From assembly GCF_003667345.1 (NCBI RefSeq), contig NZ_RCWF01000004.1, positions 1 through 64,000 of the forward strand: DNA of 64,000 nt. Reading direction: 5' to 3'. Shown here piece after piece: positions 1-64,000 of this stretch (the stretch's first letter is position 1; each line of letters begins with the position of its first letter). Under the pieces are notes generated by a model that did not search any database, was not told the origin of the DNA, and saw nothing but the letters and a program-made list of their open reading frames with translations. The stretch is from Poseidonibacter antarcticus. GTDB lineage: Bacteria; Campylobacterota; Campylobacteria; Campylobacterales; Arcobacteraceae. The position numbers were made by a program, and so were the translations under genes.

Positions 1-215
1 TATTTAGAGTATTATATTCAGTTTATAAAGATTACTTTACAAACTTAAATTACATTGTTAAAGATCATCCATTTCTCATTAGTCTTTCATCAAATGTTTT
101 TGATGTCGTTCCTCTGTTTTTGGACGGGAATTATAGAACTTTTTTCTCTCTTTGTCAAGAGGATTTACTTTAAATAAACTTAAATTTGTTAATTTATGGT
201 TTTTGGGGATTTTTA

Positions 216-1460
216 TTAGTTTTGTAATAAATGTCCTGCTAAGTTTCCGCTTGAAAATGACCATTGTAAATTATATCCACCACAAGGTCCATCTAAATCC
301 ATTACTTCCCCACAGAAATATAATCCATCTATTAATTTACTTTGCATTGTTTTTGGATTAATCTCTTTTAGTGTAACTCCACCTCTTGTAATCATTGCTT
401 TTTTATAACCCACTGAATCTATTACTGTTAATGGTGTTGATGCTACTATTTTTACAAGATTATTTCTTACTTCACCTTTTTGATCTTTAAATTTTAATGA
501 GATATCTGCATTTACAATATTACATAATTCTTTTGATACTGATAGAGGAAGTAACAAGGCTAAACTTTCTAAGACTGTTGCATCAGGATTAATGACAGAT
601 TGTTTTTTGAAATGTGAGAAAATATCATCTTCATTTTTTCCTTTTACCATATTAATTAGTAAAGGAACTTCTTCATACTGTTCTAATAATGGTGTGATTT
701 CTCTTGAAAAATCTAAAACTACTGGTCCTCTTAAACCTTTTGAAGTAAATATTAAATCACCTATTGCTTTTAATTTTTTTGCTTTTTTCAAATCTATTTT
801 GATAATAGCTTTTGCAATAGTATCAGCGGTACAGTTTGCAACCCAAGTTTCTTTTGTATAAACAGGAAGCATTGCAGGATAAAGGTTAGTAATTTTATGT
901 CCTAAATCTTTTGCAAATTCATATCCATCACCATTAGCACCAAGAACAGGAAAACCTAATCCTCCTGTTGCTACGATTACATTTTTGCAATTAAATATTC
1001 CCTTATTAGTATTTACTCCTGTAATTTTAGTTTCTTCACATAATAAGTTTTCAACTTTTACATCACATTTAATTTCAATTTCTAATCTATTTAGCTCTTT
1101 TTCTAATGCTTTTATAATTGTTGATGAGTTATGAGTAACTGGGAAAATTCTAAAACCATCTTTTGTATCAGTTTCAACTCCAATACTTTTGAAAAATTCT
1201 CTTAAAGAATTCTTATCAAGCATTTCAATAGCAGTACTCATAAAACGTCCATTTTTCCCAAATGAGTTCATAAAATCTTCATTACTTAGCGTATTTGTTA
1301 AATTACATTTTCCTCCACCTGTTGCTTTAAGTTTTGCTCCAAGTGTTGAAAGTTTTTCTAAAAGAAGTACGTTTTTACCTTGTTTTCTTGCAGTTATTGC
1401 AGCAATCATTCCCGCACCACCAGAACCTATTACTATTACATCATATATATTTGTTTTCAT
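216..1460 (-). CDS. HI0933-family NAD(P)/FAD-dependent oxidoreductase
   Basis: Flavoprotein of the HI0933/BaiN-like family, 414 residues, the usual length. A Rossmann FAD-binding motif (VIGSGGAGM) lies at residues 10-18, followed by the family motif GGGKCNLTN and a C-terminal FAD-contact block (YFCGEVMDLDGPCGGYN). The protein is predicted to be cytosolic. The physiological substrate of this family is generally unknown, so no reaction is assigned. It is transcribed alone on the minus strand and diverges from the neighbouring nuclease-family gene, with about 60 bp between the two starts. The family assignment is firm; the function is not. Confidence 0.88.
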   Translation of the reverse strand: MKTNIYDVIVIGSGGAGMIAAITARKQGKNVLLLEKLSTLGAKLKATGGGKCNLTNTLSNEDFMNSFGKNGRFMSTAIEMLDKNSLREFFKSIGVETDTKDGFRIFPVTHNSSTIIKALEKELNRLEIEIKCDVKVENLLCEETKITGVNTNKGIFNCKNVIVATGGLGFPVLGANGDGYEFAKDLGHKITNLYPAMLPVYTKETWVANCTADTIAKAIIKIDLKKAKKLKAIGDLIFTSKGLRGPVVLDFSREITPLLEQYEEVPLLINMVKGKNEDDIFSHFKKQSVINPDATVLESLALLLPLSVSKELCNIVNADISLKFKDQKGEVRNNLVKIVASTPLTVIDSVGYKKAMITRGGVTLKEINPKTMQSKLIDGLYFCGEVMDLDGPCGGYNLQWSFSSGNLAGHLLQN

Positions 1461-1521
1461 AAGCTAATAATAACTAAAGATGCTTAAATGTTTTATCTTT
1501 AAAATTCGATATAATAATAAT

Positions 1522-2520
1522 ATGAAAATAAGACTAGCAACATTTAACCTATTTCAATTTGTAAAACCACCACACTCATGGTACACTAAAAAAGAAAAGT
1601 TTACTAATGAACAATGGATAAAAAAAACCACTTGGATTAAAAAACAAATTAAAAAAATGGATGCTGATGTTATTGGTTTTCAAGAAGTTTTTTCAAGAGA
1701 TGCATTAAAAATTCTAGTTAATGACTTAGGTTATAAATATTTTGAGACAACTGATGCTGCAAAATTAAGTAAAAATAATCCATTAATATTTGTATCTACA
1801 ACAGTTGCAATTGCTTCAAAATATCCTATTACAAATATGCAAGAAGTTAAAGCACATATTCCAAGTATTAAAAAGCATAATTTTGAAGGTTTCTTTAAAT
1901 TCTCGAGAATTCCTATTAAAGCAACAATAACTCTTCCTAATGAAAAAGAATTTTTAGTTTATGTTTCTCATCTGAAATCAAATAGATTAAATGAATTTGA
2001 ATATGTTTTTAATGAAGAAGATAAATTATCTTATAAAAAAGAGTTAGTAAATAAAGCTTTAGAAGATAAATATTCATCTAGTCTAAAAAGAAGACTTTGT
2101 GAAGCTTCTTCACTTTTTTTTGATATTAAAAAATCAAAGAAACCATGTGTATTAATGTGTGATTTAAATGATAAAGAGTTTTCAATAACAATTGATGCTT
2201 TAAGTAATAATAAATATCATGATGAAAAGAGAAAAGAGACTTTTATTTTACATGATGCATATCATCAAATTGAACACGAAATATATAATCCTCATCCTGA
2301 ACAAAAAGAGATTTTAAGAACTCCTACTAGTTATTTTGCTGGAAAAGGTAATGTTATTGATTATATTTTTGTTTCAAAAGAGTTTAATAAAAGAAATAAG
2401 CAAAATATTGCAAAAGTTAGTTCATATGAAATATATGATGATGCAATAAGAAGTAATCATGATGGATCTTTGCTTACAAGTGATCATGCACAAATAGTTT
2501 GCGAATTAACCTTTCATTAA
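1522..2520 (+). CDS. Endonuclease/exonuclease/phosphatase family protein
   Basis: Metal-dependent hydrolase of the EEP fold (DNase I / inositol phosphatase-like). The conserved blocks appear in order: RLATFNLFQ at the N-terminus, DVIGFQEVF with the metal-binding Glu, YVSHLKSNR, VLMCDLNDKE and a C-terminal SDHAQIV with the catalytic Asp-His. The start at 1522 is chosen because the fold begins directly at MKIRLATF; the 14 codons upstream encode no part of it and contain a TATAAT-like sequence. No signal peptide is seen. Substrate (nucleic acid, sugar or lipid phosphate) cannot be told from sequence. Confidence 0.85.
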   Translation: MKIRLATFNLFQFVKPPHSWYTKKEKFTNEQWIKKTTWIKKQIKKMDADVIGFQEVFSRDALKILVNDLGYKYFETTDAAKLSKNNPLIFVSTTVAIASKYPITNMQEVKAHIPSIKKHNFEGFFKFSRIPIKATITLPNEKEFLVYVSHLKSNRLNEFEYVFNEEDKLSYKKELVNKALEDKYSSSLKRRLCEASSLFFDIKKSKKPCVLMCDLNDKEFSITIDALSNNKYHDEKRKETFILHDAYHQIEHEIYNPHPEQKEILRTPTSYFAGKGNVIDYIFVSKEFNKRNKQNIAKVSSYEIYDDAIRSNHDGSLLTSDHAQIVCELTFH

Positions 2521-2552
2521 TAAATCATTCACAAACTCTTAACAATAGGAGT

Positions 2553-2680
2553 ATATAATACTTTTATCGTTTAAGAAAGACCGCGAATCTTTCTTATTCT
2601 TAAAAGAGTAATTTTGTTGTGATTTTTACTTTTTCTCCTTTTTAAGGTCAAGTGTCTTTTGATATTTGGCCTTTTTATTT
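2553..2680 (+). ncRNA. Candidate small RNA between convergent genes
   Basis: This 175-bp gap between two convergent genes holds more than a terminator. A TATAAT-like hexamer in GTATATAATAC near 2553 is followed by three hairpins in series: AAGAAAGA/TCTTTCTT (2573-2595), TTATTCTT/AAGAGTAA with one G-U pair (about 2594-2611), and AAGGTCAA/TTGGCCTT (2644-2673) ending in a T-run. Between hairpins two and three lies a pyrimidine stretch containing TCTCCTTTTT, complementary to a Shine-Dalgarno sequence. A stand-alone RNA of about 110 nt is inferred; it could instead be a long 3' UTR of the upstream gene. No known RNA family is recognised. Confidence 0.4.
2644..2680 (+). terminator. Rho-independent terminator
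   Basis: An 8-bp stem, AAGGTCAA paired with TTGGCCTT (one G-U pair), closes a 14-nt loop and is followed by TTTATTT. It would end plus-strand transcription from the nuclease-family gene and from the candidate small RNA. Confidence 0.6.
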
Positions 2681-2695
2681 CCTATATTAATAAAC

Positions 2696-5600
2696 TTAGA
2701 AATCATCCATAAATTCACGCTTTTTTTCTCTTTTAATATCATTTCTTTTATATTCTATAATTTCTTCAACATATTTTTTGTGTTCAATTCGATTAATCCC
2801 TTTAAACAAATCAAGTAAAGATTCAAAATATTCAAGTTCTTTTTGATACATAGGAATAGCACTACCACTCCAAAACTTAGAATATTCTTCAAAAGACAAC
2901 TCTTTAAAATCTTTAAATTTAATACCTAAATCTAAAATATGTTTTATAAATATTTTTCTTTGCTTATTACTTAAACATAATATTAGGTCTTTAAATATAA
3001 ATTTAATCTTTTCATTCTCATTTATATTTTTTTTGATAAAAATTTTTAAATAGTCAATTTGTTTATCTTTTAATTCACTTTGTGAATCTCTATGTTCTTT
3101 AATATTAAAAAATACTCTAAATTTTGAACCAAAAATTTCTATATCTTGATTTTCATAAAAATAGTTTGTAATTTTTTCTATTATGTCTTGATAATTGTTT
3201 CTTTCCCATAATACTTCATATTTTTTATGTAAAGATTTTTCTTTATCTTTTTGTTTTAAATAATCAAGTATAAAATTTGAGTCCAAATCTAGAATTACAC
3301 ATAGAGTTTTAGAATCATAATCAAAATGTTTTGAATAATTATCTAATTTTAAATAAATTAGTTTCAGTAATGTAAAATCATTTTTAAAAAGTTTAATTAC
3401 ATCAGTATTTGAATCAAAAAACATTTCTAATCCATCTAGAAATCTATTATTTATATTTGACTTTTCAAATAATATTCTTGATATTTTGATAATTATGTCT
3501 TTATCAATTTTTGTATATTTTTCTAAAAAAATCGGATGAAATGGAATTAGTTGTATATCTTCATTTATAGAATATAATTCCACTAAGTTTTTTATATCCT
3601 TATTGTTTATATATTTTTCTTCTAAACATTTATAAAAACTAAATTTGTATCTATTTTTAAATCTTGGAGATAAATTATCAATAAAAATTTCAATCTCATT
3701 TTTTTCTTTTATTTTTAATAATTTAGAAACAATAATATCTTCATTAAAATTCAAATTATAATCATTCTTAACTATTATATTTAGTACATCTATAAACATA
3801 TCATTATTAATTACTAGTAATAACTTTGAAAGATTAGTATTAAAAATATATTCTCTATTATCTCCAAAATTTAGACTATAAATTTTACTTAAATTATTAA
3901 GAAGTTTTTCAATATCTGTTATTTCATAGTTTTTGATATATTCAAATATTTTATTTTTTATTAGTTCATCTATTTTTTCAGTATCTTTATCTTTATCCCA
4001 AAAATTTAGATAATCTAAATAAAATATTTTTTCAATTTCAATATATTCATGTTGAAATTTTCTCTCTAAACTTAAATCATAATCGATTGAGTATTTTTTC
4101 CATAATTTACATAATTTTAAAACAGTTTTTACTTCTAAATAATTTTTTGAATCAAATCTTTCATATATACATTTAGTAATAACATCTTTATCCCAATTTT
4201 CTATTTCAGAAATTTTCTTTTCATATCCATACTCATACTCAGATAATAAATCTAAAACTTTTTTTGCTTCAATTTTGTACAAAGAAAAAATGTTTTCAAA
4301 AATAGTTTCTCGAAAGCTTTTTAAACTAGGTATCTCATACAAACCAAATATATTAGTAGAAATAGTTTTATTATCAGATAATTGAGTTGATTTAAATTGT
4401 GTTTGTAAATAATACTCATTAATCTCAAACAATAAATCTATATAAATTCCACTATTTTCATTTTGTATTTTCTTTACAATAAAATCAATAATAAATTTTT
4501 GAATTGAATAATCTTCTTTATAAGAATACAGATGAAATCCAAATTCATTTTTCAATATTTCTAGTAATTTATCAGAAATAAGATTATTCTTTTCATAATA
4601 GGTAAACATTAATTCAATTACATTTTCATAATTTTCTTTATCATTTGAAAATACTTTTATTAATTCTAGGATTTTGTCATTTGAATATTTAGTATTGTTT
4701 ATTTTTTCAATATCTTCATTTGATAAATTATCTATTAATTTTTTCAAATATACTAAATTACTTGTTCTATCAAGATACCAAAAGAATTTGATTAATTCAT
4801 ATTCTTTATCTAAATCTTTTTCATATTCTTTTTTCAATTTATCAAAAGAGTTTTTTAGTTTATTTGTTATTTTTTTAAAATCAAAACTATTTATAATAGG
4901 ATTTATAACTTCATTTAATTTTTGATTTTGTATTAAAAAAAACTTAGTAATAAATAAATCACTATCTAAAATATTTTCAACAAATACAATTTTATAAAAA
5001 AGATATGTAGATAAAATTTGATCAGATACTTTTACTACTTCATTTTCATATAAATCAACAATTTCCAATTGATTTAGAACTTTCACTTTTTCCCAAAATA
5101 AATTTATCTTTAAATTAAAAAGTTCTTCTATTTGATTAACTTGGATTTCATTTGTTTTATCAACAATTCTATAAAAAGATATTATTGCAAATACTTTCAT
5201 AAGTTCAATATCTTCAAATATCTTGATTTCACTACTCATTGATTTATAATAAATATCATAAACATTTGAAATATCATTTATAGTTGCTAAATTATTTGAT
5301 TCAGAAGCTATTTTTGAAATCATTACAACAAGTCTTGGGTTTCCTTTTGATAAATATTGTATTCTTTTTATATATGAAGGATTTAGAATTTTAAAATCTT
5401 TTTTTATAATATCTTCGATATAGTTTTTTTCTAATTTATCAATAAAGACCTCATCAAAACTAAGCTTTCTATTAGATAATATATCAATAATCTTATCTTT
5501 TGCATAATCTCTTACTGTCATAATGATTTTCAAAGTATTATCATTTATTTTTTCTGGATATAACTGAATTAAATAGTCTAATGTATTATGAACTCTATTT

Positions 5601-6256
5601 ACATCATCTATAAAGATTAAATATTTCTTTTTCCCTTGAAAAAAAGTATTAATATCATCAAATAAGTCAGCACTTCTATTGTAAATACAAACTATTTCAT
5701 AATCAAAATCTTTTTTATAAGACTTTATTACCTCAATTACAACTTTTGATTTTCCTATTCCTGCTTTTCCTGAAACAAGTACAAAATTGTTTTGATTTAA
5801 TTTTTCAGTAATTTCTTTTTTTTCATTATCTCTACCATATAGATTTATATCTAAAGGAGTTGCAAATTTATTGTATTGAGAGACATCAATAAATTCATCA
5901 AGTTTTAAAATTTGTTTTGTTGAAGGTTTACGCTTATATATTATTTCTAACATTTTTAATACAAAAATCATTATTGTAAAAAACATTGTTATACTTACTA
6001 TTAACCAGCTTCCACCACCAACAAATATATCAACTAGTCCCAGTGCTAATTTTTCTTCTGGAGGAATGTAACTTTTTATTAATATATTTAATTTTTCACC
6101 AAGATTTATAAAAAATATTTCACATATTATTACAAAAAAGAACTTCCAAATAAGTGTAAGATATGATGGACTCTTTATTAACCATTTAACAAATTTATTC
6201 TCAAATAATATCCCTGTAAATTTGTTAATTCTTCTTAGTTTTTCAAGATAATTCAT
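2696..6256 (-). CDS. Membrane-anchored STAND-like NTPase, possible defence protein
   Basis: A large protein of 1186 residues. Two hydrophobic segments (about 31-53 and 84-106) anchor the N-terminus. A conserved YGRDNEKKEI lead-in precedes a P-loop (GKAGIGKS, residues 163-170) and Walker B (YLIFIDDVN, 212-220); GNPRLVVMISKIA near residue 310 is typical of the helical part of STAND NTPases. The remaining 850 or so residues are Lys/Glu/Ile-rich and look like helical repeats, the usual sensor part. No nuclease or protease domain is visible, so any effector would be the membrane segment. It is a single-gene unit between housekeeping genes and is even more A+T-rich than its neighbours. A role in phage defence is inference from architecture only. 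Confidence 0.6.
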   Translation of the reverse strand: MNYLEKLRRINKFTGILFENKFVKWLIKSPSYLTLIWKFFFVIICEIFFINLGEKLNILIKSYIPPEEKLALGLVDIFVGGGSWLIVSITMFFTIMIFVLKMLEIIYKRKPSTKQILKLDEFIDVSQYNKFATPLDINLYGRDNEKKEITEKLNQNNFVLVSGKAGIGKSKVVIEVIKSYKKDFDYEIVCIYNRSADLFDDINTFFQGKKKYLIFIDDVNRVHNTLDYLIQLYPEKINDNTLKIIMTVRDYAKDKIIDILSNRKLSFDEVFIDKLEKNYIEDIIKKDFKILNPSYIKRIQYLSKGNPRLVVMISKIASESNNLATINDISNVYDIYYKSMSSEIKIFEDIELMKVFAIISFYRIVDKTNEIQVNQIEELFNLKINLFWEKVKVLNQLEIVDLYENEVVKVSDQILSTYLFYKIVFVENILDSDLFITKFFLIQNQKLNEVINPIINSFDFKKITNKLKNSFDKLKKEYEKDLDKEYELIKFFWYLDRTSNLVYLKKLIDNLSNEDIEKINNTKYSNDKILELIKVFSNDKENYENVIELMFTYYEKNNLISDKLLEILKNEFGFHLYSYKEDYSIQKFIIDFIVKKIQNENSGIYIDLLFEINEYYLQTQFKSTQLSDNKTISTNIFGLYEIPSLKSFRETIFENIFSLYKIEAKKVLDLLSEYEYGYEKKISEIENWDKDVITKCIYERFDSKNYLEVKTVLKLCKLWKKYSIDYDLSLERKFQHEYIEIEKIFYLDYLNFWDKDKDTEKIDELIKNKIFEYIKNYEITDIEKLLNNLSKIYSLNFGDNREYIFNTNLSKLLLVINNDMFIDVLNIIVKNDYNLNFNEDIIVSKLLKIKEKNEIEIFIDNLSPRFKNRYKFSFYKCLEEKYINNKDIKNLVELYSINEDIQLIPFHPIFLEKYTKIDKDIIIKISRILFEKSNINNRFLDGLEMFFDSNTDVIKLFKNDFTLLKLIYLKLDNYSKHFDYDSKTLCVILDLDSNFILDYLKQKDKEKSLHKKYEVLWERNNYQDIIEKITNYFYENQDIEIFGSKFRVFFNIKEHRDSQSELKDKQIDYLKIFIKKNINENEKIKFIFKDLILCLSNKQRKIFIKHILDLGIKFKDFKELSFEEYSKFWSGSAIPMYQKELEYFESLLDLFKGINRIEHKKYVEEIIEYKRNDIKREKKREFMDDF

Positions 6257-6325
6257 ATAAGTCCCCTAATAATTCTTTATTATATTATTTTTAAATAAAT
6301 TATTAGTGAATATATCGAATAATCT

Positions 6326-9313
6326 TTATTTCCTCAAATACTTCAAAGTCGTAATAATAATATCATCATCATCTTTACTTGGGCTTTTTATTGTTTCTTT
6401 TGTATCATCACTTTTTGTAAATGTTATATTCATTTCGTATGAGCTTACTGTTTGAATGCCTTTTTGTAAACAAAGAATTTTAATCATAATTAACTCTAGA
6501 AATTGTTTTGTTGGTAGGTCTGGTTTTCCAAATCTATCTTCCATTTCTTCTTCTATTTTATAAACTTCTTCTTTCTGTGTTGATTTTGAAAGTCGTCTGT
6601 ATAATTCTAATCTTACTCTATCTTCAACTATGTAATCACTTGAAATAAATGCTGATATTGCTAATTTTATATCAACAGCTTTTTTCTCTTCTTGTGAATC
6701 TCCACTAAGTGTTGCTAGTGCATCTTCTAACATTTTTAGATATAAACCATATCCTATTTGTTTGATGTGTCCACTTTGTGCTTCACCTATAATATTTCCT
6801 CCACCTCTGATTTCTAAATCTTGATGAGCTAGAGCTGTTCCACTTCCTAGGTATGAGTTTGATTCTAAGGCTACTAATCTTTTTACTGCATCTGATGTGA
6901 TTTGTTTTTTATCTTCTACTACGTAATAACAAAAACCTTCTTTATTGCTTCGTCCTACTCTTCCTCTTAGTTGATGTAAATCTGCAATACCAAATCTATC
7001 TGCTCCATCTATAATAATAGAGTTTGCATTTGGAAGGTGAAGTCCTGATTCTACTATTGAAGTTGCTAATAATATATCAAATTTCTTTTCTTCAAAAGCA
7101 TCTAGGATTTTTTCTGTATCGGCTGGTTTTATTTTTGAGTGAATTATTTCAACTTTTATATTTGGAACTATTTCTTCTATATCTGCTTTTTTTGCTTCAA
7201 TCGATGCGATATTATTATGAACATAGAAAAGTTGTCCACCTCTTCTTTTTTCTCTTAAAACTATTTCTTTTATTAACTTGTCACTATACTCTTTTACATA
7301 AGTTCTTACACCTAATCGCTCTGTTGGTGGTGTTAAAAGTGAACTCATTCCTTTTAGTTTTGATAAAGCTAGATTTAGAGTTCTTGGAATTGGTGTTGCA
7401 CTCATTGAGAAAATATGTACATCTTCTCGTAAGTTTTTAAGTTTTTCTTTTTGTTTTACACCAAATTTATGTTCTTCATCAATTATTACTAAGGCTAAAT
7501 CTTTTGCTGTAATTCCTAATAATGAATGAGTTCCGATTACTAACTGTATTTCTCCAGAATTTAGACCTTTTTTTACTTCACTTTTTTCTTTTGCAGTTGA
7601 TTTTCCATCAAGTCTTGCAATTGAAAAATCATAAGCTTCAAATCTTTTTTTCATACTGTGATAATGTTGAGTAGCAAGAATTGTTGTAGGACATACAAAA
7701 ATTGCTTGATGTCCGTCTAAAATAGTTGCTAGTAAAGCATTCATAGCAACTTCAGTTTTTCCAAAACCTACATCTCCTGAAAGAAGTCTATCCATAACTC
7801 TTCCTGAACTTAAATCTTTGAAGATTTCATTTACTGATCGTGTTTGGTCTTTTGTATAATCAAATCCTGAACTTTTTCTAAACTCTTCTAGTATATTTTT
7901 ATTTGTATCTATTTTTATACCATTTACAAGTTCTCTTGCTGCTGCTAGTTTAATAATATCATTTGCTATTGCAAATAATCTTTCTTTTACTTTTTCTTTT
8001 AATTTAGCAAACGAACCTTTTCCAAGTTTATCTACAACTGCATAAGAGCTTCCATCTGCTACATATCTATCTACTAAATCAATATTTTCAACAGGAATTA
8101 AAAGCTTATCATCACCTGCGTATTTAACTATTACAAAATCTCGTTTTGCACCCATTACAGTAACAGGTTCTATTCCTTTGTATTGTCCAATACCATGTTT
8201 TTCATGAACTACGAAATCATTTACTTGTAATTCATCAATTACTAGTTTTATTTTTTTCTTTCTTCTTTTTTTAATCTCTTTATTTAGTGAGATTATTACC
8301 TCATCATTACTTACAAGATTTACAATATATGGTTCAAAAACATAATTTATATCTTTGTTACTTAAATCTAAGTCATAGGCTTTTACCTTAGCTTCAGTAC
8401 TTGAAATAACAGTTACTTTTTTGCCTTGATGGAAAGAGATAAACTCTTTTACATTTGCAGGTGCTATTTCTTTATGAGTTTTACTTTTGAAAATTTGAGG
8501 AGTTGCTAAGAATTTATCTTTATTTATTCTTTTTTCTTCAAATACATAAACTTCTTCAAGTTCATCAAGTGATTCTTGGGTAATAAAACAATTCATGGAA
8601 GATGGTAAATATTCACCTAAGTCATTTAAATACCAAAATCCTAGAGAGTGAATATCTTTTATAAATGCATCACTTGAAACTTTTTGGATTTCATCTGTAA
8701 TACCTGAATATGTTTGTTCATCTAAAGCTAAAAAAGCAGGAGGAATATTTATAGTTTCTATTTCATCTTTGAAAGATTTTTGATCTTCTATATCAAACTT
8801 TCTAATACTTTCAACTTCATCATCAAATAGTGAAATTCTATATCCAAACTCACTTCCTAAAGGACAAATATCTATAATATCACCTCTAATTGAGGCTTCT
8901 GCTTCGCTTGTAACAATATCTACAAAGTAATATCCCCAATTGTAAAGTTTTGATTTGAACTCTTCTATATTTATAGTATCTGCAAAATTTATTTCATAAG
9001 TATCAAAACATTTCTCTTTTGGTAAAGGAAAAGAGATTGTTCTTATTGGTGAGATTAAAATCTTATTTTGTTTTTTATATGAATAAAAATCATTTAATGT
9101 TTTTGTTATTTCTTGTAACTCTGTAGAAAAAGATAGTAAGTCATCACCAAAATTTGCTCTAAAATCAGATAATACAAAAGGTGTAAAACCTAAAAGTGCA
9201 ACAATATCATTTGCCATTTGAGCTTGTTTATCATCATTTACGATTAGTAACTCACAATCTTTTAGTTTTTTATTATCTTTTAAACCTTTTAAAAATTCAT
9301 ATATATTATTCAC
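6326..9313 (-). CDS. mfd: Transcription-repair coupling factor Mfd
   Basis: ATP-dependent translocase that removes RNA polymerase stalled at lesions and recruits UvrA. At 995 residues it is shorter than the E. coli protein (about 1150), as is usual in Campylobacterota. In order: UvrB-like N-terminal domains, the RNA-polymerase-interacting CarD-like domain (NDFVVHEKHGIGQYKG), a P-loop (SGDVGFGKTE), the DEEH box (VIIDEEHKFG), helicase motif VI (QLRGRVGRS) and the C-terminal TRCF domain. The start is GTG, sharing one base with the stop of the upstream 102-codon gene, so the two are translationally coupled. Confidence 0.97.
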   Translation of the reverse strand: MNNIYEFLKGLKDNKKLKDCELLIVNDDKQAQMANDIVALLGFTPFVLSDFRANFGDDLLSFSTELQEITKTLNDFYSYKKQNKILISPIRTISFPLPKEKCFDTYEINFADTINIEEFKSKLYNWGYYFVDIVTSEAEASIRGDIIDICPLGSEFGYRISLFDDEVESIRKFDIEDQKSFKDEIETINIPPAFLALDEQTYSGITDEIQKVSSDAFIKDIHSLGFWYLNDLGEYLPSSMNCFITQESLDELEEVYVFEEKRINKDKFLATPQIFKSKTHKEIAPANVKEFISFHQGKKVTVISSTEAKVKAYDLDLSNKDINYVFEPYIVNLVSNDEVIISLNKEIKKRRKKKIKLVIDELQVNDFVVHEKHGIGQYKGIEPVTVMGAKRDFVIVKYAGDDKLLIPVENIDLVDRYVADGSSYAVVDKLGKGSFAKLKEKVKERLFAIANDIIKLAAARELVNGIKIDTNKNILEEFRKSSGFDYTKDQTRSVNEIFKDLSSGRVMDRLLSGDVGFGKTEVAMNALLATILDGHQAIFVCPTTILATQHYHSMKKRFEAYDFSIARLDGKSTAKEKSEVKKGLNSGEIQLVIGTHSLLGITAKDLALVIIDEEHKFGVKQKEKLKNLREDVHIFSMSATPIPRTLNLALSKLKGMSSLLTPPTERLGVRTYVKEYSDKLIKEIVLREKRRGGQLFYVHNNIASIEAKKADIEEIVPNIKVEIIHSKIKPADTEKILDAFEEKKFDILLATSIVESGLHLPNANSIIIDGADRFGIADLHQLRGRVGRSNKEGFCYYVVEDKKQITSDAVKRLVALESNSYLGSGTALAHQDLEIRGGGNIIGEAQSGHIKQIGYGLYLKMLEDALATLSGDSQEEKKAVDIKLAISAFISSDYIVEDRVRLELYRRLSKSTQKEEVYKIEEEMEDRFGKPDLPTKQFLELIMIKILCLQKGIQTVSSYEMNITFTKSDDTKETIKSPSKDDDDIIITTLKYLRK

Positions 9314-9621
9314 TATTTAGTTTCTTCTTCTGTTAATTCAAATTCTTTTGTAGTTTTATCATAGTAATAAGCTGGATAAGGAGTTTCATTTAATAAAAAG
9401 ATTAAATTTGCATCATTAAATCCTGCTTTTTCTAATCCTTCTTTAAACATTTGTAAAATAAAAGCTCTCGTTGTAACCAATGTTGTAGTTGAACTTGATG
9501 TATAAACATTTTTTTCACCCTCAACTACTTTAAAACTTTTTCTTTTTAAAAATTTATTTAGTTTTTCTTCATCTTCTAAACCACTTACATCTAATAATAC
9601 TAATACTTCTATATTTTCCAT
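9313..9621 (-). CDS. Conserved hypothetical protein coupled to mfd
   Basis: Soluble 102-residue protein with no recognised domain. It starts MENIEVLVLLDVSG and is acidic at both ends. It overlaps the GTG of mfd by one base, so it is co-translated with it. The layout resembles small genes found before mfd in related genomes (recollection, not checked). Function unknown. Confidence 0.75.
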   Translation of the reverse strand: MENIEVLVLLDVSGLEDEEKLNKFLKRKSFKVVEGEKNVYTSSSTTTLVTTRAFILQMFKEGLEKAGFNDANLIFLLNETPYPAYYYDKTTKEFELTEEETK

Positions 9622-9968
9622 ATTTATAATTCCTATATATTTATCTCATTTGAACGTATTGTATTAAAATTAGGTTTAATTAACGAAATATTAAACTATT
9701 TACATATTTTTGCTTGCTCAATTTTCTAGATAATCAATTATGATTTAGTTATAAAAGAGCTTTGAGTTCCTAAAAATTTAAAATCAAAACACGAATTTAA
9801 TCCATAACACAAATAAAATTTTATACTCACTCTTATGAGTTAGTTTATTCTGATACTTATAAATAATATTTTAATGTTTTAAGAAATAAAACTTTTAAAT
9901 TCTTCATTTCTTAAATTAAAAGATATAATACCCACTAATTTAATACAAAAATAAACAGGGGTAAGTAT
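9622..9968. other. Divergent intergenic region with a sensor-kinase promoter
   Basis: 347 bp without a credible gene. A TATAAT hexamer at 9924-9929 (AGATATAATACC) is a likely -10 for the sensor kinase. Upstream of it AAGAAAT (9881-9887) and ATTTCTT (9906-9912) form a weak inverted repeat. Nothing else stands out; the mfd operon promoter must lie in the first 100 bp but has no clear consensus. Confidence 0.4.
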
Positions 9969-12233
9969 TTGAGAAATCAAGTAAAAAATTTATTAAGAAT
10001 CATAAGATTTTTTCCTCTTCTCATCATACTTGCAATTAGTATATTAGTAATAACTGTTCTAATCAATGAAGAGAAAAGAGAAATACAAGTTGAAAAAATA
10101 AATATAGAAAAACAATTTCTTCAAGATGAAAAAGAAAGAATAAAATTAAATGTCGATACTGTATACAATTATCTTAAAATACATAAAGATATTGCTGAAG
10201 ATGAACTAAGAAAAGATTTAAAAAGTAAAATCAATAATGTGTATAAAATAATATCAAATATTTATATTAATAACAAAGACAAAAAATCTAAAGATGAGAT
10301 TATCCAACAAATTAAAGAAGCAGTTGATACTATAAGATATAATAATGGCAATGGATATTTCTCAATACATACATTAGATGGAATAAATATTCTTCAACCT
10401 GTTAATAGAAGTTTTGAAGGAACAAATATATTTAACAGAAGAGATACAAAAGGTAATTATAGTATACAAAAAGCGATATCAATTGCAAAAAATAAAGGTG
10501 AAGGTTTTTTTACGTGGTATTTCCCAAAACCTAATGATAAATCAAAAGAGTTTGAAAAAATTGGAATTGTAAAAAAATTTGAACCATATAGTTTAATCAT
10601 AACAACAGCTGTATATAGAGATGATTTTCTAAATAAATTAAAAAAACAAACTCTAAATTATATTTCACAATTAAAGTATAAAAATGATGGATATATTTAT
10701 ATAATATCATTTAATGGCGATATAATTTATCATCCATCAAAAAAACTATTAACTGCTAATATCTTTAGAGAAAAAAGATTTTCTTATATAAAAAATTCTT
10801 TTAAAGAATTAATTTCTAAAAATACTATAGATACAGCAGATTACTTTCTAGTTAAATCCAAAATAGATAAAAAAAATACCCAAGAAACTAATATTACTTA
10901 TTCAAAAAAGTTTAACAATTGGGAATGGATTATATCTACAAATTTTAAACTTTCAGATGCAAATTATATTATAGAAAATATGAAAGTCCTTCAAGAAGAA
11001 AAATATGAAAATTATAAAGATGATATTATTTTTTATGGATTACTTTTTACAATATTCTTTTTAATTATTTCATATTTTATCTCTAAATTATTAGAAAAAG
11101 AATTTTTAAAATACCAAATTAAAATTGAAGAAGAAAAAGATACATTACTACTTTCACAAAAAATCACTAAAGTGGGACATTGGAAATATGAAGTAGCAAC
11201 AAGAAAAGAGTATCTTTCAGAAGAAATTAAAATAATGTTTGGAATAAAAGAGATAAAAGACAATATATTTATTGATTACCTAAAAGAAGTTTTACATAAA
11301 GATGATTTACCTAGAGTTATGAAAGCATTTAATAAAACATTAGAAACAAAAAAAGATTTTAACCAAATATATAGAATACATAGACCTAATAATAAGATTA
11401 GATGGATAAGTAGCAAGGCTACACTTAACGAAGAAAAAGGATATATAAAAGGTGTTGCACAAGATATAACAGAATTAAAAGAACTAGAACTAGAAAAGAA
11501 ACAAAAAGATGATATGTTATATCAACAAAGCAAAATGGCTGCTATGGGTGAAATGCTTGGAAATATTGCACATCAATGGAGACAACCTTTATCTACAATT
11601 TCAACTGCATCAACTGGTGCTAAACTACAAAAAGAAATGAATATTTTAAGTGATGAGCAATTATATAAATCATTAACTATAATTAATGATTCTGCACAAT
11701 ATCTTTCACAAACAATTGATGATTTTAGAGGTTTTTTTAATCCAAAATATAATATAAAAAAAGAATTTGATATTAATAAAGCTATTAATAAAACTATAAA
11801 ATTGTTAAATTCTCAATTTAACGCAAAAAATATAGAGCTTATAAAAAATGTACAGAATCATAAACTTAAATCAATTGAAAATGAAATAATACAAGTTTTA
11901 ATAAATCTACTTAATAATGCAAGAGATGCCCTACTTTCTAAAGAAAAACAAAGAAGATTAATATTTATTAATACATATAGAAAAGATGATAATATATATT
12001 TAGAAATATTGGATAATGCAGGTGGAATTGAGAAAAATATTATAAATAGAATTTTTGAACCATATTTTACGACAAAACAAAACTCACAAGGAACTGGAAT
12101 AGGATTATATATGAGTCAAGATATTATAATAAATCATTTAAAAGGTAGTCTTGTGGTTTCTAATGAAAAGTATGTATTTGAAAACATCCACTATACAGGA
12201 GCTAAATTTATTATTTTACTACCTTTGTCTTAA
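9969..12233 (+). CDS. Cache-PAS sensor histidine kinase
   Basis: Membrane sensor kinase of 754 residues. A first membrane segment (about 10-32) and a second (about 355-376) bracket a periplasmic region with two Cache-like modules, each with the N/D-GYIYI-type signature (GNGYFSIH and NDGYIYIIS). A PAS domain ending GVAQDITELKE follows, then the HisKA motif MGEMLGNIAHQWRQPLS with phospho-acceptor His at residue 535, an N-box (NLLNNARDAL) and G-boxes (DNAGGI, GTGIGLYM). The start is TTG, supported by AGGGG 7 nt upstream. No response regulator is adjacent, so it is an orphan kinase. The ligand is unknown; Cache domains usually bind small organic acids or amino acids. Confidence 0.88.
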   Translation: MRNQVKNLLRIIRFFPLLIILAISILVITVLINEEKREIQVEKINIEKQFLQDEKERIKLNVDTVYNYLKIHKDIAEDELRKDLKSKINNVYKIISNIYINNKDKKSKDEIIQQIKEAVDTIRYNNGNGYFSIHTLDGINILQPVNRSFEGTNIFNRRDTKGNYSIQKAISIAKNKGEGFFTWYFPKPNDKSKEFEKIGIVKKFEPYSLIITTAVYRDDFLNKLKKQTLNYISQLKYKNDGYIYIISFNGDIIYHPSKKLLTANIFREKRFSYIKNSFKELISKNTIDTADYFLVKSKIDKKNTQETNITYSKKFNNWEWIISTNFKLSDANYIIENMKVLQEEKYENYKDDIIFYGLLFTIFFLIISYFISKLLEKEFLKYQIKIEEEKDTLLLSQKITKVGHWKYEVATRKEYLSEEIKIMFGIKEIKDNIFIDYLKEVLHKDDLPRVMKAFNKTLETKKDFNQIYRIHRPNNKIRWISSKATLNEEKGYIKGVAQDITELKELELEKKQKDDMLYQQSKMAAMGEMLGNIAHQWRQPLSTISTASTGAKLQKEMNILSDEQLYKSLTIINDSAQYLSQTIDDFRGFFNPKYNIKKEFDINKAINKTIKLLNSQFNAKNIELIKNVQNHKLKSIENEIIQVLINLLNNARDALLSKEKQRRLIFINTYRKDDNIYLEILDNAGGIEKNIINRIFEPYFTTKQNSQGTGIGLYMSQDIIINHLKGSLVVSNEKYVFENIHYTGAKFIILLPLS

Positions 12234-12254
12234 AAGCCTTATTTTAAGGGCTTT
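12233..12254. terminator. Hairpin after the sensor kinase gene
   Basis: AAAGCC (12233-12238) pairs with GGCTTT (12249-12254) and the stem extends inward through TTA/TAA. It directly follows the kinase stop codon. The plus strand lacks a T-run after it, so efficiency is uncertain; the minus strand has one. Confidence 0.45.
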
Positions 12255-12270
12255 AAAAATACCTGTTTTT

Positions 12271-12281
12271 AAATTGTTCCA
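12271..12281. repeat. Candidate left attachment-site core of the island
   Basis: AAATTGTTCCA lies 20 bp beyond the integrase stop codon and recurs at 19561-19571, on the far side of the accessory block. In both places GTTCCA is followed within 15 bp by ACCAAG. An 11-bp direct repeat flanking a block with an integrase at one end is the usual pattern for attL/attR, but the match is short and no tRNA is involved. Confidence 0.3.
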
Positions 12282-12300
12282 AAACTGAACCAAGTTTGTA

Positions 12301-13377
12301 CTAGTTAAGTAAAAAAGTTCCTCTTCTTTTCTTATCATTCTTAATATACTTTGCATAAGTTGAAAGAGTGATGTTAGAATTTTTATGTCCTAGCATATTA
12401 GAAACCCAAAGAATATCTTCTCCGCTTGAAATCATCATACTTGCAAAAGTATGTCTCATTTGATATAAATTTCTATATGGAATCTCAAGTTTTTTTAAAA
12501 CCTTTTTCCAATAAGTTGTAGAAATCTTCATTGCTGAGTGATATGGTTTATTTAAATTAGAATTAAATACATATTCAGAGTTATCTATCTTATATTTTAA
12601 ATGATTTTTAATGTAAGGAATAAGTACATCTAAAATATCTACATCTCTAATACTAGATTTAGTTTTAGGACTTGTTTCAATTCCTTTATTTCTTGTAGCT
12701 CTTACATGAATAACTTTTGAATCTAAATTTATATCAGACCATTTTAGAGCAGTTATTTCTCCAGTTCTCATACCAGTAAAAAATCCTATTGCAAAGAATA
12801 GTTTTATTTTATTAGGTGTTGCATCTAAGATTCTAAATATTTCTTCTTTTGAAAAAGGTTTATTCTCTCTTATTGCAATATTTTTAGGAGACTTAACTAT
12901 TGAAAAAGGATTTTTAGGAATCAATTCATCTCTAAATGCATCTTCTAAAATACCATGAAATATCACTCTTATATTTATTACTGATTTTGAGGATAATTTT
13001 TCTAATAGATTATTTTGCCATAAGGCTAATTCACTAGGTTTTAATGAATCAATTTTTCTATTACCAAAATAAGGAATTACATGTTTATCTAAATTAGATT
13101 CATAACACTTATGAGTTAATACTTTTCTACTAGCTTCATTCATCTTCAAACTAATATCAATCATCTCTTTTACAGTTGGAACAATTTTATTTTCAAAGAA
13201 CTCTCCACTATGTACTTTTAAAAGCATTTGCGGAATTATTTGTGTTGTTGCTAATTTTCTATTAGCTTTTGTATCTTCTATATTAAGTGACTTTTTAATC
13301 ACTTCACCATTTAAACTAAATCGTACCCAAAGCTTTACACCTCGTGTATATAATTTAGGTTCTGTCATCTTCATCAT
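12301..13377 (-). CDS. Phage-type tyrosine recombinase (integrase)
   Basis: Site-specific integrase of 358 residues, full length for a phage or island integrase. An arm-binding N-terminus (about 1-70) and a core-binding domain (about 75-180) precede the catalytic domain with FFTGMRTGEI (box I Arg), YQMRHTFAS (box II; Tyr replaces the first His, as in many P2-like integrases) and LGHKNSNITLSTYAKY (His and nucleophilic Tyr). AGGAG sits 7 nt upstream of the first of three possible ATG starts. It lies at the outer left end of the accessory block, next to the candidate att core, and probably excises and inserts it. Confidence 0.92.
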   Translation of the reverse strand: MMKMTEPKLYTRGVKLWVRFSLNGEVIKKSLNIEDTKANRKLATTQIIPQMLLKVHSGEFFENKIVPTVKEMIDISLKMNEASRKVLTHKCYESNLDKHVIPYFGNRKIDSLKPSELALWQNNLLEKLSSKSVINIRVIFHGILEDAFRDELIPKNPFSIVKSPKNIAIRENKPFSKEEIFRILDATPNKIKLFFAIGFFTGMRTGEITALKWSDINLDSKVIHVRATRNKGIETSPKTKSSIRDVDILDVLIPYIKNHLKYKIDNSEYVFNSNLNKPYHSAMKISTTYWKKVLKKLEIPYRNLYQMRHTFASMMISSGEDILWVSNMLGHKNSNITLSTYAKYIKNDKKRRGTFLLN

Positions 13378-13441
13378 GTTATCTCCTGTGATAACACCTT
13401 AAAATAACAACTACTAACAATAGAATTAATTTTACAAGAAT

Positions 13442-13753
13442 TCATATTAAATCCTTTAGAACCATATTAGCTATTTCTTTTGGCTTCATCATATTTTGAG
13501 AAGAAGTTACCCATTTATCTAATTCAAGCTTATCAAATAACACTCTTCCTGCTTTTTTATAATAATGTTTGCCTTCTATAAAATGATCAGCCTTTAGCTT
13601 ATGTATATGGTCTTTTGAGTAACCAAGATAATATGCTGTTTCAGCAACATTTAGCCATCTTTTTTCAACTTTATTTTCTATCTTTTCACTTAATACTTTT
13701 ACCATTTCTACTATTTGTGGTATTTGATTTACTGCTTCTATATTTAGATTCAT
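13442..13753 (-). CDS. Excisionase-like helix-turn-helix protein
   Basis: Small DNA-binding protein of 103 residues. The central part (WLNVAETAYYLGYSKDHIHKL and the KAGRVLFDKLELDKW segment) is the winged helix of the MerR/AlpA excisionase superfamily. A strong ribosome site (GGAGG) lies 8 nt upstream. It sits just upstream of the integrase in the same direction, the classical xis-int order, so it probably steers excision or controls integrase expression. Its promoter region shares a long motif with that of the 125-codon gene upstream. Confidence 0.8.
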   Translation of the reverse strand: MNLNIEAVNQIPQIVEMVKVLSEKIENKVEKRWLNVAETAYYLGYSKDHIHKLKADHFIEGKHYYKKAGRVLFDKLELDKWVTSSQNMMKPKEIANMVLKDLI

Positions 13754-13795
13754 GGGAAATTCCTCCTTTCCTTTTTGTTTTTTATATTATTGTAA

Positions 13796-13848
13796 TCTTT
13801 GCAAAAAATCTTTTTTAATGATTAATTACAAAGATTTAGACCTTTAAT
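13796..13848 (-). promoter_or_regulatory. Shared promoter element, copy upstream of the excisionase gene
   Basis: The plus-strand sequence AAAAAATCTTTTTT-AATGA-TTAATTA-CAAAG-ATTTAGAC matches a second copy at about 15155-15200 over roughly 45 bp. In this copy AATCTTTG and CAAAGATT flank it as an inverted repeat. Both copies lie upstream of minus-strand genes of the recombination module, so a common operator/promoter is inferred. Confidence 0.45.
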
Positions 13849-13856
13849 AACTATTA

Positions 13857-14723
13857 TCATGCTCTTTTCAAGTAATAATTAGTCATTTCTTCTCTTGAAT
13901 GATTTATTTCTTTTGAGATCTCTTTTAAAATTGTTTTATACTCTTGACCTAGTTCAAGTCTTTTTTCAACTTCATTTTTTACAAATGTGTATCTAAAGTC
14001 ATGAGGGGTAACATCATAAGCTTTTAAATGATTTGCATAAGTTCTTTGAGTTGGAAGATTATCAACTAATTTAATTTTTGTAAGCAATGAAGAAGTAATA
14101 TTTTTGGGAGTATATTCATGATTTCCTTTTCCTATTACTCCTATTAACTTTCCATCATTGTAATATTTATCAATATTTCCAACAACTTCAAATGCTTCGG
14201 AGACTCTAAATCCTAGTTCTAATTGTGTTTGAGCAACAACTGCTATTTCATAGCTTTTTTCATACAAATTATTTATCAATTTATCAGCTTCATTTATTGC
14301 TCTTCCTTGTATAGGATTAATATCAGGCATTTGTCTAATCTCCATCATCTTTTCTTCAAATACATCTTTTGTAACTAACATATCAACATTAGATTTTTCT
14401 AATCCTTCTAACATAGAAGAGAATGCTCTAACATAGTTTTCACATGAACTCTTTGCTAAATCTTGTGTTCTATAGTTTAAAAACTCTTTAACAGTCTCAT
14501 TATTCATATGAATATTAAGTTTGCCTTCTAAGCCTTTATTAGTACAGTACTCAGCAAAACTTTTACTCATTTCTGCTCTTTTTATTGATAAAGCTGATGA
14601 ATGAGTTTGTTTATCTGTTCTTCCATGTCTTTTTTCACCAAAAGCTGAAAGCCTATGGTGAATATCCTTTACTTGCTTTTCAAAGCTACTTCCTTTTAAA
14701 TTAGCCATTTCTTTGTATCTCAT
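13857..14723 (-). CDS. Second tyrosine recombinase
   Basis: A 288-residue protein with the tyrosine recombinase catalytic set in the right order: Arg in LELGFRVSEAFE, Lys in IGKGNHEYTP, HxxR in TPHDFRYTF, then INHSREEMTNYYLKR holding the late His/Arg and the candidate Tyr nucleophile. The N-terminal half contains a SAM-like core-binding domain (KSSCENYVRAFSSML). It lacks an arm-binding domain and shows no insertion that would mark an integron integrase. The frame starts inside the preceding gene (overlap 23 bp; an alternative ATG at 14708 would give 8 bp). Its substrate site is unknown and may be the hairpin sites nearby. Confidence 0.75.
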   Translation of the reverse strand: MRYKEMANLKGSSFEKQVKDIHHRLSAFGEKRHGRTDKQTHSSALSIKRAEMSKSFAEYCTNKGLEGKLNIHMNNETVKEFLNYRTQDLAKSSCENYVRAFSSMLEGLEKSNVDMLVTKDVFEEKMMEIRQMPDINPIQGRAINEADKLINNLYEKSYEIAVVAQTQLELGFRVSEAFEVVGNIDKYYNDGKLIGVIGKGNHEYTPKNITSSLLTKIKLVDNLPTQRTYANHLKAYDVTPHDFRYTFVKNEVEKRLELGQEYKTILKEISKEINHSREEMTNYYLKRA

Positions 14724-15078
14724 TAGTTTTTATAAAGTTAGCTATTGCACTTCGTGAAATAGTTACCTTGTGATGTAGCTTTAGATATCTTGCAATATTT
14801 ATTGCACCTGATCCTTCTTGATATAACTTAATAATTACATCCATATATTTTGAGATAATTAGATTTTTTGTTTTATATTTACTCTTTTCTTTAAGTTCTT
14901 GTGCTTGTTTTTCATTAGCTTCTGTTTTTAATTCATCTAAAATTATATAGCTCTTTAAAAGTAAATTACCATCTATTTTTAAATACTTTGCTTGTTTAAA
15001 AAGTAAAGATTTCACTTGTTCTTCTGGCAAAGAAATATTCTTTACTAATTTTTTAATTTTTATATTATTGAAGCTCAT
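14701..15078 (-). CDS. Hypothetical protein with C-terminal HTH-like region
   Basis: A 125-residue Lys-rich protein. Residues about 80-120 (KLYQEGSGAINIARYLK followed by VTISRSAIANFIK) look like a resolvase-type helix-turn-helix; the rest is helical with no recognised fold. It overlaps the second recombinase and is almost certainly co-expressed with it, so an accessory DNA-binding role in recombination is inferred. A ribosome site (AAGGAG) precedes the start. Confidence 0.6.
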   Translation of the reverse strand: MSFNNIKIKKLVKNISLPEEQVKSLLFKQAKYLKIDGNLLLKSYIILDELKTEANEKQAQELKEKSKYKTKNLIISKYMDVIIKLYQEGSGAINIARYLKLHHKVTISRSAIANFIKTNEIQRNG

Positions 15079-15154
15079 TTTTTATTCTCCTTTTTTTGAA
15101 TTATTAAGGCAATAAAGCCCACTCTTAACGTGTTTTGAATAGTAGTATAAAATT

Positions 15155-15200
15155 TAAAAAAAATCTTTTTTTATTGAATAATCAAATTTTTAGACTAATA
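15155..15200 (-). promoter_or_regulatory. Shared promoter element, copy upstream of the 125-codon gene
   Basis: The plus-strand sequence AAAAAATCTTTTTTT-ATTGA-ATAATCA-AATTT-TTAGAC aligns with the copy near 13796-13848. On the minus strand a TATACT-like -10 follows it, upstream of the gene starting at 15078. It is probably the promoter/operator of the recombinase module. Confidence 0.45.
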
Positions 15201-15656
15201 TATTCAGCATTCCCTAGAAGGAAATATAATTTTTAAAAAAAATATTCAATTACAAACACAAAATGTTTTTACTTTACAATTAAAGCAGTAGAGATTGTTT
15301 AGCAATGTAATTTACTTTTTAGAAAAGAAGAAATTACGAAAGAAAATAATGACTATATAAAACTTACTAGAAAGTAAGCTCTAATAGTAGAAAGACTGCA
15401 TTAATAACAGCACCATATAATCTGATTAGAATTTTATAATTGATTGTATTTAAGGCATGTTTCTTATTTAATTGTTGGAAAGCTTCAATTCTATAAAGCT
15501 TTTTATCGTTGTTAATAGTTGTTAATATTCATATTCATACCTTTAAAAATTAAGAGATAATCTATCTCCATACTTTTGTTATAGGAAAGTATTTGAAAAA
15601 AAACAAGTTTTAAAAAAGAATTTTGAAATTTCTTAAAAAAAGCATAAAAAAGTCGT

Positions 15657-15848
15657 TTTTAAAGTATCACGAGCGTAATACTTTAAAAGCCCGATATTAT
15701 CGAAGCTTTTAAGCATCTTACTTAATATCGCATTTTTTATAGAAATTTCCCATACCCTACAGGATGGGTTTTCTATAAAAAAAATTCGGGAGACACGTCT
15801 CCCGGTCTCTATGAAAAAACGCAAGCTTATTTTCATAGAGACCGGGAG
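15657..15848. repeat. Array of five consecutive hairpins
   Basis: In order: TTTTAAAGTAT (15657-15667) pairs with ATACTTTAAAA (15678-15688), 11 bp. CGATATTA pairs with TAATATCG (about 15692-15734) and encloses GCTT/AAGC. TTTTTATAGAAA plus CCCAT pair with ATGGG plus TTTCTATAAAAA (about 15735-15783). CGGGAGAC pairs with GTCTCCCG (15787-15804). CTCCCGGTCTCTATGAAAA (15799-15817) pairs with its exact complement at 15830-15848, 19 bp. The last two share bases, so they are alternative folds. Known terminators or CRISPR repeats do not explain this. A folded single-stranded substrate, a structured RNA or a dispersed genomic repeat are possible. Confidence 0.6.
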
Positions 15849-16054
15849 GGTGACATGCGTGGAAAAGACTTTGTGAGCGTGGATTTAATTGTTTGGAATG
15901 GGATATGAAATTGTATGAAGCTTTAAATGATTAATTTTTTGTTCCACAATCCCTTAAGGTTTGTGAGACTTTGTAGTTTTTACTTTTTGAACACTTTGTG
16001 GAACACTGAAAACTAATATGAGTGTTTTATGTTCCAAATATAAGAGGTTTAGCA

Positions 16055-16122
16055 ACTTAACGTTTAAAATGAGACAATAAATTGCTCCTAGGGTAATTTA
16101 TTGTCTCCTCTGATTTGTTAGC
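16055..16122 (-). repeat. attC-like hairpin site A
   Basis: This 68-bp element directly follows the stop codon of the 158-codon gene. Read in the gene direction it starts GCTAAC and ends GTTAAGT, a perfect match to the integron core consensus GTTRRRY. Inside, GAGACAATAAATT and AATTTATTGTCTC form a perfect 13-bp stem around an 11-nt loop. It is identical at 54 of 68 positions to site B after the next gene, while the genes differ. The first core box departs from RYYYAAC, so the term attC-like is used. Confidence 0.5.
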
Positions 16123-16124
16123 AT

Positions 16125-16601
16125 TTAATTTAATCCTAACAATGCAACCAAGACTGCTAGAATTAAGCCAGCACCAATTGTCATAACCCAAGGATTATTT
16201 AAGAAGGAAAAAATGAAGTTTGATGTTTCATGTCCAGGAGCTCCTGTAATATACAGAGAAGTTACATCTTCTCCTGCATATACAATATCTTCTAGTTTGT
16301 AACCATACCCTAAACTGATTATTGCTATTGAATCTGATTGTCTGTTTAGTTCTTGAACCCTCTTAAAACTTTCGTCTTGAATAATAGAACGCTCGTCTTC
16401 ATTTTTTTTGTTCGTACGTATAATTTGAACACTTTTAATATTTTCAATACGGACCACGTCTTTGTCGCATAATATATCTTTACCCTTTTTGTATAGTCGA
16501 ACAAACTTCATTTTTAACTCTTGTTCTGATAAATCATCCAGCACGCACTGAGGATTCTCAGGCGACTCTGTGAATGTGACTAATACATGGTAATAAGGCA
16601 T
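16125..16601 (-). CDS. Unknown cassette protein with C-terminal membrane anchor
   Basis: A 158-residue protein not recognised as any family. The soluble part (1-125) is rich in charged residues. One hydrophobic helix at about 135-156 ends the chain, so the protein is predicted to be tail-anchored with the bulk in the cytoplasm. GGAGA lies 6 nt upstream of the ATG. It is bracketed by two attC-like sites and is less A+T-rich than the surrounding genome, both signs of recent transfer as a mobile cassette. No function is proposed. Confidence 0.65.
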   Translation of the reverse strand: MPYYHVLVTFTESPENPQCVLDDLSEQELKMKFVRLYKKGKDILCDKDVVRIENIKSVQIIRTNKKNEDERSIIQDESFKRVQELNRQSDSIAIISLGYGYKLEDIVYAGEDVTSLYITGAPGHETSNFIFSFLNNPWVMTIGAGLILAVLVALLGLN

Positions 16602-16614
16602 CTGTTCTCCTGTA

Positions 16615-16682
16615 TCCTAATGTTTAAAATGAGCCGATGAATTGCCAATAAGGTAATTTATTGGTTCCTCTGTATTGTTAGC
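16615..16682 (-). repeat. attC-like hairpin site B
   Basis: This 68-bp element overlaps the last base of the stop codon of the HrgA-like gene. In gene direction it starts GCTAAC and ends ATTAGGA, a degenerate core (GTT replaced by ATT). Compared with site A, the stem has one compensatory change (A-T to C-G) and three changes that give G-T wobble pairs on the plus strand but A-C mismatches on the minus strand. The plus strand, the 'bottom' strand relative to the genes, is therefore the one whose folding is kept, as in true attC sites. Confidence 0.5.
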
Positions 16683-16691
16683 TATTTATTC
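16677..16691. repeat. 15-bp direct repeat at the cassette boundary, copy 1
   Basis: GTTAGCTATTTATTC covers the end of the HrgA-like gene and the start of attC-like site B. An identical copy lies at 17645-17659, upstream of the same gene, so the gene is flanked by direct repeats that contain the GTTAGC box. Confidence 0.55.
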
Positions 16692-17617
16692 CAATCTTTA
16701 CTTCTAATTCTTCCCGTTTGATAATACGTTGATACTAATTCTATATAATCTTTAAAATCTTCATTTTCAACGACGATACGATTAACGGACTGCCAATCAA
16801 TTTCTGGTCTTGCTTTAGCAGGTAAAATCATTTCACTTTCAGATGGATTTTCGGGATTTAGTAAAATTACTCCTACCCCATGAAGAGCCGAAAGCATTCG
16901 GAGTTCTTGTTCTACTTGGCTGCTTGAAATTGCTGTTGAAACTAAATAGCCTTCATTTGCCCAACTTGAATTACTTACAGCTTGGAAGAAACTTTTTCGT
17001 ACATTAGAACCATTGAGTTCTTTTTTGACCTCGAATGACCATAAGCGAACGCTTTGTCCATCGCCATGTTGTATACAAGTTCTTACTAAGTTATTCCATT
17101 CTTTGTCTACTGCTTGCATTGCTACTATATCTGGATGCAACCATTGATTTCCACCTGAACCGCGTTGATTCTTTGACCTTTTTTCATCAATTCGTAAGCA
17201 GTAAAGCTTATGCTCGGATTTTAAATATTCAATGAGAATTGGATATAGATCATGTTCAGAAAATAATTTGTTGTTTGGAACAGATATCACTTCATCATCC
17301 TCTTCATCATTTATATCTATTGTATCTTCCCCAACTAATTTTTCAGGATCATACCAATAAACACGAGGACGAGGTTTGTCTTGCCAAAATACATGTGGAT
17401 TGTTTTTGATAATTTGATCTTTTTGCGCTCCAATTTCAGCCACAATCTGAGATATAAAGGCCTTGTTGTCATTAAATCTTGGATTGTTCCTTTTTTCTGC
17501 ATAATCTTCTGGGTACTCAGAAACAATGGCATCAGCAATTTGTCTAGCATTGAAACGTTCATTGGGATTTATTTTTAAAAATTCTATAATTTTTTGTGAT
17601 TGAGATAACCTTGACAC
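16682..17617 (-). CDS. HrgA-like protein: winged helix plus PD-(D/E)XK nuclease domain
   Basis: A 311-residue protein resembling the COG2958/HrgA family, known next to restriction systems in Helicobacter. The N-terminal 110 residues look like a HARE-type winged helix (SQKIIEFLKINPNERFNARQIADAI). The C-terminal half has the order expected for a PD-(D/E)XK nuclease: HPDIVAM, then LWSFEVKKEL (E-x-K), then a conserved region with WANEGYLVS. It is predicted to be a DNA-acting cytosolic protein, probably defensive. It is followed by attC-like site B and is less A+T-rich than its surroundings. A 15-bp copy of its 3' end with GTTAGC lies upstream of its start. Confidence 0.7.
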   Translation of the reverse strand: MSRLSQSQKIIEFLKINPNERFNARQIADAIVSEYPEDYAEKRNNPRFNDNKAFISQIVAEIGAQKDQIIKNNPHVFWQDKPRPRVYWYDPEKLVGEDTIDINDEEDDEVISVPNNKLFSEHDLYPILIEYLKSEHKLYCLRIDEKRSKNQRGSGGNQWLHPDIVAMQAVDKEWNNLVRTCIQHGDGQSVRLWSFEVKKELNGSNVRKSFFQAVSNSSWANEGYLVSTAISSSQVEQELRMLSALHGVGVILLNPENPSESEMILPAKARPEIDWQSVNRIVVENEDFKDYIELVSTYYQTGRIRSKDWNK

Positions 17618-17644
17618 TATTTTAGAACCTCCATATTTTTTCTA

Positions 17645-17659
17645 GTTAGCTATTTATTC
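17645..17659. repeat. 15-bp direct repeat at the cassette boundary, copy 2
   Basis: Identical GTTAGCTATTTATTC, 27 bp upstream of the HrgA-like start codon. It may be the scar of a previous cassette end or a former recombination site. No 68-bp hairpin accompanies this copy. Confidence 0.5.
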
Positions 17660-17774
17660 AACAAACATTATATTTAGATTAGCTTGATATCTACTAAATA
17701 AATGAACGCTGAAATTATTAATTTGGATTATATATTTTTAAGAAACGAAATATTTTTGTTCTGATTATTTAAAG

Positions 17775-17966
17775 ATGTCCAAGCTAGATAATTTTCCAAA
17801 AACAATACTTATTGAACATATTCCAAATTTTAAGTCTTTTTTGAACAATCTCAAAATTAGTAAAAACTGCTCCAAAAATAAGACTTTTAAAGAAAACTAT
17901 GACTTTTTGTATCAAAAATATTCATTACAATATGTAATTTTTATTAACTATTATATCAATTTGTAA
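17775..17966 (+). CDS. Small ORF of unknown function
   Basis: 63 codons, Lys/Asn/Ile-rich, no recognised motif and no good ribosome site (only TTAAAG before the ATG). It is listed because its stop is followed after one base by the ATG of the next ORF, an arrangement typical of coupled genes. It may equally be a non-coding leader. Low confidence. Confidence 0.3.
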   Translation: MSKLDNFPKTILIEHIPNFKSFLNNLKISKNCSKNKTFKENYDFLYQKYSLQYVIFINYYINL

Positions 17967-17967
17967 T

Positions 17968-18258
17968 ATGAAATATCTTGAATCCTATCACTTAACAGAC
18001 CTTGAAAGCTATTGCAAGAATAAGTGCATTAGTATTGTAATAGATCATCATAATGAAGATAGAGATAAGATTACTTACTATCGTGGCTTATATGGTGGTT
18101 ATCTTTATGGTAAGAAGTTAGCAAGTAGTTTAAAAAGAACAAAAAAGAGATTAACTAATATTGAATTGTACAATCATATAAAAGTTCACAAGAATTGGAA
18201 AGCTAAAAGTCGAGGTGAGCAAGATGCACTATATGATATTATGAATTATTTGAGTTGA
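17968..18258 (+). CDS. Small basic protein of unknown function
   Basis: A 96-residue, Tyr- and Lys-rich protein (LESYHLTDLESYCKNKC, then YYRGLYGGYLYGKKLASSLK). It is soluble and basic enough to bind nucleic acid, but no family is recognised. It is tightly coupled to the small ORF before it and precedes the Mrr-type nuclease gene by 79 bp, where TATTATAAT could serve as a separate promoter. Probably real. Confidence 0.5.
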   Translation: MKYLESYHLTDLESYCKNKCISIVIDHHNEDRDKITYYRGLYGGYLYGKKLASSLKRTKKRLTNIELYNHIKVHKNWKAKSRGEQDALYDIMNYLS

Positions 18259-18337
18259 TTAAGTAGTTACTTGTAATTAAATAATAATTTATTATGATAT
18301 TATAATAAAATTATTAATATAAATTATAAGGTTATTA

Positions 18338-19147
18338 ATGTTAAAAAAAGAATATTACTTAATTAAACAATCCTTCCCTCATTTAGATGTAAAAATAAAT
18401 AAAATTTATTGTCCTACAAATATCCAACATTTAAAAAAGTTTATTTCATATATGGCTGGTACTATCGAAGTATATTTATATAATGAAGAAAATGGAAAAA
18501 GAGAAGATTTAACTGAAAGTTTAGGCAATAGAAATTTTAATGTGTATGATCATAGATTTGAATTAGTAAGATTAATTAAAATGATATATTCCCATCCTCA
18601 TTTAAAAAATAAGTATATTTCATTTTATGCTCTGTCTGACGTAAGACCAGACTTTTTACCAAAATTTTTTATGTTTAATTATGTTTATACAAGTCGTGGT
18701 TTAGAACATCAATTTGAAAGTGATGGAATTAGCTGTAAGATTGATGATCATAATAAAAAGCAAACTTATGGAAATGAATATGAAGTTTTTATTGCTGAGA
18801 AATATCAAGATAATGGTTATTCAGTAGAGAATAGGGGAATTAAAAACTCATTTAATGATGGAGGTTTAGATGTTATTGCCAGAAAAGATAATAAACTTAT
18901 TTTAGTTCAATGTAAAAATTGGACAATGTCTAATAGTTTTAAAATAAACCAAAAAGACATTAGAGCATTTATAGGTGATTGTTTTATATATTTAAAAGAT
19001 ATTAATTTAGAAGGAATAAAAGTTTCTTATCATTTTATAGTCTCTCATGATAATATATTAACAAAATCTGCAGAAATATTTTTAAAACAAAATACTTTTG
19101 TTAAATTTAAGTGTGTTGCTTTTGAAGACAAAAATTTAATTGAATAA
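18338..19147 (+). CDS. Mrr-like restriction endonuclease
   Basis: A 269-residue protein. The N-terminal 140 residues are not recognised. The C-terminal part has the Mrr_cat fold: YGNEYEVFIAEKYQDNGYSV, GLDVIARKD with the metal-binding Asp, and LVQCKNWT (Q-x-K), i.e. a complete PD-(D/E)XK-type active site. Mrr-type enzymes cut DNA carrying foreign or modified bases, or act in two-gene defence systems. The gene sits on the plus strand in the accessory block, upstream of a decayed gene. TAAGG precedes the ATG. Nuclease assignment is good; target unknown. Confidence 0.75.
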   Translation: MLKKEYYLIKQSFPHLDVKINKIYCPTNIQHLKKFISYMAGTIEVYLYNEENGKREDLTESLGNRNFNVYDHRFELVRLIKMIYSHPHLKNKYISFYALSDVRPDFLPKFFMFNYVYTSRGLEHQFESDGISCKIDDHNKKQTYGNEYEVFIAEKYQDNGYSVENRGIKNSFNDGGLDVIARKDNKLILVQCKNWTMSNSFKINQKDIRAFIGDCFIYLKDINLEGIKVSYHFIVSHDNILTKSAEIFLKQNTFVKFKCVAFEDKNLIE

Positions 19148-19161
19148 AAAAGTGGTAATAA

Positions 19162-19362
19162 ATGAACTCATACAATAAATTAAAAACTTTTCTAAAAGAT
19201 AAAATGAGAATGTCTCATATTTATTAACCCGTATTTATAAAAGAACTAATAAAGAATAATGGTACTTGACATAAATTAGAAGATATTGCAAAAGCCTTTT
19301 TGAATTATGATAAAAGTCAAGTTGAATATTATGAATACATAACTAAAACAATGGAGTGGTAA
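19162..19362 (+). pseudogene. Decayed N-terminal fragment of a nuclease/helicase-like gene
   Basis: One continuous frame of 67 codons is interrupted by TAA at 19225-19227 and TGA at 19267-19269. Read through, it contains FLKDKMRMSHIY-(stop)-PVFIKELIKNNGT and HKLEDIAKAFLNYDKSQVE, and ends KTMEW. I recall this N-terminal pattern from HNH-endonuclease/helicase-type proteins, where the first stop would be Gln (CAA to TAA). The rest of the gene is missing. A second degenerate copy of its first 50 bp begins at about 19356 (AGTGGTAAT, then TTCATAC, then GATAAAAT). Confidence 0.5.
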
Positions 19363-19738
19363 TATAAATTCATACTCGGAATTGAAAAATTCTGAGATAA
19401 AATAACAAGTTTAACAACCTGTAGATTTTGGAATTTCTTCTAAACTTCAAACTAAATTGTTCAACTTTAATATGATTTTAATTACTACTGGTAATTGATA
19501 TAAAACTCTAGACTATCCTGATTAATTAATCATAGGTCTAAAGTTTCATTTAGATAAATAAAATTGTTCCAGTTTCGTTCCAGTTTTACCAAGGATAAAC
19601 AAAGCATATATCTTTTTCATTTGTTAGAAAGTTGCTTTTTAAGGTGTTTTGTATATTTTAATCAATTATCTAATAAAATTTATTATAGAAATTCCACTTG
19701 AATAAGAATTCTATATTATAAACTTAGCTTTTTTTGCC
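19363..19738. other. Non-coding right end of the island
   Basis: 376 bp without a gene. It holds the degenerate repeat of the pseudogene start (to about 19410) and the candidate right att core AAATTGTTCCA at 19561-19571, with a second GTTCCA at 19579-19584. The remainder, before the DUF445 gene end, is A+T-rich with nothing recognisable. Confidence 0.4.
19561..19571. repeat. Candidate right attachment-site core of the island
   Basis: AAATTGTTCCA, identical to 12271-12281 beyond the integrase. Chromosomal-type genes begin right after this region. If correct, the element is about 7.3 kb. Confidence 0.3.
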
Positions 19739-20446
19739 TTACATTATTAACGTAGAAACTAAGCCAATTAATCCACCAAAAACGGCACCCCAAATTACTA
19801 ACCATCCTAGGTGTTCTTTTATGATATTTTGTACCATTTCTTTTACCATTAATGGTGTTAATTCATCTAGTCTTTTATTTACAACTAAACTTAATTTTTC
19901 ATAGATATCTTCTGATAAACTATCTGATTTTAATGCATCTTCTAATACTTCTTGGAAAGCTTTTGTTTTTGTTATATCTATTATTGAGCTTTGTAATTTT
20001 TTTGTAAATGGTTCTTTCAAAGGTTCTAAAGCTTCAACTCCTCCGAACATTCCTAGCATTCCACCAAATGATGATTCCATTACTGATTCTTTTAAAGAGT
20101 TATAAGCTGGTGTGAAATCTGTTTTATTTAATATTTTTTCAAAGTCTACTGTTTTTTTTGCACTTTGCATTTCATCTTGGAAAAATCTTGATAAGTTTTC
20201 TTTTGTAAAAAACTGATTCATTAATAGATTATGAATTGAACTTTTAAATTTTGCAAAATTCTTTTCTATTACTCCACTTCCATATAAATATGGTACCTTT
20301 TCAAAAAGCATATGGATAGCTAATGTATTTGTAACTGCTCCACTTAATGCAAAAAGTCCAACCATAAAAATAGTGTCATTTCCATTTGAATAACCATAAG
20401 CCATGATTAAAACTGTTATTAGATTTGTTATATCTGATTTGTTCAT
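19739..20446 (-). CDS. DUF445-family membrane protein
   Basis: A 235-residue protein. Hydrophobic segments lie at the N-terminus (about 5-45) and at the very C-terminus (LVIWGAVFGGLIGLVSTLIM, 215-234), with a helical soluble part between. The N-terminal AVTNTLAIHMLFEKVPYLYGSGVIEKNF block, here split by position across residues 36-64, is the DUF445/YheB signature. Family function is unknown. Transcribed singly, divergent from the acyltransferase gene. Confidence 0.8.
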   Translation of the reverse strand: MNKSDITNLITVLIMAYGYSNGNDTIFMVGLFALSGAVTNTLAIHMLFEKVPYLYGSGVIEKNFAKFKSSIHNLLMNQFFTKENLSRFFQDEMQSAKKTVDFEKILNKTDFTPAYNSLKESVMESSFGGMLGMFGGVEALEPLKEPFTKKLQSSIIDITKTKAFQEVLEDALKSDSLSEDIYEKLSLVVNKRLDELTPLMVKEMVQNIIKEHLGWLVIWGAVFGGLIGLVSTLIM

Positions 20447-20567
20447 TTATTAATTTCCTTACTCTTTTATTTGTGAATTTTATCATAATTTTTTGAAAAT
20501 ATTATTTTAATAAATAGTGTTACTGTTTTGTAATCAAAGCAAACTACAATTTCAAGAAGGAGCATAT

Positions 20568-22280
20568 ATGATAGATGTACAAAAAGAGATAGAAAAGAAA
20601 TTTCCTAATATTCATAAGAAGCAAGATTTTTTAAAAAAATCCCTATTTAAGATTGCAAAAAAAATAGTTCATGAAGATTCTATAAACAATTTTTTAGATG
20701 AAAATTCACATTTAAAAGGTTTGGAGTTTGTTGATGCTGTATTAGATTATTTTGATTTTGATTATAGTGTTTCTAGTACTGATTTACAAAATATACCAAG
20801 TAGTGGGAAAGTTGTAATAATTGCAAATCATCCCTTAGGTGGACTTGATGCACTTTGTTTATTAAGATTAATTTCACAAGTAAGATCTGATATTAAAATA
20901 ATTGCAAATGATTTTCTAGCAGGATTTGAAGCTTTAAATAATCTTTTAATTCCAATTGATAATTATAAAAACAGACAATCTAAAACAGATATTAAAAAAA
21001 TTTATAAAGCTTTAAATAATGAAGAAGCAGTGATTATTTTTCCAGCAGGAGAAGTTAGTCGTGCGACAACAAAAGGAATAAAAGACCCATCTTGGAATAA
21101 AGGTTTTCTAAAATTTGCTCAAAATTCTAATTCTCCAATATTACCAATTTTTTTAGATGCAAAGAATTCAAAAACGTTTTATACAATTTCTGTAATTAAT
21201 AAAACTTTTTCAACTCTTTTACTATCAAATGAGATGTTTAATAAAAAATCAAAAAGAATTAATATAAAAATTGGTGAGATTATTCCACATGAAAATATTT
21301 CACCAAAAGGTTTAGATAAAAAATATCTAATCAATTTATATAAAAAACACTTATACTCTTTAAAAAAGAGAAAAAAAAGCTTTTTTCAAACACAAAGTGC
21401 AATTGCACATCCTCAAAAAAGACAAGATTTAATGAATGAATTAAAATTATCAGAGCTAATTGGTGAAACAAATGATGGTAAAAAAATATATTTATATGAT
21501 TATACTGATGATTCAATTGTTTTAAAAGAACTAGGACGCCTTAGAGAATTATCTTTTAGAAAAATTGGTGAAGGTTTAAATAAAAAAAGAGATACAGATA
21601 AATATGATATTTATTATCAACATATTATTCTTTGGGATGAGAATGATTTAGAAATTGTAGGTTCATATAGAATTGGAAATTCTAATTTTATTTTTAAAAA
21701 TATTGGTGTTAAAGGTTTTTATTCTAATACTTTATTTAAATATAATGAAAGTTTTACTCCATATTTAAAAAACTCAATTGAACTAGGAAGAAGTTTTGTT
21801 CAACCCAAATATTGGGGGACTAGAGCGCTTGATTATCTTTGGTATGGAATTGGAGCATATTTAAAAAAGAATCCAAATATCAAATATATGTTTGGTCCTG
21901 TTTCTATGAGTGCTACATTTCCAACAATTGCAAAAGATATGATGATATTTTATTATTCTCATTATTTTAAAGACCCAAAAGAGATGGTAAGTGCGAAACT
22001 TCCTTATCAATATTCTAATAATATCAATGAGATTAAAGACTCTTTTTGTTTAAATGATAAGAAAAAAGATTTTAAATTTTTAAAATCTACACTATTAAGT
22101 ATGGGTTTTTCTATTCCAACGCTTTATAAACAATATAGTGAAATTACAGAAGATAATGGTGTAAGATTCTTAGGATTTAATATTGATAAAAATTTTGCTG
22201 AGTGTATAGATGGATTTATACTAGTAAATGTAGAAAAGATAAAAGATGCTCCAAGAAAAAGATATATAGATAGAGACTAA
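20568..22280 (+). CDS. Acyltransferase fusion: PlsC-like plus GNAT/OlsB-like domains
   Basis: A 570-residue protein. The N-terminal half is a PlsC-type lysophospholipid acyltransferase: NHPLGGLD carries a catalytic-type H-x4-D motif and FPAGEVSR is the substrate block. The C-terminal half (from about 300) is an OlsB/hemolysin-type N-acyltransferase (LGRLRELSFRKIGEG, IVGSYRIG, ELGRSFVQ, then GPVSMS). OlsB with PlsC-like OlsA makes ornithine lipids, so an aminolipid synthesis role is inferred. The start at 20568 is chosen for AAGGAG 7 nt upstream; 17 codons further upstream lack support. Confidence 0.8.
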   Translation: MIDVQKEIEKKFPNIHKKQDFLKKSLFKIAKKIVHEDSINNFLDENSHLKGLEFVDAVLDYFDFDYSVSSTDLQNIPSSGKVVIIANHPLGGLDALCLLRLISQVRSDIKIIANDFLAGFEALNNLLIPIDNYKNRQSKTDIKKIYKALNNEEAVIIFPAGEVSRATTKGIKDPSWNKGFLKFAQNSNSPILPIFLDAKNSKTFYTISVINKTFSTLLLSNEMFNKKSKRINIKIGEIIPHENISPKGLDKKYLINLYKKHLYSLKKRKKSFFQTQSAIAHPQKRQDLMNELKLSELIGETNDGKKIYLYDYTDDSIVLKELGRLRELSFRKIGEGLNKKRDTDKYDIYYQHIILWDENDLEIVGSYRIGNSNFIFKNIGVKGFYSNTLFKYNESFTPYLKNSIELGRSFVQPKYWGTRALDYLWYGIGAYLKKNPNIKYMFGPVSMSATFPTIAKDMMIFYYSHYFKDPKEMVSAKLPYQYSNNINEIKDSFCLNDKKKDFKFLKSTLLSMGFSIPTLYKQYSEITEDNGVRFLGFNIDKNFAECIDGFILVNVEKIKDAPRKRYIDRD

Positions 22281-22294
22281 AAAATCTCTATCTA
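22267..22294. terminator. Bidirectional hairpin between convergent genes
   Basis: TAGATAGAGA (22267-22276) pairs perfectly with TCTCTATCTA (22285-22294) around an A-rich loop. It spans the last codons of both convergent genes (stops at 22280 and 22292). No T-run follows on either strand, so it may act as a 3' stabiliser instead. Confidence 0.5.
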
Positions 22295-23905
22295 ATCAAG
22301 GCTACAATACATTACCTCGTCAACTACAGCTCTTGACATATGTTTTGTTTCAACAACTACATGCTTTAAGTGTAAGCTTTCTAATGCTTTTTTCTCACCA
22401 TCAGTGGTAACAGTAACAATGGTTTTAACATTATTTGTTAAAGTATCAACAGCTTCACAAATTAATTGTAATGCATCAGGATTATTAACTGCAACAATAA
22501 CAGCTGAAGAGCTCATTATATTTACTGAATTTAAAATATGTTTTTGTGCTGCATTTCCAAAAACAATAGGTTCTTTTCTCTCTTGTCCTAATTGGTAAAA
22601 CTGTACATTATGCTCTATAATTATATATTTTTGACCAACTGCTTTTAATTCTTCAACGATTGATTGTCCATATCTTCCATATCCTAATACTACAACATGA
22701 TCTTGTAAATCTTTATCCAAACTATAAGAAGCAGGAGCCACCATTACATTATCACTAATTACTAAGCCTGCTACTTTTTTTAGATTTTTTAGAATAATTG
22801 GTGTTAAGATCATTGATATTACAATTGTTACAATTAAAATTTGAGAATAAGTAGGGTCAACTAAATCTTGACTTCTTCCTAATTCTAAAATTGCTAAAGA
22901 AAACTCTCCAATTTGAATTAATGAAAAGGCAGTTTTAAAGGCAACTCTTTTTGTATCTTCTAATTTTACTAATGTGTAAATAATTATATATTTTAATCCC
23001 ATTAATAAAGGAAGCAAAATAAGAATAATTAAAATATAATCTGCCATTACACCAAAATTAATTTGCATTCCAACTGTTATAAAAAAGACTCCTAATAATA
23101 TATTTCTAAAAGGAATAAGATCAGCCTCAACTTGATGCTTAAATTTTGTTTCAGAAATCATCATACCTGCAATAAATGCTCCAAGTGAATATGAAAAACC
23201 AAAATAATAAGCTAAATATGATGAACCAATAGCAAGAAGTAATACAGAAGCTACAAAAAGTTCATCAGATTTTGTTTTTGATACATGAGTTAAGAATGGT
23301 TCTAATAAATACTTACCAGATACAAAAAGTAAAGCTAATAATACAACAGCAGCAAGAAGTGTATTTAAAATCATAAAGACAACACTTTTGTCGTCATTCA
23401 TAGTAAAAAAAGATATCATAAGTAAAATTGGGATTACAGCAATATCTTGCATAATTAAAATACCAAGAACTCTTTTCCCATAAGGTTTTTTTATCTCTTT
23501 AGTTTCATTAAAAGTTTTTAATACAATTGCTGTAGAAGATAAAGAAAGTGCTGCACCTATAACCATAGATGTTTTAATATCTAGACCTATAATATAATAA
23601 GAAACTAGACACACAACTAGAGTTGTAATTATTATCTGTAATGAACCAGTAACAAAAACTTCTTTTTTCATCTTTTTTAAATGTTCAATAGAGAATTCCA
23701 GCCCAATTGTAAACATTAAGAATACTACACCAAACTCTGCAATCTCTTTTAAATCATGATTATTTACAGCTTCGTGTAAATTAAAAAGATATGCGATTAT
23801 TGTACCCGTGAAAATATAACCTATAATAGTAGGTAACTGAAATCTTTTTAAAATTAAATTTATTACCAAGGCAATTGATAGTGTAGCAACAATTATTCCT
23901 AACAT
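22292..23905 (-). CDS. KefB-type monovalent cation:proton antiporter
   Basis: CPA2-family transporter of 537 residues. About 12 membrane helices (1-380) include the SLSSTAIVLK and GAFIAGMMISE motifs. A cytosolic RCK/TrkA-N domain (about 400-520) has the nucleotide-binding motif VVLGYGRYGQSIVEEL. A C-terminal RCK_C domain is absent. It is predicted to exchange K+ or Na+ for H+ at the inner membrane, gated by nucleotide. Ion specificity cannot be told. Confidence 0.9.
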   Translation of the reverse strand: MLGIIVATLSIALVINLILKRFQLPTIIGYIFTGTIIAYLFNLHEAVNNHDLKEIAEFGVVFLMFTIGLEFSIEHLKKMKKEVFVTGSLQIIITTLVVCLVSYYIIGLDIKTSMVIGAALSLSSTAIVLKTFNETKEIKKPYGKRVLGILIMQDIAVIPILLMISFFTMNDDKSVVFMILNTLLAAVVLLALLFVSGKYLLEPFLTHVSKTKSDELFVASVLLLAIGSSYLAYYFGFSYSLGAFIAGMMISETKFKHQVEADLIPFRNILLGVFFITVGMQINFGVMADYILIILILLPLLMGLKYIIIYTLVKLEDTKRVAFKTAFSLIQIGEFSLAILELGRSQDLVDPTYSQILIVTIVISMILTPIILKNLKKVAGLVISDNVMVAPASYSLDKDLQDHVVVLGYGRYGQSIVEELKAVGQKYIIIEHNVQFYQLGQERKEPIVFGNAAQKHILNSVNIMSSSAVIVAVNNPDALQLICEAVDTLTNNVKTIVTVTTDGEKKALESLHLKHVVVETKHMSRAVVDEVMYCSLD

Positions 23906-23921
23906 TCTTTAATACTCCTTT

Positions 23922-26045
23922 TTATTTATAGTGCATTTGCTTGTATCCTTGAGCTCTTTTTTTGAAAGCTGAATTAAGCATTGCGTTATTTGAATCTAGA
24001 AAATCAATAGCTAAACACTCTTGATTTCCCCTTCCTATTCTTCCTAAATATTGAACTAATCTACCATAATATGAAATAGGTGTTGCAAAAAGAATTGTAT
24101 TTAAATGAGGAAAATCAATCCCTTCTCCAAAATAAGAAGTACTAGCTAGAATCAAAGATTTATCTTTGACCAAATTCATATTTTCTACTTGTTCTTTTTT
24201 ATTCATACTTCCATGAATACTCACACAATCAATATTTTCTAACATTAATAAATGCTCTAAAATATTTATATGTTCTATTCTATCTGTTAAAAGTAATATT
24301 TTTCTAGATATATTACTTTTAATTGCATTGATAATTAAATTATTTCTCTTTTCATCAATACAAAGTTCATTTATAATACTTGCATAATTATCAGCTTGAG
24401 AAATAAAATCAGTTCGAATAACTTCTAATTTATTTGTATGTGTTCTTTTCTTCTTATATTCGTAAGCCACATCTCCTAATTGCTCATATAAAATTGGTTG
24501 TAATCCATCTTTTCTATTTGGTGTTGCACTTAAACCTAATATATATTTACCTCTAAAATTCTTAATAATTTGCTCAAATGTAACAGCTGGAATATGATGA
24601 CATTCATCAACAATTACAAATGAATAATCATGAATATACTCAGGATTATTTTTTAAACTCTGCATTGTTGCTACATCAATACTTCCATTTAATTTATTTT
24701 TACTTTTACCTAAATAACCAATATCTTTTTTATCATAAGAAAAATAATCAACAAATCTGTCAATCCATTGGTTTAAAAGCATATTTTTATTTACAATAAT
24801 TAATGTTGAACAAGCTCTTAATTCAAACATCTTAGCACCTAATAATGTTTTACCAAAACCAGGAGGAGCTACACAAATACAAAAATCATTTTTATTTATT
24901 TGATTTATTGCATCTTCTTGTTCTGGTCTTAATTTAAACTGTACTTTTTTTGTTTCAATTGTATTAAAATATCTTTTATCTTCAATTTTAAAAGAAACTC
25001 CATTGCTATTAAAGAACTCACATACTTTACCCTTGAGTCCTCTTGGAAGCATTAAATGAACATTATCTTCCTCAAAACTTTGTATTACTCTTGGTGTATT
25101 ATATAAAGGCTTTCGTAAGCCTAATAATACTTTTATTTGTGGATTTTCAAAAGAAGCTAGAGATTTTAATTTATTAATTAAACTTTTTGATAACATTGCA
25201 GTTGGAATATATAAAAAATCATATAAAACCATATCAATACAATTTACAGGAAAGACAATATTCCCAAAATCTTTTTCATCATCTGTATTATTACTAATTT
25301 GTGTATTATTGTAAACAATCTGCTTAGATATTTTTTGTACATTATTCAAAATAATCCACTGATCTTCATATATCTTATTTGTATTCGCATCTATAAATAT
25401 TGTTTTATTTTTTTTTCTATTTTTTAAATGTAAAGGAAGTTCAATACTATTACCAAGATTTGATTTATTTGCAAACTCTTTATCTGGATATATTTTTGCA
25501 CTTATATTTGCTTTTTTCAAAATATATGTTGCAAAATTATAAACAATTTTTGAAGGAATATTCTCTTGCAAAAATAACCAAGCTACTAAAGAATTATAAG
25601 AATTCAATTCAAAATAAGCTCTTATATTTAAAGAGTTTAAAACTGTTTGTAATTTAAATTTATCTTCATCTAAAAGCTCAAAAGCTATAAACTTAGACAT
25701 ATTATTTGAATCAATACAATATGTTGATAGTTGAATCAAGCCTCTTAGATGACTTTCAATTTCTTTATTTGTAATAGGTAAATAATCTTCACCTTGGAAG
25801 GTTTGTGTTACTGGATAAAAACCACTTTTATTTCCATCTTTACTTATCCATTTTTTTGCATAAATATCAGAACGTGCTACAAATAAAGATTTAAATATAT
25901 CTATCTTTTCATTTTTATTAAATGTAGTTTTTAATGATTGAAGATTTTTTTCTTCTTTAATCTCTGATTCTAGTTTTCTAATCTGTATTTCTATATTTTC
26001 TTTTTGTAAATAAAGATTCTTTAATTTTTGTTCAAGACTTATCAT
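23922..26045 (-). CDS. TOTE-type primase-helicase fusion, primase apparently degenerate
   Basis: A 707-residue protein. The N-terminal 45 residues form a coiled coil. Residues about 48-260 match the archaeo-eukaryotic primase domain of TOTE conflict systems (ARSDIYAKKW, GFYPVTQTF, HLRGLIQLSTYC, GNSIELPL). An SF2 helicase follows with P-loop APPGFGKT, DECH box (VIVDECHH), SATPNRKDG and QYLGRIGRG. In the primase part the usual acidic pair reads FELLDED and the usual S-x-GN-x-H-x-W region reads ELNSYNSLVAWLF, lacking the His, so primase activity is doubtful. It sits alone between kefB-like and folC genes. Role unknown; DNA repair or defence is inference. Confidence 0.7.
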   Translation of the reverse strand: MISLEQKLKNLYLQKENIEIQIRKLESEIKEEKNLQSLKTTFNKNEKIDIFKSLFVARSDIYAKKWISKDGNKSGFYPVTQTFQGEDYLPITNKEIESHLRGLIQLSTYCIDSNNMSKFIAFELLDEDKFKLQTVLNSLNIRAYFELNSYNSLVAWLFLQENIPSKIVYNFATYILKKANISAKIYPDKEFANKSNLGNSIELPLHLKNRKKNKTIFIDANTNKIYEDQWIILNNVQKISKQIVYNNTQISNNTDDEKDFGNIVFPVNCIDMVLYDFLYIPTAMLSKSLINKLKSLASFENPQIKVLLGLRKPLYNTPRVIQSFEEDNVHLMLPRGLKGKVCEFFNSNGVSFKIEDKRYFNTIETKKVQFKLRPEQEDAINQINKNDFCICVAPPGFGKTLLGAKMFELRACSTLIIVNKNMLLNQWIDRFVDYFSYDKKDIGYLGKSKNKLNGSIDVATMQSLKNNPEYIHDYSFVIVDECHHIPAVTFEQIIKNFRGKYILGLSATPNRKDGLQPILYEQLGDVAYEYKKKRTHTNKLEVIRTDFISQADNYASIINELCIDEKRNNLIINAIKSNISRKILLLTDRIEHINILEHLLMLENIDCVSIHGSMNKKEQVENMNLVKDKSLILASTSYFGEGIDFPHLNTILFATPISYYGRLVQYLGRIGRGNQECLAIDFLDSNNAMLNSAFKKRAQGYKQMHYK

Positions 26046-26138
26046 ACGCTATTATAAAGGCTTATACAATAATATTACTAGCTTTTTATTCGATTTCATT
26101 GTATTTACCTTCCTAAATCTATAATTTATATTATTTTG

Positions 26139-27308
26139 CTATTTTTTATTTGTCCCAATTAGATATAAAAAATTTTCCACAACTAAGAATGAACCAAAGA
26201 CTAAATATTCTTCATTATCATTAATTGTGATTATATCTTCTTTTATTATATTTAATTTATCTATAATTTTTACTAAATTATTTCTAGGAACAATTCTTTT
26301 ATCATCTACATTTATTATGATTATTTTATTTATTATAGGTTTTAAAATACTTAAAACTTTTTCATAATCTTTATCAGCATAAGAATTGTATATTAAAGTA
26401 ATTTTTTTATCTTTAAATTCTTCTTTTAAAACTCTAGCTGCCAAAGGATTATGACCGACATCAATAGTTATATTTTTTGCTATTTTTTGACATCTTCCAA
26501 ATAGTTCAACATCATCAAAATATTCTAAATGTAAAGGAATATTAAGTTCTTCTAAGCATTTTATTACAAGGTGTAAGTTTCGTTTTAAATATGTTGCAAA
26601 ATTTTTATTTAAAGGATATTTATCAAAAATCTCAACTTTTTTGATTGTAATATTTTTATTTCTTTCTTCTTTTATTTGTTCTTTAACTTTTAATGCTGTT
26701 TGATAAACACTATTATGTATTTGATAACCAATTAACATTTTTTTATCAACTGAACGCATTTTTGTTTGAGCTATTTCTTCAACTGTATTTCCTAAAAAAC
26801 TCATATGATCTAAGTCAATTGTTGTAATCAATGATAAATCATTTTCTACAACATTTGTCGCATCAAATTCACCACCAAGTCCTGCTTCTAGAACAAGATA
26901 ATCACAATCTTTTGATAAGTAAAATGATAAAAGAGTTAGATATTCAAAATATGTAAGTTTTTCTAATAAGTTAATAGGATATAACTCTTGCAAAAATTTA
27001 TGTGCAATTTCAAGTTCTTCATCGCATACATCACTTCCATTTATCCAAATACGTTCATTTAGTTTTATAATATGAGGAGAGCTATAGTGAAGTACTTTGT
27101 AATTAGCTTTATTTAAATAATGTGCTAAAAATCTTCCAGTACTTCCTTTCCCATTTGTTCCAACAATATGAATAACAAAAGGAAGAGTGATTTCTTTTGA
27201 AAGTAAGTCCCAAGAAGATTTTACAATTGTAAAATCTATCTTGTCGTAATAAAGAGTTTTAAACTCTAAAAATTGAGCTAATGAAGCTTTTTTAAAATCA
27301 ACTAGCAT
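26139..27308 (-). CDS. folC: Folylpolyglutamate synthase / dihydrofolate synthase FolC
   Basis: Mur-ligase family enzyme that adds glutamate to dihydropteroate and tetrahydrofolate. 389 residues. The P-loop is GTNGKGSTGRF near residue 50; other motifs are LEAGLGGEFDATN, TTIDLDHMSFLG and the C-terminal DVGHNPLAA. Cytosolic, complete. It follows lptE-like and leuS in one minus-strand run with a 3-bp gap. Confidence 0.93.
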   Translation of the reverse strand: MLVDFKKASLAQFLEFKTLYYDKIDFTIVKSSWDLLSKEITLPFVIHIVGTNGKGSTGRFLAHYLNKANYKVLHYSSPHIIKLNERIWINGSDVCDEELEIAHKFLQELYPINLLEKLTYFEYLTLLSFYLSKDCDYLVLEAGLGGEFDATNVVENDLSLITTIDLDHMSFLGNTVEEIAQTKMRSVDKKMLIGYQIHNSVYQTALKVKEQIKEERNKNITIKKVEIFDKYPLNKNFATYLKRNLHLVIKCLEELNIPLHLEYFDDVELFGRCQKIAKNITIDVGHNPLAARVLKEEFKDKKITLIYNSYADKDYEKVLSILKPIINKIIIINVDDKRIVPRNNLVKIIDKLNIIKEDIITINDNEEYLVFGSFLVVENFLYLIGTNKK

Positions 27309-27311
27309 TTA

Positions 27312-27851
27312 TTATTTTTTAAATGATGCTACTGCAATTTTAGATAATACTTCTTCAAGTGCATCATCAGCAGCCTTGGCGATTGCATCAAAACGTTTTG
27401 TATCAGTAATAGTTGTATCATCTCCAATTGAGAAATCATTTTCACCATCAACTAAAAAAGATTTTGTAATATTATCTGCTTTTTTATGATATTTTACAGA
27501 AATATTTACTTTTGCTCTATAAACTTTATTATAACCTGAAACATCATATTGAAGTGTAGACATTGAAACTGATTGAATTCTTAAATCCATAATAGTATCA
27601 GCTAATTTCTCATCATATACAAGTTTTGAACCTATTTTTTGTATTAATAATTGATTCATTGAATCTTTAATTAATACAGCATTTCTTGGATCTTGTAAAT
27701 CAATATATAATCGTACAAATACTTTTCCTGCAAGCTCTTTTTTCGCATAATAAGTACTAGGTTTATAACCACATCCACTAAAAGTGAAAAAACAAAGACT
27801 TAAAGTAAAAAGTACAAATAGTACTTTTTTAATAATATTTATACTTTTCAT
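27312..27851 (-). CDS. lptE: LptE-like outer-membrane lipoprotein
   Basis: A 179-residue lipoprotein with signal peptide and lipobox (FTFSGC, Cys at about 26) followed by GYKPS, the typical start of LptE after the lipid-bearing Cys. The rest is a mixed alpha/beta domain. LptE plugs the LptD barrel and helps insert lipopolysaccharide into the outer membrane. The position directly after leuS is the known order for lptE in many proteobacteria, which supports the call despite low sequence conservation. Confidence 0.78.
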   Translation of the reverse strand: MKSINIIKKVLFVLFTLSLCFFTFSGCGYKPSTYYAKKELAGKVFVRLYIDLQDPRNAVLIKDSMNQLLIQKIGSKLVYDEKLADTIMDLRIQSVSMSTLQYDVSGYNKVYRAKVNISVKYHKKADNITKSFLVDGENDFSIGDDTTITDTKRFDAIAKAADDALEEVLSKIAVASFKK

Positions 27852-27858
27852 ACTTTAA

Positions 27859-30324
27859 TTATCCTTTTATTACTAAGTTTACTAATTTTTTTGGAACTAC
27901 AATTTCTTTGATAATCTCTTTGCCTTCAATCCATTTTAATGAACTTTGTTTTGCAATAGCTAAAATATCTTCTTTTGAAGCATTTGGTTCTACTTCAATC
28001 TCACATCTTTTTTTACCATTAATTGTAACTGCTAAAGTAAGTGAATCCATTTGGAATACTTCTTCTTTTACTTCAATTTTATTATCAAAATTTTCTTTTT
28101 TGAATAATTCATTTGAAATTTCCCAACATGCATGAGGAATTATAGGTTCTAAGATATTAGATAAAATATAATATCCTTCTGCCCAAATTTGTTCATTTTT
28201 TTGAGATGATAAAGCATTTAAAGCTTCCATTGATGAAGCAATTAACGTATTAAATGTATATGTTTTATCAAATACTTCATTTGATTTTTGTAATGCTTCA
28301 TATACTTTTTTTCTAGCATTTTTTTCATCTTTATCTAATGATTTATGATCAATATCTTTAAAAGTATTAATTCCATTTTCACTAACATTTGAAGCTCTTT
28401 CAAAGAACTTTTTGATAAATCTAAATGCACCGTCAACAGCTGAATCATTCCACTCTAATTCTTTTGTAGGAGGCGCAGCAAACATCATAAATAATCTTGC
28501 AGTATCAGCACCATATTTATCTACAATTAAATCAGGGTCAACTACATTACCTTTTGATTTTGACATTTTAGCACCATCTTTTAAAACCATCCCTTGTGTA
28601 AGAAGTCTTTTAAATGGCTCTTTTGAATTTGTATATCCTAAAGAGTTTAATGCTTTTGTAAAAAATCTAGAATATAAAAGGTGTAAAATTGCATGTTCTA
28701 TTCCACCAATATATTGGTCAACATCCATCCAGTAATCACTATCAGCTTTAGAAATTCCTTCTGTTTCCCATTTTTTTGGATTTGTTGCATATCTTAAGAA
28801 ATACCAAGAAGATTGTACAAATGTATCTAAAGTATCTGTTTCCCTTACAGCATCTTTTCCACATTTTGGACAAGATGTGTGCTTCCATGTAGGATGAGTA
28901 TCTAAAGGATTTCCTTCACCTGTAATTTCTACATCTTCAGGTAATGCAATTGGTAAGTTTTCTATTTTTTCAGGAACTAAACCACAATCAGGACAATGTA
29001 CAAAAGGAAGAGGAGCTCCCCAGTATCTTTGTCTTGAAACACCCCAATCTCTTAATTTGAAATTAACTTGTTTAATTCCTAAAGAATTTTGTTCAAAATG
29101 ATAAAGAATTGCTTTTTTAGCTTTTGTATTTTTTAATCCTGTAAAACTTTCAGAATTAATTAATTCACCTTCACCTGTAAATGCTTCTGTTTGTTTTTCA
29201 ATTATTCCATCTTTTCCTACAATAACTTGATTTATTGGTAAATCATATTGTTTTGCAAATTCAAAGTCTCTTTGGTCATGAGCAGGTACAGCCATAACTG
29301 CACCACCACCATAAGATGCTAATACAAAGTTAGCAACCCATACTGGAATTTTTTCACCTGTTAATGGATGCATTACATCAATTTCTAAAGAAACTCCTTT
29401 TTTATCTTGCGTTGCTCTATCTCGTTCACTTACTTTTTGCATTTTTTTAATTGCTTCAAGTTTATTATCTGGAAGTAATTTATGCTCTAATATATATTTT
29501 ACAATTGGATGTTCAGGAGCTAATGCTGAATAAGAAATTCCATAAATTGTATCAGGTCTTGTTGTAAATACTAAATATTTAGAAAAGGCTCTATTTAATT
29601 TATTTTTAGAATCTTTTGATAATTCAAGTTTAAATTCTAAACCTTCACTTCTACCAATCCAATTTTCTTGCATTGTAAGAACTTGTGATGGCCAAGTATC
29701 TTTTAATCCATCTAAATCATCAAGTAATTCTTGTGCATATTTTGTAATACCAATATAATATCCAGGCATTTCTTTTTGCACAACTTCTGTTCCACATCTC
29801 CAACAACAACCCTCTTCAAGTTGCTCATTTGCTAAAACTGTTAAATCATGAGGACACCAATTTACTGTTGCTGATTTTCTATATAATAAACCTTCCTCAA
29901 ACATTTTTATAATAAATTCTTGTTCCCATTTAGTATATAATTCATCAGAAGTTGCGAATTCTCTAGTTTCTGAGAATGATAAACCTAATGCTTTTAACTC
30001 ATCTCTCATATAATCTATATTTTCATAAGTCCATTTTTTAGGATGTAATTTATGTTTAATAGCTGCATTTTCAGCTGGCATTCCAAAACTATCCCATCCA
30101 ATTGGATGTAATACATTAAAATCTGACTTTCTAAAATGTCTAGCAAAAGCATCACCTAAACAGTAGTTTCTAACATGTCCCATATGGATTCTTCCACTTG
30201 GATATGGGAACATACTTAAAATATATTTTTTTTCTTTACTTTGATCATCACTTGGTTCAAAAGATTTATTTTCGCTCCAAAATTTTTGCCATTTATTCTC
30301 TATTACTTTTGCATTATATTCCAT
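27859..30324 (-). CDS. leuS: Leucyl-tRNA synthetase
   Basis: Class I aminoacyl-tRNA synthetase charging tRNA-Leu; 821 residues, complete. The HIGH motif reads HMGHVRNY (about 48-55) and KMSKS reads [12 protein letters not shown]. The CP1 editing domain has the TRPDTIYG and [12 protein letters not shown] blocks, and a zinc-like CxxC pair (CPDCG, CPKCG) lies in the insert. Its start overlaps the last base of the DUF6394 gene stop. Confidence 0.98.
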
Positions 30325-30668
30325 TAAAATTCATCCTTATCTTGACTCTTTGCGCTTTCTATTAATGCTAATGCTATTGAGAAAATATTTGCAACAATTG
30401 CACCAATAGCTAATGAAATTGCTAAAGATATATTATTCATAAAAGTTAAAACCATAAACGCCGGAATCAGATGTAAATCAGCAACTAATGAACTTGCTAG
30501 TAATTCAGCAGCAAGTAAATTTTTAACGCCTAGTTTTAAAATTGTAGATATTACATTTACTCCAGTTGCTATAAACAAAGCTATTTCATTTTGTTCATAT
30601 AAAAAACCTGCAGTAGTTGTAAGAGACATTAGTGAGAAAAATATATAAGTTACTTTACCCCAATCCAT
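30324..30668 (-). CDS. DUF6394-family membrane protein
   Basis: A 114-residue integral membrane protein with about four hydrophobic helices and an acidic C-terminus. It matches the small DUF6394 proteins that precede leuS in Campylobacterota (recollection). It shares one base with the leuS start, so the two are coupled. Function unknown. Confidence 0.75.
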
Positions 30669-30775
30669 TTTAATCCTTTTATAGCTTTACTTTTAATTTG
30701 TTCGTGATAATAGCTAAGTTTTGATAATAAATTGCTTTATAATCTGTCAATATAAGCTAAGCTTAGGTATGGAAG

Positions 30776-31270
30776 TTAGTTCATAAGTTTTTTATTTTTT
30801 ATAGATATTAATATTTTTATAAATAAGTAAATAATAATAAATTTTAATATCAACTGAGAAATCATATAAAATCCAAAACCATCAATACCTATTTCAAATG
30901 GATTTAAATTATGAAGTAATAAATTAAAAGTTAAATCATGAGTAATAGCTAAATAAATACAAACCGAACCATATAAAGCTAAAGTTATAAATTGCTTTCT
31001 ATGCATAAAAATAAAACTACAAATGCAATACCAAATAAATATAACAAATATAGCAGAAATCAATAATTCTTTATAAACACTCTCTTCCATATGAAAAATA
31101 TAAGATTTTCCAATATCTAAATATTCATATTCTAGAATACTTGAAATAAGTTGAAGAATTATTATCCAAATAAAAGCTAATACCCAATCCTTACCATTAT
31201 TAGATGTGATTTTATCAAAGGTGTTTTTATATATTTTTAGCTTATTAAAAAAAGGATTTTTCTCTTGCAT
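30776..31270 (-). CDS. Hypothetical integral membrane protein
   Basis: 164 residues with four predicted membrane helices (about 28-48, 70-93, 97-115, 132-157). No family recognised. It lies between the secF terminator and the leuS run; its own promoter would have to be in the 80 bp after that terminator. Conserved charged residues in the helices are not apparent, so no transport role is proposed. Confidence 0.6.
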   Translation of the reverse strand: MQEKNPFFNKLKIYKNTFDKITSNNGKDWVLAFIWIIILQLISSILEYEYLDIGKSYIFHMEESVYKELLISAIFVIFIWYCICSFIFMHRKQFITLALYGSVCIYLAITHDLTFNLLLHNLNPFEIGIDGFGFYMISQLILKFIIIYLFIKILISIKNKKLMN

Positions 31271-31349
31271 TTGATCTCCAAAGTATTCATATAAATCAAT
31301 ATTTTTATTTTATATCAACTATTATTAAAAAGAGTTATTATAAACATAA

Positions 31350-31382
31350 AAAAAGGCTAAGAAGAAACTTCTTAGCCTTTTT
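31350..31382 (-). terminator. Rho-independent terminator after secF
   Basis: AAAAAGGCTAAGAAG (31350-31364) pairs perfectly with CTTCTTAGCCTTTTT (31368-31382) around AAA. The stem is 15 bp with U-runs on both strands; it would end the yajC-secD-secF transcript. Confidence 0.9.
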
Positions 31383-31404
31383 ATAAAAATTAGATTTAAA
31401 ATAC

Positions 31405-32373
31405 TTATATTGTACCTTGTTCGTACATTGCTCTCATTTTATCTTTTTCTTTTTGTCTTTTTAATTTACTTGCTTCTTTTGTTCTAAAATCATTAATTGA
31501 AAATTTTAGTTGAACTAAGAATGATGATGCGACAAATATTGATGAATAAGTTCCAACAATAATACCTACAAGCATTGTAAAGGCAAATCCATTAATAATC
31601 TCTCCACCAAATATGTAAAGTGTTGCAACAACAAAAAATGTAGTTAATGATGTAAGTGTAGTTCTTGATAATGTTTTACTTACAGATTCATTTACAAGTT
31701 TTTCTAAAACATCTTCTTTTGAACTTTGAACACTTTCTCTAACTCTATCAAAGACAATAATAGTATCATTTAATGAGTATCCTAAAAGTGTAAGAACAGC
31801 AGCTAAAATATCAAGATTAACTTCTATACTAAATAAACTAATTGCTCCAAGTGCAATTATAATATCATGTGCTAATGCTAAAATAGATGCAATTGCAAAT
31901 CTCCACTCAAATCTAAACGATACATAAGCTAGAATTACAATCAAAGACAAGCCAAAGGCCATAAGACCTTTTTCTCTTAATTCTCCACCAACTTTTGGTC
32001 CTACAATATCAACTCTTCTGATTTCAAAATTACCAGTTGGTTTTAGAATTTTATGTATTTCATCACCAATATCATTTGTAATACTAGATGATGAACCTGT
32101 AATTCTAATTATTACTTCTTCAGCACTTCCAAATTCTGTAATTGTTGCATTTTTATAATCTGTTTGTTTTAATATATCTCGAATTTGATTAACTGGTGCT
32201 TTTTGTTCATATTTTGCTTGAACAATAGTTCCACCTTCAAAATCAATACCAAAGTTTACACCTTTTGTTAATAATAAAACAATTGAAGCAATAATTAGTA
32301 AAGAAGAGAAACCTAGGAAAGGTAATCTTTTTCCCATAAAATTATAAATTTTATCTGATTTAAAAAATTCCAT
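31405..32373 (-). CDS. secF: Protein translocase subunit SecF
   Basis: RND-like membrane subunit of the Sec accessory complex, 322 residues. Six membrane helices surround a periplasmic P1 domain; the GVNFGIDFEGGT start of P1 and the YSLNDTIIVFDRVRE motif in helix 4/5 are typical. With SecD it uses proton flow to pull preproteins across the inner membrane. Its start overlaps the secD stop by one base. Confidence 0.96.
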   Translation of the reverse strand: MEFFKSDKIYNFMGKRLPFLGFSSLLIIASIVLLLTKGVNFGIDFEGGTIVQAKYEQKAPVNQIRDILKQTDYKNATITEFGSAEEVIIRITGSSSSITNDIGDEIHKILKPTGNFEIRRVDIVGPKVGGELREKGLMAFGLSLIVILAYVSFRFEWRFAIASILALAHDIIIALGAISLFSIEVNLDILAAVLTLLGYSLNDTIIVFDRVRESVQSSKEDVLEKLVNESVSKTLSRTTLTSLTTFFVVATLYIFGGEIINGFAFTMLVGIIVGTYSSIFVASSFLVQLKFSINDFRTKEASKLKRQKEKDKMRAMYEQGTI

Positions 32374-33938
32374 TAGTTAACTCCAAACCATTTTTTTAAG
32401 TCTTTATCTTTTGATATTTTTCCAAGTAATGCTTCATAAATACCATGAGTACCTAAAATAGCAGTTAACATCGAAGCTAAAATACCAATAGAAATAGTTA
32501 CAGCAAATCCTTTTATAGGTCCTGTACCATATGCATATAAAATCACGGCAACTAAAAGTGTTGTAACATTAGCATCTAAGATTGCTCTCATTGCATTTGA
32601 ATATCCATCTTCAATAGCTTTTGTAACTGAAACACCTGATTTTAATAATTCTCTAATTCTTTCATTAATAATAACATTCGAATCAACAGCCATACCAACT
32701 GTTAATACAATTCCTGCCATACCAGGTAAAGTTAAAGTAGCTCCAAACATTGCCATAACAGAAATTATTATAAAGATATTTGTAATTAATGCAATATTCG
32801 CAATAACACCTGCACGTCTGTAATAAACTATCATAAAGAAAAATACAATTGCTAGACCTGAAATTAAAGCAATTAATGAAGCTTTAATAGAATCAGCACC
32901 CAAAGATGGACCAACTGATCTTTTTTCTAATAAATTAACTGAAGCAGGTAATGCACCTGATCTTAAAGCAATAGCAACATTTCCAGCTTCAACTAATGTA
33001 AATCCACCAGATATTTGTCCTGAACCACCACCGATTCTTTCTCTAATATTTGGTGCTGAATAAACTTTTCCATCTAAAACAACAGCTAGTCTTTTCCCTA
33101 TACTTTTACCTGTGAAATCTCCAAATATTCTAGCACCTGTTGAATTTAATGTAAAGTTAATAATCGCTTGATTACTTTGATCAAATGCAACTTGAGCATC
33201 TATTACTTGAGAACCATTTAAAATAGGAATCTCTTTTACTAAATATTTTGTATTAGCATCTTTAGTATCTTCTAAAATTATATCACCATATTCAGAAGCT
33301 TGTGATCTTGAAAGAGTATAAACTTGATCAGCTCTTTGTTCATCAACTTCCATTAGTTCTAATTTTGCTGGTTTTGAGATTAATTCTCTTGCTGCTTTTT
33401 CTTCTGCTAATGTTTTAATACCAGGTAATTCTACAACTATATCAGTTGCACCTTGTCTTACAACAGAAGGCTCAGCAAGTCCAAATTGGTCAAGTCTATT
33501 TCTAATTGTTTCAACTGCTTGAGATACTGCTAAATCTTCTGTTTTAGCTATATCTGCAGCAGTTAATTTTAAAGTATATGATAATTCATCTTTTGAAATA
33601 TCAAGACCTTTTATTTGCTTTAACATCTCATCCATTTTTGGAATTTCATCTTTGTCTAAAATAGTGAAACTAACACTTTCATTGTCAATAGATAAACCAT
33701 CAATTAGTAAGTCTTCATCATCAGCATAATATTTTATAGATGTAGCAATTGTTTTGATTTTAGATGTTACTGCTTCGTTAGTATTTACACCAAGTCGCAT
33801 ATGAAGGCCACCTTGTAAATCAAGTCCTAGAGATATTTTTTTTCCACTGTCAGTTTGCATAAAAGATGGAATTGCAAAAGCAACACCAAAAATAATACTT
33901 AATGCAAAAATGACAAGTCTATAATTAAAGATTTTCAA
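32373..33938 (-). CDS. secD: Protein translocase subunit SecD
   Basis: Partner of SecF, 521 residues. N-terminal helix, large periplasmic P1 domain starting LGLDLQGGLHMRLGV, the conserved VVELPGI segment, then five membrane helices with the GMAVDSNVIINERIRE motif. It lies between yajC and secF in the usual order. Confidence 0.97.
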   Translation of the reverse strand: MKIFNYRLVIFALSIIFGVAFAIPSFMQTDSGKKISLGLDLQGGLHMRLGVNTNEAVTSKIKTIATSIKYYADDEDLLIDGLSIDNESVSFTILDKDEIPKMDEMLKQIKGLDISKDELSYTLKLTAADIAKTEDLAVSQAVETIRNRLDQFGLAEPSVVRQGATDIVVELPGIKTLAEEKAARELISKPAKLELMEVDEQRADQVYTLSRSQASEYGDIILEDTKDANTKYLVKEIPILNGSQVIDAQVAFDQSNQAIINFTLNSTGARIFGDFTGKSIGKRLAVVLDGKVYSAPNIRERIGGGSGQISGGFTLVEAGNVAIALRSGALPASVNLLEKRSVGPSLGADSIKASLIALISGLAIVFFFMIVYYRRAGVIANIALITNIFIIISVMAMFGATLTLPGMAGIVLTVGMAVDSNVIINERIRELLKSGVSVTKAIEDGYSNAMRAILDANVTTLLVAVILYAYGTGPIKGFAVTISIGILASMLTAILGTHGIYEALLGKISKDKDLKKWFGVN

Positions 33939-34014
33939 TCTTGGTCCTTAGTAAGGGGATTTTTATTTGAAGTATAAAACATGTAAGATAATTACATGTT
34001 TTAAATAATGAAAT

Positions 34015-34290
34015 TTAGTCTTCTAAAAGTTTAGAAACGAATTCTTTAACAAGCTTCATTTCTGAGCCATCACTGTTTTTAACTGTAAGACTATCATCTG
34101 TTACAGCAGAAACTTCTACCATTAAGCCTCCATTTGTTACAATCTTATCACCCTTCTTTAAATTAGCAACCATTTCTTTATGAGCTTTCGCTTGTTTTTG
34201 TTGTGGTCTAATAATTAAGAAGTAAAATATTGCAAATAATGCAACAAGAGGTAATAATGAGCTTATTAAATCAGTACTTGAACTATCCAT
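34015..34290 (-). CDS. yajC: Preprotein translocase subunit YajC
   Basis: A 91-residue single-pass protein. The hydrophobic helix (about 10-27) is followed by FLIIRPQQKQAKAH and KGDKIVTNGG, the YajC signature. First gene of the yajC-secD-secF operon. Only 28 bp separate its start from the divergent lnt-like start, so each promoter overlaps the neighbouring gene. Confidence 0.95.
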   Translation of the reverse strand: MDSSSTDLISSLLPLVALFAIFYFLIIRPQQKQAKAHKEMVANLKKGDKIVTNGGLMVEVSAVTDDSLTVKNSDGSEMKLVKEFVSKLLED

Positions 34291-34318
34291 TAAATTTCCT
34301 TTCTATAAGTAGTTTATT

Positions 34319-35551
34319 ATGTTTTTACTAAAACGCGATAATTTTAACAAAAATTTCATAATAAAAGGCTTGGCAACAGCTATTTTATCAAGTGCATTTA
34401 TATACTTAAGCTATTTTAATATTGAATATAGATTAATTAATACTATTTTAGGCCTAGCAGGATTATATTTTTTACTTACAATTCCAAGAAAAGCAATGTT
34501 TTATGCAGGTTTTTTTATTGGTATTCTATGGTTTTATTGGATGGTTCTTAGTTTAAAATATTATGAATTAATCTATCTAACTCCAATTTTACTTCTTGCA
34601 ATAGGCCTTGTTTACGGTTTAATATTTCTATTTTTTACAATATATGATAAAACCCACTTTAGATTATTTTTAATATTTGCTTTTACTTTTATTGCACCAT
34701 TTGGTTTTAATTGGATGAAGTTTGAATTATTATTTATAGATTCTTATTTTGGTACTTCAAAAGAAGATTTTGCATTAATTTTAATTTCACTATATATGCT
34801 AATAAAATTAAAGAAAATGAAATTTTTATCAATCTTACCTCTATTTTTTGCACTCAATTTGCAAATTAATAATTCTAATAGTAATCCAAATGCAAGAATT
34901 TCAATGCCACAATTAAATATAGACCAAGATTTAAAATGGGAAAAGAATTATAGAAATACTATATATGAAAAGAATTTTGAGAAGATAAATACTGCAATTT
35001 CTAATAGAAAAGATTTAATAATCTTACCTGAAACAGCTTTCCCTACAGTATTAAATAGAAAAGATTTAATACTAAATAGATTAAAAGATAAATCATATAA
35101 AATTGATATTATTACAGGTTCTATATATTTAGAAAATAATCAATTTTTTAATGCTACATATTATATTTCAAAAGGTAATGTACAAATTGCTAAAAAACTA
35201 GTTTTAGTTCCCTTTGGTGAGGAAATACCACTTCCAAAATTCTTTGTAACTTTAATAAATGATATTTTTTATGATGGTGCACAAGATTATTCAAAAGCTT
35301 TAAAACCAAGTGATTTTGAAATAAAAGGACAAAAATTTAGAAATGCTATATGTTATGAAGCAACAACAGATAAAATTTTTGAGAATATTGGTGATATAAA
35401 ATATATGATAGCCACATCAAATAATGCATGGTTTACACCATCAATTGAACCAACATTACAAAAATTATTACTTAAATATTATGCTAAAAAATATAATGTA
35501 ACAATTTTTCATGTTGTAAATGGAAGTGAAAATACTATTATTAGACCTTAA
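34319..35551 (+). CDS. lnt: Apolipoprotein N-acyltransferase-like protein
   Basis: Transfers the third acyl chain to lipoproteins in the inner membrane. 410 residues, shorter than the 512 of E. coli, with about six to seven N-terminal helices. The carbon-nitrogen hydrolase domain retains the catalytic triad: Glu in LPETAFP, Lys in the KLVLVPFGEE block, and Cys in NAICYEA. The C-terminal last helix of longer homologues is missing. The end overlaps the convergent cca-like gene by 11 bp. Confidence 0.82.
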   Translation: MFLLKRDNFNKNFIIKGLATAILSSAFIYLSYFNIEYRLINTILGLAGLYFLLTIPRKAMFYAGFFIGILWFYWMVLSLKYYELIYLTPILLLAIGLVYGLIFLFFTIYDKTHFRLFLIFAFTFIAPFGFNWMKFELLFIDSYFGTSKEDFALILISLYMLIKLKKMKFLSILPLFFALNLQINNSNSNPNARISMPQLNIDQDLKWEKNYRNTIYEKNFEKINTAISNRKDLIILPETAFPTVLNRKDLILNRLKDKSYKIDIITGSIYLENNQFFNATYYISKGNVQIAKKLVLVPFGEEIPLPKFFVTLINDIFYDGAQDYSKALKPSDFEIKGQKFRNAICYEATTDKIFENIGDIKYMIATSNNAWFTPSIEPTLQKLLLKYYAKKYNVTIFHVVNGSENTIIRP

Positions 35552-36947
35552 TATACTTATTTATAATTTTGTCTATAATTTCACTTTTATCTAAATTCTC
35601 ATCAATTTGTAAATCTAAAGCAAAATCTAAAATCTCCTTAAACTCTTTTGAGGGTTTAAGTCCAAGCTTGATTAAATCACGGCCTAAAACAAATGGTTTT
35701 AATGCAGTATTTTCTATATTCAACTCTTTTGCTTGATTTAATAACCATGATGTTGCTTTTGGGCATTTTTCTTTATCTTCTATATCTCTACCTAGACAAT
35801 CAGCTAAGCAAACTAAACATAAATCTTCAATATTAACTTTTAGAGATAATCTTTTTACAGCTTTTAATGAAGAGTTTGCTAAGTATAATTGAAATGGTGC
35901 TAAATGATTTTTAACTAATGGTAAAATTAAATCAACAAATTTTTTTTCATTTGTAAGTCTAGCCAAAAATGTTTTTGTAGGTTCAATTCCTAGACTTTCA
36001 TGTTTATAAGATGTTATTTTTCCATTAATTTCATTTGAACAATAAGGCTTACCTAAATCATGGCAAAGTTCTGCATAAAAAAGATATAAAATTCTATATT
36101 CATCTTCTATTTCTTCTTCTTTTATTATTTTTGCCATTTCATCTAAAGTCATTAAGGTATGAATCCAAACATCACCTTCTGGATGATATTGCTTATCTTG
36201 TTTGCAACCTACTAAAGCTTTTAGTTCTGGAAAGTATTTTAAAACACCTAAGTCTTTTAATAAAGAAAATCCAATTGATGGTTTTTTTGATTTTAAAAAA
36301 AGTTTTTTGAATTCTTCATAAACCCTTTCTTTTGGGAGATATTTTAATTCATCATCTAAAACCATTTTTTTACAAAGCTCTTTTGTTTTATCATCAATTT
36401 CAAATTCAAATCTTGAAGTAAATTGAATTGCTCGATAAACTCTTAAAGGGTCTTCAATAAATGTATCATCATTTATATGTCTTAAAATATTATTCTTTAA
36501 GTCTTCAATTCCACTAAAAGGATCTAAAAACTCATTATTAATAAGATCATATCCAATTGAGTTAATAGTAAAATCACGTCTTAGGGCAGCTTCTTTATAT
36601 GACAAACTTTCATTAGTACATACAATAAAATCTCCATGACCTATTCCAGTTTTTTTTTCTGTTCTTGCTAATGCAAAATCAAAATCAAAACCTTCTACAT
36701 TTAAAGTTAAAACCCCAAATGATTTTCCTACTTGTTTAACATTACCAAATTTATTTAATGAATTTTCAATAGATTCAAGAGAGTTTATCCCAAAGATTTC
36801 AATATCATAATCTTTACAAGGAATATTTAAAAAACTATCACGAACACAACCACCTACTAAAATAGGAATAGCTCCTATTTCTTGTAGGTCAGTAATAATT
36901 TCTTCTAATACTTCAGGAATATTAGGCTTGGTTATGGATGTGAACAT
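35541..36947 (-). CDS. cca: CCA-adding enzyme / tRNA nucleotidyltransferase with HD domain
   Basis: Class II nucleotidyltransferase, about 468 residues. VGGCVRD and DYDIEIFG carry the catalytic Asp pair; the RRDFTINSIGYD block and the DPLRVYRAIQFTSRFEF neck are typical. An HD domain follows (HTLMTLDEM, HDLGKPY, then HESLG). It adds or repairs the tRNA 3' CCA end; a poly(A) polymerase role is less likely. The ATG at 36947 is preferred, since it begins just before the conserved domain and limits overlap with the MscS gene to 26 bp. Confidence 0.88.
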   Translation of the reverse strand: MFTSITKPNIPEVLEEIITDLQEIGAIPILVGGCVRDSFLNIPCKDYDIEIFGINSLESIENSLNKFGNVKQVGKSFGVLTLNVEGFDFDFALARTEKKTGIGHGDFIVCTNESLSYKEAALRRDFTINSIGYDLINNEFLDPFSGIEDLKNNILRHINDDTFIEDPLRVYRAIQFTSRFEFEIDDKTKELCKKMVLDDELKYLPKERVYEEFKKLFLKSKKPSIGFSLLKDLGVLKYFPELKALVGCKQDKQYHPEGDVWIHTLMTLDEMAKIIKEEEIEDEYRILYLFYAELCHDLGKPYCSNEINGKITSYKHESLGIEPTKTFLARLTNEKKFVDLILPLVKNHLAPFQLYLANSSLKAVKRLSLKVNIEDLCLVCLADCLGRDIEDKEKCPKATSWLLNQAKELNIENTALKPFVLGRDLIKLGLKPSKEFKEILDFALDLQIDENLDKSEIIDKIINKYIKV

Positions 36948-37749
36948 CTTGTTGAGGGTAAGGAATTGAAATTCCTTCTTTATCAAATCTTAATTTAACT
37001 TGTTCTGTTAAGGCAAATTTTACAGCCCAATAATCAGGAGTATTAACCCAAGCACGAACAACAAAATTAACAGAAGAATCAGCTAATTCTGAAACTGCAA
37101 CTGTTAAACCTTTATTTTGAATGATTCTATCTTCACTTTCTAAAATATTAGTTAATAACTCTTTTGTTTTTTTAATATCATCTTCATAACCAATACCAAC
37201 AAGTAAATCAACTCTTCTTGTAGGATTAGCATTTACGTTTACAATAGTCCCTGATGTAATTGCACCATTTGGAACAATCATTTTTTGGTTATCACCTGTA
37301 ATAATAATTGAGCTAAATATTGATATTTCTTTTACACTTCCTGAAACACCAGCAACTGTAACAAAATCACCTACTTTAAAAGGTTTAAACATAATCAACA
37401 TTACACCTGAAGCAAAATTACCAAGTGAATCTTTAAGTGCAAGACCAATAGCTAAACCAGCAGCCCCTAGTATTGCAAAGAAAGATGTAGTTTCTACACC
37501 AACTTTTGATAAAGCTGTTAAAACAACAACAATCATTAAAATATAATAAATTATACTTTCAAAGAATTTAACTAAAGTTACATCAATACTATTTGTTTTA
37601 TTTAATAAAAGAACAACTACATTTGTAATTTTTCTAGCTATCCATTTACCAATAATAAATATTGCAATTGCAATAAGAAAATTAATTGCATAAGGTATAA
37701 CACTCTGCACTATACCTTGTATTTTTTCCTGATCAAAATATTCGTTCAT
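36922..37749 (-). CDS. mscS: Small-conductance mechanosensitive channel MscS
   Basis: A 275-residue channel. Three N-terminal helices; the pore helix reads FAILGAAGLAIGLALKDSLGNFASG, given here only as position about 92-116, and is followed by the KPFKVGDFV beta domain and a C-terminal alpha/beta domain. It releases osmolytes upon membrane tension. It lies between proS and cca and overlaps cca. Confidence 0.93.
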   Translation of the reverse strand: MNEYFDQEKIQGIVQSVIPYAINFLIAIAIFIIGKWIARKITNVVVLLLNKTNSIDVTLVKFFESIIYYILMIVVVLTALSKVGVETTSFFAILGAAGLAIGLALKDSLGNFASGVMLIMFKPFKVGDFVTVAGVSGSVKEISIFSSIIITGDNQKMIVPNGAITSGTIVNVNANPTRRVDLLVGIGYEDDIKKTKELLTNILESEDRIIQNKGLTVAVSELADSSVNFVVRAWVNTPDYWAVKFALTEQVKLRFDKEGISIPYPQQDVHIHNQA

Positions 37750-37764
37750 TTTTTATTTTCCTAT

Positions 37765-39486
37765 TTATATTAATTTTTGTAATGTTGATACAACATCATC
37801 AATTGAAACTTCAATTTTTTCTGCTGTATTTTTTCTATCTACAATTTCTACTAATCCATCTTGTAATTTTTTACCAACTACAACTGCATAAGGAAAACCA
37901 ATTAGTTCAAAATCACCCATTTTAAAACCAAATCTTTCTTTTTTTCTATCATCAATTATTGTTGAGATTCCTGCATTTTTTAAATCTTCATAGATTTTTA
38001 ATCCTGCATTTAATTCATCTTCTTTTTTTGCACTAGATACAATTACATCAACCATAAAAGGAGTTGTAGTTTTAGTCCAGATACAACCTTTATCATCATG
38101 ATTTTGTTCAATTACAGCTGCTACTAATCTAGAAATTCCAATACCGTAACATCCCATAATAAAAGATTGTGCTTTTCCATTTTGATCTAAAAATTTAGCA
38201 TCCATTTCTTCACTATATTTATTTCCTAATTGGAAAATGTGTCCAGCTTCAATACCTTTAGTATACTCTAATTTTCCACCACAACAAGAACAAATATCAC
38301 CTTCTTGAACAGCAATTAAATCAGCATATTTAGCATCTTTTAATAATGATAAATCTGTATTTACTAAATGATAATCTTCTTCATTAGCACCACATGCTAA
38401 TCCTTTTTCATTTTCTAATTCACTATCAATTACAAATTTAATTCCTTCAGGTAAATTAAATGGTCCACAATAACCAGGAGTTAAACCTGCATCTTTTAGT
38501 TCATCTTCACTAATATCAGCTAATTCTAAAGCACCAATACTATTACAAGCTTTTGTTTCTTCTAATTCATCATCACCTCTTACAAAGAAAATAACAGCTT
38601 CGCTACTTTTTTCATAAACAGCTCTTTTCATTACTGCTTTAATATTTTGAGCTTTTGGAATATTTAAAAAGTTTGCTAAGTCTTCTATTGTTTTTAAATT
38701 TTGTGTTAAAACCTTTGACATAGATTCAGGTGCATCAGAATTTTCATACCAAGTAGGAACATCTTTTTTAGCTCTTGTAGCTGCTTCAATATTTGCACCA
38801 TATTCACAATCAGGACATACAACAATAGTATCTTCACCTGAATCAGCTAAAACCATAAATTCTTTTGAACCGCTTCCACCAATAGCACCACTATCTGCAT
38901 CAACAATTCTAAATTCTAAACCTAATCTATTATAGATTTTTTTATACGTTTCTTCCATAAGATTAAATTCTCTTACTAAATCTTCTTGTGAACTATGGAA
39001 AGAATAAGCATCTTTCATTAAGAATTCTCTTCCTCTCATAAGTCCAAATCTAGGTCTAGCTTCATCTCTAAATTTTAAATTTATATGATAAATATTAAGA
39101 GGTAAATCTTTATAAGAAGTAATTCTATTTTTTACAATATTTACAGCAGCTTCTTCATTTGTTGGTGATAGAACATACTCAGTACCTTTTCTATCTTTGA
39201 ACTTAAGAAGTTCAGATCCCATTTGTGTAGAACGACCTGATTCATCCCAAAATGATAACGGTGTAACAAATCCCATTTGAACTTCATTACAACCTGCATT
39301 GTCCATTTCTTCTTTTACTATTGCTTTTATTTTTTCAAGAACGATTTTACCAAGTGGTAAAAAATCATAAATTCCAGCACCAGTTTGATTGATAAACCCA
39401 CCTCTTATTAGATATTGGTGAGATGCTAATGAAGCATCTTTTGGAGCTTCTTTAGTTGTTGGCATAAATAATCTACTAAATTTCAT
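37765..39486 (-). CDS. proS: Prolyl-tRNA synthetase
   Basis: Class II synthetase of the bacterial type, 573 residues, with an inserted editing (YbaK-like) domain between motifs 2 and 3 (about 230-390). Motif 2 is seen in [17 protein letters not shown] and motif 3 in [13 protein letters not shown]. The C-terminal anticodon-binding domain is complete. Co-transcribed with hemA upstream. Confidence 0.97.
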
Positions 39487-39503
39487 TAATGTTTATCCTA
39501 TTT

Positions 39504-40796
39504 TTAATTTTTTGATAAATGTTCACATTTATATTGTTCAATGTTTTCATCATTATCTAATTCAAACATATTTTGTATTGTTCCTACAACAATATCACAT
39601 TCCATATTTTTAGAAATATTTTTTAATCTTTTTGAAGGAGTATGTAAATATTCAGTTATAACTGTTTGACAAAGTTTTCTTATATTTTCTTCATCTTCTG
39701 CTTTTATAAAACCTTTTTTTATTGCGTGTTCTACTTTTTTATCTATTACATTTTCAGCTTTTACATAAAGATTTTTTACAACAGGTTCAATATCTAAAGA
39801 CTTTAACCAATCATAAAATTCTAAAGACATTTTACTTACTATTGAATATGCAGTTTTAGCTTGAGTTGCACGTAAACTCATATTTTCATTTACAATATCT
39901 TGTAAATCATCTACTGAATATATTTCTAAACCGTTTTTATTAATATCATCAATATCACGAGGTACTGCTATATCAAACCAATGTCTAGCAAAATTAACAT
40001 CTGGTGTATTATTTTCTGTAATTATTGGATAAGGTGCAGAAGTTGCAGTTATCATAATAGGTACTTGACCTAATAATGTAGTTAAACTTTCATAAGGTGC
40101 AACATCAACATTTTGCTCAAAAGTATTTGCTAAAACTTGTGCTTTTTTAATATTCCGACTTGTTAAAATCACATCAAAACCTGAAGATAATAAGTGTTTA
40201 ATTGTTAATTCACTCATTTCCCCAGCACCAATTACAAGTGCTTTTACACCCTTAGTATTTTTTATAATATCTTTGGCTTTTGCAACTGCTGTCGAAGCTA
40301 CTGATACAGAACCTGTTCCTAATGATGTTGCATTTCTAACTGTTGCAGCACATTTAAAAGCATAATGCATAATTCTTGTAACACCTTGCGAACAATGACC
40401 TTTTGATTGTGAAAACCTAAAGGCATCTTTTAACTGTCCTACAATTTGCGTTTCACCAATTACTAGTGAATCAAGAGCAGAAGCTACTGAAAAAAGATGA
40501 TGAACTGCACCATCATTATCATAAATATCTGCACGTTTATATAAAAGTGCATAATCAACACCTGAGTATTTAGATAACTCTTTTAAAATTAATTTTGCAC
40601 TTGTATGTGCGTTTAAAGATTTTGTAATTATTTCAACTCTATTACAAGTTGATAATAAAACTGCTTCTTTAGTGAGATTATTCCCTAAAATTATTTTTAA
40701 AAACCTATCTTTATCCTCATCTGATCCAAAGGCTAGTTTTTCTCTCATTTCAATATCTGTATTCTTATGGGAAAAACTAATAATCAAATAACTCAT
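39504..40796 (-). CDS. hemA: Glutamyl-tRNA reductase
   Basis: First committed step of tetrapyrrole synthesis by the C5 route: reduces glutamyl-tRNA to glutamate-1-semialdehyde. 430 residues. The catalytic Cys lies in LLSTCNRVEI, followed by HLFSVASALDSLVIGETQIVGQ-type sequence near residue 85-106, the NADPH motif VIGAGEMSE and a C-terminal dimerisation helix. Its start abuts the polyprenyl synthase stop. Confidence 0.97.
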   Translation of the reverse strand: MSYLIISFSHKNTDIEMREKLAFGSDEDKDRFLKIILGNNLTKEAVLLSTCNRVEIITKSLNAHTSAKLILKELSKYSGVDYALLYKRADIYDNDGAVHHLFSVASALDSLVIGETQIVGQLKDAFRFSQSKGHCSQGVTRIMHYAFKCAATVRNATSLGTGSVSVASTAVAKAKDIIKNTKGVKALVIGAGEMSELTIKHLLSSGFDVILTSRNIKKAQVLANTFEQNVDVAPYESLTTLLGQVPIMITATSAPYPIITENNTPDVNFARHWFDIAVPRDIDDINKNGLEIYSVDDLQDIVNENMSLRATQAKTAYSIVSKMSLEFYDWLKSLDIEPVVKNLYVKAENVIDKKVEHAIKKGFIKAEDEENIRKLCQTVITEYLHTPSKRLKNISKNMECDIVVGTIQNMFELDNDENIEQYKCEHLSKN

Positions 40797-41696
40797 CTAA
40801 AACTCTCTCTCAATCATAGCCTTCATTATAAAAATTAAAGTATCACTATTTTTTTCATTTTTTACTGCTTCTATTGCTTCATTTCCAATATCTTTAGCCA
40901 TTTTAATTGAATCTTCTAAAGCATTTGTTTCGCTCATTTGTTTTTTAATCCAAGAAGATTCTTCTTCATTTAACTGTTTTTTATATAATTCTTCTAATTT
41001 TGATTTATCTTGTAATCTTTCATGTAATAAAAGATAAGGAATAGTAACTTTACCTTCAACAAAATCTAACATTGCAGGTTTACCTAAAGTTACACTATCT
41101 TGCGTAATATCTAAAATATCATCAATCATTTGAAATGCAAGACCTAAATTTCTTCCATAAAGTGCATATTTATCTTCATCTAAACCAGCTAAAATTGCTG
41201 CTGATTTTGCTGCTGCTTCAATTAATGATGCAGTTTTTTTATAAATCATATCATTATATTTTTCATATGAAGTATTAAAGCTATTTGTTAAATCAACATC
41301 TAACATTTCTCCAACACTTAAAAGTGTTACAGCATTAGAAACTGTAAAAGCAATTTTTTTGTCCATAAAAGTAAGCTGTGTAAAGGCTCTTGAATATAAA
41401 ATATCACCAAACATAATAGATGTTTTATTATCATAAAGTGCATTCACAGAAGGTTTACCTCTTCTTGTATCTGACTCATCTATAACATCGTCATGTAAAA
41501 GTGAGGCTGCATGAATCATTTCAACAATTGCACATAATTTTATACTCTCTTCATTTACACCTGCAATTTTTAGAATAAGCTTAGAACGTAACATCTTTCC
41601 AGTTGCTAGTTTCTCTAAAAGTTCTAAACTTTTCTTATCATTACAATCTCTTACAAACTCTTTAATTTGACTTTTTACAGCTTCTAACTCTTCCAC
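40797..41696 (-). CDS. ispB: Polyprenyl diphosphate synthase (octaprenyl type)
   Basis: Trans-isoprenyl diphosphate synthase, 299 residues. The first aspartate-rich motif reads LLHDDVIDESDTRRG, the second QMIDDILDI. Makes the quinone side chain, here most likely for menaquinone/methylmenaquinone. Chain length cannot be set with confidence from sequence. Directly upstream of hemA in one operon. Confidence 0.9.
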   Translation of the reverse strand: MEELEAVKSQIKEFVRDCNDKKSLELLEKLATGKMLRSKLILKIAGVNEESIKLCAIVEMIHAASLLHDDVIDESDTRRGKPSVNALYDNKTSIMFGDILYSRAFTQLTFMDKKIAFTVSNAVTLLSVGEMLDVDLTNSFNTSYEKYNDMIYKKTASLIEAAAKSAAILAGLDEDKYALYGRNLGLAFQMIDDILDITQDSVTLGKPAMLDFVEGKVTIPYLLLHERLQDKSKLEELYKKQLNEEESSWIKKQMSETNALEDSIKMAKDIGNEAIEAVKNEKNSDTLIFIMKAMIEREF

Positions 41697-41706
41697 TTAA
41701 CTTACC

Positions 41707-42009
41707 TTATGAATCTAATCTACAAATAATCTCACCCGTAAACTCAACGTATAAACCTTTTTTTACTGCGTTTACTTTTTCTTCATTATCAAATAAATAT
41801 TGTTTAATAACTTGATTAATCTCAAAGTCTTCACCTTTCCCTTCAGAAAGCATCAACTCTAAAATTGCAACTTTTTCAATTACTTTATCCCATTCTTCAT
41901 TTACAATATCTTCTGATGCTGTTCTACTTACATCAAAAAATTTTGATTTAGGACTTCCCATAAATATATCATCTTCATCTTCACTTAACCAATCATTAAA
42001 AACTGACAT
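41707..42009 (-). CDS. DUF2018-family protein
   Basis: A 100-residue acidic soluble protein, starting MSVFNDWLSEDEDDIFMGSP. It matches the small DUF2018 family of Campylobacterota. Lies between hisD and ispB-like genes in the operon. Function unknown. Confidence 0.8.
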   Translation of the reverse strand: MSVFNDWLSEDEDDIFMGSPKSKFFDVSRTASEDIVNEEWDKVIEKVAILELMLSEGKGEDFEINQVIKQYLFDNEEKVNAVKKGLYVEFTGEIICRLDS

Positions 42010-42041
42010 TTATTTTCCTTATTTTATTTATTTTATTAAAT

Positions 42042-43337
42042 TTATTTATCTTCTAATCTAACTCTTACAGATTTTGCATGAGCTGTTAAACCTTCTGTAT
42101 CAGCTAATAAAGCACAAGCTTCTCCAAGTTCATTTATAGCATTTTTTGAAAAGTTAATAATTGAACTTTTTTTCATAAAATTTTCTACATTTAATGGACT
42201 ATAAAATTTAGCTGTACTTCCTGTTGGAAGTGTATGGTTTGGACCTGCTATATAATCGCCAATAGGTTCAGGAGTATTTTCACCTAAGAAAATTGCACCT
42301 GCGTGTTTAATATATGGTAATAATTCAAATGCATTTGCTGTCATTACTTCTAAGTGTTCTGGAGCAATTTCATTCATAAGATCTATTGCTTCTTCAATAG
42401 AAGAAGTCACAATAATAGCTCCTCTATTTTCAATAGAAGTTCTAGCAATTGTTTCTCTTTTAAGCGTTTTAAGATACTTTTCTACTTCAGTACTAGTTTC
42501 TTCTGCAATTTTTGCATCACTTGTAATCATAATAGAACTAGCCATTTCATCATGCTCAGCTTGTGATAATAAATCAATTGCTAGGTATTTTGGTTTTGCA
42601 CTTGAATCTGCTAAAATTCCAATTTCAGAAGGTCCTGCAATCATATCAATATTAACTTCACCAAATACCAGTTTCTTAGCAGTTGCTACAAAAATATTAC
42701 CAGGTCCTGTTATTACATCAACTTTAGAAATTGTTTGTGTTCCATAAGCCATAGCTGCAATCGCTGAAGCTCCACCTACTTTATATACTTTTTTAATTCC
42801 ACAAAGGTGACATGCTGCTAATAATAATTCATTTACTTCATTATTAGGAGTTGGAGTACATACAACTATTTCTTCAACACCAGCAACAATTGCGGGAATT
42901 GCATTCATTAAAAGTGAACTAGGATATGCAGCTTTTCCACCAGGAATATAAAGCCCTGCTCTATCAACAGCTGATACTTTTTGACCTAAAATAGTTCCAT
43001 TTGATTCAAAATCAACCCATGATTTAGGAAGTTGTTTTTCATGATATTTTTTAATTCTATCATAAGCAGTATGTAATGCTGCTCTTAATTTATCATCTAT
43101 ATTATTATATGCATCTTCCATATCAGAAGTTTTTATTAGAAGCTCAGTATCTTCTTTTACTTCCCATTTATCAAACTTTGAAATATGTCTTTTAAGAGCA
43201 ATATTTCCTTCTTCTACAATTTCATCAATAATACCTGTAACAATTGAGGAAACACCTTTTATATCACTTTTTGCACGTGCAAGAATTCCATCAAACTCTT
43301 CTTTAAAATTTGAATCTTCTATATTAATTATTTTCAT
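42042..43337 (-). CDS. hisD: Histidinol dehydrogenase
   Basis: Last two steps of histidine synthesis: NAD-dependent oxidation of histidinol to histidine. 431 residues. The zinc and catalytic blocks are in place: VITGPGN, DMIAGPSEI, LLSQAEHDE, and the Glu-His pair in EIAPEHLE. The start abuts the aroK stop. Not in a his operon here, as is common in this phylum. Confidence 0.97.
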   Translation of the reverse strand: MKIINIEDSNFKEEFDGILARAKSDIKGVSSIVTGIIDEIVEEGNIALKRHISKFDKWEVKEDTELLIKTSDMEDAYNNIDDKLRAALHTAYDRIKKYHEKQLPKSWVDFESNGTILGQKVSAVDRAGLYIPGGKAAYPSSLLMNAIPAIVAGVEEIVVCTPTPNNEVNELLLAACHLCGIKKVYKVGGASAIAAMAYGTQTISKVDVITGPGNIFVATAKKLVFGEVNIDMIAGPSEIGILADSSAKPKYLAIDLLSQAEHDEMASSIMITSDAKIAEETSTEVEKYLKTLKRETIARTSIENRGAIIVTSSIEEAIDLMNEIAPEHLEVMTANAFELLPYIKHAGAIFLGENTPEPIGDYIAGPNHTLPTGSTAKFYSPLNVENFMKKSSIINFSKNAINELGEACALLADTEGLTAHAKSVRVRLEDK

Positions 43338-43847
43338 TTAAATTTGTCCTAATATCTCTTCAACAATATTTTCTAAGTCTTTATTTTCAACATCAATTAC
43401 AATATCTGATACTCTTTCATAATCACTTATTCTTGAGTTATATAATTTTGTAGCTTCTTCTAGATTTTGTAATAATGGTCTTTTCTTTAATTTTTTTTCT
43501 GCATTAGCACAGGCATTAATTCTGTCTAAAATACCTTGAAATGAAGATTTTAAATAAACTATTTTCCCAATACTATTAATATTTTCTTGTTTATAAAATC
43601 CACCACCAGTTGAAATAATAGTATTTGAAACATTATTTTCCAACCAGAGAGCTGTTTTCTTTTCTAAATTTCTAAAATAAGGTTCACCATCAAGCTCAAA
43701 AATTTTTTTGATTTTCCGATTTTCCATACTTTCAATTAAATCATCAGTATCAATCGCAAACATCGAAGATTTTTTTACTAATCCTCTTGCAATTGTACCC
43801 TTACCAACACCCATAAAACCTATTAATATTATATTGTTCTTTTTCAT
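43338..43847 (-). CDS. aroK: Shikimate kinase
   Basis: Phosphorylates shikimate in aromatic amino acid synthesis. 169 residues. P-loop GFMGVGKGTIARG (Gly replaces the more usual Ser after Lys), DTDDLIE for substrate binding, STGGGFY and the lid KKRPLL. First gene of the operon that continues to hisD and hemA. Confidence 0.93.
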   Translation of the reverse strand: MKKNNIILIGFMGVGKGTIARGLVKKSSMFAIDTDDLIESMENRKIKKIFELDGEPYFRNLEKKTALWLENNVSNTIISTGGGFYKQENINSIGKIVYLKSSFQGILDRINACANAEKKLKKRPLLQNLEEATKLYNSRISDYERVSDIVIDVENKDLENIVEEILGQI

Positions 43848-43889
43848 AGTTAGCGATTATATCTAAAGTTATGTAAAACTTTTATATCT

Positions 43890-44762
43890 CTATTTATCAT
43901 ATTTGTATTTATATCTTTGAAGCATTGAAATGTTGCCTAATAATCCACCTTGATGGATATATAAAATATTTTTTTCTTTTTGCTTTAAATGCTTATTTAC
44001 ACATAACCATCCAAGACAATCATAAAGAAAATCAAATTCAATATTTGTCTGTTTTTTCAATTCTTTATGTATTTCATAAAACTCTTTATAAAGTTTTCCA
44101 AAATGGTATTTCTTATCCATTTTTAAAATTGTAGGATGATTTTGTTCTTCTAATTGTAAAAATTGTTTTTCTAAATACTCACTATCTCCAACACAAGCAC
44201 AAGTAAGAACTTCAAAGGGTAGATATTTTTGTAAATATAAAGATGTAGTTCCTGTTCCTGATGGTAAAAAAATTTTTAGATTATCTTTATTTACTTGATT
44301 TGTTTGTTTTGCCCAAGATATAATCTCATCTGCTAATATTTTTATTCCATATTTAGCTTCTTTTAATGCTCCACCTTCTGGTATAAAAAGCGTATTTTCA
44401 TCAAATTTTAATGGAATATCATTTTCAATAATATTCATGCCATTTTCTAAAGCCTCTTTATAATTACCTATTGGATTTTCTTTTATATATGAAGCAATAT
44501 GATCAACATAATAATCAAACTTCCAGTTCCTAATTTTGCAAAGACAAGAAAGAGAATACATTGCATTTGATTGAGCAGAACCATGAGATACAACTTTTTT
44601 AATATTATTAAAATCATTTTGCAAAAAATAGTAAAACTTTCTAGCTTTATTTCCTGAAAAATTCTTATGTAATAAGTCATCTCGTTTTATAAAGAAGTTT
44701 TGATTGTTAAATGTGATTTGTTCTATTGGGGAATTTGTATAATTCATCCAAAATTGTACCAT
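43890..44762 (-). CDS. PLP-dependent ACC deaminase / D-cysteine desulfhydrase-family protein
   Basis: Fold-type II PLP enzyme, 290 residues, shorter than the usual 330. The PLP lysine lies in HKNFSGNKARK; VSHGSAQSNAMYSL and the phosphate-binding PSGTGTTSLYL follow, and GGLLGN ends the domain. True ACC deaminase activity is not assured: the family also includes D-cysteine desulfhydrases. It is divergent from exbB, its start lying 47 bp from the exbB start. Confidence 0.8.
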   Translation of the reverse strand: MVQFWMNYTNSPIEQITFNNQNFFIKRDDLLHKNFSGNKARKFYYFLQNDFNNIKKVVSHGSAQSNAMYSLSCLCKIRNWKFDYYVDHIASYIKENPIGNYKEALENGMNIIENDIPLKFDENTLFIPEGGALKEAKYGIKILADEIISWAKQTNQVNKDNLKIFLPSGTGTTSLYLQKYLPFEVLTCACVGDSEYLEKQFLQLEEQNHPTILKMDKKYHFGKLYKEFYEIHKELKKQTNIEFDFLYDCLGWLCVNKHLKQKEKNILYIHQGGLLGNISMLQRYKYKYDK

Positions 44763-44809
44763 CTATTAACAAAGTTTTTGTACAATTAGGAAAAAATTAT
44801 GGGGTAATT

Positions 44810-45289
44810 ATGACATTAATGGATTATATTGATAAAGGTGGAATCATTGTTTATATTCTAATTGCACTTAATACAATTGGTTTTACAATAATTTTTTGGA
44901 AATTTTTCACACTTCCTAGAAAAAATGCAATGTTAGCAAAAATTAAAAATAAAATAGATTTAGATAGTAAGTCAACTATATTTTCACAAATAGAATATGA
45001 AGTTAAAAAGCTTGAAACTGGACTAACTTTAATAAAAAATATTGCGACTATTGCTCCACTATTAGGTTTATTAGGAACAGTATTTGGTGTATATAAATCT
45101 TTTGAAGCTATTACAAAAAATGGTTTAGGAGATCCTACTATTTTCTCAAATGGAATTTCAATTGCATTGATTACTACAATTGCTGGGTTAATAGTAGCAA
45201 TACCTCATCAAATTGCATATAATCATTTTATTTCTATGCTTGATGGCATTGAGCTAAAAGCTAAAAAAGAAATAGTTGGTTCTAAATAA
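44810..45289 (+). CDS. exbB: ExbB/TolQ-family proton channel subunit
   Basis: A 159-residue membrane protein with three helices and the MotA/TolQ/ExbB motif (IATIAPLLGLLGTVFGVYKSF, cited by its position at about 82-103). Forms the proton channel with ExbD and energises TonB- or Tol-type transport. The ATG at 44810 is preferred: GGGG lies 7 nt upstream, and the 28 codons before it overlap the divergent gene. Confidence 0.9.
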   Translation: MTLMDYIDKGGIIVYILIALNTIGFTIIFWKFFTLPRKNAMLAKIKNKIDLDSKSTIFSQIEYEVKKLETGLTLIKNIATIAPLLGLLGTVFGVYKSFEAITKNGLGDPTIFSNGISIALITTIAGLIVAIPHQIAYNHFISMLDGIELKAKKEIVGSK

Positions 45290-45290
45290 T

Positions 45291-45680
45291 ATGAAAAGAA
45301 GAGAAACATTAGGATTAGATTTAACACCTATTATTGATGTTGTTTTTATTCTATTGATATTTTTTATTGTAAGTTCTGTTTTTAAAAAAGAAGAATTAGC
45401 ATTGATTCTTGACTTACCAAGCTCTAGCGCAAAAGAAATGGAAGTAGATAAAGATCAAGTTTTTATAGAACTTAGCTCTTCAAAACTTGCTATTAAAGGA
45501 ATTGAAGTATCTTTTGAGTCATTAGAAGATAATTTAAAAGAAATTGAAAATAAAAGAAAATCTGTAATAGTAAGAATTGATAAAAAAGTTGAGTACCAAA
45601 GAGTTATTAAAGTATTAGATTTACTTCAAAAATATGATTTAACTAACTTGGCATTGATTACCAATGAAGATAAAGAATAG
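45291..45680 (+). CDS. exbD: ExbD/TolR-family protein
   Basis: About 129 residues. One membrane helix (13-33) contains the proton-carrying Asp in LTPIIDVVFILLIFF; a periplasmic domain follows. Starts one base after the exbB stop; an earlier TTG inside exbB is less likely. No tonB gene is next to it. Confidence 0.9.
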   Translation: MKRRETLGLDLTPIIDVVFILLIFFIVSSVFKKEELALILDLPSSSAKEMEVDKDQVFIELSSSKLAIKGIEVSFESLEDNLKEIENKRKSVIVRIDKKVEYQRVIKVLDLLQKYDLTNLALITNEDKE

Positions 45681-45702
45681 GAATACTCTTTTCCTATTTT
45701 TT
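45676..45702 (+). terminator. Terminator after exbD
   Basis: AATAGGAA (45676-45683) pairs with TTCCTATT (45691-45698), followed by TTTTAT. The exbD stop codon lies inside the stem. It lies between convergent genes. Confidence 0.8.
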
Positions 45703-45708
45703 ATTTAT

Positions 45709-46086
45709 TTATTTTTCTTCATCACTTAATTTTGCATATTCTTCATCTGTAAATATTCTAGAAACTGTTATAAACTGATAACCTAAATCTATTTCTAATG
45801 AAAAAGAGTTACCAAAAGCACCTTTTTCTTCTTTAACGTCTATAGTTATATGAGAATGTTTAAAGTATTTAAATTGATCTTCTGCCATATAAAACTCTAC
45901 ACCACAAATTTCACCTAATTTAATATTTCTAGAAGGCATATAAAAATCACTTTTTGCATAACACATTGGAGCAGAGCCATCACAACATCCACCACTTTGG
46001 TTAAAAACCAATTCACCATGTTCTTTTTTTAACTCTTCAATAACTTTAGCAGCTGCATTAGTTACAGCTAATCTTTCTATACTCAT
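45709..46086 (-). CDS. DUF779 protein linked to aldehyde dehydrogenase
   Basis: A 125-residue cytosolic protein of the DUF779 family, with the family's Cys block FNQSGGCCDGSAPMCY near residue 30. Genes of this family are often found downstream of acetaldehyde dehydrogenase genes of the ExaC/AldB type, as here. Its role is unknown; metal binding by the Cys cluster is inference. A terminator separates it from the dehydrogenase gene, so its expression would need read-through or its own promoter. Confidence 0.85.
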   Translation of the reverse strand: MSIERLAVTNAAAKVIEELKKEHGELVFNQSGGCCDGSAPMCYAKSDFYMPSRNIKLGEICGVEFYMAEDQFKYFKHSHITIDVKEEKGAFGNSFSLEIDLGYQFITVSRIFTDEEYAKLSDEEK

Positions 46087-46120
46087 TTTAAATCCTTTTG
46101 TATTTTAAAGTATAACTAAA

Positions 46121-46156
46121 AAAAAAGGTATAGAAAATACTTTCTATACCTTTTTT
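46121..46156 (-). terminator. Terminator after aldehyde dehydrogenase
   Basis: AAAAAAGGTATAGAAA (46121-46136) pairs with TTTCTATACCTTTTTT (46141-46156) around ATAC. The stem is 16 bp with U-runs on both strands. Confidence 0.9.
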
Positions 46157-46179
46157 ATAATCTGTTTTAAGCTTAAGGC

Positions 46180-47676
46180 CTAAAAGAATCCTAATGCATC
46201 TTTTGAGTAAGAAGTTAAAATATTTTTAGTATGTCTATATGCATTTAATACCATCATATGAGTTTCTTTACCGATACCTGATTTTTTATATCCACCAAAT
46301 GATGCATGTGATGGGTATAAGTGGTAACAATTTACCCAAACTCTACCAGCTTCAAGTCCTCTTGAAATGTTATGTAATTGATGAGCATCTCTTGACCATA
46401 CACCTGAACCTAATCCGTAGATAGTATCATTTGCAATTTCCAATGCTTCTGCTTCATCTTTAAATGTAGTAACAGCTAAAACAGGTCCAAAGATTTCTTC
46501 TTGGAAGATTCTCATTTTATTATGACCTTTGAAGATTGTTGGTTGAATGTAGTTTCCATTAGGGAAAGTTTTATTATCATAAGCATCTCCACCAATTAAA
46601 CATTCAGCACCTTCTTCTTTACCAATTTTGATATAAGAAAGAATTTTCTCTTTTTGAGAAACAGAACATTGAGCTCCCATTTTAGTTGCAGGATCCAATG
46701 GATTTTCTTGAGTAATAGCTTTTACTCTTTCTAATACTCTAGCCATAAATGGTTCATAAATTGATTCTTGAATTAATGCTCTTGAAGGACAAGAACAAAC
46801 TTCACCTGAGTTAAATGCGAATAACACTAAACCTTCAATAGCTTTGTCAAAGAATTCATCATCTTTATCCATAATTGATTCCATAAAGATATTTGGTGAT
46901 TTTCCACCAAGTTCAAGTGTAGAAGGAATAATATTTTCTGTAGCATATTGCATAATCATTTGACCAGTTGAAGTTTCACCTGTAAATGCAACTTTTCTAA
47001 CTAATGGATGAGTTGTAAGGAATTTACCGATTTTCCCACCAGAACCATTAACAATATTAATAACACCTTTTGGTAATATATCTTGAATTGCTTCCATCAT
47101 AATTAAAATAGCCATTGGAGTAGCAGATGCTGGTTTCATAACAACACAATTTCCAGCAGCTAATGCAGGTGCTAATTTCCATGCAGCCATTAATAATGGG
47201 AAGTTCCAAGGAATAATTTGAGCAACAACACCTAATGGTTCATGAATTTCTTCAGATACAGTAGTATTATCTAAATCACTAGTTGTACCAGTTTCCCCTC
47301 TAATTACTGAAGCAAAATATCTAAAGTGATCTACAACTAAAGGTAAATCAGCATTTAAAGTTTCTCTAACAGCTTTACCATTATCTAAAGTTTCTGCAAC
47401 GGCAATATTTTCTAAGTTAGCTTCTATTGCATCAGCAATTTTATTTAATAATGTACTTCTTTCAACTATAGTAGTCTTTTTAAATTCTTGGAATGCTTTG
47501 TCAGCAGCAAGTACAGCAGATTCTACATCTTTTTCATTTGATCTAGGAACACTTGTTAAAAATTCTCCATCAACTGGTGAAATATTATCAATATATTCTC
47601 CACTTAGAGGCGCTACCCATTCTCCACCGATAAAGTTTTCAAATTGTTTTTTAAATTCTGGTCTAGTATATGCCAT
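46180..47676 (-). CDS. NAD-dependent aldehyde dehydrogenase (ExaC/AldB type)
   Basis: Oxidises acetaldehyde and similar aldehydes to acids. 498 residues, complete. Catalytic Glu in TLELGGKSPN, catalytic Cys in FNSGEVCSCPSRALIQ (EVCSCPS is typical of the AldB/ExaC subgroup), cofactor motif FTGETSTG. Cytosolic. It probably takes the product of the PQQ alcohol dehydrogenases 11 kb away; the promoter carries four direct repeats that also occur at the promoters of those genes. Confidence 0.93.
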   Translation of the reverse strand: MAYTRPEFKKQFENFIGGEWVAPLSGEYIDNISPVDGEFLTSVPRSNEKDVESAVLAADKAFQEFKKTTIVERSTLLNKIADAIEANLENIAVAETLDNGKAVRETLNADLPLVVDHFRYFASVIRGETGTTSDLDNTTVSEEIHEPLGVVAQIIPWNFPLLMAAWKLAPALAAGNCVVMKPASATPMAILIMMEAIQDILPKGVINIVNGSGGKIGKFLTTHPLVRKVAFTGETSTGQMIMQYATENIIPSTLELGGKSPNIFMESIMDKDDEFFDKAIEGLVLFAFNSGEVCSCPSRALIQESIYEPFMARVLERVKAITQENPLDPATKMGAQCSVSQKEKILSYIKIGKEEGAECLIGGDAYDNKTFPNGNYIQPTIFKGHNKMRIFQEEIFGPVLAVTTFKDEAEALEIANDTIYGLGSGVWSRDAHQLHNISRGLEAGRVWVNCYHLYPSHASFGGYKKSGIGKETHMMVLNAYRHTKNILTSYSKDALGFF

Positions 47677-47750
47677 TTTTTTTCCTTTTAATTTATTAGT
47701 TTATAAAAACATATCCCTTATATAAGAGCTGATGTTTTTTGCTTAATGAA

Positions 47751-47804
47751 ATTCTACTCCATTAAAATAGCATAATTATAGCTCAAATATAGCATGAGTA
47801 TAGC
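47751..47804 (-). promoter_or_regulatory. Promoter of aldehyde dehydrogenase with four phased 5-bp repeats
   Basis: Read on the minus strand, GCTAT occurs four times with exact 11-bp period (47800-47804, 47789-47793, 47778-47782, 47767-47771). Exactly 10 bp later comes TAGAAT (47756-47751), a -10 hexamer. The repeats take the place of a -35 box. The same GCTA(A/T)-N6-GCTAT-N10-(-10) order occurs at 60343-60374 and 61907-61938. This is the footprint geometry of OmpR/PhoB-type activators. Confidence 0.75.
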
Positions 47805-47895
47805 GATACTTTTTTTTCTTGACATTTCCCTTATTTAGGTGCTTGAAGAAGAGTTTTTTTCTTTTAAATTTTTAATTTATATGATACAATATTTT

Positions 47896-49812
47896 ATGAA
47901 AACATTTAATTATACGTATACAAAAGAACCTCTTGATGATTTAATTAATTTTTCTTTAATAAAAAAAGAGAAAAATATACTAATTCAAATCTTTTGTGGA
48001 CATACAAAAGAAATTATGCAAGAAATAGTTACTAAACTATTAGAAGAGCTACCTCAAGCTATTTGTATTGGTTCATCAACAGATGGAGAAATTAATAATA
48101 GTAAAATCACTACATGTAATACTGTTATCTCTTTTTCTATTTTTGAAAATACTACTTTAAAAACAACTTATGTAAGAAAAAAAGACTCTTTCCAAAATGG
48201 AATTTCTATTGCTAAAGAATTATTCACAAAAGATACAAAATTACTTATATCTTTTAGTGATGGAGATAGAATGAATGGCGAAGCTTTTTTAAAAGGTATT
48301 CAATCTGTAAATGATAATATTATTGTTGCAGGAGGAATGGCTGGTGATAATGCAAACTTTACACAAACATTTGTATCTTCTCAAAATAAAATTATTACAA
48401 AAGGTGCAGTAGCAGTTGCCTTAGACTCTAAAACATTAAAAGTTTGTAATGCATATAACTTTAATTGGTCGCCAATTGGAATTGAACATACTATTGATAA
48501 AGTAGAAGCTAATAGAGTTTATGAAATTTCAGGAATGAAACCTTTAGATTTTTATGAAAAATATTTAGGTGAATATGTAGCAAAAGCTCTTCCAGCTACA
48601 GGAATTGAATTTCCTTTAATTGTAAAAAGGAATGGTTTACCTATTGCTAGAGCTGTAATAAATAAACATAAAGATGGTAGTCTTAGTTTTGCTGGAAATT
48701 TATATGAGGGTGATGTTGTAAAACTAGGATTTGGTAATGTTGAACTTATTATGAATAATCCTTTAGAATCTTTATTTGATACTTGTAATATAAAAAATAC
48801 ACAATCTTTTTTTATTTATTCATGTATGGCAAGAAGACGATATATGCCAAGTATGGTAGATATTGAGATAAAACCTTTTTCTCAAATTGCTCCAACTTCT
48901 GGTTTTTTTACTTATGGAGAGTTTTACCATAATAAGGGGAATAATGAATTATTAAATCAAACACTTACTATTGTAGCATTAAGTGAAGTTGAGAATAATG
49001 ATTATAATCTTAAAACATCATGTGAACTTGAAAAATCTACACAAGCAATTTCAGAACACGCAAGAAGCTTACAAGCGTTAACACATTTAATACAACAATC
49101 ATCAAAAGATTATAGTGAACAATCACAAGAATTAGAAGAAGGCAAAAAATATGTACAAAATCTTCTTGATTCTCAAAAACAGTTTTTAAAATATGCTGTT
49201 CACGAAACAAATACGCCATTATCAATTATAATGGGAAATGTTGAAATGTATGAAATGGAGAATGGCAAAAATAAATATATGTCAAATATAGAAGTTGCTA
49301 TGAAAAACATATCTAGTATATATGATGACTTAAGTTATTTGATTAAGAAAAATCAAGTAAATGAAGCAACACATCAAATAAATTTAGTTGATTTTGTAAG
49401 ATCAAGAATTGATTTTTTCTCACAATCTGCTATTAAATTTAAATCAAAATTTGAATTTTCATCACAAAGAGAAATTATTATATTAAATTTTAATGAAATA
49501 AAACTGCAAAGAATAGTAGATAATAATCTTACTAATGCAATTAAATATTCATTACCAAATGAGCTAATACGAGTTAAAATGAATGTTATAAATAAAGAAT
49601 GTCATTTAATAATAGAGAGTAAATCTAAACAAATATTAGATCAACAAAAAATATTTGAAGAATATTATAGAGAACAAATAAATGACCAAGAAGGCTTTGG
49701 TCTTGGATTAAACTTAGTAAAACGTATTTGTAGTGAAGAAAATGTAGGTATACAATTAGAATCAGGTATAAATTGGGCCTCATTTACATATATATTTAAG
49801 GAAATAAAATGA
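47896..49812 (+). CDS. FIST-domain sensor histidine kinase
   Basis: About 638 residues. The N-terminal half is a FIST domain (CIGSSTDGEI and VAGGMAGDNA in FIST_N; FFIYSCMARRRYM in FIST_C), a soluble small-ligand sensor. No membrane helix is seen, so the kinase is cytosolic. A short coiled coil leads to the HisKA motif AVHETNTPLS (His about 436) and a catalytic domain (DNNLTNAIKYS, GFGLGLNLVK). It overlaps the response regulator gene by 4 bp. The ATG at 47896 is chosen as start of the conserved part; an ATG at 47881 is possible. It diverges from the aldehyde dehydrogenase gene, pointing to sensing of an alcohol/aldehyde-related signal (inference). Confidence 0.85.
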   Translation: MKTFNYTYTKEPLDDLINFSLIKKEKNILIQIFCGHTKEIMQEIVTKLLEELPQAICIGSSTDGEINNSKITTCNTVISFSIFENTTLKTTYVRKKDSFQNGISIAKELFTKDTKLLISFSDGDRMNGEAFLKGIQSVNDNIIVAGGMAGDNANFTQTFVSSQNKIITKGAVAVALDSKTLKVCNAYNFNWSPIGIEHTIDKVEANRVYEISGMKPLDFYEKYLGEYVAKALPATGIEFPLIVKRNGLPIARAVINKHKDGSLSFAGNLYEGDVVKLGFGNVELIMNNPLESLFDTCNIKNTQSFFIYSCMARRRYMPSMVDIEIKPFSQIAPTSGFFTYGEFYHNKGNNELLNQTLTIVALSEVENNDYNLKTSCELEKSTQAISEHARSLQALTHLIQQSSKDYSEQSQELEEGKKYVQNLLDSQKQFLKYAVHETNTPLSIIMGNVEMYEMENGKNKYMSNIEVAMKNISSIYDDLSYLIKKNQVNEATHQINLVDFVRSRIDFFSQSAIKFKSKFEFSSQREIIILNFNEIKLQRIVDNNLTNAIKYSLPNELIRVKMNVINKECHLIIESKSKQILDQQKIFEEYYREQINDQEGFGLGLNLVKRICSEENVGIQLESGINWASFTYIFKEIK

Positions 49813-50468
49813 AAATATTACTATTAGAAGATGATGCAATGTTAAATGAAATGATAGGTGAATATTTAACATCAACAGGACATGTAGTAAGAAGTACTAG
49901 TACAGGAAGAGATTGTTTACAAATATTAGATAATGAAAAATTTGATTTATTAATCCTAGATATTAATTTACCAGATATAAATGGATTTACAATATTAGAA
50001 ACATTACACGATCAAAAAAGAGTTATACCAACTATATATATATCTGCATTAATTGAAATAGAAGACATTTCAAGAGCTTTTGATATTGGTTGCCATGATT
50101 ATTTGAAAAAACCTTTTCATTTAAAAGAATTAACTATTAGAATAAATAAAATTTTAAAAACAACTATTGTTCCTCAAAGACATAAACGATTATCAAAAAA
50201 CTATAGCTATGATAGTGAGACTATGACTTTATTATTTAACAATGAACCTCATATTTTACCAAAAAGACAAATACAAATTATAGAACTACTAGCTCATAAT
50301 AGAAGCTTAGTAGTTCAATATGATATGTTTAGAAACTATGTATGGAATGATGATTTTATTGATAATGCTACTATACGAGCTGAAGTAAATAGAGTTAAAA
50401 AAGTTTTAAAAGAAGATTTTATTAAAAATATCAGAGGAAGTGGTTATATGGTGGAAAGACCAAATTAG
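49809..50468 (+). CDS. OmpR-family response regulator
   Basis: A 219-residue regulator with an N-terminal receiver (phospho-acceptor Asp51 in LLILDINLPD, Lys in DYLKKPF) and a C-terminal winged helix (RQIQIIELLAHN, ATIRAEVNRVKKVL, IRGSGYMV). It partners the FIST kinase, with which it overlaps. OmpR-family proteins bind direct repeats about 11 bp apart, and four such repeats lie upstream of the kinase gene; it is the best local candidate for their binder. Confidence 0.92.
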   Translation: MKILLLEDDAMLNEMIGEYLTSTGHVVRSTSTGRDCLQILDNEKFDLLILDINLPDINGFTILETLHDQKRVIPTIYISALIEIEDISRAFDIGCHDYLKKPFHLKELTIRINKILKTTIVPQRHKRLSKNYSYDSETMTLLFNNEPHILPKRQIQIIELLAHNRSLVVQYDMFRNYVWNDDFIDNATIRAEVNRVKKVLKEDFIKNIRGSGYMVERPN

Positions 50469-50474
50469 GTCTTT

Positions 50475-52022
50475 TTAACACTCTTCCCACTCAAACTTAG
50501 AAATATTTTTATCAAGAGAATTAAATTCAATTCCTATAAGATAAATATCTTTATTATGATTAAGGTATTTTGTTGCATATTTTTTATCTTTAATCTGCTC
50601 TAATGCATTTTCTTTACCATCTACTTTAAACTCAATTATAAAAATTGCATTATCCATAATAATAGTTAAATCAATTCTTCCTTTACTTGTTACATCTTCG
50701 CCTATGATATTTAAGCCTAGAGATTGTAGGTAAACATATATTACACTTGCGTAAAAACCTTCGTATTGAGATATATTATTTTTTGCGTAATTGTTATATG
50801 GTATTGATGAAAATATTGATATTAGAGATTCTTTGAAGTTTTGTATATTTTTATCTTCTAATGCTTCATAAATATTATCTTGTGTATTAATTCTAGTAGT
50901 TATATTACTAGAAACAAAATAATCTATAATATAATCACTTAAAGAAAGTCTTACTTCCTTATTTGGAACTTTAAGATAATACCAAAATCCTCCTCTTGGT
51001 TTTTCCACTACTTTATCAATAGTCAAATATCCACTTTGATATAAAATCACTTCTAAATCTAGGTTTTCTATATCAAAGCTATTTAGCAATTTTTCATCTA
51101 CTTTTAGATTTGAAAGATTTGGTAAGAAATAATTTTGTTCTTTGATTAATTTCATTAAAAATGTTGGTGTTCCAGTTTCAAACCAGTAGTTACTATATTT
51201 GTGTTTCTTTGCAATAAATAATAATATATCAAAAGGATTATACATATCACTTTTTAGGAAGTTATAGCCATTGTACCAAGTCTTTAGCATTTGCATATCT
51301 ACACCTTTTAAATATGCTTTGAATGTTGTTTCTACATCATTTTGAGAGTATCCACAAATATCTCCATAATCTTCATCAAGACTAATATCTACTATATTGT
51401 TTAATCCACTAAATAATGACGTTTTAGTAAACTTGCTTACACCTGTTAAAAATGCAAATCGTAAAAACTCATCACTTCCTTTTATAACACTATATAAATC
51501 AAGTAGTCTATTTCTTATGTCTTTTGCAAGTTCTGGATTTTCTATATTATCTAAGATTGGTTTATCATATTCATCTACTAAAATCACTACTTTTTGTTTA
51601 TACTTTTCATTTGCTTTTATTATTAATTCTCTAAAGCATCCTGATACACTACCTTTTTCTTCACATTCTATATTTAAGTTCTTTTGATTTTCTTTTAATG
51701 TACGAATAATAGCTTCATTTATTTCTTCTTTACTCTTACATTTACCATTTGCAAAGTTAATATGAATAACAGGATAACTTACCTTCCAATTCCATTGATT
51801 TTCTATTGCTAAGTCTTTAAAGTATTCTTTTTTTGCTTCAAAGATGTTTCTTAAGGTATCTAAAAAAAGGCTTTTCCCAAATCGTCTTGGTCTTGATAAA
51901 AAGATATATTTATAGTTATCTATTAAATCAAATGCTATTTGTGTTTTATCAATATATACATAATTATCTTCTCTTATTTCACTAAATGTTTGTATCCCTA
52001 TTGGTAATTTTTTCAATTTCAT
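50475..52022 (-). CDS. AAA-ATPase-like protein with C-terminal PD-(D/E)XK nuclease domain
   Basis: A 515-residue protein of the 'predicted AAA-ATPase' (DUF1703-type) family. P-loop SRPRRFGKSLFLD near residue 47, Walker B VVILVDEYDKPI, and a C-terminal nuclease-like fold (GRIDLTIIMDNAIFIIEFK, with Asp and E-x-K). The family is widespread, often in multiple copies, and its biological role is unknown. Single transcription unit convergent with the response regulator gene. Confidence 0.85.
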   Translation of the reverse strand: MKLKKLPIGIQTFSEIREDNYVYIDKTQIAFDLIDNYKYIFLSRPRRFGKSLFLDTLRNIFEAKKEYFKDLAIENQWNWKVSYPVIHINFANGKCKSKEEINEAIIRTLKENQKNLNIECEEKGSVSGCFRELIIKANEKYKQKVVILVDEYDKPILDNIENPELAKDIRNRLLDLYSVIKGSDEFLRFAFLTGVSKFTKTSLFSGLNNIVDISLDEDYGDICGYSQNDVETTFKAYLKGVDMQMLKTWYNGYNFLKSDMYNPFDILLFIAKKHKYSNYWFETGTPTFLMKLIKEQNYFLPNLSNLKVDEKLLNSFDIENLDLEVILYQSGYLTIDKVVEKPRGGFWYYLKVPNKEVRLSLSDYIIDYFVSSNITTRINTQDNIYEALEDKNIQNFKESLISIFSSIPYNNYAKNNISQYEGFYASVIYVYLQSLGLNIIGEDVTSKGRIDLTIIMDNAIFIIEFKVDGKENALEQIKDKKYATKYLNHNKDIYLIGIEFNSLDKNISKFEWEEC

Positions 52023-52078
52023 TTATAGCCCTTTATATTATGCTTTACTTATTTATATTGTATCTATCTTTCATTTGT

Positions 52079-52954
52079 TTAAAAATTAATAGAAACATAA
52101 AAACTAATATCAAAATCATCTTCTTTATTTAGATAATTATTCTTTTTATATACAGTATATGATGGTTTTGTAGTTGTTTCATATTCACTATTTGGAAGCC
52201 ATTCGTGATAAACCCAATGTATGAATTTTAACACATCTCCTTTTTTTCCTTGTAAATCAAACTTTGCATAAACACCTGCTGCTATATTAAAACTAGGAAG
52301 TCTATTGCTTGTTATTATTTCACTTTCATCTGGGACGATACAAGCTATATATTGACATTCATTTAATGGTGTGATTGTTGGATTATCATGAAATAATGCT
52401 ATTTGCTTATATGAATGAATATCATTTGTTAAAACCCAAGTTTGAAGCTTTTGCCACGTTTGTTTAATATTTAAATTATAACCTCTATTTCTAATATAAA
52501 AACTTTTCATAGCAGGCATTTTTACTATCTCTGGGCTTATATTTGAAAAATCTGCTGTTGATTTTTTTGCTATTTCCGATTGCTCTAAAATTTTATTTGA
52601 ATAATCTTTATAACCACCATTTCTCCACTGTTTTGGTGTTTGTTCAAATCGTTCTTTAAAAATCTTTATAAAAGATGATTGAGATGAATATCCGCACATA
52701 TTAGCAATATTTGAGATTGTTGAGTATTTATTTGTCAAAAGTAGATTTGATGCTTTTTGTAATCTAATTGATTTTATATTTTCATATATATTTATTCCAA
52801 ATATCTCTTTGAAAATACGATGCATATGAAATTTACTCACACCTAAATCAATACTAAGTTCTTCTATATCAATATTTATTTCAATATGTGTATATATATA
52901 ATATAAAATATTGTTAGCTATTTTTGTTCTTTTTTCTAGAGTTTCTTTTTTCAT
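52079..52954 (-). CDS. AraC-family regulator with GyrI-like effector domain
   Basis: 291 residues. The N-terminal double helix-turn-helix of the AraC/XylS type (about 10-110; LSIDLGVSKFHMHRIFKE, ANMCGYSSQSSFIKIFKE) is followed by a GyrI/Rob-like small-molecule binding domain (about 135-291). Regulators of this build respond to hydrophobic compounds or drugs. Divergent from the biotin carboxylase gene, so it may control it. Confidence 0.88.
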   Translation of the reverse strand: MKKETLEKRTKIANNILYYIYTHIEINIDIEELSIDLGVSKFHMHRIFKEIFGINIYENIKSIRLQKASNLLLTNKYSTISNIANMCGYSSQSSFIKIFKERFEQTPKQWRNGGYKDYSNKILEQSEIAKKSTADFSNISPEIVKMPAMKSFYIRNRGYNLNIKQTWQKLQTWVLTNDIHSYKQIALFHDNPTITPLNECQYIACIVPDESEIITSNRLPSFNIAAGVYAKFDLQGKKGDVLKFIHWVYHEWLPNSEYETTTKPSYTVYKKNNYLNKEDDFDISFYVSINF

Positions 52955-53079
52955 AAATATATATTAGCATAATTAAAGTATTAAATTAGCACAAATGAAC
53001 AATTTTAGAAGCAATAAGAAAGAAGAACTAATTTAAATAAAACAATACAATAATATCATAACTTAAAAGGATGAATATA

Positions 53080-54525
53080 ATGAAAATTAAAAAAGTTTTA
53101 GTAGCCAATAGAGGGGAAATTGCTTTAAGAATCATTAGAGCATGTAAAGAATTAGATATTAAGTCTGTTGCAATTTTTTCAGAAGTTGATGTAGAGGGTC
53201 TTTGGGTTAGAAAAGCTGATGAGTGTTATCCATTAGTTGGAAATCCTATTGAAGCATACTTAAACTATGATCGAATTATAGATTTAGCAAAAAAAGCTAA
53301 TTGTGATGCTATTCATCCTGGATATGGTTTTTTATCTGAAAGTGCTGAATTTGCTCAAGCTTGTGATAAAGCAGGTGTAATTTTTATAGGTCCAAAAGCT
53401 GAACATATAGCACTTTTTGGGGATAAAATGGCTTCAAAAGAAGCTATGAAAGGTATTGGAGTTCCAGTTCTTGAAGGTATAAATACTCCTGTAACAAATA
53501 TCAAAGAAGGTGAAAAGATTTCAAGAGAAATTGGTTTTCCTGTTATTATCAAAGCTGCTTTTGGTGGTGGTGGTAAGGGTATGAGAATAGTAAGAGAAGA
53601 AAAAGATTTCAAAGAAATGTTTGAAGCAGCTACAGATGAAGCCAAAAAGTTCTTTGGAAAAGGTGATGCTTTTATTGAAAAGTTTGTTGAAAACCCAAGA
53701 CATATTGAAGTTCAAGTAATTGCAGATAAATATGGAAATGTTCTTCACTTAGGTGAAAGAGATTGTTCTATTCAAAGAAAACACCAAAAAGTAATCGAAA
53801 TTGCTCCAAGTCCAAGACTTAACGAAAAAGTAAGAAGAGAATTATATAGGGTTTCAACAAAAGCAATGTTCAAATTAGGATATGAGAGCGTTGGAACTAT
53901 TGAATTTTTGGTTGATAAAGATGACAATATTTATTTTATTGAAATGAATACAAGAGTTCAAGTTGAGCATCCAGTAACTGAGATTATTTCAGGAATTGAT
54001 ATTATTCAAAGAATGATAGAAATAGCAGAAGGTGATAAACTACAATTTTTACAAGAAGAAATAAAATTTAGAGGTTATGCAATTGAGTTTAGAATTAATG
54101 CTGAAGATCCTAAGAAAAAATTTATGCCATCATCTGGAACAGTAGAAAAATACCTAACACCAGGAGGTCCAGGAGTTAGAATAGATACTAGTATTTATAC
54201 TGGATATAAAATCCCTGCGAACTATGACTCAATGATTGGAAAACTAATTGTTTGGGGATTAGACTGGGAAGGAACAGTAAGAAAAGCTAGACGAGCATTA
54301 GATGAGTTTTATATCCAAGGACTTCCTACAAATATTCCTTTACATAGAGAAATTGTAAGAGATATTGACTTTATAGAGGGGAATATTGATACAAGTTATC
54401 TTGAAAAAAAATTAGATAAATTTAATATGGATGCAATAAATCATATTGAAGAAGAAGAAAAAAAAATGAAAAATATAACTCAATTACTTAAAAGTATAAA
54501 AGAAAAAAACGTTAGCGTAAGGTAA
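53080..54525 (+). CDS. Biotin carboxylase (AccC / PycA type)
   Basis: ATP-dependent carboxylation of biotin on a carrier protein. About 481 residues, 35 more than a plain AccC. Motifs: VLVANRGEIALRI at the start, the glycine loop AFGGGGKGMRIV, ERDCSIQRKHQK, EMNTRVQVEHPVTE. The sequence FIEGNIDTSYLE near the C-terminus is reminiscent of the A subunit of two-subunit pyruvate carboxylase, but no B subunit or carrier protein is next to it, so the symbol is left open. The start at 53080 has AAAAGG 9 nt upstream. Confidence 0.88.
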   Translation: MKIKKVLVANRGEIALRIIRACKELDIKSVAIFSEVDVEGLWVRKADECYPLVGNPIEAYLNYDRIIDLAKKANCDAIHPGYGFLSESAEFAQACDKAGVIFIGPKAEHIALFGDKMASKEAMKGIGVPVLEGINTPVTNIKEGEKISREIGFPVIIKAAFGGGGKGMRIVREEKDFKEMFEAATDEAKKFFGKGDAFIEKFVENPRHIEVQVIADKYGNVLHLGERDCSIQRKHQKVIEIAPSPRLNEKVRRELYRVSTKAMFKLGYESVGTIEFLVDKDDNIYFIEMNTRVQVEHPVTEIISGIDIIQRMIEIAEGDKLQFLQEEIKFRGYAIEFRINAEDPKKKFMPSSGTVEKYLTPGGPGVRIDTSIYTGYKIPANYDSMIGKLIVWGLDWEGTVRKARRALDEFYIQGLPTNIPLHREIVRDIDFIEGNIDTSYLEKKLDKFNMDAINHIEEEEKKMKNITQLLKSIKEKNVSVR

Positions 54526-54532
54526 TTATTTT

Positions 54533-55234
54533 ATGTTAGATAGGAATAATATGGATCAAAATAATCAATTTAAACTAGTATTAAAACAATGTGAATCAAT
54601 AAACTTACAGAAACTAAAAGTAGATACCCTACTTTTAGTTGTACATACATTATTAAGTGATTTTGATAGATTAGAATACACAGATCAATCAAACCCAATG
54701 CTTATAACAGCAAGTAAAAGTGACTTAGAATTAATAAATAAAAGTGTAGCTAACTTAAAAAATTATTTAGATAATAATATAATAAATAGAGATACACTAA
54801 TAAACTTATTTAATAACAAAAGCCAATCAGCCCTACATGGAAAAATTGTAAGAAGCTTAGAACCTATGAAAGTTTATTACAAATATATTACAGCAATTTT
54901 TTCTACAAAATTACAAAAAGGCTCTTTATGGATTCCAGAATTATTAGCCTTTAGCCTACTTTATAATTATAAAAAAGAGTATGGAAAATCTTTGATTTTA
55001 CATCCATTTGTAGATAACTTTCCAGTAGACACTATCCTAAGAATTTATAATAAAAATAATCTAGAACTGAAAAAAAATAGAAGCCAAGTAGAAAATGAAA
55101 ATGTATGGAAAGTCAAAACTAATATTGATGAAATGTACGATGTTTCAGAAATAATGGTGAAAAAATATCTAAACTATAACTTCAAAATAAACGAAAAAAG
55201 AGTATCAAAAACTAGAAGAAAAAAGAGAAAATAA
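54533..55234 (+). CDS. Hypothetical protein downstream of biotin carboxylase
   Basis: A 233-residue soluble protein, unrecognised. Leu/Asn/Lys-rich and largely helical, ending in a strongly basic tail (KRVSKTRRKKRK). Seven bases after the biotin carboxylase gene, so very likely co-transcribed. The basic tail suggests nucleic-acid or membrane-surface contact, but this is only a guess. An alternative start is 54551. Confidence 0.65.
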   Translation: MLDRNNMDQNNQFKLVLKQCESINLQKLKVDTLLLVVHTLLSDFDRLEYTDQSNPMLITASKSDLELINKSVANLKNYLDNNIINRDTLINLFNNKSQSALHGKIVRSLEPMKVYYKYITAIFSTKLQKGSLWIPELLAFSLLYNYKKEYGKSLILHPFVDNFPVDTILRIYNKNNLELKKNRSQVENENVWKVKTNIDEMYDVSEIMVKKYLNYNFKINEKRVSKTRRKKRK

Positions 55235-55252
55235 AATGCTTAAATATGCACA

Positions 55253-55285
55253 AAAAGCGGTGTACTTTTAAAAGTACACCACTTT
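55253..55285. terminator. Bidirectional terminator between convergent operons
   Basis: GGTGTACTTT (55259-55268) pairs with AAAGTACACC (55271-55280), with an A-rich 5' side and CTTTT 3' side. It ends both the biotin carboxylase transcript and the pqq operon. Confidence 0.8.
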
Positions 55286-55294
55286 TCTAATTTC

Positions 55295-56395
55295 TTACGA
55301 AAGTAGAAGTGAGTTTTTTCTATTTCTATACCATATTTTTGCATCTGTAGTTCCTAAGCTTTCAGCTACTTTATCTGTTACTACATGATGGAATTTTGAT
55401 TTAGAACATACAGGATCAGCTTCATTCATATCTCCTGTTAATGCAAATGCTTGACATCTACATCCTCCAAAATCTTGTTCTTTTTCATCACAAGATGCAC
55501 AAGTTGGGTTCATCCAAGAATCACCTCTAAAATAATTAAAAGCGTGAGATTCATTCCAAATTTGTTCAATTGAAAAGTCATGAACATTTGGAAATTCCAA
55601 AGGTAATGTATTTGCTGTATTACAAGGAAGTGCAACACCATCTGGATTAATTGTTAAAAATGTAGTTCCCCATCCATTCATACAGGCTTTTGGTCTATCT
55701 GCAAAATAATCTGGAACAACAAAGAATACTTTCATAGCTTTTTCTTTTGATCTATAAAAATCTGTTACTTTTTTTGCAACATCTAGTTGCTCTTGTGTTG
55801 GAAGAAGTGCATTAATATTTTTTAATGCCCAACCATAATATTGAATATTTGCAATTTCAAGGTAGTTCCCACCTAATTCATCTGCAAACTCGATAATCTC
55901 ACCTACTTGATGAATATTTTGTCTAGTAATACAAGTATTAATAATAAGCTGTAATCCAGCAGCTTTTACTTCTTTTGCAAAAGCTATTTTTTCATCATAC
56001 GAGTTTTTATTATTTGTAATTAATGTCATAGTATTTCTATCATGAGATTGAATTCCAAGTTGAACAGTTTTAAGCCCTGCATCTTTTAGTTTTTGTACTA
56101 TTCCTTTTGGAGCTCCAACACCTGAAGTAATAAGGTTTGTATAAAACTTTTTATTATTTGCATATTCTACAATTTGTACTAAGTCTTTATTTAATAATGG
56201 TTCACCACCTGAAATACCAAGCTGAACAGCACCCATATCTCTTGCTTCATCCATTACTCTAAACCAGTCTTTTGTACTCATTTTATCTTTTGTATTTGTA
56301 AAATCAAGTTGATTATAACAGTATGCACACTCTAGTGGACATTTATGTGTTAATTCTAAAAGTATCCATAATGGAGGTTTTATTTCATTAGTCAT
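55295..56395 (-). CDS. pqqE: PQQ biosynthesis radical SAM enzyme PqqE
   Basis: Makes the Glu-Tyr carbon-carbon bond in PqqA, the first step of pyrroloquinoline quinone synthesis. 366 residues. The radical-SAM Cys triad C19-x3-C23-x2-C26 lies in THKCPLECAYC; the C-terminal SPASM domain binds further Fe-S clusters (CASCDEKEQDFGGCRC, plus Cys in CMNGWG and PCNTAN). Overlaps pqqD by 8 bp. Confidence 0.96.
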   Translation of the reverse strand: MTNEIKPPLWILLELTHKCPLECAYCYNQLDFTNTKDKMSTKDWFRVMDEARDMGAVQLGISGGEPLLNKDLVQIVEYANNKKFYTNLITSGVGAPKGIVQKLKDAGLKTVQLGIQSHDRNTMTLITNNKNSYDEKIAFAKEVKAAGLQLIINTCITRQNIHQVGEIIEFADELGGNYLEIANIQYYGWALKNINALLPTQEQLDVAKKVTDFYRSKEKAMKVFFVVPDYFADRPKACMNGWGTTFLTINPDGVALPCNTANTLPLEFPNVHDFSIEQIWNESHAFNYFRGDSWMNPTCASCDEKEQDFGGCRCQAFALTGDMNEADPVCSKSKFHHVVTDKVAESLGTTDAKIWYRNRKNSLLLS

Positions 56396-56657
56396 TGTAA
56401 ATTACCCACTTTCTATTCATCGCATCTTCTAAAAATTCTTTTACATCATTTAAAAGTCCAACTAAATTAAATTTTTCTTCTAATGCATTTGTAATATCTA
56501 TTATAGTATTTTTTCCATCACAAAGGTTCATGATTTCACCAGCACTTTGGCTTAGTTGAACCATTCCTTCTGGATATAATAATACAAAACAATTTTGTTT
56601 TTCTTCCCATTGAAGTTGAAAATGATTATTTATCGCAAGTGATTTTTCTAGTTGCAT
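56388..56657 (-). CDS. pqqD: PqqA-binding chaperone PqqD
   Basis: An 89-residue winged-helix RiPP-recognition protein that presents PqqA to Pqq[21 protein letters not shown] is the typical core. Overlaps pqqC by 32 bp and pqqE by 8 bp, so all three are coupled. Separate PqqD, not fused. Confidence 0.93.
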
Positions 56658-57375
56658 TACAATCCTTTATATTAAAATATGGTGGTCTTTTTAGTTCATA
56701 TGCTAAATATAAAGCATCACACATTGTCCATAGAATATCCAATTTAAACTGTAAAATTTCACAAGCTCTATTTTGTAATTCTACTGTATCAAACTCTACT
56801 AAAGTCATTGATAATCCATGTTGAACATCTCGTCTTGCTTCACTTAATCTTTTTTGAAAATATTTTAATCCATCTTGTTCTATCCATGGATAATTTTTAG
56901 GCCATGTATCTAATCTTTGTTGGTGAATTTGAGGTGCAAACATTTCAGTTAATGAAGACATTGCAGCTTCTTTCCAAGGACTTCTTCTAGCAAAGTTTAC
57001 ATAAGCATCAACAGCAAATCTTACAGCTGGAAGTACAAATTTATGTGAGATTAGATCTTCTTTTTTTAAACCAACTGCAACACCTAAATCTAGCCAAGCT
57101 TCAATACCACCATCAACACTATCATGATCTAATATTCTATCAACCCATTTTCTTCTATCTTCAATAGGTGGATTATTTGACATAATTGCCGCATCTTTAA
57201 TTGGAATTGCACATTGATAATAAAATCTATTTGCTACCCAACCTTGTATTTCTTCTTTAGTACAAGAACCTTCATACATTCTTACGTGAAAAGGATGATG
57301 AATATGATACATTGAACCCATATCTCTTAGTTTTTTTTCAAAATCTTCTCTACTTAATAATTCACTCATTTTCAT
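56626..57375 (-). CDS. pqqC: Pyrroloquinoline-quinone synthase PqqC
   Basis: Oxygen-dependent final ring closure and eight-electron oxidation to PQQ. 249 residues, all-helical heme-oxygenase-like fold. Recognised by [34 protein letters not shown] and RILDHD. AAGGAAA precedes the start. Confidence 0.96.
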
Positions 57376-57386
57376 TTTCCTTTTGC

Positions 57387-58304
57387 TTATATTTCAATAC
57401 TCATACCATCATATGAAATTTCTATTCCATGTGAGATAAGTTCTTTATATTCATCGTTTTTTTCATCTAAAATTGGATTTGTATTATTAATATGAATTAA
57501 TATTTTTCGTGGTTTTTCTAATGAATCTAAAATTTTTATAAGACCGTTTTCACCATTTAAAGGAATGTGTCCCATATCAGTTCCTAGTTTTTTAGAAAAG
57601 TTTCCTTTTATCATTTCATCATTTGTCCAAAGTGTTCCTTCTATTAAAAGAACATCTGCTTTTTTCATTTCTTCAAAAACATGATCTTCTAATACTCCAA
57701 GACCTGGTAAATAAAACAGTCTTTTTCCTGTATTTTTATTTACTACTGTAAGTCCAATATTGTCACCTTTTCTTGGCTTATCTCTATAAGCAGAATATGG
57801 TGGTGCATTTGAAATTAATGCATGAGCATAAAATTCATAATTTGGCATTACAGGTATTTCAAACTTTGTTTTACTATCTGGAAGAATTTCATTCCAAAAA
57901 GTTCCTCCACCATCCCAATGTTGTAACATTTTAAATAATGGAAAAGAAGTATTAAGTTCTTCATTTACTTCTTTTGTACAGTATACTTGATGAGGACAGC
58001 CTTCACGTAGCATTAAAAGTCCTGTTGTATGATCGATTTGTCCATCATTAAAAACAATAGCTTTTATTTTTGTTTCTCTTAAAGCTGTAGGATGTAAAAA
58101 AGGGGAATTATGTATTTGTTCTAAAATATCTGGTGAAGTGTTAAATAAAACCCAATTCTCACCATCTTCACTTATTGTTATAGAACTTTGAGTTCTTCTT
58201 TTTACTGTTTTTGACCCTGCTCTATATGCTTTACAATTATCACAGTTACAATTAAACTGAGGAAGACCTCCACCTGCACCTGATCCTAAAACTTGAATTT
58301 TCAA
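57387..58304 (-). CDS. pqqB: PQQ biosynthesis hydroxylase PqqB
   Basis: Metallo-beta-lactamase-fold enzyme that hydroxylates the Tyr ring of the PqqE product. 305 residues. Starts [21 protein letters not shown] (about residues 3-23, with the PqqB Cys cluster), then the variant metal motif [13 protein letters not shown] in place of HxHxDH, as is normal for PqqB. Confidence 0.96.
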
Positions 58305-58320
58305 AATAAATCCTTTTTCT

Positions 58321-58395
58321 TTTCATTTAAATAAGCTTTCTAAAAAAGCTCAATTAAATGAAAAAAGATTAAAAGCCTAAGCCCTTAATCTTTTT
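58321..58395 (-). promoter_or_regulatory. Two overlapping hairpins between pqqA and pqqB
   Basis: AAAAAGATTAA (58362-58372) pairs with TTAATCTTTTT (58385-58395), a terminator-like hairpin just after pqqA. The next, TTTCATTTAA (58321-58330) with TTAAATGAAA (58354-58363), encloses AGCTTT/AAAGCT and shares two bases with the first. Partial termination or mRNA processing here would give more pqqA than pqqBCDE transcript, as needed for a peptide substrate. Confidence 0.6.
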
Positions 58396-58409
58396 AACCT
58401 TAATTGAAA

Positions 58410-58484
58410 TTATACTGTACAAATGTACATTGTAACTTCAAATCCAAATCTGTTGTCAACGTAAGTTGGTTTTTTCCATTCCAT
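58410..58484 (-). CDS. pqqA: PQQ precursor peptide PqqA
   Basis: A 24-residue peptide starting MEWKKPTYVDNRFGFEVT. The substrate Glu and Tyr are spaced E-x3-Y (Glu16, Tyr20) as in all PqqA. Its backbone atoms become PQQ. GGAGA lies 5 nt upstream of the ATG. It sits 33 bp after the PQQ dehydrogenase gene and 105 bp before pqqB. It is short enough to be missed by automatic annotation. Confidence 0.95.
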   Translation of the reverse strand: MEWKKPTYVDNRFGFEVTMYICTV

Positions 58485-58517
58485 GATAATCTCCTTTCAT
58501 TAAGATTTTTTTATTTG

Positions 58518-60293
58518 TTATTTTGATTTATGTAACTTAAATACATGAACCGTTCCACCTTGGTTTATGTTTTTAATTTGTTTTGCAACTTCACCACCCC
58601 ATAAAGGAACAGCTCCACCCCAACCTGAAACGATAGAGATATATTGCTCACCATCTTGTTCCCAAGTAACTGGTGATCCAACAATTCCAGAACCAACTTG
58701 GAATTTGTATAAAATCTTACCTGTTTCATCATCAAACGCTAAGAATTTACCTTCAGGAGTTCCTGCGAATACTAAACCACCAGCAGTAGTTAAAACTCCA
58801 CCCCATAATGGTGCAGGGTTTTTATATTCCCATTTAATTTTTCCAGTTAAAGGCTCAATAGCTTTTAAAGAACCAATATGGTCTTTAAAGATTGGTCTAA
58901 TTGTAAATCCAGCACCTAAATATGCAGCACCTTTTTTATAAGAAACTGGTTGATTCCAAATATCCATTCCCCATTCATTTGAAGGAACATAGAAATTTTT
59001 TGTCTTTTTAGAATATGCCATTGGCATCCAGTTTTTAGCACCTAAGAATGCAGGTACAGCAAATACTGATTTACCTTTACTTGCAGATGCAGGATTACCT
59101 GGTCTTCCCTCTTCTATATAAAGTGGTCTACCATTTTTATCAATTCCTTTAGCCCAAGTAATATTAGAAACAAATGGATTAGCTGTAATAAACTTACCAT
59201 TTTCTCTATTTAATACATAGAAGAAACCATTTCTATCCGCAGTTGCTGCAGCTTTAACTGTTTTACCGTTTTTATCTTTGTAATCAAATGAAATTAATTC
59301 ATTTACACCATCAAAATCCCAACCATCATGAGGAGTTGATTGGAAATGCCAAACAATTTTCCCTGTATCAGGATTAATTGCAAGTCTTGAAGAAGAGAAT
59401 AAGTTATCTCCAGGTCTTAAATGTGAATTCCAAGGTGATGGATTTCCAGTTCCTATATAAATTAAGTTTGTATCAGGATCATAAGTACTTCCTAGCCATG
59501 GAGCAGCTCCACCATTTTTCCATAAATCTCCAGGCCATGTTTTACCAGCTTCTCCACCACTAATACCATTTTCTTTACCATTTAAGTAACCCATATGACC
59601 TTCAACAGTTGGTCTTGACCAGATTAATTTACCAGTTTTTGGATCTCTTGCTTCAACTTTTCCAACAACACCAAACTCACCACCAGCAACACCAGTGATA
59701 ACTTTACCTTTTACAATTTGTGGAGCGGCTGTAATTGAGTAACCCTCTTTATATTTTGCAATTCTTTTTTTCCAAACAACTTTTCCAGTTTTTCTGTTAA
59801 GAGCTACTAGTTTAGCGTCTAACGTACCAAAAATTACTACATCATCAATAATTGCAACACCTCTGTTAATAACATCACAACAAGGTAAAATAGCATCGGG
59901 AAGTTTTGCATTATATTGCCATAACTCTTCACCACTTGCTATATCAATTGCGAATACTCTAGAATAAGAAGCAGTAACATACATTACTCCATCTTTAACT
60001 ATTGGTTGAGATTCTTGCCCTCTTTGTTTTTCACCACCAAAAGAAAAATTCCATACAGGAACTAAATCTTTAATTGTGTCTTTATTAACTTGAGTTAAAG
60101 GTGAATATCTTTGACCTTTTTGCCCCATACCATATGTTAATATGTCACCAGTTGTTTTTTCATCATTTAAAATTTCTGAATATGTTACTGGACTATACGA
60201 TGCTTCTGTTTTTACATCACTATTTGCTTGTCCGCTAATAACTGCACAAAGTGCAAAAGCAGTAGCAGCAGAAAGTAGTTTTTTCTTAATCAT
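58518..60293 (-). CDS. PQQ-dependent alcohol dehydrogenase, lanthanide type
   Basis: Periplasmic quinoprotein of the methanol/ethanol dehydrogenase family, 591 residues. Signal peptide about 1-25 (cut after QANS). Eight-bladed propeller with W-docking repeats (e.g. [20 protein letters not shown]). The vicinal disulfide is C138-C139 (LPCCD). Metal/PQQ ligands: E206 (GGEFG), N284 (GTGNPSPWN), D326 and D328 in GWDFDGVNE. The extra Asp two residues after the catalytic Asp marks lanthanide-dependent XoxF/PedH-like enzymes. No heme C motif, so an external electron acceptor is needed; none is seen nearby. First gene before pqqABCDE. Confidence 0.93.
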
Positions 60294-60316
60294 TCTCTCT
60301 CCTTATAATTATTATA

Positions 60317-60333
60317 ACAAATTGGGAATTTGT
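60317..60333. promoter_or_regulatory. Palindrome in the leader of the PQQ dehydrogenase gene
   Basis: ACAAATTGGGAATTTGT: perfect 7-bp arms around GGG. It lies between the activator-type promoter (-10 at 60343-60348) and the start codon, and next to a second -10-like TATAAT nearer the gene. A related sequence occurs at 62926-62940 by the second PQQ dehydrogenase gene. Candidate operator; binder unknown. Confidence 0.45.
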
Positions 60334-60342
60334 CTTATCGAA

Positions 60343-60374
60343 AGTATACATAACAAATATAGCTTCAGTTTAGC
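60343..60374 (-). promoter_or_regulatory. Promoter of the PQQ dehydrogenase-pqq operon with GCTAA/GCTAT repeats
   Basis: On the minus strand GCTAA (60370-60374), six bases, GCTAT (60359-60363), exactly 10 bp, then TATACT (60348-60343). This is the same layout as at the aldehyde dehydrogenase and ABC exporter promoters. The site overlaps the stop codon of the ABC permease gene. Confidence 0.72.
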
Positions 60375-61152
60375 TATTTGAAATTTTTTTTGATTTAAAC
60401 CCAATAAACGCCATTAATAGGCTAATTACAAATGAAATTGCTATAATTAGGAATATTTTTTCATCAAATTTTCCATATAAAGAGAATCTAATTGCCTCTA
60501 CAATATAAGTAAATGGGTTATAAGATGATAAATTAAATAGCACTAATGATGAATCTTTTATTTTCCAAAGTGGATAAAGTGCTGAACTTAAAAAAAACAT
60601 CGGGAAAATTACAAAGTTCATAACTGTTGCAAAGTTTTCTAATTGTTTTATAACTGATGAAATAAAAAGTGCAAAAGCATTTAATATAATTGATGACACT
60701 ATTATTATAGGAATAGTAAGAATCATTGCACTATAAGAAATATCAACACCATACCATCTTGCAATTATTAAAAAAGCCATAGCTTGAAGTGTTGAAACTA
60801 TTGCAGTTGCGAACATTTTACAAAATAAAAGATAGTTTCTATTTATATATGATGTTAAAAGTATTTTCATACTTCCCATTTCTCTATCAAATATCATAGT
60901 AAGTGAACTTTGCATTCCATTAAAAAGTAAAACCATACCAACAAGTCCTGGAACAATATATGTTTCATAAGTAATATATGTTTCATAAGGTGGAGTAATT
61001 GCAAGACCTAATGCTGTTTTAAATCCAACTGAAAATATGAATAACCATAATAGTGGACGAACCAATGCTGAGAAAAATCTACTTTTTTGTTTTAAAAATC
61101 TAATTAATTCTTTGTAAACAATACCTTTCATACAAGAAACATATTTTTTCAT
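60370..61152 (-). CDS. ABC transporter permease, PQQ-alcohol-oxidation type
   Basis: ABC-2 type permease of 260 residues with six hydrophobic segments, starting KGIVYKELIRFLKQKSRFFSALVRPLLW (about residues 9-36, the usual ABC-2 start). Matches the permease that accompanies PQQ alcohol dehydrogenase clusters (PedC-like). It probably exports a compound with the ATPase encoded 4 bp upstream; the substrate is unknown. Confidence 0.85.
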   Translation of the reverse strand: MKKYVSCMKGIVYKELIRFLKQKSRFFSALVRPLLWLFIFSVGFKTALGLAITPPYETYITYETYIVPGLVGMVLLFNGMQSSLTMIFDREMGSMKILLTSYINRNYLLFCKMFATAIVSTLQAMAFLIIARWYGVDISYSAMILTIPIIIVSSIILNAFALFISSVIKQLENFATVMNFVIFPMFFLSSALYPLWKIKDSSLVLFNLSSYNPFTYIVEAIRFSLYGKFDEKIFLIIAISFVISLLMAFIGFKSKKISNS

Positions 61153-61156
61153 AACG

Positions 61157-61879
61157 CTACCTTACTAAATAGTTAAATGTATTTACTAAATTGTTTTTTT
61201 CGTGTTTAGCAACAATATTTTTAACTATTCCTTTATCTATAATTTTTCCTGCTTTTATAATCGTAATATCATCATTTTCATCTACCTCATCAAAAAGGTG
61301 TGTTATCCATAAGACACTAAGTCCTTCTCTTGCAACTAAATCTCTAACATAATCTAAAATATCAAATCTACTTTTTAAATCTAATCCAACAGTAGGTTCA
61401 TCAAGTAATAAAAGTTTTGGTTTATCAATCAAAGCTCTTAAAATCTCAACTCTTCTTCTATGTCCACCATTTAGATTTCGTACAGTTGTATCTAAAACAT
61501 TGTCTAGTTCTAATCTTTTTATTTCTTCATGGATTGATTTTAATGTTTCTTTAAATCCCAAACCTTTTAATGCACCATAATAATACAAATTTTGTTTTAC
61601 AGTTAAATCTAAATCCAATGTAGGTTCTTGAAATACAATTCCAATATCTTTTAATGCTTTTGAGTAATTTTTAATAGGATAATCATTTATAATAATTTCA
61701 CCTATTTGAAGATTTTGGAGTCTTGTTACTAAAGAGAATATAGTAGACTTCCCTGCTCCATTAAGTCCTAATAGAACTGAAAATGAACCATTATTTATTT
61801 CAAACGATATATTGTTTAATACTTGTTTCTTTCCATATGAAAAGTCTATGTTTTTAAGTTCTAATATTTTTTTTTGCAT
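61157..61879 (-). CDS. ABC transporter ATP-binding protein, PQQ-associated
   Basis: About 240 residues. Walker A LLGLNGAGKST, Q-loop VFQEPT, Walker B LLLLDEPTVGLD and switch His in WITHLFDE. The signature motif is atypical, LNGGHRRRVE instead of LSGGQ, which I recall from the PQQ-associated ATPase family. ATG at 61879 is preferred to an upstream GTG at 61888. A promoter with GCTAA/GCTAT repeats lies directly upstream. Confidence 0.88.
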   Translation of the reverse strand: MQKKILELKNIDFSYGKKQVLNNISFEINNGSFSVLLGLNGAGKSTIFSLVTRLQNLQIGEIIINDYPIKNYSKALKDIGIVFQEPTLDLDLTVKQNLYYYGALKGLGFKETLKSIHEEIKRLELDNVLDTTVRNLNGGHRRRVEILRALIDKPKLLLLDEPTVGLDLKSRFDILDYVRDLVAREGLSVLWITHLFDEVDENDDITIIKAGKIIDKGIVKNIVAKHEKNNLVNTFNYLVR

Positions 61880-61906
61880 TTTTATCACTAACTTTTATTT
61901 TTATTC

Positions 61907-61938
61907 ATTATATGTAAAGTTTATAGCAATAATTTAGC
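61907..61938 (-). promoter_or_regulatory. Promoter of the ABC exporter genes with GCTAA/GCTAT repeats
   Basis: On the minus strand GCTAA (61934-61938), six bases, GCTAT (61923-61927), exactly 10 bp, then the consensus -10 TATAAT (61912-61907). The spacing is identical to the other two sites. Leader to the start is only about 20-30 nt. Confidence 0.75.
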
Positions 61939-62100
61939 ATTGAGTTTTAAAGCAAAATTATATAGATAAAAAATCTAAAAAAGTAAATAAAAAATAATTT
62001 TTTACTTAGAGAATAGAAAAAGTACATATTAAATACAATTTTTCTAGATATTTTTAGTTATTTAATCTGCTGTAATTATCAACAAAAAATTATTAATTCT

Positions 62101-62134
62101 AGATAGCAAGTTAAAAATATGCAACTTACTATCT
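62101..62134 (-). terminator. Terminator after the pentapeptide-repeat gene
   Basis: AGATAGCAAGTT (62101-62112) pairs with AACTTACTATCT (62123-62134). The one odd position is a G-U pair in the minus-strand RNA and a mismatch on the plus strand, fitting use by the minus-strand gene. Confidence 0.6.
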
Positions 62135-62162
62135 AATAAAATTATACATATTTTATGAATTT

Positions 62163-62864
62163 TTACCAATCAACAGGACAATCAACACAATCTTGCATAT
62201 AAACAGAATTAAAATTTGCATAATGAATTCTTGCACCTGTTAATATCGCTTTATAAAATGAAGAATCTGATAATTTTGATTCTTGTAAATCTGCATTTGA
62301 TAAATCTGAACCTTCAAAATCAACCTTGTTCATCCATGCTGCTTCTAAATTAACTGCTTGTAAATCACAATTTTTCATACTTGCACCATTCATTCTTGCA
62401 AAATTAAGATTTGCTCCATGAAAAGAGGAATTATCAAAAGTTCCACCTTGTGCAAATATTGCCCAAGCATTAACACCATCAAAATTAGCATTTGTAGCTT
62501 TTGTAACTTTAATATTTGTATGTCTTAAATCTGCCATTGCTAAATTTGCATTTTCAAGATTAGTATTACTCATATTTGATTGTTTTAAAATAGTATGTCT
62601 TAATTTAGCATTTTTAAAATTTGCTTTTTTTAATATAGACTTTGTTAAATCTGTACCATCTAATATTGCACCTTCGAAGTTAGCACCTTCAAAGTTTGAT
62701 TCTTTTAAATCTAAATTTGATAAATTTTGATTACTTAAATCTACTTTAGGACAGCTAGTTTTAGGCTCTAACTTACATCCATTTATAGTAGGATAAAGTT
62801 CATCTTCTTCATAAGCATTTGCAATATTAAAAAGTATAAACAACGTTATAATTATATTTTTCAT
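62163..62864 (-). CDS. Secreted pentapeptide-repeat protein
   Basis: 233 residues with a signal peptide (1-17, cut after NANA-like IANA). From about residue 40 to 225 it is built of A(D/N)LXX-type repeats (LSNLDLKESNFEGANFEGAI and on), forming a right-handed beta-helix. Cys pairs lie before (CKLEPKTSC) and after (CVDCPVDW) the helix and could form disulfides in the periplasm. It lies between the second PQQ dehydrogenase and the ABC exporter, so a role as periplasmic partner in alcohol oxidation is possible but unproven. Confidence 0.8.
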   Translation of the reverse strand: MKNIIITLFILFNIANAYEEDELYPTINGCKLEPKTSCPKVDLSNQNLSNLDLKESNFEGANFEGAILDGTDLTKSILKKANFKNAKLRHTILKQSNMSNTNLENANLAMADLRHTNIKVTKATNANFDGVNAWAIFAQGGTFDNSSFHGANLNFARMNGASMKNCDLQAVNLEAAWMNKVDFEGSDLSNADLQESKLSDSSFYKAILTGARIHYANFNSVYMQDCVDCPVDW

Positions 62865-62878
62865 TTTTATACCTTTTT

Positions 62879-62907
62879 AAAACAAGTAGTTTAAAACTAC
62901 CTGTTTT
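62879..62907 (-). terminator. Terminator after the second PQQ dehydrogenase gene
   Basis: AAAACAAGTAGTTT (62879-62892) pairs with AAACTACCTGTTTT (62894-62907); the single odd pair is G-U in the minus-strand RNA. A T-run follows on the minus strand. Confidence 0.65.
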
Positions 62908-62958
62908 TTATAAAATTTTATTTTTCAATTCCCAATTTGTTTATAAAATTTTATTTTT
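62907..62958. repeat. 19-bp direct repeat at the dehydrogenase 3' end
   Basis: TTTATAAAATTTTATTTTT occurs at 62907-62925 and again at 62940-62958, separated by 14 bp that include CAATTCCCAATTTG. The second copy carries the dehydrogenase stop codon. It looks like a small local duplication. Confidence 0.7.
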
Positions 62959-64000
62959 TTATTTTAAATACCCAGAAAGAACCACCTTGTGATACAGGTT
63001 TTGTTAATTCAGCCATTTCACCACCCCATAAAGGAACAGCTCCACCATAACCACTTGCAAGACCTATATATTGTTCACCATCTTCTTCCCAAGTTATTGG
63101 ACAAGAAACAATTCCTGAACCAGTTTGGAATTTAAATAATTCTTCACCTGTTTTTGCATTAAATGCTTTTAAGTAACCATCACCAGTTCCTGTGAATACT
63201 AATCCACCTTTAGTTGCTAAAACACCTGCCCATAAAGGAAGTTTTTCTTTATGTGACCAAACAATTTCACCTTTAACAGGATCTACTGCTCTTAAAACAC
63301 CTACATGATCATCATAAGTTCTTTTAATTCTAAATCCTTGTCCTAAGTAAGCTGCACCTTTGTTATAATGAACAGGAGTTGTCCAATAATCTTCTTCCCA
63401 GTGGTTAGCTCCAAGATAGAATAATCCTGTATCTTGACTATAAGCCATTGGATTCCAGTTTTTTCCTCCTAAGAATGGTGGAGAAACTCTAATTGATTCA
63501 CCTTTAGTTTCACCCTCTTTTGCTAATGGTGGATATTGTCCTGGATTTTTAACTGGTCTACCAGTTTTTTCATCAATATGACTAGCCCATGTAATTTTAT
63601 CAACAAAAGGGAATGCTTTTACAAATCTTCTAGCTTGATCTTCTCTTTGTTTTTTAGCTGCTGGCATATTTCCTCTATTAATTACATAGAAGAAACCATT
63701 TCTATCTGCATGTGCAGTAGCTTTTATAGTTTTACCATCTTCAACATAATCAAATAATACAAGTTCATTATTTCCTGAGAAATCCCAACCATCATTTGGT
63801 GTATGTTGGTAGAACCATTTAATATTACCAGTTGTTGGATCAATAGCAATTTGTCCCGAAGTATATAAACTATCCCAATCATCAGGATTTCCACCATCTG
63901 CTGTTCGCTCCCATGTATTCCATGGTGCTGGATTACCTGTTCCTATTATAATTGAGTTTGTTTCTACATCATAACTTGCACTTTGCCAAGGAGCACCACC
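62951..64000 (-). CDS. Second PQQ-dependent alcohol dehydrogenase, calcium type (partial)
   Basis: The frame is open to the window edge, so only the C-terminal 349 residues are present. It contains GTGNPAPWN, then [28 protein letters not shown] and the conserved end with [14 protein letters not shown]. At the position of the lanthanide-marking Asp it has Ser (WDFSG), as in calcium-dependent ExaA/PedE enzymes. A Met 239 residues before the end is not the start, since the conserved domain runs through it. Periplasmic by family; the signal peptide is outside the window. Confidence 0.92.
   Translation of the reverse strand, partial: GGAPWQSASYDVETNSIIIGTGNPAPWNTWERTADGGNPDDWDSLYTSGQIAIDPTTGNIKWFYQHTPNDGWDFSGNNELVLFDYVEDGKTIKATAHADRNGFFYVINRGNMPAAKKQREDQARRFVKAFPFVDKITWASHIDEKTGRPVKNPGQYPPLAKEGETKGESIRVSPPFLGGKNWNPMAYSQDTGLFYLGANHWEEDYWTTPVHYNKGAAYLGQGFRIKRTYDDHVGVLRAVDPVKGEIVWSHKEKLPLWAGVLATKGGLVFTGTGDGYLKAFNAKTGEELFKFQTGSGIVSCPITWEEDGEQYIGLASGYGGAVPLWGGEMAELTKPVSQGGSFWVFKIKK

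Follow-up and report, generated by a model that had tools for sequence, protein, structure and literature searches.

Two attC sites in Poseidonibacter antarcticus that very probably mark integron cassettes without an integrase, and their relatives in Campylobacterota

The 64-kb stretch of Poseidonibacter antarcticus DNA analyzed here (the window) almost certainly carries a CALIN element of two gene cassettes, one composed of an HrgA-like gene and attC B, the other of a gene of 158 aa and attC A; the cassettes might still be moved if an IntI were supplied. The term CALIN reportedly originates with Cury et al. 2016. It is used for a cluster of attC sites lacking an integrase (PMC8618304, PMC9024848), and the criterion applied is at least two attC sites within 4 kb (PMC8352920). 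Site A, the end of cassette 2, lies at 16055..16123 (-) and is identified by a covariance model (R2, described below), by its fold and by a family alignment (A3); site B, the end of cassette 1, lies at 16615..16683 (-) and is identified by R2 and A3. The spacing from A to B is 560 bp, both sites thus falling within 4 kb, with no integrase alongside. A complete integron would have intI and attI beside the array, and intI is missing.

An initial annotation of the window had described two similar 68-bp elements, each following a same-strand gene, and both are present at the positions it gave, after the genes at 16125-16601 (-) and 16682-17617 (-). Direct comparison of A (16055-16122) and B (16615-16682) finds 54 of 68 positions identical, far above the best matches elsewhere in the window for random 68-mers (median 38, maximum 46 identities; n=150). 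The R' box of site A is GTTAAGT (16061-16055), the full GTTRRRY match that had been claimed; as a refinement, the R' box of site B reads ATTAGGA (16621-16615), with A replacing the G of GTT, and does not match GTTRRRY. TAAC is found in R'' of both sites, and the full motifs, TGCTAAC in A and AGCTAAC in B, each depart from RYYYAAC at one or two positions; across the family the R'' letters ahead of TAAC vary freely, and the G and TT of R' are nearly invariant (alignment A3). Judged from sequence, the crossover function of site B may be impaired without the G of GTT, and B is probably less fit for IntI cutting than A because it lacks this crossover base. An exact 15-mer, GTTAGCTATTTATTC, lies across the R'' edge of attC B (16677-16691) and occurs again at 17645-17659, just upstream of cassette 1, where it may be left over from a lost attC or be coincidental.

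Site A pairs without mismatch over the reported 13-bp stem on the gene strand, and over 16 pairs on the + strand. As folded DNA, A has -11.7 kcal/mol on the + strand versus -10.0 on the - strand, and B has -6.5 versus -4.9 kcal/mol, with the gene strand of B adopting another fold; better folding of the strand opposite to the genes is thus confirmed at both sites. Also upheld are a compensatory difference between A and B, in which one pair is altered on both sides from A-T to C-G, and three changes that pair on the + strand only (A-T to G.T twice, G-C to G.T once). In our reading of alignment A3, both sites have an internal loop between the L box and the stem. The A/B pair by itself is weak evidence as to the strand, and the evidence becomes strong because of the data from the whole family. 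Of 86 elements, 68 fold more stably as the bottom strand and 12 as the top strand, and G.T pairs over the whole set number 109 on the bottom strand versus 5 on the top. Among 58 aligned sites, 94.7% of cells are paired and two-sided change occurs at 7 pairs; at one pair of the L box, 52 of the 58 have U.G, for which the other strand would have an A.C mismatch. Unpaired extrahelical bases are expected in the L'' arm of an attC, and a point against the attC reading is that most members of this type show an internal loop in place of one distinct extrahelical base; in a second subtype a short bulge is found at that position.

The identity of the elements as attC sites was evaluated with R2, a covariance model made from the bottom strands of 16 attCs outside Campylobacterota, taken from class 1 integron cassettes on plasmids, a cyanobacterial plasmid integron and a Methylococcales symbiont. 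A further reference region (L242), with Salmonella effector genes in its flank, entered no analysis. To match the length of sites A and B, the loops were cut or padded so that each sequence spans 69 positions, a mild bias, and the E-values of R2 are rough. The model scored A at 24.1 bits and B at 17.2 bits over the 64-kb window, both on the + strand, with the next match at 10.9 bits, and over the whole 2.9-Mb genome it gave A and B as the sole matches up to E 10. As a control, the sites of five arrays in relatives were recovered by R2 on the bottom strand. The attC reading of the initial annotation is thereby supported by a model of known attCs that scores both of its sites. A rule-based scan for R'' and R' boxes with one hairpin found site A plus a weak chance match at 19745-19863, and missed site B because of its ATT. 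An earlier model, R1, a loop-less attC model of 48 positions, recovered neither the two sites nor the control arrays and was set aside as uninformative. With R3, a Campylobacterota attC model in which A and B are included, two further matches were observed in this genome: a third attC-like site, of the second subtype, between two minus-strand genes (C3:226360-226429; E 1.6e-7), and a half attC joined to a copy of a dispersed repeat (CGTTCCACAACCTC; C12:26511-26581).

The setting of these elements in related genomes is that of integron arrays. A DNA search found the element in 54 of 150 related genomes, often clustered, and the fetched loci have roughly one ORF per site in a single direction, with arrays of 13 sites in genome G022, 8 in G016 and 5 in G058. 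The conserved block runs from TAAC to CGTTA between variable flanks and is bounded by the R'' and R' boxes. A full-length IntI gene reading away from the array is present in G003, of the same genus, and in G016 and G058, and a broken or partial IntI lies beside the array at seven other loci; 24 of the 150 relatives have an integrase that scores over the integrase_gron cut-off. IntI1 and the IntI of G016 share 43.8% identity. The integron of several genera lies near a gene of 511 aa or of 481 aa, which are read as guaA and guaB.

The gene of cassette 2 (16125..16601, -) encodes a protein of 158 aa that belongs to no known family: no Pfam family was found at E 0.1, and NCBIfam matches were all below cut-off. 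From the spacing of the sites, and with the crossover position known from integron biology, excision of cassette 2 would release 560 bp, from the crossover point of B to that of A (16061..16620, -). A segment of cassette 2 and the 5' half of the attC behind it are also found inside the attC array of a genome of another family (G274), which supports movement of the cassette as a unit. The gene of cassette 1 (16682..17617, -), whose stop codon adjoins attC B, encodes an HrgA-like, restriction-associated protein of 311 aa, 68% identical to the "HrgA protein" of a Vibrio alginolyticus plasmid, on which the gene comes after a type I restriction gene. Plasmid homologues of HrgA in Vibrio and Alteromonas were considered as possible cassettes themselves; the two that were examined lie in restriction or transposon surroundings. 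The GC content of the cassettes is 0.32-0.36 versus 0.22-0.30 for the surroundings.

The CALIN is located between mfd and a conserved gene of 235 aa. In G008 these two genes are near neighbours, and elsewhere in the genus they are separated by 1-11 kb of differing DNA, a variation in spacing that indicates an insertion hotspot. Besides the CALIN, the hotspot in the window (9652-19757) contains genes for a phage-type integrase, for a second, recombinase-like protein and for an Mrr-like nuclease, and a 24-bp inverted repeat (15799-15848), 92% complementary with a 2-base gap, lies between the recombinase genes and the CALIN. In agreement with the absence of an integrase that had been asserted for the locus, a profile search of this genome found no integron integrase over the cut-off, in an assembly of 55 contigs that could have an IntI in a gap, and tblastn of the window found no IntI relic, giving a weak match to a phage-type integrase only. 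The best integrase matches in this genome include two XerH-like genes. Two similar XerH-like recombinase genes, divergent and adjacent, are present at C1:29754-31960, where one would be expected.

Hairpins directly after stop codons would also suit RNA structures at the ends of genes, transcription terminators among them, with only an incidental likeness to attC, and this reading is very improbable. The initial annotation had argued from strand asymmetry against RNA terminators, and the family data strengthen that argument, in that pairing is maintained on the strand opposite to the transcript (the 109 to 5 count of G.T pairs). Moreover, the conserved block stops at the R'' and R' boxes, no Rfam match was found in window positions 11000-21000, the attC-model matches are exactly these sites, IntI lies beside such arrays in relatives, and this genome has two strong copies only. 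An equally slight chance is given to the elements being a dispersed repeat, such as a MITE, that has nothing to do with integrons, as might be suggested by two copies of such identity and by related elements in many genomes. The search for more copies that had been proposed confirmed both the two strong copies here and recurrence in relatives, but in the relatives the elements form arrays of one orientation between single ORFs and beside IntI, not copies scattered both ways or at random loci; target-site duplications or insertions into ORFs at many loci would have spoken for a mobile repeat, and none was seen; the block is again bounded by the R'' and R' boxes, and the truly dispersed repeat next to site A is distinct from the attC element.

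A further alternative accepts the CALIN and differs as to its origin, holding that the locus was once a full integron, whose integrase and attI have since disappeared. Integrases are evidently lost often, given the broken or partial IntI beside arrays in many relatives, but the integrons of several relatives lie near guaA or guaB, the CALIN of the window sits in the variable hotspot from mfd to the 235-aa gene, and the window has no IntI relic. Decay in place is therefore considered unlikely, and arrival away from an integron, or together with the island, is likelier because relatives keep their integrons elsewhere.

Integron cassettes are excised and inserted when IntI cuts the folded bottom strand of attC next to the GTT of R'. 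For the two cassettes of the window, the + strand, which is the bottom strand of each site, would fold in single-stranded DNA to a hairpin that IntI could recognize, and a cut beside the R' GTT would release the cassette as a circle or allow its insertion elsewhere. The cassettes presumably derive from an integron of this phylum and would have entered the island away from any integron; if IntI were supplied they should still be movable, A more readily than B. The locus can be seen as a stranded piece of a gene-swapping system that is common in its phylum.

A dispersed repeat adjoins the cassettes. One copy (15934..16060, -) lies directly 3' of attC A and is not part of the attC, and a second, diverged copy (17812..17900, -; 41.9 bits) is located upstream of cassette 1, so that two copies flank the CALIN in direct orientation. 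The family has a core of AACCTCTTAnTTTTGGAACA..TGTTCCA, is roughly 110-150 bp long and was found in 45 of 150 relatives. In Arcobacteraceae, about ten loci spread over nine genomes, the site described here included, have 4 or 9 bases between the GTT of the terminal attC and AACCTCTTA..TTTTGGAACA, although at some of these junctions only an eroded attC is left. Tentatively, it may be proposed that cassette clusters of Arcobacteraceae end at a specific site in the repeat and that the repeats are scattered landing pads for IntI, an idea that is more doubtful than probable. If true, such landing pads would explain how a CALIN is seeded away from an integron, and cassette insertion at the repeat is in our view the question most worth following. 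As separate observations, 4-5 copies in the same orientation separate accessory or defence-like genes on contig C12 of this genome, in G054 and in G077 (L250 1906-9072; L115; L076; L119), and in three genomes the end of a serine resolvase gene lies about 20 bases away from a repeat copy.

Beyond these relatives, the attC type is present at E <= 0.001 in 98 of the 397 Campylobacterota species sampled, representing 33 of 68 genera. An integrase match at E <= 1e-40 was obtained in 43 of the 397 species, in 34 of them over the cut-off; among the 98 attC-bearing species, 39 have an integrase match and 59 do not, the latter count being inflated by draft genomes. It seems that the cassettes outlive the enzyme, with 59 of 98 species lacking an integrase at the threshold used. 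The Campylobacterota, Arcobacteraceae included, are thus a lineage with integron cassettes as a regular part of the genome. Sites of this kind had been called little known in Campylobacterota, and this view requires division: integrons and CALINs have been documented for the phylum at large (PMC8618304), and the accessible part of PMC10295459 tabulates both for Sulfurovum NBC37-1 and Sulfurimonas autotrophica, whereas for this attC type and its spread no description was found in the open-access literature, which is weak evidence. The taxon-specific attC models of the 2021 survey omit Campylobacterota (PMC8352920), and the phylum goes unmentioned in the main text of the IntegronFinder 2.0 paper; the 58-site alignment could act as a taxon-specific model for it.

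In comparison with known systems, the entries for Sulfurovum NBC37-1 and Sulfurimonas autotrophica (PMC10295459) concern the same phylum and integron pieces without a complete integron, and in its accessible part that source gives types only, with no site structure, phylum-wide count or Arcobacteraceae. The attCs of the class 1 cassettes aac(6')-Ib and blaOXA-1 resemble the present sites in their boxes and bottom-strand hairpin, with a striking likeness on the R'-L' side (TAACGTTTGACATGAG and TAACGTTTGAAATAAG versus TAACGTTTAAAATGAG); they differ from the present type in that its stem is AT-rich and it mostly has an internal loop, or in the second subtype a short bulge. The sedentary chromosomal integrons of G003, G016 and G058 share the attC type and cassettes on one strand, but have a divergently read IntI, whereas the window has neither IntI nor a recognized attI and the cluster occupies another genome location. 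The closest likeness is to CALIN elements, with two attCs 560 bp apart and same-strand, single-gene cassettes in the absence of an integrase; there is no structural difference from these, and what sets the present locus apart is an attC type that in these data is specific to Campylobacterota, together with the dispersed repeat that adjoins it.
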